From assembly GCA_027078475.1 (NCBI GenBank), contig JALWYH010000128.1:1-34860 (forward strand): a stretch of 34,860 nt of DNA. Reading direction: 5' to 3'. How positions within the stretch are numbered: the stretch's first letter is position 1; each line of letters opens with the position of its first letter. The translations under genes were made by a program, and so were the position numbers. Positions 1 to 34,860 of the stretch are shown in pieces. The notes beneath the pieces are model-generated. The model saw nothing but the letters and a program-made list of their open reading frames with translations, had not been told where the DNA came from and ran no database searches. The DNA comes from Thermoproteota archaeon (GTDB taxonomy: Archaea; Korarchaeota; Korarchaeia; Korarchaeales; Korarchaeaceae).

Positions 1-339
1 CGCCAGGAGGGAGAGGTAGGCACTGCCCGTGGTTAGCGACGTTATCAGGGCCGCTATTCCCCCAACATACATCTGACCCTCACCTCCTATGTTGAAGGCC
101 GACGCGAGCATGGGGATGGCGAAGGCCAGGCCTGTCAGGACTATCAGTGATGCCCTGCTCAGCAGGTAGTCGGGATCCCCCAGCCCCCCGACCATCATGA
201 TGTAGAGACCCCTCCAAGGGTCGTAGCCCGTCAGGGCCAGCACGAGGGCGGCCACAAGCAGGCCGGCCGCCACCGATCCGGCTCTCTCCAGGGCCACCTG
301 GGCGTACTCCTCCAGGGACAGCTCAGGCAATCTCAACAC
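1..339 (-). CDS. BMP-family ABC transporter permease, N-terminal part (runs off the window)
   Basis: This is the first 113 or so residues of the membrane subunit of the importer encoded just upstream. A short cytoplasmic N-terminus (LPELSLEEYAQVALERAGS) leads into one hydrophobic helix (about residues 22-38), a segment containing GYDPW, and then a second helix pair ending in FNIGGEGQMYVGGIAA. The FNIGGEGQ motif is typical of the YufP/nucleoside-type (BPD_transp_2) permeases that go with BMP binding proteins. The reading frame overlaps the end of the ATPase gene, so the two are probably translationally coupled. GTG at 339 is preceded by a G-rich Shine-Dalgarno-like stretch; TTG at 336 or 330 is also possible. 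The C-terminal part and any second permease gene lie beyond the left edge. Confidence 0.82.
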   Translation of the reverse strand, partial: MLRLPELSLEEYAQVALERAGSVAAGLLVAALVLALTGYDPWRGLYIMMVGGLGDPDYLLSRASLIVLTGLAFAIPMLASAFNIGGEGQMYVGGIAALITSLTTGSAYLSLLA

Positions 340-1816
340 CCCCCATCAGGAGGCCGAGCCTGTCGGCGTCGAACTCCCTAGCCGGTCCCTGAGCTATTAT
401 CCTGCCCTCGTACATCACCGCCACGCGATCGCTCAGCTGCATTATCTCGTCCAGGTCGGTGGAGACCACCATGACGGCCTTGCCCGAGTCCCTGAGCTCC
501 ATCAGCACCCGCCTGACGTACTCCGTCGCTCCCACATCCAGGCCCTGGGTGGGCTCTGCCGCGACGATCACATCGGGCTCCCTGGATATCTCCCTGCCAA
601 GCATGAACTTCTGCTGGTTCCCTCCGCTGAGCCTCCCGGCAGGGGTTCTGACGCTGGCGGCGACCACGTTGAACCTCCTCATCACCCTCCTGGTCTCCTC
701 CGACGCCCTCCCCCACCTTATGAGCCCGCCCGGTGAGAACTCCTCGAGCCTGGTCAGCAGCAGGTTGCTCACCAGGTCCAAGTCCATGACCAGGCCAGTG
801 CTCCTCATGTCAGGTATGTAGGCCAGGCCCCTCCTGTAGATCTCAGATGGGGGCAGGTTTGTCACGTCCTCACCCCTCAAGATTACCCTCCCCCCGGCAA
901 CCCTCCTCATGCCAGCTATTGCCTCCACCAGCTCCCTCTGCCCGTTTCCCTGCACGCCGGCTATCCCGAGGATCTCACCGGACCTTACCGTCAGGGATAC
1001 CCCCCTCACCTCCCTCGATCCCTCGCCGGGAACCCTCAGGTCCCTGATCTCCAGCAGGGGATCTCCCGGCTCCCTGTCCGATCTCTTGAGGGAGAACAGG
1101 ACCTCCCTGCCCACCATCATCCTGGCCAGGTCCAGCTCGGTCACCCGATCGGTCCTGACCGTCCCGACCACCCTTCCCCTCCTGAGCACCGTGACCCTGT
1201 CGGTGATGGCCTTCACCTCCCTCAGCTTGTGGGTTATGAAGAGAATGGTCATTCCCTCGTCCCTCAGCCTCCTCAGGACCTTGAAGAGCTCCCTGACCTC
1301 GAGCGGGGTTAGGACCGAGGTGGGCTCGTCCAGAACGAGGATCCTGGCCTTCCTCACCAGGGCCTTTATTATCTCGACCCTCTGCCTCTCGCCCACGGGC
1401 AGGTCCTCCACCCTGGCATCCAGGCTAACCCTCAGGCCGGTCTCCGACATGACGTCGCCTGCCCTGGATATCACCTCGGAGGCGCCCATGCCCAAGGGGA
1501 GCGCCGAGAGAACCAGGTTCTCCGAGACGGTGAAGCCCCCTATAAGAGAGAATCTCTGGTATACCATCCCGATACCTGCCCTTATCGCGTCCCATGGACC
1601 GGAGAACCTCATCTCCCTCCCGAACACCCTGATCTTGCCGGCGGTGGGCTTTATCTCGCCGTAGAGGATTCTCATGAGGGTGGTCTTACCCGCCCCGTTC
1701 TCCCCCAGTATGCCGTGTATCTCGCCGCTCTCCACGGAGAATGTGACTCCCCTCAGGGCCGCGTTCCCGTCCGGGTAGATCTTGTGAATTTCCTCGAATC
1801 CCACGGCCTCGGCCAT
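323..1816 (-). CDS. BMP-family (nucleoside/purine-type) ABC importer, tandem ATPase subunit
   Basis: A 497-residue protein with two fused ABC ATPase domains, the architecture of the sugar/nucleoside importer ATPases (RbsA, MglA, YufO). Domain 1 has Walker A GENGAGKTT near residue 40, a weak signature (VGERQ) and Walker B ILVLDEPT. Domain 2 has a degenerate Walker A (GVQGNGQRE, lacking the GKT), a perfect LSGGNQQK signature and a Walker B region reading VAAEPTQGLD. One good Walker A paired with one good signature is usual for this family, so the degeneracy is not decay. The gene sits 47 nt after the binding-protein gene and overlaps the permease gene. That 47-nt gap is pyrimidine-rich on the coding strand and contains a short T-run, which could attenuate transcription and leave the binding protein in excess. 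Confidence 0.93.
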   Translation of the reverse strand: MAEAVGFEEIHKIYPDGNAALRGVTFSVESGEIHGILGENGAGKTTLMRILYGEIKPTAGKIRVFGREMRFSGPWDAIRAGIGMVYQRFSLIGGFTVSENLVLSALPLGMGASEVISRAGDVMSETGLRVSLDARVEDLPVGERQRVEIIKALVRKARILVLDEPTSVLTPLEVRELFKVLRRLRDEGMTILFITHKLREVKAITDRVTVLRRGRVVGTVRTDRVTELDLARMMVGREVLFSLKRSDREPGDPLLEIRDLRVPGEGSREVRGVSLTVRSGEILGIAGVQGNGQRELVEAIAGMRRVAGGRVILRGEDVTNLPPSEIYRRGLAYIPDMRSTGLVMDLDLVSNLLLTRLEEFSPGGLIRWGRASEETRRVMRRFNVVAASVRTPAGRLSGGNQQKFMLGREISREPDVIVAAEPTQGLDVGATEYVRRVLMELRDSGKAVMVVSTDLDEIMQLSDRVAVMYEGRIIAQGPAREFDADRLGLLMGGVEIA

Positions 1817-1863
1817 TGGAATCGCCCGAAAAATGGGTTGGTTGGAGGGGGGAGGGAATGAGC

Positions 1864-3183
1864 TCAGCCGACTCTTCCCTTGGAGAGCGCGGCGTTGAGA
1901 TCTCCGTTCTCCAGGGCCTTTATTATGGAATCCCTCTCCTTGACGCTCATCGGACTCTTGAACTGGATCTCACCGTTCTTTATCTTGTCCTCCAGCTGCT
2001 TGACCAGCGCCCAGACCTCTGGCTTTATGTACTTCTGTCTGAGCTGCTTCACGACTCTGACGACATCGTCCGGGGTCATTCCCTTCAACTTGCCCACCTT
2101 GTAGGCCTGCTCCGCGAACCACTTGACCTCGTCAAGCGTCGCTATGCCAACGCCTCCCTCCTTGAGGCCTAGGGTTATTATGCCTCCCTTCCATGTCCCC
2201 TTGACGACGCTCTCTATGGCGCTGAACACCGCCACGTCAACGCGCTTCCTGCCGCTTATGGGTATGTGATAGGGATCTATCCACTCCTGGGACGCGTCCT
2301 GCCCTATGGCGAAGGCGGGCTCCTTGTGCTCCTTCTCCCACTCCTTGACCGCCTGGAAGGCGCCGAGGTGCGTGGCCCCGGCGAGGCCGTAGATCACCCT
2401 GACTCCCTGCTTCAGCATCTGCTCGGTGTACTGCTTGCCAGTGGCGGGATCGGTGAAGGTGCCGGTTATGGTCCAGACCACGTCCGTCTTTCTGCCCGTC
2501 ATCTTCTCGTAGTACTTGGCCCCGAAGTAGTAACCCACCTGGAACCTCCACAGAGGGGGTATGTCCATCCCCACCAGCGCGCCGACCTTGTCGGTCCCGA
2601 GCTCGTGGGCCATGCCGGCCGCTATTATCCCCACCAGGGAGGAGACCTCCTGCTCCCTGAAGAGGATGTCCATCTCGTTGGGCCTGACCTTACCGGTGGT
2701 CGAGTCTATCAGGGCGTACTTCTGGTTGGGGAACTTACCCGCGGTCTCGTTGAGCGGGCTGGTCCACAGGAACCCGACCAGGACTATGAGATCGTACTCA
2801 CCCCTCCTGGACAGATCCTCCAGCAGGGGCTTCATGTCCGCCAGGCTCTTGGGTGTGAGGTAGGACACGTCGACGCCCAGCTCCTTCTTGGCCCTCTCGG
2901 CTCCGAGCCAGGCCATGTCGTTGAAGCTCAGGTCACCCCTTCCCCCCACGTCGAACAGGACCAGCACCTTGAACTTCTTGGCGGTCTGGGTCCCCGTCTC
3001 GGTCTGCTGGGCCGGGGCTGAAACCGTCCTCGTGACGGTCACGACCCTGCTCTGGGTCACCGTGGTTGTGACGGTCTTTCCCGGGGAGGATAGGCCTATG
3101 GCCGCCCCGACGAGTATGCCCACAAGGAGGAAAACCAGTCCCAGGGCGGTCTTGGAAATCCCCCTCCTCATGCGCATCTCCAT
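1864..3183 (-). CDS. BMP-family substrate-binding protein, membrane-anchored
   Basis: A 439-residue extracytoplasmic binding protein. A basic N-terminus is followed by one hydrophobic helix (about residues 12-31) with no lipobox cysteine, so it is probably held by an uncleaved anchor. A Thr/Val-rich linker (about 33-66), typical of archaeal binding proteins, joins the helix to the PBP1-like domain. The motif DVGGRGDLSFNDMAW near residue 80 matches the BMP family start (GG.GD.SFND). BMP proteins with known ligands bind nucleosides or purines, so the ligand here is an inference. A basic, Lys-rich C-terminal extension after about residue 340 resembles that of other archaeal members. It is the first gene of the importer operon. 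A TATA-like box lies about 24 nt upstream of the ATG, so the transcript is probably leaderless. Confidence 0.9.
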   Translation of the reverse strand: MEMRMRRGISKTALGLVFLLVGILVGAAIGLSSPGKTVTTTVTQSRVVTVTRTVSAPAQQTETGTQTAKKFKVLVLFDVGGRGDLSFNDMAWLGAERAKKELGVDVSYLTPKSLADMKPLLEDLSRRGEYDLIVLVGFLWTSPLNETAGKFPNQKYALIDSTTGKVRPNEMDILFREQEVSSLVGIIAAGMAHELGTDKVGALVGMDIPPLWRFQVGYYFGAKYYEKMTGRKTDVVWTITGTFTDPATGKQYTEQMLKQGVRVIYGLAGATHLGAFQAVKEWEKEHKEPAFAIGQDASQEWIDPYHIPISGRKRVDVAVFSAIESVVKGTWKGGIITLGLKEGGVGIATLDEVKWFAEQAYKVGKLKGMTPDDVVRVVKQLRQKYIKPEVWALVKQLEDKIKNGEIQFKSPMSVKERDSIIKALENGDLNAALSKGRVG

Positions 3184-3200
3184 GCGCCTGGTTCCCAGCT

Positions 3201-3212
3201 GAATATTAAAAA
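3201..3212 (-). promoter_or_regulatory. TATA-like promoter of the BMP importer operon
   Basis: The minus strand reads CTTTTTAATATTC, centred about 24 nt upstream of the ATG at 3183. That spacing fits an archaeal TATA box driving a leaderless mRNA. The T-run also follows directly after a hairpin, so the same bases may end the upstream transcript. Confidence 0.6.
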
Positions 3213-3244
3213 GATGAACGGCTCCCGCCCCATCGGGAGGAGCC
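3213..3244 (-). terminator. Hairpin plus T-run after the alcohol dehydrogenase gene
   Basis: On the minus strand an imperfect inverted repeat (GGCTCC...GGAGCC arms, extended by CCG/CGG pairs, at 3220-3244) is followed within about 6 nt by a T-rich stretch. It lies 50-80 nt downstream of the dehydrogenase stop and just upstream of the BMP gene promoter. It looks like a rho-independent-style terminator separating the two transcripts. Confidence 0.5.
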
Positions 3245-3296
3245 GCGGGGCTCGATGGCCCTGCTGGGAGATCACCTGGCGGCCCCGCTGTGGGGA

Positions 3297-4280
3297 TCAG
3301 GGGATGACGTGGACCTTGATCTGGTCCCTGCTCTTGGAGGCCCGGAAGGCCTCAACCACCTCCGTCAGGGGGTACTCTGAGGTGAGCAGGGGTTCCACCC
3401 TCACGACTCCGTCCCTGAGGAGAGATATTGCCTCCCCGAAGGGACCGCACCTGCTCCCCACTATCCTTATCTCCCTCACCACGACATCGGTGTAGTCCAG
3501 CCGGACCGGAGCCCCGTGGGTGGACTTGGCCGCGACCGTGCCCCGGGGCCTCACGGATCTGATTGCGGTCTCGAGTCCCGAGGGACTGCCGGTCGCCTCG
3601 ACGACGTAATCGAATCCCTGGCCCTCCGGGGTTCGGGTCAGCGCATCATCCAGCTCACTCAGGGGGAGGAAGTTCAGGCCCAGCCTCCTGACCACCTCCT
3701 CCTTAGGGGAGCCGTCCCTCGCCACCACCAAGGAGTTAGGTAGAAGCTGAGCCGCCAGGAGGCCTATTGTCCCCGCCCCCAGCACCAGGAAGTTCTCCCC
3801 CTCAGGAGGGGCCATCCTCAGCATCTCAACCACAGCAGCAAGGGGTTCCACGAAGGCCGCCTGAACGTCGGTGAGCCCCTCCACGTTCCACAAGTTCTCC
3901 CGGGGAGTGAGGACGAACTCAGCCATTCCACCATCGGCTGATATGCCCAGGGCCTTCCTGTGGGGACAGTGGGTCCTCATGCCGTGCCTGCAGAACCAGC
4001 ATTCCCCGCAGCTCACGTTTATCTCGGTGGTGGCCCTCATCCCGATCAGATCCTCCTCCACCCCGTCCCCGACCGAGTCAACGATGCCGAGGATCTCGTG
4101 TCCCGGGATCAGGGGATCCTTCTTCAGGGGATAGCTGCCCGAGTAGAGGGCCTTGTCCGTCCCGCATATCCCGACCCGCCTCACCCTCAGCCTGACCCAG
4201 CCCGGTCCCGGCTCTGGATCGGGCACCTCGGTGAGCCTGACCGATCCCCTCCACTTGGAGGACAGCATGGCCGCCAGCAT
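3297..4280 (-). CDS. Zinc-dependent alcohol/polyol dehydrogenase (MDR family)
   Basis: A 327-residue medium-chain dehydrogenase. The GroES-like catalytic domain carries GICGTD (zinc-ligand Cys about residue 39) and PGHE (His about 60, Glu next to it). Four structural-zinc cysteines sit in SCGECWFCRHGMRTHC (about 90-106). The Rossmann domain follows with LGAGTIGLLAAQL near residue 170. All catalytic and structural zinc ligands are present. Members of this clade oxidise sugars, polyols or threonine; the substrate cannot be read from sequence, and the length is slightly short for the family. ATG at 4280 is preceded by GGAGG; ATG at 4268 is an alternative. The gene is monocistronic, between a terminator-like hairpin and its own promoter. 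Proximity to the importer may hint at use of an imported carbohydrate, but that is speculation. Confidence 0.9.
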   Translation of the reverse strand: MLAAMLSSKWRGSVRLTEVPDPEPGPGWVRLRVRRVGICGTDKALYSGSYPLKKDPLIPGHEILGIVDSVGDGVEEDLIGMRATTEINVSCGECWFCRHGMRTHCPHRKALGISADGGMAEFVLTPRENLWNVEGLTDVQAAFVEPLAAVVEMLRMAPPEGENFLVLGAGTIGLLAAQLLPNSLVVARDGSPKEEVVRRLGLNFLPLSELDDALTRTPEGQGFDYVVEATGSPSGLETAIRSVRPRGTVAAKSTHGAPVRLDYTDVVVREIRIVGSRCGPFGEAISLLRDGVVRVEPLLTSEYPLTEVVEAFRASKSRDQIKVHVIP

Positions 4281-4281
4281 G

Positions 4282-4299
4282 CGCCTCCAATGGGAGGCG
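4282..4299. repeat. Perfect 7-bp palindrome at the start of the dehydrogenase gene
   Basis: CGCCTCC, a 4-nt loop and GGAGGCG form a perfect inverted repeat ending 2 nt before the ATG at 4280. One arm is the Shine-Dalgarno-like GGAGG. A TATA-like sequence (ATCATAAGG, minus strand, 4304-4312) lies about 26 nt upstream of the ATG, so the palindrome falls between TATA box and start. It could be an operator or an RNA hairpin that hides the ribosome site. Confidence 0.45.
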
Positions 4300-4374
4300 A
4301 AACCTTATGATCCTGACCCCCCACCCCGGCGGGTCCGGTAAACGGAGGAGGGACGTATGGGGAGCTGTCCAGTG

Positions 4375-4384
4375 AAATAAGATA
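4375..4384 (+). promoter_or_regulatory. TATA-like promoter of the frameshifted gene at 4399
   Basis: AAATAAGATA is centred about 20 nt upstream of the ATG at 4399, roughly the archaeal TATA-to-start spacing for a leaderless transcript. Confidence 0.45.
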
Positions 4385-4398
4385 GGTTAGTCCTGGTC

Positions 4399-5042
4399 AT
4401 GGGGCCGGTGCCCGATACCCGGAGGTTCAGGTCGGACTTGGAGATGCTGGCCAGGAGGATTGAGAGGAGGGCCGGGGAACGCCTGCCCGCGAGCAGGCTC
4501 CAACCCCTCATCGACGGGCTAACGGAGCTTTACATGTCGGGCGCCGTCAAGATAAATCACTCGGCCATGGAGCTCGTGGTGGCCGCTCACTTGATGATGA
4601 GGGGTTATCTCGTCGACGTGGAGGTTGAGGTGGGAGATCTCAGATGCGACGTCATGGGCACGGGCGGCGACAGGGTGATCGTGGAGGTGGAAACGGGTTT
4701 CGTTCCCCCCGATCACGCCCTGGATCCGGGCAGCTTCTGCAGGGCGAGGTAGCCAGCAAGATAGCCAGGTACAGCCAGCTGGCCGACAGGTTCTACCTGG
4801 CCGCTCCCCCAACCTACCTGATGGAGATACCCTCCTTCCTGCTAGCCCCTCCGCACGCCAGGTCGGAGATAGAGCTGATGAAGTGGAAGGAGCTCCTGGA
4901 CAGGTACTACACAAATCCTCCCATCCCGGTAGACGTGCTGAGGAGGTCCAGGCTAAACGGCGTGCTGGTGACCCACGTGGATGAGGGAAGGGTCATAGAG
5001 CTCAGCACCGAGGCCTACTTGAACCTCTTCGCGTGCATCTAG
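4399..5042 (+). pseudogene. Conserved archaeal PD-(D/E)XK-like protein, interrupted by a one-base frameshift
   Basis: Two overlapping frames make one protein of about 214 residues. The first frame runs from ATG 4399 to a TAG at 4750-4752, the second continues to a TAG ending at 5042. Adding one G to the GG just before 4750 turns the break into RARVASKIARYS, which fits both flanks without loss. The central stretch has GYLVDVEVEVGDLRCDVMG then IVEVETGF, a D-x(n)-E-x-E arrangement resembling a PD-(D/E)XK nuclease-like core; that assignment is tentative. TGFVPPDHALDP and ASKIARYS resemble a family I recall from other thermophilic archaea. No function is known to me. It converges on the YkgJ-like gene with a 24-nt gap. 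The break may be a sequence error, a recent mutation or, less likely, programmed. Confidence 0.7.
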
Positions 5043-5066
5043 CTCATCCAGGATGCGGTGAGTTCA

Positions 5067-5612
5067 TTAGGCTTTTCCCAATGCCCTTCTGGTGGTAAGG
5101 CCGATGGCCGAGGCCCGGATCCTGCCCGTCAGAGACGCGGTGGTGTAGATCTGATTCCCCCGCATCCCCATCCAGACCTCTATGGCCTCGTCGATGGTCC
5201 TGATGAGCTTGGGGGTCGGCCTGCCAGGTCTGATCCCCGGGCACCTCTGATCGACGTACACGTAGAAGCTTCCCAGCCTGTGGGAGTAGTAGGCCTCCTC
5301 CGCCCTCCCATGCTCGGGCCTCCTGTATATTATGAAGGGCCAGACCTTGCAGGCGGAGGGTTTCATTCCCAGGCCCTGAAGGAGGCACAGGTAAGCTCCA
5401 TTCTCCCTGACGAGGAAGGGACAGGGCTCGCCGCTATCCTTGCTTATGTACTGCCTCCCAGCGATGGACGTCACGAACTCCGGGCCGAAGGTTCTGGCTA
5501 TTGAGAGGGCCTCGTGGGGCTTCAGGGGAACGCGGAAGTGGTAGCAGCACAGGCCGCACGCCAGGCACACGAAGTCGGAGACCCGGCTCCACGGGAGGTA
5601 CAGATGCACCAC
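5067..5612 (-). CDS. YkgJ-family (UPF0153) zinc/iron-chelating cysteine cluster protein
   Basis: A 181-residue protein whose N-terminal half holds the cysteine pattern of the YkgJ family, sometimes annotated as Fe-S oxidoreductase. CLACGLCC lies near residues 16-23, PCPFL near 63, CLLQGLGMKPSACKVWPF near 76-93, and CPGI near 125. These cysteines are expected to bind a metal ion or an Fe-S cluster. The biochemical role of the family is not established. The start is GTG at 5612 (a second GTG follows at 5609) behind a G-rich stretch. The gene is transcribed alone, away from the carAB 3' end. A TATA-like CTTTAAGAG at 5653-5661 would give a short leader of about 20 nt. Confidence 0.8.
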   Translation of the reverse strand: MVHLYLPWSRVSDFVCLACGLCCYHFRVPLKPHEALSIARTFGPEFVTSIAGRQYISKDSGEPCPFLVRENGAYLCLLQGLGMKPSACKVWPFIIYRRPEHGRAEEAYYSHRLGSFYVYVDQRCPGIRPGRPTPKLIRTIDEAIEVWMGMRGNQIYTTASLTGRIRASAIGLTTRRALGKA

Positions 5613-5652
5613 CCCGCCCTGGCCTGTCCCAGGGGGGTGGGAACCGGCAGGG

Positions 5653-5671
5653 CTCTTAAAGATTGGCGGGA
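5653..5671 (-). promoter_or_regulatory. TATA-like promoter of the YkgJ-like gene, with ATTGGCGGGA-type element
   Basis: On the minus strand, TCCCGCCAAT (5671-5662) abuts CTTTAAGAG (5661-5653). The second is TATA-like, about 45 nt upstream of the GTG start. The first occupies the position of a BRE and matches 10 bases of the 17-bp tandem repeat at 27182-27219. Confidence 0.4.
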
Positions 5672-5675
5672 TGAA

Positions 5676-5750
5676 AGAGTTGCGTATGGGAAGGAGGAGG
5701 TGAGGGTGAGGGGATTGAGGGGGAGGAATGCTGAGAAGAAGGTGCCGGGT
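5676..5750 (-). terminator. Pyrimidine-rich 3' end of carAB
   Basis: Directly after the carB stop, the minus strand is almost all C and T for about 70 nt (for example CCTCCCCCTCAATCCCCTC). There is no clear hairpin. Pyrimidine-rich tracts like this commonly end archaeal transcripts. Confidence 0.4.
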
Positions 5751-5751
5751 A

Positions 5752-8700
5752 TCACGGGACCCTCCTGAGCAGCCCGGGACGGCGGTACCCGGTGGCGTAG
5801 GAGGACATGGGCCTCACCTCCACCTCATCGAGGTTCACTGTGGTCAGCGCCCTGGCCAGCTCAGCCGCCAGGTCGGAGTTGAGGATTAGGGGGATGTTCA
5901 AATCGGCGGCAGTCCTCCTCACCTGGTAGTCCACTTGGGGTGCGTACCCCGTGGCCATGACCAGGTCCGCCTGACCGGTCTTCAGCAGGTCCACGGCCCT
6001 CTCCGGCCCCACATCAGAGAGCCACCAGATGTCGAGCATGGATGCCAGAGCATCCGCTGCTTCTCTCATTTTTACGGACTCGACGGCATCTCCCTCGTAC
6101 CCCACGAGAACCCCCCTCTCAGGGACCCTGTTGGGGCTGGCGGACAGCCATGACTTGAGGAGTGCGGCCTCGTACGACCTGTCCATGGACGCTACCTCGC
6201 CGGTGGACCTCATCTCCACGCCTAGGTATGGGTAGGCACCCCTGAGCTGAGACCAGGAGAACTGGGGTGATTTCACGGCGTAGTGGGACAGGGAGGGCTC
6301 GTAGAACCCATCCACCCCAAGGGATCCCTCGAATATCACCTTGGCGGCGGCCCTGGCCAAGTTCACCCCCGAGGCCTTGCTGGAGAAGGGCATGGATCTT
6401 GACGCCCTGAGGTTCAGCTCCAGTATGTAGACCTCGTCTCCCTCGATGACGAACTGCAGGTTGAAGGGTCCCCTGATCTGCAGGGCCCTCACCAGCCTTA
6501 GGGCCGCCTCCTTCATCTTCCCGGCGGGGACCTGCTGGCCGGAGGGGAGGACCATGGTTGAATCGCCTGAGTGTATGCCAGCCGGTTCCACGTGCCTTAT
6601 CACGACGCCCACGGCACTCTCCCCATCCGCAACCCCGTCTATCTCGGCCTCGGGCCCCCTCACGAATCTGGACACCACAACGCCCCTCCCGGTGGAGAGG
6701 GCTTCCATCACGGCCTTCCTCAGGGATGACTCATCCCTCACCAGGGACATGGAGGTGCCGCTGAGAACGTGGGAGGGTCTCACCATGAGGGGATAGCCGT
6801 GCTCCGCGGCGAACTCCAAGGCCTCGTCCACCGAGCTGACCTCCCTCCAAGGTGGTTGCCTGAGCCCCAGCTTGTCGAGGAGCTCCGAGAACCTGTGCCT
6901 GCTCTCGGCGATCTCCACGCTGCTGCCGCTGGTCCCCAGCATCCTGACCCCCCTGGACTCCAGGGGCTCCGCCAAGTCGTTGGCCACCTGACCTCCCAAG
7001 AACGTGATCACGGACGTGGGGGACTCGAACTCGTATATGTCCAGGAGCCTCTCCAAGGTGAGCTCCTCGAAGTAGAGCCTGTCGACCACATCCCAGTCGG
7101 TCGATACGGTCTCCGGATTGTAGTTGATTATGGCCACCGAGTCGACGTAGTCCCTGGCCGCCCTGGCGAACTCCACGACGCCCCAGTCGAACTCGACCGA
7201 CACCCCTATCCTGAAGACCCCAGCCCCCACCACCAGCACGTCGGCCCCGGGCTTGACGTCATCCTCGCTGCCGCCGTAGGTGACGTAGAGGTAGTTGGTG
7301 ACTGCGGGCCACTCGGCCGCAAGCGTGTCTATCTGCTTGATTGAAGGCCTTATACCGGCCGAGATCCTCATTCTCCTGACCTGATCCTCGCTCAACCTCA
7401 GCTTCCTCGCTATCTGGGCGTCGGAGAAGCCGTACCTCTTGGCTACTAATATGGAGGACGGATCGGCGCTCAGGCGTCCGTAGGCCCTCACCGCCTTCTC
7501 TATCTCCCTGATGAACCACTGATCCACGCCCGAGGCCTCTGCAACATCCTCGACGCTGAACCCCGAGGCTAGGGCTATGGAGGCCCATGCCGGCCAGTAG
7601 GGCCTCCTCTCCCTGAGGGCCTTTAGGGCCTCCTCGCTATCTCCCTCCATCGGAAGGCCGTCGAACTTACCGAGCATCCTCAGCCCCTTCTGGAGGGCCT
7701 CGGCCAGGTTCCTTCCTATGGCCATGACCTCCCCTATGCTCTTCATCTCGCTCCCTATCGTCCCGCTGGCTCCCTCGAACTTCTCCAAGTCCCATCTGGG
7801 TATCTTCACCACCACGTAGTCGAGGCTGGGCTCGAAGCAGGAGCAGGTGACCCCAGTCACCCTGTTGATTATCTCATCGAGCCTGTAGCCCAAGGCCAGC
7901 TTGGCCGCCACGTAGGCCAGGGGATAGCCGGTGGCCTTGCTGGCCAGCGCCGACGATCTCGACATCCTGGGGTTCATCTCTATCGCGTAGTACTCGGTCC
8001 CCCTAAGGGCGAACTGGACGTTCCCCTCGCCCACCAGCCCGACGGCCTCGGCGACCCTCAGAGAGGCGCTCCTCAGCATCTGGTACTCCTGGTTGGTCAG
8101 GGTCTGGCAAGGGGCCACAACCACAGATTCGCCCGTGTGGACACCCATGGGATCGGCGTTCTCCAGGCAAGCCGGGGCTATGACGTTCCCGTGCGAGTCC
8201 CTCACCACCTCGAACTCGATCTCCTTCCACCCACCGAGGTACTTCTCCACCAGGGCGCTTCCTATCGAGCTGGCCTTCAGGGCCCTCAGTATCAGGGACC
8301 CCATCTCCCCGGGGCTCCAGGCGATGAAGGAGCCCCTGCCACCCAAGTTGTAGGAGACCCTTACCATCACCGGGTAGCCTATTAGATCCGCGGCCCTCAT
8401 TGCCTCCTCGGGGGAGGAGACGTGCATGCTGGGGGGCATTGGCACACCCCTGCTCGACAGGGCCTCCTTGAACCTCTCCCTGTTGAGGGCCCTGTCTATT
8501 GCCTCCGGCTGGGTCCCCAGCACCCTGACCCCGTACCTGTCGAGGACTCCGGAGCGCCACAGCTTCACCCCCGCATCCAAGGCGGTCTGACCCCCGAATC
8601 CCAGAAGGATGGCATCGGGTCTCTCCTCTTCTATGACCCTGACCAAGAAGCGTTGCTTCACGGGAAGCAGGTACACCCTGTCGGCCATGTCTCCCGTCTG

Positions 8701-8853
8701 GATGGTGGCCACGTTGGGGTTGATCAGCACGACCTCTATTCCCTCCTCCTTCAGGGCCTTGATGGCCTGGCTCCCGCTGTAGTCGAACTCGGCCGCCTCT
8801 GCCACCTTGATGGCCCCGGATCCTATCAGGAGGACCTTCCTCACAGTCTCCAT
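5752..8853 (-). CDS. carB: Carbamoyl-phosphate synthase, large subunit
   Basis: A full-length 1033-residue synthase that makes carbamoyl phosphate from ammonia, bicarbonate and two ATP, for pyrimidines and arginine. It begins METVRKVLLIGSGAIKVAEAAEFDYSGSQA, the standard CarB start, and shows both internally homologous ATP-grasp halves: ALVEKYLGGWKEIEFEVV with EMNPRMSRSSALASKATGYP in the first, and SRFVRGPEAEIDGVADG with ELNLRASRSMPFSSKASG in the second. The C-terminal MGS-like regulatory domain follows about residue 920. The frame is open about 330 nt further upstream, but that part is out-of-frame carA and the true ATG is at 8853. It overlaps the carA stop by 13 nt and has GGTGAGGG just upstream, so the two are translationally coupled. 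Confidence 0.96.
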   Translation of the reverse strand: METVRKVLLIGSGAIKVAEAAEFDYSGSQAIKALKEEGIEVVLINPNVATIQTGDMADRVYLLPVKQRFLVRVIEEERPDAILLGFGGQTALDAGVKLWRSGVLDRYGVRVLGTQPEAIDRALNRERFKEALSSRGVPMPPSMHVSSPEEAMRAADLIGYPVMVRVSYNLGGRGSFIAWSPGEMGSLILRALKASSIGSALVEKYLGGWKEIEFEVVRDSHGNVIAPACLENADPMGVHTGESVVVAPCQTLTNQEYQMLRSASLRVAEAVGLVGEGNVQFALRGTEYYAIEMNPRMSRSSALASKATGYPLAYVAAKLALGYRLDEIINRVTGVTCSCFEPSLDYVVVKIPRWDLEKFEGASGTIGSEMKSIGEVMAIGRNLAEALQKGLRMLGKFDGLPMEGDSEEALKALRERRPYWPAWASIALASGFSVEDVAEASGVDQWFIREIEKAVRAYGRLSADPSSILVAKRYGFSDAQIARKLRLSEDQVRRMRISAGIRPSIKQIDTLAAEWPAVTNYLYVTYGGSEDDVKPGADVLVVGAGVFRIGVSVEFDWGVVEFARAARDYVDSVAIINYNPETVSTDWDVVDRLYFEELTLERLLDIYEFESPTSVITFLGGQVANDLAEPLESRGVRMLGTSGSSVEIAESRHRFSELLDKLGLRQPPWREVSSVDEALEFAAEHGYPLMVRPSHVLSGTSMSLVRDESSLRKAVMEALSTGRGVVVSRFVRGPEAEIDGVADGESAVGVVIRHVEPAGIHSGDSTMVLPSGQQVPAGKMKEAALRLVRALQIRGPFNLQFVIEGDEVYILELNLRASRSMPFSSKASGVNLARAAAKVIFEGSLGVDGFYEPSLSHYAVKSPQFSWSQLRGAYPYLGVEMRSTGEVASMDRSYEAALLKSWLSASPNRVPERGVLVGYEGDAVESVKMREAADALASMLDIWWLSDVGPERAVDLLKTGQADLVMATGYAPQVDYQVRRTAADLNIPLILNSDLAAELARALTTVNLDEVEVRPMSSYATGYRRPGLLRRVP

Positions 8854-9927
8854 CTTCCCTCCCTCACCGCCTCGGCGAACAGGTCGAATAGCCAGGAGGT
8901 GTCCATCGGGCCCGGGGAGGACTCCGGGTGGAACTGGGTCGTGGCTATGGGGAGGTCCGCGTGGTAGGCACCCTCGAGCGTGGAGTCGTCGGGATTGATG
9001 AACCACTCCTTCAGGTTGGCGTCCCTCAGGCTCTCCCTCCTGACAGCGAAGCCGTGATTCTGGCTGGTCACGTAGCATCTCCCGGTCCTTAGATCCCTCA
9101 CCGGCTTGTTCTGTCCCCTGTGACCGTACTTCATCTTGTAGGTCTCTGCCCCCAGGCCGAGGGCAATTAGCTGATGTCCCAGGCATATCCCCATGGTCAC
9201 GAGGCCTTCGGATGCTAACTCCACCGCCACCTCCCCCTGGGACCTGAGGTGCTCCGGATTACCCGGTCCATTGCCCAGGAGGAGAGCATCAGGCTCGAAC
9301 TCCCAGATGTCGTCGATCTGAGACCTGCAGGGAACCCTCACCACCCCCATCCCCCTCTTGAGGAGCTCCCTGACTATGCCCAGTTTGAGGCCGCAGTCCA
9401 GCACCGCGACCAAGGGTCTGGAGGGACTCACGACCACCGGGTCCCTCGGCGAGACCTCCGCGACATAATCGACCTCGTCGTAGCCGGGGGCCTCCTCCAT
9501 GGCTCTCCAGACCGAGTCCAAGTTCACTGCATCGCCCGAACTCCAGACGGCGACCGCCCCCTTCATGACTCCCCTCTCCCTGATCTCCTTGGTGACTGCC
9601 CTAGTGTCGACCCACTGCACTATGGGGGTCCCGCTGGCGTCAAACCACTCCTGCAGGGAGATCTGGGATGCCCAGTGAGGCGCGTCGGTGAGCTCGTGCA
9701 CGACGAGGGAGGTCACCTGCACGCCCTCGGATTCGAGCAGGTCTAGGTGCACGCCGTAGTTCCCCACCAAGGGGTTGGTCATCACCAAGATCTGTCCCCT
9801 GTAGCTGGCATCGCTGAGGGCCTCGGGATAGCCCACCATCCCGGTGGTGAAGACGACCTCACCGAACGCGAACACCCGGGGCGCTCCTGCTGCATCCCCA
9901 GTAGACAGATCCGCTCTCTAAGATCAA
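8841..9927 (-). CDS. carA: Carbamoyl-phosphate synthase, small (glutaminase) subunit, with an N-terminal frameshift
   Basis: This subunit hydrolyses glutamine and passes ammonia to CarB. The uninterrupted part (from GTG 9875) begins FAFGEVVFTTGMVGYPEALSD. It contains the class I glutamine amidotransferase triad region, with the nucleophile in GICLGHQ and the His/Glu in FHPESSPG. Other CarA proteins have about 18-25 more N-terminal residues, and an in-frame TAG blocks extension. The missing start is present in another frame: from TTG 9927 it reads LILESGSVYWGCSRSAP, and the two frames join if one base is removed from the CCCCGGG run near 9876-9884. I therefore give the gene as 8841-9927 with one indel. 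The start codon is uncertain. The promoter at 9991-10007 is the right distance upstream. Confidence 0.85.
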
Positions 9928-9990
9928 GGAAGAAGGCCTACATTCCTCTACGCCGAAGGTACATGCATACCCTCGGCCAAGGGCCAGGAC

Positions 9991-10007
9991 CATTTAAAAA
10001 ATTAACT
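9991..10007 (-). promoter_or_regulatory. TATA-like promoter of carAB
   Basis: The minus strand reads AGTTAATTTTTTAAATG, a strong AT box in GC-rich DNA. It closely resembles the box before the wHTH-lysC-asd operon (AGTTAACTTTTTAAAAG). Transcription would start near 9970, leaving a leader of about 40 nt if carA starts at 9927. Confidence 0.5.
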
Positions 10008-10044
10008 CCAAGCTCCTACCTGGCCCCGGGTTTCGTTGTGACGA

Positions 10045-10080
10045 TGGAAAGGGGAAATAAGGAAAGATGGGAGGAGAGGG
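10045..10080 (-). terminator. Pyrimidine/T-rich 3' end of the nuo operon
   Basis: Just after the nuoN stop the minus strand becomes a C/T tract (CTCCCATCTTTCCTTATTTC and more) without a hairpin, as expected for archaeal termination. It separates nuo from carAB. Confidence 0.4.
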
Positions 10081-10084
10081 TGGA

Positions 10085-11485
10085 TCAGGAGAGAGCAGCC
10101 ACCAGCGCGTCCACCAGGCCAAGGCCCAGCAGGACGGTGAGCACGGCGGTGACAGTGAGCACGTACACCTCCAGGTCCGACTCGACCTCCCTAACTTCCC
10201 TCTCTGGTGGGTCGGCGAAGAAGAGGTACCTTATCACCTGTGCGTAGTAGCCGACGGAGATCCCGCTGTTCACTATGCCGAGGAAGGCCAGCCAAGGTGC
10301 CACGTTCATGACCGAGTAGAAGATGTACATGAACTTGCTCCAGAACCCGAGGAGGGGCGGCATCCCCATGAGGCTCAGCACCAGTATGGCCATGAAGGTG
10401 CCGGAGAGCGGGAGCTTCCTCCCCACGCCGCTCAGGCCTTCAAGTGTGAGGTCAAAGCCCTTCCTGGCAAAGTAGGCGAGGCCGACGAATATGCCCACCT
10501 TGGCCAAGACGTAGGTGGTGACGTGAAGCCCTATGCCCTGCAGGGCCACGCTCCTCGAATCGGCGTAGGCCAGCGCTGCGAAGGCTATCAGGAAGTAGCC
10601 CGCCTGCGCGATGCTGGAGTAGGCCATCATTCTCTGGACGTTCCTCTGGACCAGAGCGGCCAGGTTGCCGTAGAACATGGTGATTACTGAGAGGAAGGCC
10701 ATTATGATGAACCATTCGTCTGCGACGGCCGGGATCAGGGGCTGAAGCACCCTCAGGAAGGCCCCTATGCTGATGAGCTTTATCACCCCGGCCACGAAGG
10801 AGACTATGAGGGGATGGGCTCCCCCGTAGACGTCCGGCAGCCAGCCGTGGAAGGGGACGACCCCCAGCTTGAACCCGAAGGCCGCTACCAGCATCAGGAT
10901 GCCCAGGAGTAGGGTCGTTCTAACGCCAAGCGGGACGCTGTTCAGCACCTGGAACGTGCTGGTTCTGATGACCCCCAGCACCAGCGCTATTCCGAATATG
11001 AGGAGGGACGACGATGCCACGCCCATGAGAGCGTACTTGGCAGTCGCCTCCAGCGAGTCTTCGTCCTTCCTTATACCCACGAGGACGTAGGAGGCCACGG
11101 CGACCAGGGCCCACGCTGCCACCAGCACCGAGGCGTCGTTGACGTAGAGGACGAAGTACACTCCCAGCAGGGCCAGCAGCAAGAGGGAGTAGAGGCTGGG
11201 TGATGTGCTCCAGTTCCTGGCCTGAACCATGGACGCCACGGTCACCAGGAACGCTCCCACGGTGGCTACGAGGGCCAGGTACGTTGCCAGCGGGCTCACT
11301 CTTATGGTACCGTCGAAGAGGGTTCCGCTCCTGCCTATCAGCGAACCCACCAGCGGTATAGCTAGGGCGGTGGCCAGCAGGGCCAGGTAGGGGCTGACCT
11401 TCGTGCCCTTGAGGTAGTCCAGCGTGGGCACCACGAGGCCCACGCCGCCCAGCAGGACCATCAGCGACCATATCACCATTTCCAT
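10085..11485 (-). CDS. nuoN: Complex I subunit N, antiporter-like membrane protein
   Basis: A 466-residue, highly hydrophobic protein with about 13-14 predicted helices, one of the three Mrp-antiporter-like pumping subunits. Family marks include the charged loop region VGIRKDEDSLEATAKYALMGVASS, the lysine-containing FGFKLGVVPFHGWLPDVYGGAHP (about residue 205), and MAYSSIAQAGYFLIAFAAL (about 290). It is the last gene of the nuo operon, with 3 nt between nuoL and nuoN. It is distinguished from NuoL and NuoM by its shorter length and the PDVYGGA rather than PYAHAEAP or TAMTGPTS signatures. Confidence 0.94.
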   Translation of the reverse strand: MEMVIWSLMVLLGGVGLVVPTLDYLKGTKVSPYLALLATALAIPLVGSLIGRSGTLFDGTIRVSPLATYLALVATVGAFLVTVASMVQARNWSTSPSLYSLLLLALLGVYFVLYVNDASVLVAAWALVAVASYVLVGIRKDEDSLEATAKYALMGVASSSLLIFGIALVLGVIRTSTFQVLNSVPLGVRTTLLLGILMLVAAFGFKLGVVPFHGWLPDVYGGAHPLIVSFVAGVIKLISIGAFLRVLQPLIPAVADEWFIIMAFLSVITMFYGNLAALVQRNVQRMMAYSSIAQAGYFLIAFAALAYADSRSVALQGIGLHVTTYVLAKVGIFVGLAYFARKGFDLTLEGLSGVGRKLPLSGTFMAILVLSLMGMPPLLGFWSKFMYIFYSVMNVAPWLAFLGIVNSGISVGYYAQVIRYLFFADPPEREVREVESDLEVYVLTVTAVLTVLLGLGLVDALVAALS

Positions 11486-11488
11486 ATT

Positions 11489-13585
11489 TCATCCCACCCA
11501 CAGCAGCAGGAACAACACTATCAGCAGTCCTATGAAGAAGGTCACGAGGTACTGATTTATCAGACCGGTCTGGAGCCTCCTCACGTAGGATCCGAACGCC
11601 CTGAACAGCCTGACTATCCTGTCGTGGTAGGTCTCGTCTATGACCTCTGTCTCGAAGTATTTGAACCCGAGCACGCTCAGCTTCTCAGTCAGCCACGGTA
11701 TGAAGCGATGGTAGAAGCCGTCAACTATGAGCGAGTCGAAGTACCTGTATATGACGCGGGAGAGCCAAGCGAATCCACCCACTATCACTATGTAGTAGAT
11801 GGAGTTTATGTACCACCTGTCGTACAGGAAGTCGTGCAGCGCCCTGCCCACCGGGTTCTCCCTCATAGACTTGAGGGCTCTCCTACCGCCAGCGGTGTAA
11901 TAAAGCCCGACGGCCACTAGGATGCCTCCAAACACCATTGAGAGAGACGTGACCAGCAGTCCCAGGTTGAGCTCGACGTGCGGGTGGAACTCCTCGTGTA
12001 TTCCGAGGACGTTGCTTACCATGACCCCTAGGATCTGCGGACCGTAGACTGGCCACACCAGTCCCACCAGCAGGGATATGAGGGCCAAGGTCAGGTAGGG
12101 GATCAGCATGAGGGGATGGGCCTCGTGCAGATGGTGGTGCTCCTCCGCGTGGATGACGTTCTCCGACTTCTCGTAGAGGAATGTCCTGATCACCATCCTA
12201 GTGGAGTAGAAGGCCGTTAGACCAGCCGTGACCACGCCGAACAGGTAGCCCAGGAACACTCCCGACTCCTTGGCCACCTCTATTATGGTGTCCTTCGTCC
12301 AGAAGCCCATGAACGGCGGTACTCCCATCAGGCTCAGGGCGGCGAGGCTCATGGCCAAGAAGGACCACTTCATGGCCCTCCAGAGGCCGCCCATGTCGTC
12401 TATGTACCTGGAGTGGACCACGTGTATCACGGCGCCGGCCACGAGGAAGAGGGCTGCCTTGAATATGGCGTGACTCATCAGATGGGAGAAGCCCGCGAGA
12501 AAGCCCATCGGGAACTCGGTTATCAGACCGGCAGCCCCGAGGGCCAGGAACATGTACCCGAGCTGCGAGGCGGTGGAGAAGGCGAGTATGAGCTTCAGCT
12601 CCCTTGAGACCAGGGCCTGGGTTGCCATGAAGAACGCGGTGAAGCCCCCTATCAGGGCAACGGTCGTGAAGAAGGCGTGTACTTGGGGCTCTGCCGCCGG
12701 TATCTCGTGGGCGGCGAGCACGAATATGGGGGAGAACCTGAGCAGGAAGTAGACACCAGCCTTCACCATGGTCGCGGCGTGTATCAGGGCGCTTACCGAC
12801 GTGGGACCGGTCATTGCCGTGACGAGCCACTCGTGGAACGGGAACTGGGCCGACTTGGCGAATGCTCCCAGCGAGAATATCAGGAGGAATGGGAACAGCA
12901 GGCCGGCGTGGGCGAGGGGACCGGCCCACTCCCCCACCATATGGGCTATCTGGGGTATGGAAAAGGTGTGAGTGAAGTAGTAGATGGCGCCTATCCCGGC
13001 TATGAATCCAACATCACCGAGCCTAGTGAACACTATTGCCCTGAGGCCGCTGTGGCTCGGCGGGAACCACATGGGCACTCCGAGGGCCTTCCTCCCTATA
13101 TCGCCCACGCACCTCTCATCCTCGTCGGTGTACCAGTGACCTATCAGCGCGTAGGATGCGAGTCCCGTTCCCTCCCAGCCCAGGAACATGAGCACCAGGT
13201 TATCGGCGAGGATCAGCAGGAGCATGCTCCCGACGAAGAAGTCGAAGAAGAACCAGTACCTGGTGAGTCCCGGATCTCCCTCCATGTACTTGAGGCTGTA
13301 GACCGCTATGAGGAAGCTCAGCCACGCCACTATGAGGGCCATGACCGCGGCCAGCGAGTCCACGTACACCCCGAAGGTCACGCCCAGCGACTTTATCCAT
13401 GGGTAGGAGATGTGGATGGCCTCCTCAGAGGCCAGGACCTCCTGGAGAGTGAAGGTAGAGGCCACCGCCGCGCCGAAGATCGCCAGCATGGCGATTACGT
13501 CTCTAGCCTTGCCCGCCCTGTTCAACAGCAGCGCCAAGATAGCCCCTATGTAGGGGATCTGCCACGTCAGGAACGCGTACTCCAT
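11489..13585 (-). CDS. nuoL: Complex I subunit L, antiporter-like subunit with lateral helix
   Basis: At 698 residues this is the largest pumping subunit. The core motif GAFAKSAQFPFHEWLVTAM with GPTSVSALIHAATMVKAGVY (about residues 235-275) is the NuoL signature. Near residue 130, DNLVLMFLGWEGTGLASYAL contains the conserved TM5 Glu. A His/Glu-rich cytoplasmic or periplasmic loop (HAEEHHHLHEAHP) lies near residue 480. The C-terminal part holds the long amphipathic lateral helix region and a final membrane anchor ending FLLLWVG. Unlike the common bacterial order, it comes after nuoM. Seven nucleotides separate it from nuoM. Confidence 0.95.
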   Translation of the reverse strand: MEYAFLTWQIPYIGAILALLLNRAGKARDVIAMLAIFGAAVASTFTLQEVLASEEAIHISYPWIKSLGVTFGVYVDSLAAVMALIVAWLSFLIAVYSLKYMEGDPGLTRYWFFFDFFVGSMLLLILADNLVLMFLGWEGTGLASYALIGHWYTDEDERCVGDIGRKALGVPMWFPPSHSGLRAIVFTRLGDVGFIAGIGAIYYFTHTFSIPQIAHMVGEWAGPLAHAGLLFPFLLIFSLGAFAKSAQFPFHEWLVTAMTGPTSVSALIHAATMVKAGVYFLLRFSPIFVLAAHEIPAAEPQVHAFFTTVALIGGFTAFFMATQALVSRELKLILAFSTASQLGYMFLALGAAGLITEFPMGFLAGFSHLMSHAIFKAALFLVAGAVIHVVHSRYIDDMGGLWRAMKWSFLAMSLAALSLMGVPPFMGFWTKDTIIEVAKESGVFLGYLFGVVTAGLTAFYSTRMVIRTFLYEKSENVIHAEEHHHLHEAHPLMLIPYLTLALISLLVGLVWPVYGPQILGVMVSNVLGIHEEFHPHVELNLGLLVTSLSMVFGGILVAVGLYYTAGGRRALKSMRENPVGRALHDFLYDRWYINSIYYIVIVGGFAWLSRVIYRYFDSLIVDGFYHRFIPWLTEKLSVLGFKYFETEVIDETYHDRIVRLFRAFGSYVRRLQTGLINQYLVTFFIGLLIVLFLLLWVG

Positions 13586-13591
13586 TCTGGT

Positions 13592-15118
13592 TCACCCTAG
13601 CAGGCCGGCCAGGGCCTTCACCATCGGATCCACGAGCAGCTGCGGCACGAGGAAGAGTATGAGTCCGACGGCGGCTATGATTATCATGGGCACGAGGAGG
13701 GTTCCTCCAGCCTCCTCAGCGTGCTCCGCAGCCTCGGAGGGTTTGCCGAAGAATATCCTCCTCATGGTGATGAAGGAGTAGGCGGTGGAGAGCCCTATGC
13801 CTATCAGCAGGAAGAACGTCACCGGTATGAACTGGTTTATCTTCACGGCGAAGTTGGCCACGCCGGCTAGTATTAGCACCTCGCTCCACAGGCCGAGGGA
13901 CGGAGGCACGCCCGTTATGTGCATGAACCCTATCAGGGCGAGGGAGGCGGTGAGGGGCATCTTGGGGGCGAGTCCTCCCATCTTGCTAAGACTCCTGAGG
14001 CCGTGAAGCTGGGTTATCAGGACTCCGGCGGTGGCGAAGAGCAGGGCCTTGCCAACGGCGTGGGCGGCGTAGTGGAGTATGGCACCGGCCATGCCCAGGG
14101 CGGTCACGCTGGCTATTCCCATCAGCAGGTAACCCATCTGTGAGACGCTGGAGTATGCGAGGAACCTCTTGAAGTCATCCTGGGCGAGAGCCATCAGTCC
14201 GCCGTAGATTATGGTCAACAGGGCCAGTCCGAGCATGTAGGGAGCCAGCGCCTGGAAGTCAGCAGGGAAGAGCACGTAGGCTATCCTTATCAGGGCGTAC
14301 CCAGCTATCCCTATCAGGTTCGGGGACAGGAGAGCGGACACCGGGGTCGGAGCCTCGGCGTGGGCGTAGGGCAGCCATATGTGGACTCCGAACACGGCCA
14401 TCTTCACGAAGAGTCCTATCAGGATGGCCATGAAGACAGGGAACCTTATGGCCTCGGGCAGTGAGTTGCCAAGACCCAAGTTTGCCACGGCCCTGACGGG
14501 GTTGAAGTAGTCGAAGGTGCCGACGTTTAGGCCAAGTATCAGGGTGCCGACCAGAAATGCCAGCGCCCCGACGTGGGTCCAGATTAGGTAGAGGAGCGCT
14601 ATCCTCTCCCTCTTGCCGTATCCATAGAAGGCTATCAGCAGGAAGCTCGGCAGCAGCGAGATCTCGAGGAATATGTAGAACTCGATGAGGTTGGTCGAGA
14701 GGACGGTCCCCATCATGGCGGCGGAGAAGAGTATGAAGAGCATGTAGTAGACTCCCCATCCAGCCGGCTTGTGTCCCTCCTCCTCCATCTCCTCGAACCT
14801 GTGGTCCATGTACTTGAGCGAGTACCACGAGATCATCGAGGTCACTAGGCCTATGGAGATGGCCAGGGGGGCGCTTATCGAGTCCAGCAGCATGGAGAAG
14901 TTACCCAGCGTCGGGTGGGCGAAGAACACGGGATCCAGCACCGGCTGGCCGAGTCCGCTGACGTAGCTGAGCCACGAGATGATCGCCAGGGGTATCAGCA
15001 GCAGGATGGTGGATATGGCAGCGAAGGCCTTCTTTCCCAAGTCCAAGAACGGGAATATGAGGGATATCACCATCGGCACGACCACTGACAGGAACATGTA
15101 GGGGGTTTCCAGTATCAT
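13592..15118 (-). CDS. nuoM: Complex I subunit M, antiporter-like membrane protein
   Basis: A 508-residue polytopic protein recognised by LIEFYIFLEISLLPSFLLIAFYG near residue 155 (the TM5 Glu region typical of NuoM/ND4) and by VKMAVFGVHIWLPYAHAEAPTPVSALL near 240, with the buried Lys. SQMGYLLMGIASVTALG follows near 335. It translocates ions as part of the membrane arm. It precedes nuoL and is 4 nt after nuoK. Confidence 0.95.
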   Translation of the reverse strand: MILETPYMFLSVVVPMVISLIFPFLDLGKKAFAAISTILLLIPLAIISWLSYVSGLGQPVLDPVFFAHPTLGNFSMLLDSISAPLAISIGLVTSMISWYSLKYMDHRFEEMEEEGHKPAGWGVYYMLFILFSAAMMGTVLSTNLIEFYIFLEISLLPSFLLIAFYGYGKRERIALLYLIWTHVGALAFLVGTLILGLNVGTFDYFNPVRAVANLGLGNSLPEAIRFPVFMAILIGLFVKMAVFGVHIWLPYAHAEAPTPVSALLSPNLIGIAGYALIRIAYVLFPADFQALAPYMLGLALLTIIYGGLMALAQDDFKRFLAYSSVSQMGYLLMGIASVTALGMAGAILHYAAHAVGKALLFATAGVLITQLHGLRSLSKMGGLAPKMPLTASLALIGFMHITGVPPSLGLWSEVLILAGVANFAVKINQFIPVTFFLLIGIGLSTAYSFITMRRIFFGKPSEAAEHAEEAGGTLLVPMIIIAAVGLILFLVPQLLVDPMVKALAGLLG

Positions 15119-15122
15119 ACTC

Positions 15123-15428
15123 TCACCCTTTGAATTTCCTCAGCTCGTACACATCGAGGGCCCTCCTCATCCTGAACATCATTATCGCTATGGAGACTAT
15201 GACGCCGACCTCTGCGGCCGACAGGGAGATGGCTATCACCACGATAGCTCCCCCCACTGGCCCGTAGCCGGCGTCGAGCGATGCCAGGGAGAGGAAGGCC
15301 AGGAGAGCGGCATTAAAAATAATCTCAGCTGACAGGAGCATCCTGATCATGTTCCTCCTCGTCAGGAGCCCGTAGATCCCTATGGCGAACAGGATGGCTG
15401 AAACGTAGAGGAACCACGCGGCCTCCAT
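15123..15428 (-). CDS. nuoK: Complex I subunit K
   Basis: A 101-residue protein with three predicted helices. The two buried glutamates required for proton transfer in NuoK are present: Glu35 in RMLLSAEIIFNA and Glu73 in ISLSAAEVGVIVSIAIM. The length is normal for the family. It is tightly packed between nuoJ and nuoM, with 3-4 nt gaps. Confidence 0.95.
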   Translation of the reverse strand: MEAAWFLYVSAILFAIGIYGLLTRRNMIRMLLSAEIIFNAALLAFLSLASLDAGYGPVGGAIVVIAISLSAAEVGVIVSIAIMMFRMRRALDVYELRKFKG

Positions 15429-15431
15429 TCG

Positions 15432-15914
15432 TCACACCTCCCTCCTAGCCAAGGTTATCGCCTCTATCAGGGTGGTGACCAGGGCTATGGCGGCCACTAT
15501 GAGGGCGAACCAGTACTTAGTGACGAGCAGGGCCGTCAGGTCCCTGTAGTTCAGGAAGAAGGACGGCTCGGCCGTGAACACGGAGAAGATCTTCATCATG
15601 ATCAGAGCGAGCACTCCGGCGGCAATAACCGCCAGTGCCTTCACCGGAGGCTCCACCACCGGCGCCTCCTTCAGCATGACCACCGAGAACAGGATGAAGG
15701 TCACGGCGGCTCCAACGTAGACCGAGAGATGGAACAGGGCTATTATCGGGAAGCCTAGCAGGGTGAAGAGGATGGCGTTTCCCACCCCAAGTATGGAGAG
15801 GAAGAAGGCCGAGTAGACTATCGACCTGTGGTGAACTATCAGTATCGCCGCTATGACGGCCATCAGAGAGGACAGAATGAAGACCACCGAGAGGGGATCA
15901 CTCCACGGGCTCAT
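15432..15914 (-). CDS. nuoJ: Complex I subunit J
   Basis: A 160-residue membrane protein with five predicted helices. The segment FHLSVYVGAAVTFILFSVVML near residue 60 corresponds to the conserved NuoJ TM3 with its pi-bulge (VYVGA). ATG 15914 overlaps the nuoI stop by 17 nt, indicating coupled translation. The fifth helix (VTKYWFALIVAAIALVTTLI) completes a normal full-length NuoJ rather than a split one. Confidence 0.92.
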   Translation of the reverse strand: MSPWSDPLSVVFILSSLMAVIAAILIVHHRSIVYSAFFLSILGVGNAILFTLLGFPIIALFHLSVYVGAAVTFILFSVVMLKEAPVVEPPVKALAVIAAGVLALIMMKIFSVFTAEPSFFLNYRDLTALLVTKYWFALIVAAIALVTTLIEAITLARREV

Positions 15915-16398
15915 ACCTTATCCCCCTCCTCTCATCGAGGATCGCCCTCACCCTCCTCGGTTTCTTGTCGTACTGCGGTTTTGGCACGCCCTCCCTGAAC
16001 TTCTCCGGCGGGAAGATCTGCTCCTCGAAGGTGTAGAAGGCCACATCATGCACCTTGGTGAACTTCAGCGAGTTGGTCGGGCATATGTCGACGCAGAAGC
16101 CGCAGAAGATGCACCTGGTGTAGTTTATGCCGGGCCTCCTGACGGGCCTCTTGCCCTCCTCCGACTCCTCCTTAGACACGTACATCTTCATGGCGTCGGC
16201 GGGGCAGACCATGGCGCAGAGGCCGCACTTTATGCAAGTGTTCCAGTCGTACTCTATCATGCCCCTGTAACCGTCGGGGAACTCCTGGACATCGTCGGGA
16301 TACATTAGGGTGAGCCTGTGGCCACCCAGCATGTACTTGGCCCCCGTGGCGAGGGCCTTTATGTGACGGATCGTCCTCTCAACTGCCAAATCAGGCAC
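15898..16398 (-). CDS. nuoI: Complex I subunit I, two [4Fe-4S] electron-transfer protein
   Basis: A 166-residue ferredoxin-like subunit with two full motifs, CIKCGLCAMVCP (about residues 54-65) and CIFCGFCVDICP (about 94-105). These should hold clusters N6a and N6b, which pass electrons to NuoB. In a complex with no NuoEFG, this subunit is a plausible entry point for ferredoxin electrons; that is inference. The start is GTG at 16398, overlapping the nuoH stop by 8 nt. Confidence 0.95.
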   Translation of the reverse strand: MPDLAVERTIRHIKALATGAKYMLGGHRLTLMYPDDVQEFPDGYRGMIEYDWNTCIKCGLCAMVCPADAMKMYVSKEESEEGKRPVRRPGINYTRCIFCGFCVDICPTNSLKFTKVHDVAFYTFEEQIFPPEKFREGVPKPQYDKKPRRVRAILDERRGIRYEPVE

Positions 16399-17401
16399 CT
16401 CCCATTATCATTACCTCAGCAAGCGAGATGAAGATGGAGATTATCGACAGGGGCAGCAGGGTCTTCCAGCCGAGATCCATGGCCTGGTCTATCCTGAACC
16501 TCGGGTAGACAGCCCTGAGGAAAGCTCCTATCACTATGATGATGAAGGCCTTGATGAATAGCAGGACTCCGGGCAGTAACGGGTCGTTGGCCATGAAACC
16601 TGGTACCGGATTCCATCCTCCAAGGAAGAGGATCGAGAAGACGAGGCTGAGCACGTAGAGCTTCACGTAAGAGGCGCCCATCACCAGCCCGTAGAGTATA
16701 CCGCTGTACTCTGTATAGGCCCCCGCGACTATCTCGCTCTCGGCCTCGGGTATCTCGAACGGGAACTTGCTCGTGGACATGTACATGAGGACCAGCATGG
16801 TTATGGCCGCCACTGGGTTGAGGAAAATTCCCCACAGCCCCTTCTGGGCCTCGGCTATGTCGACCAAGTCGAGCGATCCGTACAGGACCGCCATGGAGAG
16901 GGCTGAGAGGAACATGGGGATCTCGTAGGAGACGACAATGTAGCCCTCCCTCACCCCGCCTATCAGGGAGAACTTGTTGTTGCTAGCCCATCCCATAACC
17001 ACTGTGAATATCGGGGCGAGGGTGGACAGGGCCAGCACTATCAGGAGGCTGAGGTCGCTCCTGAAGGCGTAGAAGGTGGGGCTTACCGGTATGGCGACGG
17101 TCGGCAGGTAAGCCATGCCGAACAGCAGGGCCGGGGTGAGTATGAAGGCCAGCTTGTCCACCGTCTTGGGTATTATGGGCTCCTGGAAGAGGTACCTGAG
17201 CAGATCGGCCACCATTTGTATGGCCCCGCCCAGTGGCTTGAGCACGTAGAGCGGTCCGTACCTGAGCTGAACCTTCGCTGCCATCTTCCTCTCGAGCCAG
17301 ATTATCACGAGTAGGAGGAGGAAGGCAACCGTTATCCCCGGAAATATCAGGGGGACGAACACATACGGCTCGAATATCAGACTCAACAGGTCCTGCATCA
17401 C
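16391..17401 (-). CDS. nuoH: Complex I subunit H, quinone-channel membrane subunit
   Basis: A 336-residue protein with about eight helices. The N-terminal IIWLERKMAAKVQLRYGPLYVLKPLGG (about residues 33-60) and the SKFPFEIPEAESEIVAGAYTEYSG loop (about 210-233) are the hallmarks of NuoH, forming the quinone-chamber entrance and the start of the proton path. The quinone type cannot be inferred. It overlaps nuoD and nuoI by a few nucleotides. Confidence 0.95.
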   Translation of the reverse strand: MMQDLLSLIFEPYVFVPLIFPGITVAFLLLLVIIWLERKMAAKVQLRYGPLYVLKPLGGAIQMVADLLRYLFQEPIIPKTVDKLAFILTPALLFGMAYLPTVAIPVSPTFYAFRSDLSLLIVLALSTLAPIFTVVMGWASNNKFSLIGGVREGYIVVSYEIPMFLSALSMAVLYGSLDLVDIAEAQKGLWGIFLNPVAAITMLVLMYMSTSKFPFEIPEAESEIVAGAYTEYSGILYGLVMGASYVKLYVLSLVFSILFLGGWNPVPGFMANDPLLPGVLLFIKAFIIIVIGAFLRAVYPRFRIDQAMDLGWKTLLPLSIISIFISLAEVMIMGGA

Positions 17402-18567
17402 CTATCAGCCTCCGGCGGGAAGTAATCCAAGCTACCGTAAATCGCGGGTATGTCCGCCACTCTGACGCCCCTAGTCAGGTGCTCGAAGAGGATGACGTTC
17501 CTGAAGGAGGGGGTGACCATCCTCATCCTGTAGGGGCTCATCTTCCCATCGCTGACTATGTGGAAGATGACCTCCCCCCTTCCCCCCTCTACCCTAGCGA
17601 TCGCCTCTCCCGCGGGAACCCTCAGGTTGGCGAACACCCCTGGGAACTTTATCCTCCCCGTCTCCTCCACCTGCTTCCTGAGGTTAGGTGGGATCATCTT
17701 CATGTACTTCTCGTTCAGTATGGGCCCGTCGGGGATCTTCTTCAGGACCTGCCTGATTATCTTTATGCTCTCTTGTATCTCCCTCACCCTGACCATCACC
17801 CTGGCGAACGCATCCCCGGCCTCCTCGGTCACCACCTCGAAGTCGAGCTCCGGATATGCTGCGTAGGGCTCGACCTTCCTGACATCGTAGGGGACGCCGC
17901 TGGCCCTGAGGTTTGGTCCCGCGACTCCCAGCCTTATCGCATCCTCCCTCGACAGCACACCGACGCCCTCCAGCCTGGCCCTAGTTACGGGGTTGTTGAA
18001 GTAGAGGTCGAAGTAGTCCGGCATCCTGTTCTCCAAGTATCTCATCACCTTCTCCACCTTGTCCTCGAATCCCTGGGGCAGGTCCCTCCTCACCCCGCCC
18101 GGCACTATGTAGGAGTAGGTGAGCCTCGCCCCGGTCAGCTCCTGAGCCAGCTCTATCAATGGCTCCCTGTCACCGAAGCACCACATGTAGGCGGTGGACG
18201 ATCCTATCATGACCCCGTGAATGCCCATTCCGTAGAAGTGGCTGTGTATCCTGTTTATCTCCGCCAGCAGGGTCCTCAGGTACTGGGCCCTAGGTGGCGG
18301 CTCTATGCCGAGCAGCTTCTCTACGGCCATGACGTAGGTCAGGTTGTTGGCCGTGGTGTCAGCCAGGGAGGGCCTTTCCACCAAGGGGATTATCTGAAGG
18401 TACTTCTTCACCTCAGCCAGCTTCTCTACCGAGCGATGCACGTACCCTATGTTGGGCCTGAGTTCTACAACCACGTCTCCGTCTATCTTGGCCACCAGCC
18501 TCATGTGTCCCGAGGCGGGATGCTGGGGGCCGATCAGTACCTCCAGCTCTCTCTCCTCCAGGCTCAT
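17398..18567 (-). CDS. nuoD: Complex I subunit D (49-kDa-like)
   Basis: A 389-residue hydrophilic subunit starting at ATG 18567, which forms an ATGA overlap with the nuoC stop. Upstream in-frame codons are out-of-frame nuoC and are not counted. IGPQHPASGHMRL (about residues 13-25) contains the loop whose His lines the quinone site. NRIHSHFYGMGIHG follows near 105. The paired Ni-ligand cysteines of group 4 NiFe hydrogenases are absent (ASGVPYDVRKVEPY in place of a CxxC), so this is a true Nuo/Fpo-type NuoD, not a hydrogenase large subunit. The C-terminus, GSLDYFPPEADR, keeps the terminal Asp-Arg. Confidence 0.95.
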   Translation of the reverse strand: MSLEERELEVLIGPQHPASGHMRLVAKIDGDVVVELRPNIGYVHRSVEKLAEVKKYLQIIPLVERPSLADTTANNLTYVMAVEKLLGIEPPPRAQYLRTLLAEINRIHSHFYGMGIHGVMIGSSTAYMWCFGDREPLIELAQELTGARLTYSYIVPGGVRRDLPQGFEDKVEKVMRYLENRMPDYFDLYFNNPVTRARLEGVGVLSREDAIRLGVAGPNLRASGVPYDVRKVEPYAAYPELDFEVVTEEAGDAFARVMVRVREIQESIKIIRQVLKKIPDGPILNEKYMKMIPPNLRKQVEETGRIKFPGVFANLRVPAGEAIARVEGGRGEVIFHIVSDGKMSPYRMRMVTPSFRNVILFEHLTRGVRVADIPAIYGSLDYFPPEADR

Positions 18568-19040
18568 GCGTTTATCCCCTCCGTCTTCACCTTGAACTCC
18601 TTCCTGAGCGGTGGGATGCCCTCGTAGTTCTCGGGCAGGAGGAGCCTCTCGCCCATCCTGGGGTGGCCCTCGAAAACTATCCCCATCAGATCGTGCTCCT
18701 CGTGCTCCTGGTAGAGGACGCTCGGCCACACCTCCAGCAGGGAGGGCATCCTGGGATCGTCGTAGGGCAGGTCAGTCCTCAGGTTGACGAGGAAGTAGGC
18801 CAGGTCCAAGTTGGAGTAGGAGGAGGAGACGTAGACCACCTCAAATCTCTCGTTGGGATAGTCTACGGCGGTGACAGCTTTGACGTGGTCGAACCCCATG
18901 TCCCTTAGCCTCATGGCTGCCTCAACCACCTTCTCCCTGGGGACCTTAACCTCGATGACGTTGGGCTCCTTGCCCGAGACCTCGGCCCCCAAGTCCCTGA
19001 CCTTCTCCTCTATCAGGCCCTTCAGCTCTTCAAACTTCAT
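18564..19040 (-). CDS. nuoC: Complex I subunit C (30-kDa-like)
   Basis: A 158-residue peripheral-arm subunit, separate from NuoD rather than fused. The conserved stretch EVWPSVLYQEHEEHDLMGIVFEGHP (about residues 100-124) matches the NuoC signature (W..A.W.ERE..D..G..F.GHP), followed by LLLPENYEGIPPLRKEF. It overlaps nuoB by 11 nt and nuoD by 4 nt. Confidence 0.93.
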   Translation of the reverse strand: MKFEELKGLIEEKVRDLGAEVSGKEPNVIEVKVPREKVVEAAMRLRDMGFDHVKAVTAVDYPNERFEVVYVSSSYSNLDLAYFLVNLRTDLPYDDPRMPSLLEVWPSVLYQEHEEHDLMGIVFEGHPRMGERLLLPENYEGIPPLRKEFKVKTEGINA

Positions 19041-19554
19041 ATGTCACCAGCTCCCCCTCTCTTATCTTCCTCTGCAACATGATTATCGCTTGGGCCACCG
19101 CCTCTGGTCTGGGCGGGCATCCAGGAATGTATACGTGCACGGGCAAGATGTCCTTCGGCCTGACCACGTTGTAGCTGTTCCAGAATATGCCACCGTCGAT
19201 GCCGCAAGCACCCATGGCGATGACGAACTTGGGGTCTGGCATCTGCTCGTAGACCCATATGGCCGCCTCGGCCATCTTCTTGCTGAGGGTCCCCTCTATG
19301 AAGAGCACGTTACACTGCCTCGATGCTATGAAGGGAAGGAAACCGAACCTCTCGGTGTCGAACTTGGGGGCGGCGGAGGCGCCGAACTCGGCACCGCAGC
19401 AGGCCGTGGTGAAGTGGACCGGCCACAGGGAGAAGGCTATCCCCCACTCCCTCAGGCTCCTGATGGGTGTCTTGTTCACCAGCCAGGCGGCAGCCTTCCT
19501 GGCCGCCTTCTCAAGGTTACCAACCCACATGCTTCCATCTAGCGCGCAGACCAT
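19030..19554 (-). CDS. nuoB: Complex I subunit B, N2 cluster subunit
   Basis: A 174-residue protein holding the terminal [4Fe-4S] cluster N2, which reduces quinone. The four ligands are visible: the tandem Cys52-Cys53 in TTACCGAE, Cys117 in MGACGIDGG, and Cys146 in PGCPPRPE. An additional, non-canonical Cys81 occurs in ASRQCNVLF. The start is ATG 19554, overlapping nuoA by 16 nt; ATG 19530 (MWVGNLEKA) is an alternative. Confidence 0.95.
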   Translation of the reverse strand: MVCALDGSMWVGNLEKAARKAAAWLVNKTPIRSLREWGIAFSLWPVHFTTACCGAEFGASAAPKFDTERFGFLPFIASRQCNVLFIEGTLSKKMAEAAIWVYEQMPDPKFVIAMGACGIDGGIFWNSYNVVRPKDILPVHVYIPGCPPRPEAVAQAIIMLQRKIREGELVTYEV

Positions 19555-19925
19555 AGTTCCAGCCTCCTAACGTAGTAGATCCCGAACACCAAGGGGGACG
19601 CGAGGATCGCCACCATGGCGCCGAAAAGGAGGGAAACGTTGAACACATACCTGTGGGCCTCCATCAGGAACAGGAAGGAATAAATCATGATGGGCTCCAA
19701 TGTCAGGAATAGGATCAGGAACGGGTAGTATTGCATCATGAAGAGTCCTCTGGCTCTCCCCCGCGGCGGATTGGCGCACTCGTACCTTTCCCTCTTTCTC
19801 GGGTACTCCTTAGCGGGGGAGAGGATCTTTCCGAGGATGAAACCGATTATCCCAAGTCCTATGCCTATCGCAATGCCAAGGGAAAATGTCACGAGTACCT
19901 CATTCGTCAAACCGAGACCTTCCAT
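19539..19925 (-). CDS. nuoA: Complex I subunit A, first gene of the nuo operon
   Basis: A 128-residue protein with three predicted helices. RYECANPPRGRARGLFMMQYY (about residues 47-68) is the TM1-TM2 loop with the family Cys. The usual FD.E in TM2 is represented by FLTLEP, so the Glu is kept but the Asp is replaced by Thr. The start at ATG 19925 is supported by a TATA-like box about 38 nt upstream, giving a short leader. It heads an uninterrupted set of eleven overlapping or nearly touching genes. Confidence 0.9.
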   Translation of the reverse strand: MEGLGLTNEVLVTFSLGIAIGIGLGIIGFILGKILSPAKEYPRKRERYECANPPRGRARGLFMMQYYPFLILFLTLEPIMIYSFLFLMEAHRYVFNVSLLFGAMVAILASPLVFGIYYVRRLELWSAR

Positions 19926-19955
19926 GGTTCCTTGCCCCGTCCGAGCTTCGAAATA

Positions 19956-19968
19956 ATAGTTAAAAGCT
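19956..19968 (-). promoter_or_regulatory. TATA-like promoter of the nuo operon
   Basis: The minus strand reads AAGCTTTTAACTATTA, centred about 38 nt upstream of the nuoA ATG. It is the only strong AT box in the right place to drive the 11-gene operon. Confidence 0.55.
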
Positions 19969-19998
19969 TTCCTAGTTACTTATCGTGGATTAAACTAT

Positions 19999-20019
19999 AG
20001 ATATGAATAAATCATATCT
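19999..20019. repeat. Perfect 8-bp inverted repeat upstream of the nuo promoter
   Basis: AGATATGA, a 5-nt spacer (ATAAA) and TCATATCT form a perfect palindrome about 45 nt upstream of the nuo TATA box, inside an AT-rich patch of about 160 bp with no convincing gene. It could be an operator or activator site for the operon. An alternative is a stem in the 3' end of the ferritin-like transcript. Confidence 0.5.
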
Positions 20020-20106
20020 TTGGAAGCAGCTAATGGGAGATTACAGCTTTATGCTTGGCTCGTCGCATAAAACATATCGGGAAATTTTCGTCGATCGTCG
20101 GATAGG

Positions 20107-20143
20107 GGGCGCCATCGGATCCGTCTCGGGCCCCACGGCGCCC
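20107..20143 (-). terminator. GC-rich 7-bp inverted repeat after the ferritin-like gene
   Basis: GGGCGCC at 20107-20113 pairs perfectly with GGCGCCC at 20137-20143, 30 nt past the stop codon. No T-run follows immediately, though the DNA turns AT-rich about 20 nt later. It could be a terminator or mRNA 3' stabiliser. Confidence 0.35.
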
Positions 20144-20173
20144 GCTCCCGAGCCGCATCATCTGGGATTCAGA

Positions 20174-20479
20174 TTATCGCTCCTTCAAGAGTTCTCTAAC
20201 CTCCCTCCTGCCTTCCTCCAGCTCCTTGACTTGATCCGGATCCAGGGAGAGGAGGAGCTCGAGGAACTCTCCAACGTGGGTCTTCTCCTCACGGGCTACA
20301 TCCAAGAAGATCTTCCTGGCCCTTTCATCGTCAGTCAACCGAGCGAACTGCGTGTACAGATTTATCGCGTCTAGCTCCGCTATTATCGCGTATCTCAGAG
20401 CCTGAGAAAGTTCTTCCTGGGACATTCTCCCGCCTCTAGCTAGGTTGATTGGATTCTCCGCCAGCACGGCATCACCCAT
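20174..20479 (-). CDS. Encapsulin-cargo-type ferritin-like protein (standalone)
   Basis: A 101-residue two-helix ferritin-like protein. The segment YAIIAELDAINLYTQFARLTDD followed by LDVAREEKTHVGEF and LLLSLDPDQVKEL is nearly the same as the domain at the N-terminus of the P. furiosus encapsulin, as I recall that sequence. The diiron ligands are present: Glu in AELDAIN and the EExxH of REEKTHVGE. Such half-ferritins assemble as decamers, oxidise Fe(II) and usually sit inside an encapsulin shell. Here the frame stops right after the ferritin domain and no shell gene follows. ATG 20479 is chosen because the TATA box (20498-20506) is 23 nt upstream of it but only about 5 nt from the alternative ATG 20497. 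It is monocistronic. Confidence 0.85.
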   Translation of the reverse strand: MGDAVLAENPINLARGGRMSQEELSQALRYAIIAELDAINLYTQFARLTDDERARKIFLDVAREEKTHVGEFLELLLSLDPDQVKELEEGRREVRELLKER

Positions 20480-20497
20480 CAAGGGGTCCGAGGGCAT

Positions 20498-20506
20498 CTT
20501 TTAAGT
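20498..20506 (-). promoter_or_regulatory. TATA-like promoter of the ferritin-like gene
   Basis: The minus strand reads ACTTAAAAG. Its position decides the start codon: 23 nt upstream of ATG 20479 (leaderless), too close to ATG 20497. Confidence 0.55.
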
Positions 20507-20533
20507 AGGTCCCCGTGGCCGAGGGAATGATCC

Positions 20534-20546
20534 CAAAAAATAATTT
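20534..20546 (-). terminator. T-run after cobA
   Basis: On the minus strand AATTATTTTTTGG lies just after the cobA stop, a T-rich archaeal-type terminator separating nrdJ-cobA from the ferritin-like gene. Confidence 0.45.
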
Positions 20547-20557
20547 CCGAATATTAG

Positions 20558-21085
20558 TTAAAACTCTATACCCTCCCTGGCGGGGATCCCTGACTGGAAG
20601 GGGTGCTTCACCTCCCTGAACTCGGTCACGTAGTCAGCGAGATCGTAGAAGGATGACGGAGCATACCTGCCGGTGAGGACTACCTCCGTTCCCGGATCCC
20701 TAGACTTGACAGACTCCATGACTTCCTCCTCCGGGAGCAGGTTGAAGGCCACGGCAACATTGATCTCGTCCAGCACGACCAGCCAGTACTTCCCAGAGGA
20801 CATGCCCCTAGAAGCCTCCTCCAGTCCGCTTCTTGCAAGCAGTACATCCTCCTCCTTGGGATTCTTCGGGTCCACGAATCTCTCGCTTCCGAACCTCTTC
20901 ACCTCGATCTCAGGTATCCGTTTGACGGCTAACACTTCGCCGGTGGGGAGCCCCTTCAGGAACTGTATTATGAGGACCCTGCCTCCCCTTCCGACTACTC
21001 TGAGTGCCAGTCCGAAGGCTGCAGTGGTCTTTCCCTTCCCATTTCCCGTGTAGAGGTGGACCAATCCCCTTCTACCCTCCGACAC
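20558..21085 (-). CDS. cobA: Cob(I)alamin adenosyltransferase, CobA/BtuR type
   Basis: A 175-residue P-loop enzyme that transfers the adenosyl group of ATP to cob(I)alamin, making coenzyme B12. The family-specific P-loop is TGNGKGKTT (residues 13-21). YWLVVLDEINVAV (about 100-112) is the Walker B-like DE(I/V) motif and LTGRYAP (about 136) is the conserved L.GR segment. HPFQ.GI.AR.GIEF at the C-terminus matches the typical KHP...G..A..GIEF. The gene starts with GTG at 21085, 40 nt after nrdJ, with no clear promoter between, so the two form an operon. The cofactor made here is the one the reductase upstream needs. Confidence 0.94.
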   Translation of the reverse strand: MSEGRRGLVHLYTGNGKGKTTAAFGLALRVVGRGGRVLIIQFLKGLPTGEVLAVKRIPEIEVKRFGSERFVDPKNPKEEDVLLARSGLEEASRGMSSGKYWLVVLDEINVAVAFNLLPEEEVMESVKSRDPGTEVVLTGRYAPSSFYDLADYVTEFREVKHPFQSGIPAREGIEF

Positions 21086-21125
21086 AGTTCCCGCCCCCTA
21101 TCTGCACATCATACGGCCAAGAGAT

Positions 21126-23762
21126 TCAAGATACCACGCAGGCCGACCATCCGCAGTCGAGGCAGGTGACGCAGTCCTCCTTGTACACCAGCCTGGTACT
21201 GCCGCACTCCGGGCACCTCTCCACGTGGTTCGTGGGGGGAGGAGAAGGGGGTTTGAAGACAGGCTGTGCGGGAGCTTTCTCCTCCACAGGAGCCTTCCTC
21301 AGCTGGGGCAGCTCTATTCCGAGCATCTCCATCATCTTCAGTGTCTGATTCCTAGTTCTGATCACGTACTCACCCTTCCTCTGTGAGGGCGTGACCAGCA
21401 CCTGGGCTGCCTTCGAGCCATCCCTGTAGACCGTTATTCCCTTTAGCCCCAGTCTGTGAGCGAACAGGTAGGCCTTCTCCACGTCCGAGATGGACACCCA
21501 GTTCGGCATGTTTATGGTCTTGCTGACGGCCGCGCAAATCCACTTGGCTATCTCCGCCTGGGCCCTGACGTGATCCCACCACGGTATGTCATAGGCGACG
21601 AGGAACACCTCCTGCATCCTCCTGAATACATCTTCCCTCCCCTCGGGAGGCTCTATACCCTGCAGGGAGCCCCCGTTATCCGCTATCTCCTTCAGCAGCT
21701 TCTCGTGGTAAAGACCGTTCTCCTTCAGCTGCCTCTCCAGCTCCCTATCCACGTAGAAGAAGGAACCGACCGACACCCTCTTCTCATACACCAGGGCGAA
21801 CTGGGGCTCTATACCAGAGGAAACGTCGGCTATCATTGATATGGATCCTGTGGGAGCTATAGTTGTCATCTCGGCGTTTCTGAGGCCGTGTCTCATTACC
21901 CCATCCTTGAGCCGATCCCAGTCCAGGTGCCACCACTCCGGGTGGTAGTAGCCCTCGACCGGCATCTCTCCCTTCAGGTAGGAGGACTCGGTGTAGAGCG
22001 GGAAGGTTCCCCTCTCCTTGGCCCTCTCAACACTCTCCATCATGGCGAAGTACGTGAGGTACTCCGTCACCCTCCTCATGAAGTCGAAGCCCTCCTCGCT
22101 GTTGTAGGGTATCCCCAGTGCAAAGAGCGCGTCAGCAAGGCCCATCAAACCGAGACCGACCTTCCTCGTTGCCTTGGTATTCCTCTCTATTTCAGGGATG
22201 GGGAACTTGTTCACATCGATGACGTTGTCGAGGAAGCGGAGGGCCAGTCTGATGTCCTCGGAGTAAGCATCCCAGTCGAAGGATATTAATCCATTCTTTC
22301 TCCTGATATAGGCATATAAGTTAATACTTCCTAAATTACACGACTCATATGGATATAAAGGCTCCTCACCGCATGGGTTTGTTGATTTTATTTCACCCAA
22401 CGCGTCCCTCATCACGTTCCTCTTGTTGATGTTGTCAGCGAACAGCACGCCAGGATCACCGGTGCGCCACGCCATTTCGGCGATCTTCCTGAAGAACTCC
22501 CTCGGGTCTATGGTGTCCCAAACCTCTCTATTCCTCGGGTTGATCAGGGGGTACTCCTCCCCCGACTCGAACTTGGGCCAGAAGTCTCCTGTTATCATCA
22601 CGGATATGTTGAAGTTCTCGAAATGGCCGGGTTCGGCCTTGGCCTCCACGAACCTCCATATGTCCGGATGCCATATCTCAAGTATGCCCATGTTAGCGCC
22701 CCTCCTGCGCCCGCCCTGCTTAACCACATCCGTGATCACATCTATTATTCGCATGAAGCTGACCGGACCGGATGCTTGTCCTCCTGTGGAGCTCACGATG
22801 TCTCCTTGGGGCCTGAGCTTAGAGTAGTTTATCCCGACTCCTCCACCGGATTTGAAGATCATGGCGGCATCCGTGGCGGCCTTCATTATGGAATCCAAGC
22901 TGTCCTCTATGTTGAGGACGAAGCATGCAGAGAGCTGCCCCAGCCTTGTACCAGCATTGAACAGGGTTGGGGAGTTGGGTATGAACCTTAGATCCACCAT
23001 AAGCCTGTAGTAGTTCAGGAAGTCCTTGTAGTGGATGTCGAACTCTCCTTGAAGAAGCATGTCCCAGAATTGGGACCAGCTCACCTTCATCTTACCCTGC
23101 CTGTTGAGCTCGTCGTACAAGGCCTTCATCCTCTCCAGATGGTAGCGATTCCATGTGAAGGCCGGGGCGAGGTGATCCTCCGGGTGGCCGTTCCTCAGGC
23201 CCACCCTACCTTCCCACTGAACGGGATCGAACTCCTCCTCTGGATGGATCTGTTGGCCTCCCTCCCTGTCGAACACTTTTGGATCGTATAGGATATCGGG
23301 TATCACCACCAGGGAGGCGACCCTTATGAACATGCCCTTTGGATCCTCCTCCAGCTTACCGCTCGGATCCTTCTGAAGATATCTGGCGGCGAGAAGCCTT
23401 ATAGCGTTGAGGGAGAGCCTCTTATCCACGTCGTCGACGTAATCCTTGCCCAGAATGGCCATCTTCTCCTTCCTTATCTTTTCCCTCTCCTTCCTGTAGA
23501 GTATGTAGGCCTTGGCCACATCGAAGAGGTCGTACTTCATCAGGGCCAGTTCAACTATGTCCTGGATCTCCTCCACGTGAGGAGGGTTCTCATCGCTGAA
23601 GGTCCTGTTTATCACTCTGAGTATGTACCTGACCACCTTGTCCAGGGTGGCCTCATCGTAATGCCCCACCTCCCGCATGGCCCCTTCTATGGCCCTCCTT
23701 ATGCGGGAGGAGTCGAACGGGACGATTCTTCCATCCCTCTTGACTACCTTCGTTACTGCCAT
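21126..23762 (-). CDS. nrdJ: Adenosylcobalamin-dependent (class II) ribonucleotide reductase
   Basis: An 878-residue enzyme that reduces ribonucleotides to deoxyribonucleotides using an adenosylcobalamin radical. An N-terminal ATP-cone (VTKVVKRDGRIVPFDSSRIRRAIEGAM) should give allosteric control. SACFVLN near residue 280 carries one redox Cys, and STNPCGEEPLYPYESCNLGS (NPC Cys at about 464) is the finger-loop motif with the thiyl-radical site. The C-terminus has CPECGS...CLDCGWSACVVS, a zinc-ribbon-like and redox cysteine tail common in class II enzymes. ATG 23762 fits the TATA box; GTG 23768 is two codons earlier. Codon use changes abruptly to AT-rich between about 22281 and 22400, exactly around NPCGE (see findings). 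No intein is present now. Confidence 0.95.
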   Translation of the reverse strand: MAVTKVVKRDGRIVPFDSSRIRRAIEGAMREVGHYDEATLDKVVRYILRVINRTFSDENPPHVEEIQDIVELALMKYDLFDVAKAYILYRKEREKIRKEKMAILGKDYVDDVDKRLSLNAIRLLAARYLQKDPSGKLEEDPKGMFIRVASLVVIPDILYDPKVFDREGGQQIHPEEEFDPVQWEGRVGLRNGHPEDHLAPAFTWNRYHLERMKALYDELNRQGKMKVSWSQFWDMLLQGEFDIHYKDFLNYYRLMVDLRFIPNSPTLFNAGTRLGQLSACFVLNIEDSLDSIMKAATDAAMIFKSGGGVGINYSKLRPQGDIVSSTGGQASGPVSFMRIIDVITDVVKQGGRRRGANMGILEIWHPDIWRFVEAKAEPGHFENFNISVMITGDFWPKFESGEEYPLINPRNREVWDTIDPREFFRKIAEMAWRTGDPGVLFADNINKRNVMRDALGEIKSTNPCGEEPLYPYESCNLGSINLYAYIRRKNGLISFDWDAYSEDIRLALRFLDNVIDVNKFPIPEIERNTKATRKVGLGLMGLADALFALGIPYNSEEGFDFMRRVTEYLTYFAMMESVERAKERGTFPLYTESSYLKGEMPVEGYYHPEWWHLDWDRLKDGVMRHGLRNAEMTTIAPTGSISMIADVSSGIEPQFALVYEKRVSVGSFFYVDRELERQLKENGLYHEKLLKEIADNGGSLQGIEPPEGREDVFRRMQEVFLVAYDIPWWDHVRAQAEIAKWICAAVSKTINMPNWVSISDVEKAYLFAHRLGLKGITVYRDGSKAAQVLVTPSQRKGEYVIRTRNQTLKMMEMLGIELPQLRKAPVEEKAPAQPVFKPPSPPPTNHVERCPECGSTRLVYKEDCVTCLDCGWSACVVS
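22281..22400. other. AT-rich codon island inside nrdJ at the catalytic NPCGE motif
   Basis: By hand count 42 of 120 bases are G or C (35%), in a gene that is otherwise clearly GC-rich. Codons switch to TTA, CCA, AGT, AAT, TAT and GGT across the segment from about EIKSTNPCGEE to RRKNGLIS, then return to the CTG/CCC/GGC style. The protein stays in frame and conserved. Confidence 0.75.
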
Positions 23763-23788
23763 CTTCACCGGGTTCTGTGTCGGAAGGA

Positions 23789-23797
23789 CCTATAAGA
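23789..23797 (-). promoter_or_regulatory. TATA-like promoter of nrdJ-cobA
   Basis: The minus strand reads TCTTATAGG, about 30 nt upstream of ATG 23762, so the transcript has almost no leader. This argues against a leader riboswitch for this operon. Confidence 0.5.
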
Positions 23798-23847
23798 TTC
23801 CTATATCCAATATTTCCACTCCAAAGGTCTTTTTCGTATGATAAAGG

Positions 23848-23860
23848 GGTGATAGTCACC
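23848..23860. repeat. Short palindrome upstream of nrdJ
   Basis: GGTGA-TAG-TCACC, about 55 nt upstream of the nrdJ TATA box. With 5-bp arms it could be chance, or an operator half-site pair. Confidence 0.3.
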
Positions 23861-24083
23861 TCTCTGATAGCATAAATTGATAATCAGTGGGCATAAGTGT
23901 ATGAATTTACCTTCGATTCGTGGACCCGAGGCAGGGCCGCGGGAGAGCCACCAGCGGGCACCTAATAAACTTTGGCGTGCTGATTTTAAGCGTTATTTGG
24001 GGGGCCGGAGGGACCTGACAGCCACCGTTCGCCTCGTATCCTACAATGACCGTGGGAAACGTCCCTCATTCACTTGATATTTT

Positions 24084-24629
24084 TCACACGAAGCGGGAGG
24101 TCTCCAGCTTCTTGGGCAGGGTCACGCCCCTCTGACCCTGATAGCTTCCAGAGTAGGGTTTCTCCACGTCACCCTCGAGCCTGAAGAACACCACGTGCAG
24201 GAACCTGATACCCCTGTAGAGCTTCACCGGTGCGGGTCTGGTCCACATCACCTCTATGGTGAGCTGACCCTCGAAACCTGCGTCTATGAGGGTTGGAGGA
24301 GCCACGAAACCCCACCTAGCTATTGACGAGCGCAGCCCGCACAGTGCTGCGACGTCCCTGGGCATTCTCACGTACTCCTCCGTTACCAGCAGGACGGAGG
24401 TGTTCCCGGGGATTATTATCCCGTCCTCTGGTATCTCCCTCACCGAGAAGTGCTTGGCGGGGTTGTCCCTGATCGGATCTATCACCTCGCCGGTGACTAT
24501 GGGGAAGGCTATCTCAGGACCTATCCTCATGTCGACTCCGTTCTCCCTTATGGTATCGTCGTGCAGGGGCTCTATCGAGAGCTGACCTTTCTCTATCAGG
24601 GATCGTATGCTGCTGTCCGGGAGTATCAT
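24084..24629 (-). CDS. dcd: dCTP deaminase (possibly bifunctional dCTP deaminase/dUTPase)
   Basis: A 181-residue trimeric enzyme that converts dCTP to dUTP on the way to dTTP. It begins MILPDSSIRSLIEKGQLSIEPL and shows the family core: LRSSIARWGF (about residues 98-107, substrate-binding Arg/Ser) and LIDAGFEGQLTIEV (about 113-126, with the catalytic Glu at the end). The C-terminal YSGSYQGQRGVTLPK closes over the nucleotide. Archaeal relatives are either simple deaminases or deaminase/dUTPases; sequence alone does not decide here. A TATA-like box 24 nt upstream implies a leaderless monocistronic transcript. It neighbours nrdJ-cobA, so the set covers consecutive steps of dNTP supply. Confidence 0.93.
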   Translation of the reverse strand: MILPDSSIRSLIEKGQLSIEPLHDDTIRENGVDMRIGPEIAFPIVTGEVIDPIRDNPAKHFSVREIPEDGIIIPGNTSVLLVTEEYVRMPRDVAALCGLRSSIARWGFVAPPTLIDAGFEGQLTIEVMWTRPAPVKLYRGIRFLHVVFFRLEGDVEKPYSGSYQGQRGVTLPKKLETSRFV

Positions 24630-24645
24630 ACGGATCCGCCCGGCT

Positions 24646-24659
24646 GTATTACATAAGTC
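24646..24659 (-). promoter_or_regulatory. TATA-like promoter of dcd
   Basis: The minus strand reads GACTTATGTAATAC, centred about 24 nt before the ATG at 24629. Confidence 0.5.
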
Positions 24660-24687
24660 TTGATTCCAAAAGGGAGGGGAGTTAGAT

Positions 24688-25722
24688 CTAGATTAGCTTC
24701 TTCGCCCTCATCAGTTCGGCAAGCAGGATCGCCTGGCCGGCGGCTCCCCTGATGGTGTTGTGCCCCACCACCGTGAGCAGGAGGGATCTCCTGTTGGACC
24801 CCCTCCTGATCCTCCCGACGACCACGCTCATCCCCCCCTCTTCATTCCGGTCGTACCTGGGTTGCGGCCTGTCTGGTTCAGTTCTCACGTGGATCGGTTG
24901 CTCTGGAGCCGTTGGTAGTTCGAGCTCCTGGGGCTCCGATCTGAATCCCTCCAAGAGGTTGGCCGCCTCCTCCGGATCCACTTCCTCCTCGAACTCGGCG
25001 TGGATCGCGACCGTGTGTCCATCCAAGACCGGGACCCTCACACAGGTCGCCTGCACCTCGAAATCGGCCATCCTGATCTCGCCTCTCTCGATAGCGCCCA
25101 AGATCTTCCTACTTTCATTCTGAACTTTCTCCTCCTCCCCGGGGATGAAGGGGATCACGTTGTCGATCGCGTCGTATGATGGGACCCCGGGATAGCCTGC
25201 CCCGGAGAGGGCCTGGTAGCTGGCCACGTTGAGCCTCTTAAGGGTGTAGGCCTCATGAAGCGGCTTCAGGGGGAGGGTCATCACGGTGGTCGTGCAGTTG
25301 GGATCCGTGGCGGCGGGTCCGATCCCCAGCTCCACCTGTCTCTCAATTAGGGAGAGGTGATCTGGGTTCACCTCCGGTATGACCAAGGGGACCAGTGGAT
25401 CCATCCTCAGGGCGCTGGCGTTGCTCACCAAGGGTATGCCCCTCTTCATGAGCTCCCTCTCGAATTCCCTCGCCTCCCTTGAGGGGAGGGCTGAGAAAAC
25501 CAGATCCACTCCCCTAAGGCTCTCAATCGAGTTCTCCGCTATCACCAAGTCCCTGAACTCCTCAGGTACTTCCCCCTCCAGGATCCACTTGAGGTCGCCG
25601 TACCTCCTGCCGACGCTCGTCTTGCCAGTTATCACCGTCAGGTCGAACCATGGGTGGCCGGACAGCATGCTGACGAACCGCTGCCCGACGGCCCCCGTAC
25701 CGCCCAGCAGGGCAACCTTCAT
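24688..25722 (-). CDS. asd: Aspartate-semialdehyde dehydrogenase
   Basis: A 344-residue NADP-dependent enzyme that reduces aspartyl phosphate to aspartate semialdehyde. The N-terminal Rossmann motif is LGGTGAVGQRFVSML, the catalytic Cys lies in ATDPNCTTTVM (about residue 142), and ALSGAGYPGVPSYDAIDNVIPF follows near 172. This is the archaeal/fungal-type Asd. It starts 4 nt after lysC, so the two consecutive enzymes are made together. The product serves threonine and methionine and, where the pathway exists, diaminopimelate lysine synthesis. Confidence 0.95.
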   Translation of the reverse strand: MKVALLGGTGAVGQRFVSMLSGHPWFDLTVITGKTSVGRRYGDLKWILEGEVPEEFRDLVIAENSIESLRGVDLVFSALPSREAREFERELMKRGIPLVSNASALRMDPLVPLVIPEVNPDHLSLIERQVELGIGPAATDPNCTTTVMTLPLKPLHEAYTLKRLNVASYQALSGAGYPGVPSYDAIDNVIPFIPGEEEKVQNESRKILGAIERGEIRMADFEVQATCVRVPVLDGHTVAIHAEFEEEVDPEEAANLLEGFRSEPQELELPTAPEQPIHVRTEPDRPQPRYDRNEEGGMSVVVGRIRRGSNRRSLLLTVVGHNTIRGAAGQAILLAELMRAKKLI

Positions 25723-25726
25723 GCTA

Positions 25727-26893
25727 TCACCCCAGAATGGCTCTCAACTCATCAGCGGCCCTCTCCCTGTCCTTCCAGTCAACGAACACGGCTATCCTAT
25801 TGTGAACCGTCTGGAGGCCAAGGATGTTTATCCCCATGGCGGCCAGAGGTTCCGCTATCTTGTGGATCACCCCAGGTATCTCCTCTATGGCCGCTCCCCA
25901 CAGCCTTATCATGGCCACCCCCTTCCTGACGGTGATGGCCTTGGCCTTCCCTCCCTCCACGAGGGAGTGGAGTTCCCTCACCGTCTCCTCGGCATCCCCG
26001 TCCACGTACATTATCACCGCCCTGTCGAGGGTGCTGACTGACAGCACTCCATCCCCGCCCCGGATGGGTGGAGGTCCGCCGTTGGTCAGTAGGGTGACCA
26101 TGCTAACCGGCCTTGCGTGGATATCCACGTGGAGGTCAGGGATGTGGCCGTGCACTATGGTCCCTCCCCTAGTGAACCTCCCCTCGTCCACGGACACGAC
26201 CCTCATCCTGACAGCCGGCGCCAGGTAGCGCAGGGCCTTGTGGTGGAGCACCCTAGCTCCCCCTAGGGACATCATCAGCGCGTCCTCAGCCTTAATCTCC
26301 CTTATCTGATGGGCACCCTCCACTAGCTTGGGATCCGCGGTCATTATCCCCTTGGAGTCCTTGACCAAGACCACCTCATCCGCGTTGAGACACCTTGCTA
26401 GGGTGACCGCCGTTGTGTCGCTGCCTCCCCTGCCCAAGGTGGTGATCCTCCCATCCCTCGTCTTCCCCAAGTATCCGCACACCACCGGGACTGTCTTGCC
26501 GAGTAAGGGCTCTATGTGAGAGATGGCAGCCCCGCACGTCTTTGGCAGGTCGGGGTCTGCATCTCCGAACTTTTCATTGGTGATGACGGGCCAGCGGGGG
26601 GACGAGGGATCTATGGCGACCGATGGCGCCCCCAGCGAGTTGAGGGCGGCAGCCATCAGCCTGGCCGACAGGACCTCCCCCATGCCAGCGATGGAGTCGA
26701 GCATCTCCTCGCTGGCACCCACCTCCCTGGCCATCTCAATGAGCTGGTCCGTGTGACCCTTCATGGCTGATACGACGAGCAGCACCTCGTGCCCGTCCTC
26801 GAACTCCCTCTTTGCTATCTCGGCCACCTTCCTGAAGTCACCCGGTCCCCTTAGGACAGAGCCCCCCAGCTTGACCACTACCCTCTTTCCCAC
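25727..26893 (-). CDS. lysC: Aspartate kinase
   Basis: A 388-residue kinase that phosphorylates aspartate, the first committed step of the aspartate family. The amino acid kinase domain has VVKLGGSVL near residue 6, TTLGRGGSDTTAV near 152 and VYTADP-like GIMTADPKLV near 180. A C-terminal regulatory part from about 300 contains two ACT-like segments (VLSVSTLDRAVIMYVDGDA and AMIRLWGAAIEEIPGVIHKIAEPLAAMGINILGLQT), suggesting feedback inhibition by an end-product amino acid. The start is GTG at 26893, overlapping the end of the small winged-helix gene by 16 nt. Confidence 0.94.
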   Translation of the reverse strand: MGKRVVVKLGGSVLRGPGDFRKVAEIAKREFEDGHEVLLVVSAMKGHTDQLIEMAREVGASEEMLDSIAGMGEVLSARLMAAALNSLGAPSVAIDPSSPRWPVITNEKFGDADPDLPKTCGAAISHIEPLLGKTVPVVCGYLGKTRDGRITTLGRGGSDTTAVTLARCLNADEVVLVKDSKGIMTADPKLVEGAHQIREIKAEDALMMSLGGARVLHHKALRYLAPAVRMRVVSVDEGRFTRGGTIVHGHIPDLHVDIHARPVSMVTLLTNGGPPPIRGGDGVLSVSTLDRAVIMYVDGDAEETVRELHSLVEGGKAKAITVRKGVAMIRLWGAAIEEIPGVIHKIAEPLAAMGINILGLQTVHNRIAVFVDWKDRERAADELRAILG

Positions 26894-27177
26894 CAGGCCA
26901 CCCCCTTGAGAGCTTCAGCTATCACCTCTCCGGCCGGCGTCAGTCTGATTGGCTCGCCGTTGCCGAACTCCACCAGCCTCAGCTTCCTGAGATCCCTGAG
27001 CGCGAACCAGAAGGAGGAAACGGGTATGCCGAACTCGTCTCTGGCAACCTTCGCCATGGAGCTTGCGGACATCTTGCCGTTGAACTGCAGCGTCAGGGTG
27101 AGGACCGCCTTCTGGCGGGAGGTCAACTTGTATAGTCCGAACAAAACCAAGGATTCCCTGAAGGAGGACTCATTCAT
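26878..27177 (-). CDS. Small winged-helix DNA-binding protein leading the lysC-asd operon
   Basis: A 99-residue protein. SRQKAVLTLTLQFNGKMSASSMAKVARDEFGIPVSSFWFALRDLRKLRLVEFGNGEPIRLTPAGEVIAEAL reads as one winged helix-turn-helix: HTH about residues 35-65, the wing at VEFGNGEPIRLT, and a last helix. I do not recognise a named family beyond PadR/MarR/ArsR-like. Its 3' end overlaps lysC, and a 17-bp tandem repeat lies directly before its ATG. An autoregulatory repressor of the aspartate pathway is therefore the likely role. It is not related to the Lrp-type LysM of Sulfolobus. The ATG at 27177 overlaps the stop of a possible 13-codon leader. Confidence 0.75.
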   Translation of the reverse strand: MNESSFRESLVLFGLYKLTSRQKAVLTLTLQFNGKMSASSMAKVARDEFGIPVSSFWFALRDLRKLRLVEFGNGEPIRLTPAGEVIAEALKGVAWWERG

Positions 27178-27217
27178 CGATATTGGCGGGACATCACCTG
27201 AAATTGGCGGGACATCA
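27178..27217 (-). CDS. Possible 13-codon leader peptide before the winged-helix gene
   Basis: On the minus strand an ATG near 27214 opens a short frame encoding MSRQFQVMSRQYR, ending in a TGA that overlaps the wHTH start codon as ATGA. Each copy of the tandem repeat supplies a GGTGATG, so the second copy also offers an in-frame start (MSRQYR). No Thr, Lys or Asp codons are enriched, so classic attenuation is unlikely. It may only couple translation, or may be chance. Confidence 0.25.
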
Positions 27218-27219
27218 CC
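27182..27219. repeat. Two copies of a 17-bp direct repeat, 21-bp period
   Basis: ATTGGCGGGACATCACC occurs at 27182-27198 and exactly again at 27203-27219. The 21-bp period equals two DNA helix turns, placing both copies on one face. It lies between the promoter and the start codon of the winged-helix gene. Confidence 0.85.
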
Positions 27220-27237
27220 CTCAACCTCCCGTTGAGG
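27219..27237 (-). promoter_or_regulatory. Perfect 7-bp hairpin in the leader of the wHTH-lysC-asd operon
   Basis: CCTCAAC and GTTGAGG flank a 5-nt loop that reads GGGAG on the minus strand. It sits at the predicted 5' end of the transcript, directly upstream of the 17-bp repeats. Confidence 0.5.
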
Positions 27238-27251
27238 GGGGCTGGGAGCCT

Positions 27252-27267
27252 TCCTTTTAAAAAGTTA
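27252..27267 (-). promoter_or_regulatory. TATA-like promoter of the wHTH-lysC-asd operon
   Basis: The minus strand reads AACTTTTTAAAAGGAA. Transcription would begin near 27230, giving a leader of about 55 nt that holds the hairpin and the tandem repeats. It is very similar to the carAB promoter box. Confidence 0.55.
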
Positions 27268-27278
27268 ACTGGCCCTAG

Positions 27279-27302
27279 CGGTTCCGACGGGGCCGCGAAC
27301 CG
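27279..27302. repeat. 6-bp inverted repeat in the divergent promoter region
   Basis: CGGTTC and GAACCG are separated by 12 bp, between the two divergent promoters. The arm spacing fits a dimeric operator; no regulator is assigned. Confidence 0.35.
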
Positions 27303-27351
27303 TGTTAAAATAATTTCCCTTCCGGGTCGAGTCCCCGCTACCTATAGAAAC

Positions 27352-27360
27352 ATTTATATC
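27352..27360 (+). promoter_or_regulatory. TATA-like promoter of the Yip1-DUF4097-regulator operon
   Basis: ATTTATATC about 44 nt before ATG 27400. The resulting leader of about 18 nt ends in the Shine-Dalgarno-like GGTGAGAGG right before the start. Confidence 0.55.
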
Positions 27361-27399
27361 TTAACTAAAGTAAGTAAGTTTAGAAAGTTAGGTGAGAGG

Positions 27400-28062
27400 A
27401 TGAGCGAACTGGAGGATGTCTTGTACAGGTTGGGAAAGGTGTTGCTCGCTCCGAGAGAGGCGTTCGACACCCACATAGCAGAGAGGTACTCGTCGTACCT
27501 CCCGCTCGCCCTTTACGTGGGAGTGAACTTCTCCCTCTCAGCCCTGGCGGTGAAGGGGTTGCTGAGCCTCATAGGCCAGGTGCCCCTCTACAACCTCGGC
27601 TGGCTCCTCGAGCTGGTGGCCAACCTTGCTGGCGTGCTGGGAGTTGCCAGCGGCTTGGTGGACCTGCTGATGCACTCGTCCCTCATACACATAACTGCCA
27701 GGCTCATGGGATACGATGAGGGCAGATGGGACGATCTCGTGGGACTGGTGGCTTTCTCCAGTGCCCCGCTGGTCTTCCCGACGGCCCTCGCCGCGGTGGG
27801 ATACCTGGTCTCCCACGTCCTCCTGCTGGTGTCACTGGTGCTCGTGATTCCCTTCGCCCTCTGGTCCCTCTACCTCATGGTGGTGGCCACCTCGGTCAAT
27901 TACGGGATGACGACCGGCAGCGCCATCGTTGCTTCGGTGGTTGGGCCCCTCGTCGCCATGCTCGTGGCGGTCCTGCTGACCGCAAAGCTCGGTCCCGTTG
28001 GCCTGCTGATCACCATAGTGGGCATAGCCGTGGTCTATCTGGAGGGCAGGAGCAGGAGGTGA
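27400..28062 (+). CDS. Yip1-domain membrane protein
   Basis: A 220-residue protein starting at ATG 27400 behind GGTGAGAGG. The cytoplasmic N-terminus (LEDVLYRLGKVLLAPREAFD) has the PREAF-type motif seen before the first helix of Yip1-family proteins. Five or so hydrophobic helices follow: about residues 33-60, 70-95, 118-140, 143-165 and 172-215. Prokaryotic Yip1 proteins have no settled function and are often tied to membrane or envelope processes. Its stop is followed at once by the next gene's start, so the two are translated together. Confidence 0.75.
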   Translation: MSELEDVLYRLGKVLLAPREAFDTHIAERYSSYLPLALYVGVNFSLSALAVKGLLSLIGQVPLYNLGWLLELVANLAGVLGVASGLVDLLMHSSLIHITARLMGYDEGRWDDLVGLVAFSSAPLVFPTALAAVGYLVSHVLLLVSLVLVIPFALWSLYLMVVATSVNYGMTTGSAIVASVVGPLVAMLVAVLLTAKLGPVGLLITIVGIAVVYLEGRSRR

Positions 28063-28743
28063 GTGACGATGGGAAATGAGGAGAAGGTGGGCGCCCTGAT
28101 CCTAGTGCTCCTCCTCTTCTCCATGGCCGTGTCGCTGATCCCGGTCAGGCTAAAGTACAAGTACGGTGCCGGGATCGTCGAGCTCCCCCTGCCCTGGACG
28201 GCTGAGAGGAGGAGCTTCTCCGGCACCCTTCCCTACTCGTCCGTTACCCTGATGGTGGATGTTGGCCGGGTCGATGTCACGGAGGATCCCTCGGTCAGTG
28301 AACCCGCGATCCTCCTGAAGGGGGCCACACCGGCGATAGAGGACTCCGTCGGGAGGCTTGTGGCCGGCACGGCAGTGCTCAACCTTCCGAGAGGATGGAA
28401 CGGGACCCTGAGGGTGAACGTGGGGTTCGGCGGTGTGATGCTCAGGGAGGCTCACGTGAAGTCCCTTGAAATCGATGTGGGAATGGGAAGCGTGGAGGGA
28501 ACAGTCACCGTGGATGGGAAGGCTCGCATCAAGACGGACAAAGGGAACGTGAGACTCGTCATCAAGGTCCCGAAGGATGCCAGGGTTCACGTGAAGGTCA
28601 GGTCGCTGGAGGGATCGGTACACTACGACGGCCAGAGGCTGGAGGGTGGCTCCATAGAGAGGACCCTCGGACAGGGTGAGAGGGTAGTCGATGTGGAGGT
28701 GAACTCCTACAGCGTCCAGCTAGATATCACGACTCAAGGGTGA
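28063..28743 (+). CDS. Membrane-anchored DUF4097-like (beta-strand repeat) surface protein
   Basis: A 226-residue (or 224) protein with one N-terminal helix (about residues 10-27) and a long outside domain rich in alternating beta strands with small turns: VTLMVDVGRVDV, LRVNVGFGGVML, LEIDVGMGSVEGTV, ARIKTDKGNVRLVI, VHVKVRSLEGSVHY. The regular G-V/S-V pattern, about every 20 residues, resembles the DUF4097/putative adhesin beta-solenoid fold. No catalytic residues are visible. The start is GTG 28063, touching the preceding stop, or ATG 28069. It sits between a Yip1 protein and a regulator, similar to bacterial sets where DUF4097 proteins travel with a membrane protein and a PadR regulator. Confidence 0.65.
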   Translation: MTMGNEEKVGALILVLLLFSMAVSLIPVRLKYKYGAGIVELPLPWTAERRSFSGTLPYSSVTLMVDVGRVDVTEDPSVSEPAILLKGATPAIEDSVGRLVAGTAVLNLPRGWNGTLRVNVGFGGVMLREAHVKSLEIDVGMGSVEGTVTVDGKARIKTDKGNVRLVIKVPKDARVHVKVRSLEGSVHYDGQRLEGGSIERTLGQGERVVDVEVNSYSVQLDITTQG

Positions 28744-28761
28744 GTTGAGGGGGGACCTCCC

Positions 28762-29394
28762 TTGTACGTCAGATCTAGGATATACAGGGCCAAGAAGATA
28801 CTGGACGCCCTGAGCAGCGACAGCAAGCTGAGGATCCTGAGGCGGCTCCTCAGGAGCCCCGCCTCCGCCACCGACCTGGCCAACGAGTTCGGGCTCACCC
28901 TCCCGGCCATAACCTCACACCTGAAGGACCTTGAGGAGGCCGGCCTGATCAGGATAATAGAGAAGAGGAGAGGCAGGGGAAGGCCTGCCAAGCTCTACGC
29001 CCTCACCAGGAGGAGAATAAACCTTGAGATAGATCTGGAGGTGCTGCTGGAGCTCCCGGATGAGGATAGCCTGGACGAGCTGGTGAGGGAGTATATCAGG
29101 AAGAAGATGGAGGGGGGTGGGTTGAGGAAGGTGACCGTGAGGGACGTCATGGAGACCCTCGGGGTGAGCAGGGCGGTGGCCGCTGTGGTGGCGGAGAGGC
29201 TTTCAGCCGACCCTCACCCGTTGATAGAGGCGGTGGCCGACAGGATAATGGAGCACCTCAACGGGGAGAAGACGACAGTGGATCTCACAAAGGAGCTGAA
29301 TATAGACAGGTGGTGGGTCTCCAAGGCGGTGGAGCTGCTGAGCGACGAGGGACTCGTGGAGGTGAGGGCCGGGAGGGTCAGGAAGCTGGCCTGA
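28762..29394 (+). CDS. ArsR-like transcriptional regulator with up to three HTH segments
   Basis: A 210-residue protein that starts with TTG at 28762 behind GAGGGGGGA. The N-terminal winged helix (DALSSDSKLRILRRLLRSPASATDLANEFGLTLPAITSHLKDLEEAGLI, then the basic wing RRGRGRPAKLYALT) is clearly ArsR/DUF7343-like. Two further HTH-like segments follow, VRDVMETLGVSRAVAAVVAERL (about residues 125-150) and TVDLTKELNIDRWWVSKAVELLSDEGLV (about 172-200), so it may be a double or triple winged-helix protein. As last gene of a three-gene operon it probably regulates that operon. The ligand or signal is unknown. Confidence 0.8.
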   Translation: MYVRSRIYRAKKILDALSSDSKLRILRRLLRSPASATDLANEFGLTLPAITSHLKDLEEAGLIRIIEKRRGRGRPAKLYALTRRRINLEIDLEVLLELPDEDSLDELVREYIRKKMEGGGLRKVTVRDVMETLGVSRAVAAVVAERLSADPHPLIEAVADRIMEHLNGEKTTVDLTKELNIDRWWVSKAVELLSDEGLVEVRAGRVRKLA

Positions 29395-29398
29395 TCCA

Positions 29399-29445
29399 CC
29401 TACCTACCTGCCCGCCCCCTTCCTCTCCCTTTCATTTCTCCTCAA
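29399..29445 (+). terminator. Pyrimidine-rich 3' end of the Yip1-DUF4097-regulator operon
   Basis: Right after the regulator stop, a C/T-rich tract (CCTACCTACCTGCC, CCCCCTTCCTCTCCCTTTCA) runs for about 45 nt without a hairpin. Confidence 0.4.
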
Positions 29446-29492
29446 CGCAATCCCGTGCCTCCCGGTCCGCGTCGCGCGTGCTGTCACCTTCA

Positions 29493-29506
29493 AAAGCTTA
29501 AATTGA
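29493..29506 (+). promoter_or_regulatory. TATA-like promoter of the DedA gene
   Basis: AAAGCTTAAATTGA, centred about 26 nt before ATG 29527, which supports that start over an upstream in-frame ATG at 29455. Confidence 0.55.
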
Positions 29507-29526
29507 GAGCGGGGAAGGGACGGGAA

Positions 29527-30183
29527 ATGTCCCTGACCCAGGTTCTGATAGAGGCGGTGAGCTCCTGGATAAGGGAGCTGGGCTGGCTGGGGGTGTTCGG
29601 CGGTGTGATGGTGGAGACCGCCATCACGATAATACCCTCGCCTCTTGTGCCCATGGCCGCGGGCTTCTCCCTCATCCCCCCCGACTCTCCCCCGGCCGAG
29701 GTGCTCTACGTGGCTGCCGTCACCATAGGGCTGGTGGGGAGCGTGGCCGCCACCCTGGGCTCCCTCGCCCACTACGCGATCGGCTACTACGGGGGCAAGC
29801 CCCTCGTGGAGAGGCTGGGCGGGTACCTGGGCATAAGCTGGGATGAGATAGAGGCCTTCTCCAGGAGGATCAGGGGGGATAGGGAGTGGATTGGCCTCTT
29901 CCTGTCCAGGGCCCTCCCGATCATCCCCCTCTCCCCCATATCGGTGGGGGCGGGGGTGGTGAGGATGGATCCCTACCGCTTCACCGTCTTCACCCTGCTG
30001 GGTGCCTTTCCCCGCTACCTCGTCTTGGGGATAGCGGGCTACCTGGTCGGGGTGGCGTACGAGGAGCTGGTGTCCGCGCTCGATGCCGCCGAGACCGCGG
30101 TGGCCATCATAATGGTGGCCGGGGTGGCCGCCTACATCCTAGCGAGGAGGTGGACCCGTAAAGGGGATAAAGAATCGGGTTGA
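29527..30183 (+). CDS. DedA/VTT-family membrane protein
   Basis: A 218-residue protein of the DedA (SNARE-associated/VTT) family, implicated in lipid flipping and membrane potential in other organisms. The typical re-entrant loop region is present: VETAITIIPSPLVPMAAGF near residue 28 (E.....P.P), SLAHYAIGYYGGKPLVERLGGYLG near 80, and FLSRALPIIPLSPISVGAGVVRMD near 120 (the R..P..P....AG signature). ATG 29527 is chosen over 29455 because the TATA box falls 26 nt before it. The next gene begins 11 nt after the stop. Confidence 0.85.
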   Translation: MSLTQVLIEAVSSWIRELGWLGVFGGVMVETAITIIPSPLVPMAAGFSLIPPDSPPAEVLYVAAVTIGLVGSVAATLGSLAHYAIGYYGGKPLVERLGGYLGISWDEIEAFSRRIRGDREWIGLFLSRALPIIPLSPISVGAGVVRMDPYRFTVFTLLGAFPRYLVLGIAGYLVGVAYEELVSALDAAETAVAIIMVAGVAAYILARRWTRKGDKESG

Positions 30184-30193
30184 GTCTAGGGAG

Positions 30194-31096
30194 ATGACAT
30201 ACCTCGGGATCGTCGAGCTCACGGACAGGGCGGGCAGGCCCGTTAGAGTGGAGATAAGACCGGTGATGAGACCCGAGGAATTCAGGCAGCTGGTGGACGT
30301 GCAGGCGTCGGCCTGGAGGATGGGCAGGGACAGGACGGAGGCGACCCCGTCGCACGTGCTGAAGGCGGCGGCGGACAACGCCGGCGTGGTGGTGGCCGCA
30401 TTCGAGCTGGAGACCGGGAGGGCGGTCGGGTTCGCCTGGGGATTCCTGGCCAGGGATCGGCACGGCCTCTACCACTACTCCCATCAGAGCGCCGTCATCG
30501 AGGAGATGAAGTACTCGGGCCTGGGATTCAGGATAAAGCAGGCCCAGAGGGAGCTGGCCCTTCAGCAGGGACTGGACAGGGCGAAGTGGACGTTCGATCC
30601 CCTGCAGGGGCTCAACACCAGGTTCAACCTTGGCAAGCTTGGGGTCGTGAGCTGGGAGTACGTGGTGAACTACTACGGTGAGATAAACGATGAGATAAAC
30701 AGGGGTCTCAGGACCGACAGGCTCAAGGCTTGGTGGTTCCTCGACAGCGAGAGGGTCAGGAGGAAGGCCAGGGGAGAGCTGAGGTCTCCCTCCCTGGGGG
30801 AGGCGCTGGAGGCGGGAGCGGAGGAGGTGATCGAGCTCGAATCTGGGATTCCTATCGGATTCAGAAAGGTTGAGAGCGAATTAGTGCTGATAGAGGTGCC
30901 TTACAGCGTTTCCGATGCCAGGGAGAGGGGAACGGTGGGTCAGTGGAGGGAGCACACCGCTGGAGCCATGCTATACTACATGGACAGGGGATACATCGAC
31001 TTCGAGGCCGTCTACGACAGGGAAAGCAAGAGGGTATTTCATCTCCTGTGGAAGAGGCCCCTGAAGGACATACTCGGCGGAGAGGTTCCCTGGTAA
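30194..31096 (+). CDS. GNAT-superfamily acetyltransferase (COG3375-like)
   Basis: A 300-residue protein. The N-terminal half (VEIRPVMRPEEFRQLVDVQASAW, VVAAFELETGRAVGFAWGF, and YHYSHQSAVIEEMKYSGLGFRIKQAQRELALQQGLDRAKWTFDPL) follows the GNAT order of strand, helix and acetyl-CoA-binding loop; GLGFRIK replaces the usual Q/RxxGxG/A. LNTRFNLGKLGVVS resembles the 'N..FN..KLG' region of COG3375 proteins. The C-terminal 110 residues are an extra domain of unknown role. The acceptor substrate is unknown. It is probably co-transcribed with the DedA gene. Confidence 0.8.
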   Translation: MTYLGIVELTDRAGRPVRVEIRPVMRPEEFRQLVDVQASAWRMGRDRTEATPSHVLKAAADNAGVVVAAFELETGRAVGFAWGFLARDRHGLYHYSHQSAVIEEMKYSGLGFRIKQAQRELALQQGLDRAKWTFDPLQGLNTRFNLGKLGVVSWEYVVNYYGEINDEINRGLRTDRLKAWWFLDSERVRRKARGELRSPSLGEALEAGAEEVIELESGIPIGFRKVESELVLIEVPYSVSDARERGTVGQWREHTAGAMLYYMDRGYIDFEAVYDRESKRVFHLLWKRPLKDILGGEVPW

Positions 31097-31113
31097 AGTG
31101 TCTGCACTATTGC

Positions 31114-31139
31114 GGGGTTCCCCTCATTAGTCTGTTTTT
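31114..31139 (+). terminator. Terminator-like G/C stem and T-run after the acetyltransferase
   Basis: GGGGTTCCCC is followed 10 nt later by TTTTT, about 20-45 nt after the stop. It stands between two convergent transcripts. Confidence 0.4.
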
Positions 31140-31215
31140 CAGGGGGATCAGGACGTTTTAATCCGCTCTCCCTCCTCAGAAGATGACGGGAAAGTTATCC
31201 AAACTGGAGGAGATT

Positions 31216-31638
31216 CTACCTGGGCCCGGCGATATTCTTCAGGATCCTCTTCCTCCTCTCCACCGCCCTAATCTTCTCTTCCACGGTCATGGGCTCCATC
31301 CTCCTTCTAACGTCCTCCCATACCTTCCTCCACCTGTAGAAGTACTCTGAAATATCGGGCTCGCTTCCAAAGAGGACCACGTACCTGCTGATCACCGAGG
31401 CCTTGACCCTTATCGGTAGCAGCTCGAACACCCTCACATCGTATATCGGCGAGGGTACCTTCCCCCAGATATCGAGCTGGATCCTGAAGTTCCTATTCTT
31501 GTCCCTCTCCCGGGTGATAACTGACACATCTATGTCAGACCCCCTCGTGTACTCTCCCGTAACGTAGGAGCCGTATAGGACCACCTCGTACGCCGAGAGG
31601 AACTTCAGATCCCTTCTAATCCGATCCAGCGATCTCAT
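31216..31638 (-). CDS. mntA: MNT-type minimal nucleotidyltransferase (antitoxin of a HEPN/MNT pair)
   Basis: A 140-residue protein with the DNA polymerase beta-like core LYGSYVTGEYTRGSDIDVSV (about residues 22-41), containing GSxxxGxxxxxSDxD with both metal-binding Asp. In characterised HepT-MntA pairs the nucleotidyltransferase adds AMP groups to the HEPN toxin and neutralises it. An extended C-terminal half (about 60-140) has an aromatic segment, EYFYRWRKVWEDVRRRM. The ATG overlaps the end of the broken hepT frame. The gene looks intact, and both genes are AT-richer than the surroundings, suggesting acquisition. Confidence 0.82.
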   Translation of the reverse strand: MRSLDRIRRDLKFLSAYEVVLYGSYVTGEYTRGSDIDVSVITRERDKNRNFRIQLDIWGKVPSPIYDVRVFELLPIRVKASVISRYVVLFGSEPDISEYFYRWRKVWEDVRRRMEPMTVEEKIRAVERRKRILKNIAGPR

Positions 31639-32024
31639 TCAGGATCTCCTCCAGTCTCCTCAGCAGGGAGTAAAGCGTCTCTTTCACCTCCTCCACGGAC
31701 TCCATCACGAGCTCCCGATCTACCCTGATATACCTGTGAACCAACAGTTCCTCAGCCCTTTGTACTTTTTCAGACTTTCTCCCAATTCCTCACTTAAGAT
31801 ACCCAATTCCACAAGCTTGTCCACGTTTGTGTAATGTCCTCCACCCTTTCCCCTAAATCCCTTAGGAGCATCGCTATCAGGTCCATGGAAGCCTCAATAG
31901 AGGTTATGAGGTTATAGAACACACCAGACAGCTCAAGCTGGGTTCTCGGTTCCCTGATGGATTCCAGCGCGTCTATAACATATTCCATTTCCTCTCTGTA
32001 TCCAGCGAGCCTACTTTCATCCAT
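31616..32024 (-). pseudogene. hepT: HEPN-domain protein (HepT-like toxin), broken by two frameshifts
   Basis: The first frame (ATG 32024) reads MDESRLAGYREEMEYVIDAL and LSGVFYNLITSIEASMDLIAMLLRDLGERVED, a HepT start, then leaves register near 31825-31835. A second frame gives NVDKLVELGILSEELGESLKKYKGLRN. Near 31750-31760 a third takes over with LLVHRYIRVDRELVMESVEEVKETLYSLL and stops at 31616. Joined, it is a full-length HEPN protein of about 135 residues with the RNase motif R-N-L-L-V-H (Rx4H) straddling the second break. As written, no functional toxin can be made. Either the toxin has been inactivated or the sequence has two errors. It overlaps mntA in the usual toxin-antitoxin manner. Confidence 0.75.
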
Positions 32025-32043
32025 CAGATGGAAGGGCCGATAT

Positions 32044-32054
32044 CAAAATTAAAG
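32044..32054 (-). promoter_or_regulatory. TATA-like promoter of hepT-mntA
   Basis: The minus strand reads CTTTAATTTTG, about 25 nt upstream of the hepT ATG, implying a leaderless transcript. Confidence 0.5.
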
Positions 32055-32125
32055 TGAGCCGGCGGTTTAACAGGGATTCCCGCTGCCCTCAACCGAGGTG
32101 AGAGAGGAAACGATTTATCGTAGCG

Positions 32126-33394
32126 GTGCGAGGGTCGCCGGGTGGTACCAGGGCCAAGCTTCTCGAGTATCAGTCCAAGAGGATACTGAGAGATCATGGA
32201 ATAGTTGTGCCAGCCGGTGAGATAGCCTCTGATCCGGGAGAAGCAGAGGCGATAGCTAGAAAGCTGGGAGGCAATGTGGTAGTGAAGGCCCAGCTCCCCT
32301 TCACGGGGAGGTACGATGTGGGTGGAGTCAGGTTCGCCTCATCGCCGGAAGAGGTCCGCATGGCTGCTGAGGAGATGCTCTCCTTCTACTTCAAGGGATT
32401 CAGACCCAAGAAGGTCCTCGTGGAGAAGAAAGTGGATGTGAAGGCCGAGCTGTTCCTCAGCGTCGTGATAAACGATTCCAGGAGGTTCAGGTCTCCCATG
32501 CTGCTCGCCAGCCCCTCCGGTGGCACGGGCGTAGAGGAGAGGTCGGAGGGCGTGGTCAGGATACCCGTGGACTATCTGGACGGATTGAGGAGGGAGGTGG
32601 TAGAGGAGGAGTTCTCCCGGGTGGGAATACCCAGCGAGGCGGTAGATGTGGCGCTGAAGCTGTACGACATCTTCGTGGAATATGACGCTAGGAGTGTGGA
32701 GGTGAACCCCCTAGCCCTGACGGACGAAGGCTTGGTTGCGCTGGATGCCAGGATGGACCTCGACGATCACGCTCTCTTCAGGCATCCCGAGGTGAAGGTG
32801 GAGATCCCCAAGGACCTGAACAGGGAGCCCACCGACCTGGAGAGGAGGATGTGGTACTGGGACGACGCCGATCCGAGGGGAACGGGGTACTTCATCCAGC
32901 TGACAACTCAGGTGTCGGAGGGTTACGTGGGATTCCACGGGATAGGTGGTGGAGGTGCCATGCTGGCAGCCGATGCGCTGATAAGGAAGGGGCTCAAGCT
33001 GGCCAACTACGCTGACACGAGCGGCGATCCCCCAGCTTCGAAGGTCTACAGGGTGATCAGGACGATCCTCTCCATTCCGGGGATAGAGGGCTACGTGATG
33101 ATGGGGAGCGTGCTGGCGAGCCAGGAGCAGTGGCACCACGCCCACGCCATAGTGAAGGCGTTCAATGAGATGTTGAGGGACAGACCCGGGTTCCCGGCGG
33201 TGATCCTGCTGGCCGGTAACAAGGAGGAGGAGAGCCACGAGATAATCAGGAGAGGGGTCAAGGACCTGCCGATAAGGTTCGAGCTCTACGGCAGGGACTA
33301 CATCTACGAGACCGAGTACATCGCTGACAGGGTCCTGAAGCTTGTTGAGGAGTACAGGAGGGAGAGGGGGAGGGAGCATGAGGTTCAGAACTAG
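32126..33394 (+). CDS. SucC-like acyl-CoA synthetase, ATP-grasp (beta) subunit, divergent
   Basis: A 422-residue protein of the succinyl-CoA synthetase beta family. The ATP-grasp half is clear: LLEYQSKRILRDHGI at the start, VVKAQLPFTGRYDVGGV near 52, MLLASPSGGTGVEE near 132, and RSVEVNPLALTDEGLVALDARMDLDDHALFRHPEV near 195-230. The C-terminal CoA-ligase half (about 250-400) is divergent. The usual NG.GLAM and NIFGGI.RCD segments appear as GGGGAMLAADAL and MMGSVLASQEQWHHAHAI. The protein is longer than typical SucC (about 385-395). It probably ligates a di- or hydroxy-acid to CoA with ATP or GTP, but succinate is not assured. GTG 32126 is the only in-frame start, and the promoter is unclear (TTTAACA at 32066-32072 is a candidate). 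It starts a four-gene coupled set. Confidence 0.85.
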   Translation: MRGSPGGTRAKLLEYQSKRILRDHGIVVPAGEIASDPGEAEAIARKLGGNVVVKAQLPFTGRYDVGGVRFASSPEEVRMAAEEMLSFYFKGFRPKKVLVEKKVDVKAELFLSVVINDSRRFRSPMLLASPSGGTGVEERSEGVVRIPVDYLDGLRREVVEEEFSRVGIPSEAVDVALKLYDIFVEYDARSVEVNPLALTDEGLVALDARMDLDDHALFRHPEVKVEIPKDLNREPTDLERRMWYWDDADPRGTGYFIQLTTQVSEGYVGFHGIGGGGAMLAADALIRKGLKLANYADTSGDPPASKVYRVIRTILSIPGIEGYVMMGSVLASQEQWHHAHAIVKAFNEMLRDRPGFPAVILLAGNKEEESHEIIRRGVKDLPIRFELYGRDYIYETEYIADRVLKLVEEYRRERGREHEVQN

Positions 33395-33635
33395 GACGGC
33401 CGAAGTGGTAATAGATCTGGACGGGTGCGTGGCCCCTGACTGCGGTTTCGCGTGCGTGAAGGCCTGCAGGCTGTACGGCCGGAGCGTGCTGAAGATAGAG
33501 GACGGTAAGCCGGCGCTGGCCGTTTCCCCTCAGGAGGCCGTGAGGATAGACAACGAGTGCCTCGCCTGCGAGATCCACTGCCAGTGGTACGGGAGCGGGG
33601 TCATAGAGGTCAGGGTACCGGTGGAGGTGGTCTGA
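33378..33635 (+). CDS. Small seven-cysteine, iron-sulfur-protein-like subunit
   Basis: An 85-residue protein inserted between the two synthetase genes, overlapping both (17 nt with the first, 1 nt with the second). ATG 33378 is chosen because the sequence before it is the end of the SucC-like gene. Cysteines are at 17, 22, 26 and 30 (C-x4-C-x3-C-x3-C) and at 61, 64 and 68 (C-x2-C-x3-C), the second set in NECLACEIHCQWYG. This is ferredoxin-like in layout, but both spacings differ from C-x2-C-x2-C-x3-C and the eighth Cys is missing. It may hold one or two Fe-S clusters ([3Fe-4S] possible) or a different metal. I do not recognise a named family. Its stoichiometric position suggests a third subunit of the synthetase. 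Confidence 0.7.
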   Translation: MRFRTRTAEVVIDLDGCVAPDCGFACVKACRLYGRSVLKIEDGKPALAVSPQEAVRIDNECLACEIHCQWYGSGVIEVRVPVEVV

Positions 33636-34528
33636 TGGCCATACTCGTCGACGAGAACACACGCGTCCTTGTCCAGGGGATAACCGGGAGGACCGGCGAA
33701 TTCGCCACTAGGTACATGCTCGAGTACGGCACCAAGGTCGTGGCAGGCGTGACCCCCGGGAGAGGAGGATCGAGAGTATGGGGAGTTCCCGTCTTCGACT
33801 CGGTCGAGGAGGCGCTGGAGGAGGTGGGGCAGGTGGACGCCACCATCACCCTGGTTCCGCCAGCCCACCTGCTGGAGGCCGTGACCGAAGCCATAGAGGC
33901 TGGCATAGGATACGTGCTCATCCCGACCGAGAGGGTGCCCGTGCACGACGCCATGAGGATACTCGCCCTAGCCAAGAGGAAGGGAGTGAGGGTTCAGGGA
34001 CCGGGTTCCTTCGGGGTGATAAGTCCCGGGAAGGTGGTAATGGGATGGGTAGGGGGATCGTTGGAGCTCGCCAGGGAGGCCTTCGTCCCGGGAAGGGTTG
34101 GCGTAATATCCAGGAGCGGGGGCCAGACCACCACCACATCGTGGGCGGTGAGCAGGGCTGGTTTCGGGGTCACCACCGCGGTGCACACCGGTAGCGAACC
34201 GCTGGTGGGCCTGACAGAGTCGGAGCTGCTCGCCATGTTCGAGGACGATGAGGAGACCGAGGTCGTGGTGCTGTTCGCCGAGATCGGTGGGGTTCAGGAG
34301 GAGGAAGCCGCTGAGTTCATGGAGGAGGGCGGGTTCACCAAGCCCCTGGTGGTTTACGTGGCCGGGGGAATGCTCCCCAAGGGAATGAGATTCTCCCACG
34401 CCAGCGCCATGGTGGTCGGGGAGAGGGGATCCGCGGAGAGTAAGATAAGGTCCCTGAGGGAGGCTGGGGCGAGAGTGGCCGAATCTCCGAGGCAGATAGT
34501 TGAATTGTTGAGGGAGGTACTGGACTGA
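33635..34528 (+). CDS. SucD-like acyl-CoA synthetase, CoA-binding (alpha) subunit, divergent
   Basis: A 297-residue protein, normal SucD length. The CoA-binding Rossmann start is VLVQGITGRTGEFATRYMLEYGTKVVAGVTPGRGG, and SRSGGQTTTT and LFAEIGGVQEEEAAEF match the family. Several otherwise fixed positions differ. GPNCPG is GPGSFG, IGGDPI.G is HTGSEPLVG, and the phosphohistidine motif GHAGAI is SHASAM (His kept). A substrate other than succinate is likely. ATG 33635 overlaps the previous stop (TGATG), and its own stop overlaps the next start the same way. Confidence 0.85.
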   Translation: MAILVDENTRVLVQGITGRTGEFATRYMLEYGTKVVAGVTPGRGGSRVWGVPVFDSVEEALEEVGQVDATITLVPPAHLLEAVTEAIEAGIGYVLIPTERVPVHDAMRILALAKRKGVRVQGPGSFGVISPGKVVMGWVGGSLELAREAFVPGRVGVISRSGGQTTTTSWAVSRAGFGVTTAVHTGSEPLVGLTESELLAMFEDDEETEVVVLFAEIGGVQEEEAAEFMEEGGFTKPLVVYVAGGMLPKGMRFSHASAMVVGERGSAESKIRSLREAGARVAESPRQIVELLREVLD

Positions 34529-34860
34529 TGGTGCTGGCCAGGTCCCTGCTCTTCGTACCGGCTAACAGCTGGAGGCTCATGCTGAGCTCCCTGAGGAGTG
34601 AGGCGGATGTCGTGGTGCTGGACATGGAGGATGCGGTACCCATCGGCGAGAAGGAAACCGCGAGGTGGCTGGTCAGGGAGTTCCTCAGGGAGAGGAGGGG
34701 GGAGTTCAGGGGAAAGGTGTTCGTGAGGGTGAACTCCCTCTCCACCGGCCTGACCTCGGACGACCTCGACTTCGTGATGGGGGAGGGCCTGGATGGCGTG
34801 GTCCTGCCCAAGGCCGAGAGCGCTGATGACATACGGAAGCTGGAGGAGGAGATGAAGTCG
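34528..34860 (+). CDS. CitE-like (HpcH/HpaI family) CoA-ester lyase, N-terminal part
   Basis: The first 111 residues of a TIM-barrel lyase that runs off the right edge. RSLLFVPANSWRML is the family start; DVVVLDMEDAVP (metal-binding region), VFVRVNSL (Arg of the RxN motif) and GVVLPKAES follow in the right order. Characterised relatives cleave malyl-CoA, beta-methylmalyl-CoA, citramalyl-CoA or citryl-ACP. Being coupled to an acyl-CoA synthetase, malyl-CoA or citramalyl-CoA is the likeliest substrate here. The deciding residues may lie outside the window. Confidence 0.85.
   Translation, partial: MVLARSLLFVPANSWRLMLSSLRSEADVVVLDMEDAVPIGEKETARWLVREFLRERRGEFRGKVFVRVNSLSTGLTSDDLDFVMGEGLDGVVLPKAESADDIRKLEEEMKS

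Follow-up and report, generated by a model that had tools for sequence, protein, structure and literature searches.

The 34,860-nucleotide stretch of archaeal DNA analysed in this study (the window) contains a ribonucleotide reductase gene, nrdJ, with a short island of AT-rich codons at its catalytic motif. On balance, this island probably marks an intein target that is empty in the window while the mobile element continues to cycle within this archaeal family; a recent exchange of the surrounding tract would represent a step of the homing cycle, and the AT-rich codons would be a local signature of the alleles at the site. The features concerned are listed below, where a slash marks the bond at which inteins are inserted.

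21126..23768, minus strand: nrdJ, class II ribonucleotide reductase of 880 aa with ATP-cone, all-alpha and barrel domains, without an intein.
22149..22433, minus strand: recent recombination tract, identical to the sister species G004 at 284/285 bases.
22284..22397, minus strand: AT-rich codon island (GC3 0.29) from a segment scan, running from codon -8 to codon +30 relative to the insertion site.
22371..22376, minus strand: empty intein insertion site, NP/CGEEP (Pro codon 22374-22376, Cys codon 22371-22373), placed from the junctions of relatives.

The gene belongs to the class II (B12-dependent) enzymes, scoring 725 bits against TIGR02504 (NrdJ_Z), for which the curated cut-off is 400, and it also matches PF02867, PF03477 and PF00317. 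Its catalytic STNPCGEEP is uninterrupted and in a single frame, with no insertion. The first-pass annotation had described an AT-rich island at the NPCGE motif, and this description was confirmed: positions 22280-22399 have 35.0% GC, whereas almost every other 120-bp window of nrdJ has 48-64%, and GC3 within the island is far below the gene-wide value of approximately 0.74 (p<0.0005 against simulation in a maximum-scoring-segment scan of the whole gene). The limits first given for the island correspond to codons -9 to +31. A sliding scan of GC3 along the gene, with amino-acid make-up controlled, likewise placed the minimum at the catalytic site, where the lowest 43-codon window is centred on codon +14 from the NP/C bond (z = -6.6), compared with z = -2.6 for the lowest window elsewhere in nrdJ.

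The proposal that nrdJ hosts inteins at this conserved motif held to the exact bond, which is occupied in 6 of the 15 same-genus genomes searched (G003, G006, G007, G010, G014 and G015) and in two same-family carriers outside the genus (G023 and G020). When the window NrdJ was used to search for homologues, the proteins of relatives were broken at query residues 464-467, and their inserts, which are 393-395 aa long in the six same-genus genomes and G023, start with CVAGDT or similar and end in HN, lie in frame precisely between ...STNP and CGEEPL.... Across relatives the junction reads ...STNP, then an intein of 393-396 aa (...HN), then CGEEPLYPYESCN, and it maps between 22373 and 22374 of the window; the intein that was to be looked for in close relatives was thus found, at the NP/C bond inside the island. 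The motif is uninterrupted in the window and in G001, G002, G004, G008, G009, G011, G012, G016 and G022. The nrdJ-site inteins contain Intein_splicing (PF14890) and LAGLIDADG_3 (PF14528) domains. Judged by eye from the sequences, G006, G007, G014 and G015 seem to have retained the two endonuclease motifs intact, whereas those of G003, G010 and G023 look eroded, which would fit the decay phase of the homing cycle. No relative of the nrdJ-site intein was identified in the window genome, which has an intein fragment elsewhere (C24). At least one PF14890 match is present in 23 of the 24 genomes of the window's family, the window's included (L145-L173), with 11 matches in G021 and 7 in G017.

In the host tree, several forks of which are weakly supported, the intein-bearing G007 and G015 nest among the intein-free window, G004, G008 and G001. 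In G020, a member of another genus, an empty allele ends contig C15 (L013/L260) and a filled allele begins contig C3 (L046), and the two C-exteins differ at 7 of approximately 267 positions; these copies are two alleles within one assembled population. The filled allele has no extra AT-rich co-converted flank relative to the empty allele. Since the inteins of G020 and G015 are 91% identical compared with approximately 76% for their host proteins (exteins), the intein has moved horizontally between genera. As far as can be read from sequence, the nrdJ site is a genuine intein target that still looks active, with a predicted endonuclease, and empty alleles, invaded alleles with intact motifs, alleles with decayed motifs and coexisting alleles are all found at this one site.

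Around its empty site, the window is nearly identical to G004, a species of the same genus with a GC-rich nrdJ and no intein, and the sole tract partner found. The tract extends 60 bp from the junction on the N-extein side and 225 bp on the C-extein side, and its only difference, at 22298, gives Lys in the window and Glu in close relatives. No synonymous codons differ between the window and G004 over codons -20 to +75 (0/92), compared with 226 of 680 outside (P = 7e-17); divergence is approximately 20% on both sides of the tract, and identity is approximately 81% genome-wide. These comparisons identify a recent gene-conversion tract with sharp edges over the site. As both the window and G004 lack the intein, the allele that moved was intein-free. 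A short gene-conversion tract from an AT-rich archaeon had been suggested earlier; the tract itself stands, but its partner is a GC-rich congener. Similarly, grouping of the segment with neighbours had been named as a sign against foreign origin, and G004 is indeed a neighbour with which the segment groups, although through recent exchange and not through descent. Outgroup distances in the tract shoulders point to neither direction of transfer. Recombination with an intein-free allele is a named route of precise intein loss (PMC1654191). The tract is consistent with eviction of an intein, and an empty site that had been cut and repaired from an empty homologue would look alike.

It had also been reasoned that AT-rich codons shared by close relatives over the whole gene would speak against a local event; relatives share them only at this site. 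The best AT segment spans the junction in eight genomes, of which three are carriers of the nrdJ-site intein: in addition to the window and G004, which have identical limits, it covers codons -22 to +46 in G001, -22 to +38 in G015, -29 to +46 in G007, -63 to +15 in G008, -19 to +15 in G016 and -11 to +38 in G014. The empty allele of G020 also dips (z -7.1). The dip is absent in G002, G009, G010, G011, G012, G022 and others, and the motif therefore does not inherently require it; the genomes and genes without it include GC-rich carriers of the nrdJ-site intein (G010, and L256 with a GC3 of 0.92). Averaged over genomes chosen for having it, the dip weakens with distance from the junction. In the same genomes, no dip was observed in the flanks of a widely retained intein at GK/SSF of an ATPase, putatively HerA-like by motif (z30 -1.1 to +2.6), or in the flanks of two MCM-like intein sites. 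Candidate causes of the AT shift are hitch-hiking flank haplotypes, a bias linked to repair, and local selection.

There are several potential explanations for these patterns other than an intein cycling at the site. The one deserving most weight, although we consider it unlikely, is ordinary homologous recombination between sister species that coincided with the intein site by chance; the AT-rich codons would then be an old peculiarity of the clade, inherited vertically, and the intein would have played no part. Across 80 kb of aligned window and G004 DNA with a mean identity of 81%, only two other 285-bp stretches are equally close, and each is part of a longer exchanged region of approximately 2 kb (the hypE/Mrp-like region L138, and L140), and a probable tRNA-bearing stretch is somewhat less close than the nrdJ tract. 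Recent exchanges thus do occur elsewhere, and since their tracts make up an estimated 6% or so of the compared DNA, that of nrdJ may have fallen on the intein site by coincidence. However, any given site is only approximately 1-6% likely to lie in a recent tract (estimated from the same 80 kb), and the tract in nrdJ spans the junction and is shorter than usual. An inherited quirk would agree with the presence of some dip in all six clade members (the window, G004, G008, G001, G007 and G015), but a dip is also found in G016 and G020, of another genus, and in G014, always over the junction. A pair scan found further stretches of low divergence in nrdJ, around codons -400 to -361 and +254 to +293, and few species pairs other than the window and G004 had their divergence minimum at the intein site, so that exchange or constraint is not confined to that site. 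At codons -400 to -361, a stretch that may be either conserved or exchanged, many species pairs have very low nucleotide divergence (3 differences between the window and G007 compared with 20.6 expected).

It is improbable that an intein was gained from an AT-rich archaeon together with co-converted AT-rich flanks and then precisely lost. Inteins do occupy the same site in AT-rich archaea (L042, GC3 0.35; L039, GC3 0.32), and L042 shares a nucleotide string with the window from codon -3 to +9. In addition, among fourfold sites with A or T in both sequences, the window and the intein-bearing G015 have the same base at 9/9 within the island compared with 22/37 elsewhere (p 0.018, uncorrected for the many pairs compared). 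However, the identity with L042 stops within the island, and G004, with which alone a shared tract was found, is GC-rich in nrdJ. The nrdJ-site inteins of the window's family have a GC3 of 0.49-0.71, near host composition, and the flanks in some of the same genomes have a GC3 of 0.1-0.3 (in G007 and G015, inteins at 0.64 lie beside flanks at approximately 0.1-0.3); flank and intein are therefore unlike a single AT-rich import. The scar of intein gain and precise loss, as first proposed, is thus partly supported: the insertion site, the intein and gene conversion over the site are confirmed, the supply of the flanks by an AT-rich intein donor is not supported, and intein gain followed by loss within the window's own lineage is plausible.

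Selection at the nucleotide level for AT-rich codons at the catalytic motif, through mRNA structure, codon pace or protein binding, would account for dips in the same place in several lineages and for a weaker tendency in GC-rich intein-free genes of the Thermococcales. We nevertheless regard it as decidedly improbable, given that no dip is present in the GC-rich G002 and G010 or in L186, L191 and L192, that the edges of the island vary among lineages, and that the degree of synonymous conservation at the site is ordinary. The phylum of G033, which we take to be the Thermococcales from genome content, resembles the window's family in having patchily present NrdJ inteins at the same NP/CGEEP bond, which comprise either 378-385 aa with an endonuclease or 153 aa as mini-inteins (L249-L252 and L259 are examples of the latter at this bond, with no endonuclease motif). 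The dip is weaker there than in the window's family and is not linked to intein state, with a mean z of -1.8 in GC-rich intein-free genes (n=24) and -1.2 in intein-bearing genes (n=12). In three intein-free genes of this phylum (L205, L217 and L229), codons -9 to -1 before the junction encode an AT-rich NEPIRATNP in place of the usual G(E/G)(K/P)IRATNP, a haplotype that suggests another exchanged flank.

An assembly artefact, with sequence of G004 copied into the window contig or vice versa, is a very remote prospect. G004 was binned from a metagenome, as the fragmented window genome probably was too, but the tract contains one difference and lies in one open frame between sequences approximately 20% divergent on both sides, and the dip is independently present in G001, G016 and G015.

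Four further candidates were rejected. An AT-rich viral donor found no support among viral contigs, none of which encodes a relative of the window NrdJ; there were only two weak matches to intein fragments and 0 to the exact target string. Generic codon constraint at the motif as the sole cause does not agree with the several GC-rich genomes without a dip, nor does a general intein-flank effect agree with the other intein sites that lack one in the same genomes. Strand-asymmetric deamination at a break was considered in view of K/E/Q codons ending in A (20/23 on the N side compared with 3/28 on the C side, at few codon positions in related genomes), but this signal comes from a handful of positions and fourfold sites have no asymmetry.

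Within the reading of an intein cycling at the site, its endonuclease would cut an empty site, or an intein-bearing allele would recombine, and the gap would then be filled from an intein-free homologue. The exchange between the window and G004 would then be the stage of the homing cycle at which a cut site is repaired or an intein evicted, and the AT-rich codons would be a local signature of site alleles in lineages where the intein cycles, one that occurs to differing degrees in intein-bearing relatives as well and does not point to a single AT-rich intein donor. The stages of the published cycle (PMC1654191), namely empty site, invasion, decayed endonuclease and precise loss, are all seen directly here except loss, which we infer for the window lineage. 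Intein-free and intein-bearing alleles coexist in Halobacteria (PMC4071816), and an extein residue is co-converted at a low rate in haloarchaeal MCM-d (PMC10643990). The present case is similar in its presence/absence polymorphism and in the exchange of flanking extein DNA; it differs in that the window tract is itself intein-free, spans 285 bp and is dated as recent by near-zero synonymous divergence. An AT-rich synonymous signature around an intein site was not met in the literature searched.

It is also conceivable, although speculative and in our view rather unlikely, that cutting and repair at the homing site leave an AT-rich synonymous footprint that peaks at the cut and fades over approximately 25-35 codons, in intein-bearing and intein-free alleles alike. 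If so, synonymous codons would record past homing even after loss of the intein, and provided that the codon signature tracks homing, genes with an empty site could be searched for signs of earlier occupancy. The known homing cycle is well documented by this case, which captures a moment of it that is rarely recorded, in which the empty site lies within a recently exchanged intein-free tract. The family in which it occurs allows empty, filled, decayed and coexisting alleles to be compared side by side.

Follow-up and report, generated by a model that had tools for sequence, protein, structure and literature searches.

The window, by which we mean the whole 34,860-nucleotide stretch of DNA analyzed here, is contig C128 of a 1.71-Mb genome assembled in 136 contigs, and we take its source to be a Korarchaeum-type, hot-spring archaeon. 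We found four head-to-tail overlapping genes at the contig end, all on the plus strand. The first (positions 32126 to 33394) starts with GTG and encodes a divergent SucC-like (ATP-grasp, beta) subunit of 422 amino acids (Pfam ATP-grasp_2, 1.2e-40). The second (33378 to 33635) runs from an ATG at 33378 to a stop codon that ends at 33635. It encodes a small ferredoxin-like protein of 85 amino acids with seven cysteines, which we propose as a third subunit from its position, its AlphaFold2 model, and its dN/dS. The third (33635 to 34528) encodes a SucD-like (CoA-binding, phospho-His, alpha) subunit of 297 amino acids (Pfam CoA_binding, 2.6e-22; Ligase_CoA, 2.3e-8). The fourth (34528 to 34860) encodes the N-terminal 111 amino acids of a CitE-like lyase (Pfam HpcH_HpaI, 5.3e-23).

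The sucC and small genes overlap by 17 nucleotides, and the small gene and sucD overlap by 1 nucleotide (TGATG), as do sucD and the lyase gene. These coordinates bear out the sequence-only reading, which had described a seven-cysteine gene inserted between sucC-like and sucD-like genes with overlaps on both sides, followed by a lyase-like gene with the same TGATG coupling. Because the window end coincides with the contig end, the lyase gene is incomplete; we searched the rest of the source genome for the missing remainder and did not find it. The dN/dS of the small gene is 0.03 to 0.17 against five congeners, which indicates that the gene is real and under purifying selection.

Conservation of the SucC-FeS-SucD gene order

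We scanned 84,980 species genomes for this type of SucC using two short peptide patterns, a non-exhaustive search that triad-type SucC proteins lacking the small gene may have escaped because of the patterns used. We found that the small gene adjoins sucC in 28 of 28 loci and precedes sucD wherever the contig extends. The archaeal loci come from Korarchaeum relatives, Archaeoglobi, Nitrososphaeria, and Methanomassiliicoccales, and the bacterial loci come from Dehalococcoidia and other Chloroflexota, Deltaproteobacteria, Desulfohalobiaceae, and Syntrophomonadaceae. Within the host phylum, the small gene is present in 11 of 29 genomes, and the divergent SucC (E ≤ 1e-139) is present in the identical 11. 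In the remaining 18, the SucC matches are either of canonical type or weaker; one genome with neither the small gene nor the divergent SucC is presumably that of Candidatus Korarchaeum cryptofilum. The 28 anchored loci and the co-occurrence in the same 11 genomes together indicate that the SucC-FeS-SucD order is not due to chance. Conservation of the small gene's position in relatives had been set in advance as a test of the sequence-only reading, and the gene proved to be conserved. We concluded that SucC-FeS-SucD is a conserved three-gene ligase module inside a known superfamily.

We also searched with profiles of the small protein, which are anchored on that protein and hence blind to SucC lacking it. 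Matches were present in 6 of 59 genomes of the Archaeoglobi class, one of which we take to be Archaeoglobus sulfaticallidus, and, among 399 genomes sampled from the phylum to which the Syntrophomonadaceae member belongs, in 19. A first, narrow profile had hinted at an oddity of Korarchaeota only, and the SucC-anchored scan overturned this. The triads occur in many unrelated anaerobes, sulfate-reducing lineages and Bacillota among them. In a SucC tree, all 28 triad rows grouped together and apart from two other SucC rows (support, 100/99), which the tool flagged as long branches. Across 394 archaeal genomes, we found no copies of the small protein outside triads at E ≤ 1e-5, and a narrower profile gave four weak matches in archaeal genomes, with E about 1e-4. 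No fusion of the small protein to SucC or SucD was seen, the open frames of the strong matches being 91 to 173 amino acids long. In the literature that we searched, which leaves most subscription journals outside its coverage, we found no described Fe-S subunit of SCS-type ligases.

Ligase subunits and the ferredoxin-like protein

The window pair shares its fold in both subunits with SucCD, together with the same ATP-grasp and phospho-His residues. The fold match of SucC to succinyl-CoA synthetase (SCS) has an E value of 1.5e-31, the family catalytic residues are retained in SucC and SucD, and the phospho-His of SucD, His255, is invariant in an alignment of 24 rows. The pair thus combines an ATP-grasp beta subunit with a CoA-binding, phospho-His alpha subunit, as in SCS-type NDP-forming acid:CoA ligases. 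If it were an ordinary SCS with an accessory gene, one would expect the overall fold that we see, and the best PDB match of full-length SucC is indeed SCS beta (225.6 bits). In contrast, SucC scored 189.2 bits against an NCBIfam cutoff of 370 for succinate-CoA ligase, and SucD scored 285.5 bits against a cutoff of 336 for the alpha subunit, while a separate canonical SucD and SucC pair on contig C94 scored above the cutoffs. We rejected an ordinary SCS on these two grounds. In addition, QEQWHHAH takes the place of the substrate-domain loop, and the pair differs from SucCD by the inserted ferredoxin-like gene and the overlapping lyase gene. We consider it very improbable that the pair is an ordinary SCS.

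When the C-terminal domain of SucC was compared with the PDB by itself, the large subunit of citryl-CoA synthetase (CCS) scored 66.7 bits, Chlorobium ATP-citrate lyase beta scored 44.3 bits, and SCS scored 38 bits. The CCS of Hydrogenobacter is therefore the nearest to this domain, yet the similarity is low, and we know of no Fe-S subunit of CCS. Malate thiokinase MtkAB with malyl-CoA lyase shares the logic of a ligase plus a CitE-superfamily lyase, and the bacterial triads linked to malic enzyme resemble it further. The window system differs from it by the extra small subunit gene and by a SucC score of 125 bits against a cutoff of 604 for the beta subunit, MtkA.

For the small protein, Pfam gave only a subthreshold match to Fer4_2 (0.082). 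We obtained a confident AlphaFold2 model with a pLDDT of 89.6 and a pTM of 0.78 and compared it with known structures using Foldseek. Ferredoxin-type domains were listed among the top matches (ABCE1, RNA polymerase subunit D, dihydropyrimidine dehydrogenase, and ferredoxins), with query TM-scores of about 0.4 to 0.6, a best E value of 0.058, and none at E ≤ 1e-3. RNA polymerase subunit D and ABCE1, both among these top matches, likewise carry a ferredoxin-type domain in a nonredox protein, but they are weak matches only (E of 0.058 and above), and their host enzymes are unrelated to SucC-SucD.

In the standard 2[4Fe-4S] topology, the first three cysteines of motif 1 together with the final one of motif 2 bind cluster I, and the remaining cysteines of both motifs bind cluster II. 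We found that the cluster I ligand positions are all cysteine in 48 of 48 sequences. The cluster II positions, which are 30, 58, 61, and 64 in the window protein, read CGCC in 21 sequences, CDCC in 11, DCCC in 6, CCCC in 6, CCDC in 2, and DSSW (cluster lost) in 2. This tally was made by script, with rows L047, L049, L060, L062, L119, and L121 assigned by eye. The window protein has Asp at one of the four positions. The reciprocal exchange of Cys and Asp at positions 30 and 58 is consistent with both positions coordinating the same cluster. That cluster II has eroded speaks for a structural or sensing domain and against a wire for electron transfer, and the loss of cluster II from two members suggests that it is dispensable in some. 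In these two members (L054 and L057), SucC has QEQWYHAF in place of QEQWHHAH; they are sister rows in the SucC tree, so the cluster loss and the changed motif count as one event.

By its cysteine pattern and predicted fold, the small protein is probably a divergent, degenerate 2[4Fe-4S] ferredoxin domain with invariant cluster I sites and variable cluster II sites. We infer from this pattern that it would bind Fe-S clusters. We refine the proposal of an Fe-S protein as a third subunit to a domain in which one cluster site is invariant and the other varies.

Alternatively, the small protein may be a free ferredoxin whose only tie to the ligase is the shared operon and which serves, for example, nearby flavoprotein reductases. 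The predicted fold would suit this, as would the SdhA/FrdA-like neighbors present in 10 loci. However, the small gene sits between sucC and sucD rather than by a reductase, and it is kept where no reductase is seen nearby, as in the malic enzyme loci of Bacillota. Cluster II is degenerate in most sequences as well as lost in two, and the archaeal search at E ≤ 1e-5 returned no copy away from the triads. We therefore regard a free ferredoxin as quite unlikely.

Lyase partners, neighboring genes, and candidate substrates

Full-length orthologues of the triad lyase matched human CLYBL best among PDB entries (235.8 bits) and malyl-CoA lyases nearly as well (227 and 208 bits), and these scores do not separate citramalyl-CoA from malyl-CoA specificity. 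The active-site residues R68, E129, and D156 are invariant in the full-length orthologues, as in CitE-like CoA-ester lyases. The model for the bacterial citramalyl-CoA lyase RipC/Ccl matched all 23 lyases, but the full-length lyase of a congener scored 155.7 against a cutoff of 375, so this example is not a RipC/Ccl equivalog. On deeper branches, an enzyme resembling the citryl-CoA lyase (CCL) of Hydrogenobacter replaces the CitE-like lyase found in the window.

The neighboring genes vary by lineage. In the four Bacillota loci scanned, malic enzyme directly follows the CitE-like lyase. The partners in Archaeoglobi, Korarchaeum relatives, and Chloroflexota are SdhA/FrdA-like flavoproteins, a TfrB-like protein, and class I fumarase subunits or MmgE/PrpD. 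Most Korarchaeum relatives have MmgE/PrpD immediately 3′ of the lyase gene; L017, the closest of them, has it at a distance of about 2.6 kb downstream. Two deeper triads (L096 and L134) have a citryl-CoA-lyase-like enzyme, a FumA/FumB-like hydratase, and methylaspartate ammonia-lyase, the last scoring 512.6 bits against a cutoff of 286 in L096. A 473-amino-acid gene in L096 was considered as a glutamate mutase and dropped, as it is amidohydrolase-like. L095 has a citryl-CoA-lyase-like enzyme with aconitase-family subunits, MmgE/PrpD, and PrpF, and L133 has aconitase and PrpF. The sequence-only reading had proposed a ligase-lyase pathway for a hydroxydicarboxylic acid. The nearby malic enzyme, the fumarase-like hydratase with methylaspartate ammonia-lyase, and the aconitase with PrpF favor a hydroxydi- or tricarboxylate, which supports this reading in part; the partner lyase is not always CitE-like.

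We think it fairly probable that the genes encode a three-subunit 2-hydroxydi- or tricarboxylate:CoA ligase with a ferredoxin-like third subunit, plus a lyase that cleaves its CoA ester. The gene order and its conservation, the family memberships, the ligand pattern, and the predicted fold are observed, whereas we infer that the proteins form a complex, which clusters it holds, which acid it uses, and in which direction it runs. According to this model, SucC-SucD with the ferredoxin-like subunit would convert a 2-hydroxy acid, ATP, and CoA to the CoA ester in a nucleotide-dependent reaction. ATP-grasp phosphorylation would be followed by a phospho-His relay via His255 of SucD and by thioester formation, and the substrate domain of SucC would belong to the citryl-CoA synthetase type, not to the succinate type. 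As an integral subunit, the ferredoxin-like protein would most likely sit where SucC and SucD meet. Its cluster I would be structural, and cluster II (usually three Cys and an Asp or Gly) would be a labile or redox-sensitive site; since the net ligase reaction is nonredox, cluster II would not act as an electron wire. The lyase would then reversibly cleave the CoA ester to acetyl-CoA and an oxo-acid. Counting against the three-subunit, citryl-type reading are the nearest match of full-length SucC to SCS, the absence of a fusion among the frames examined, and the lack of cluster II in two members.

In Korarchaeum relatives and other archaea, the substrate is probably citramalate (yielding acetyl-CoA and pyruvate), with malate (yielding acetyl-CoA and glyoxylate) the next best candidate. 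Citramalate is favored because the partner is MmgE/PrpD in some loci and class I fumarase in others, because methylaspartate ammonia-lyase, whose product is mesaconate, lies beside a deeper triad, and because class I fumarases turn mesaconate into citramalate. This hydration of mesaconate by class I fumarases has been described (PMC4682846).

The same three-subunit ligase could instead act on malate across the whole CitE-linked clade, archaea included, either taking glyoxylate and acetyl-CoA through malyl-CoA to malate with a gain of ATP or running in reverse. The malic enzyme gene that adjoins the lyase gene in the four Bacillota loci fits this reading, as do the near-equal scores of the malyl-CoA lyases. 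In the genome of Syntrophobotulus glycolicus (PMC3156405), we found no SucC match other than the triad SucC; this bacterium grows on glyoxylate, and a route via malyl-CoA has been proposed (PMC8092247). On the other hand, the malate-type loci form a subclade of their own in the SucC tree, no malic enzyme was seen beside archaeal triads, and the MmgE/PrpD family adjoining the lyases of Korarchaeum relatives and Archaeoglobi is known for nonmalate substrates. Malate throughout the clade is therefore a possible but less likely substrate.

An archaeal (methyl)citrate-type or itaconate-type ligase, with a lyase that cleaves the matching CoA ester, would account for MmgE/PrpD as an enzyme that makes or uses a C6 or C7 tricarboxylate or itaconate. 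The MmgE/PrpD neighbors scored best against the structures of IDS-epimerase and IRG1/cis-aconitate decarboxylase, CCS comes nearest to the SucC substrate domain among solved structures, and the triads beside aconitase and PrpF are two deep-branching ones. These aconitase-linked triads, however, form the most distant branch in the SucC tree, and the lyase of L095 is citryl-CoA-lyase-like; among the neighbors examined, we recognized no itaconyl-CoA hydratase. We consider this type of ligase doubtful, and citramalate remains our preferred archaeal substrate.

If the three-subunit ligase is correct, a textbook two-subunit enzyme family would gain a three-subunit, ferredoxin-containing branch across archaea and several bacterial phyla. 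The triads would also offer concrete candidates for the genes by which anaerobes activate malate, citramalate, and citrate-like acids, as in glyoxylate fermentation, and the natural series of cluster II (intact, substituted by Asp or Gly, and lost) could be used to probe the role of an Fe-S domain in a nonredox enzyme. One may speculate further that the triads are an unnamed, widespread class of anaerobe acid:CoA ligases. Through a site-differentiated cluster (three Cys and an Asp or Gly), the ferredoxin subunit would either help to bind or gate the 2-hydroxy acid, in the manner of the open iron site of aconitase, or redox-switch the ligase, and the ligase genes of malyl-CoA glyoxylate fermentation would come from this class too. 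We regard this wider reading as rather unlikely.

In a relative that we take to be Desulfitobacterium dehalogenans, the small protein occupies the position between SucC and SucD, and since it holds that position there, the hypothetical protein between SucC and SucD of Desulfitobacterium hafniense is probably this small protein. In D. hafniense, SucC, the hypothetical protein, SucD, the lyase, and a decarboxylating malate dehydrogenase have consecutive accessions and are all upregulated on pyruvate alone, and it is in this one proteome study found that the protein at the small-gene position is called hypothetical (PMC9888536).

Gene sets around deep-branching triads

At two deeper branches of the SucC-FeS-SucD gene order (the triad), found in other genomes at L095 (830-8761) and L133 (4738-11252), we found the triad together with aconitase-family genes and PrpF. 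These gene sets possibly represent an ATP-linked (methyl)citrate-type route. L095 additionally carries MmgE/PrpD and a citryl-CoA-lyase-like gene. At two further deep triad loci, L096 (1533-12602) and L134 (1665-13156), we found a PrpR-like regulator, a FumA/FumB-like hydratase, the triad, a citryl-CoA-lyase-like gene, and methylaspartate ammonia-lyase. This set possibly serves a citramalate branch of methylaspartate metabolism.

Variant subunits and a second ligase pair

The ferredoxin-like small subunits of triad loci L054 (8263-8595) and L057 (1780-2103) retain cluster I and have lost every cluster-II ligand. In the SucC of both loci, QEQWYHAF replaces the QEQWHHAH loop of the substrate domain. 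Directly downstream of the L046 triad lie a second SucC-SucD pair, of a more distant type, and a methylmalonyl-CoA-mutase-like gene (10501-14635).

Recurrent neighbors and window ORFs

A DUF1847 protein and a protein of 280 to 310 aa, the latter with no matches in Pfam or NCBIfam, repeatedly neighbor archaeal triads (L044, 7055-8581; L088, 3818-5267); the 280- to 310-aa protein adjoins the L095 triad too (8789-9652). Close to the triad in several Korarchaeum relatives, we observed a repeated block of small genes encoding HTH, VTT-domain, and DUF4097-like proteins and one of 300 aa (L015, 13372-16983), to which window positions 27232-31096 were assigned on gene-size similarity. Upstream of the window triad, on the minus strand (31216-32024), a nucleotidyltransferase-like ORF (GSYVTGEYTRGSDIDV) adjoins a HEPN-like ORF; judged by eye, the two look like an MNT-HEPN pair. 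The HEPN-like ORF seems to be broken by a frameshift close to its RN...VHRY motif.
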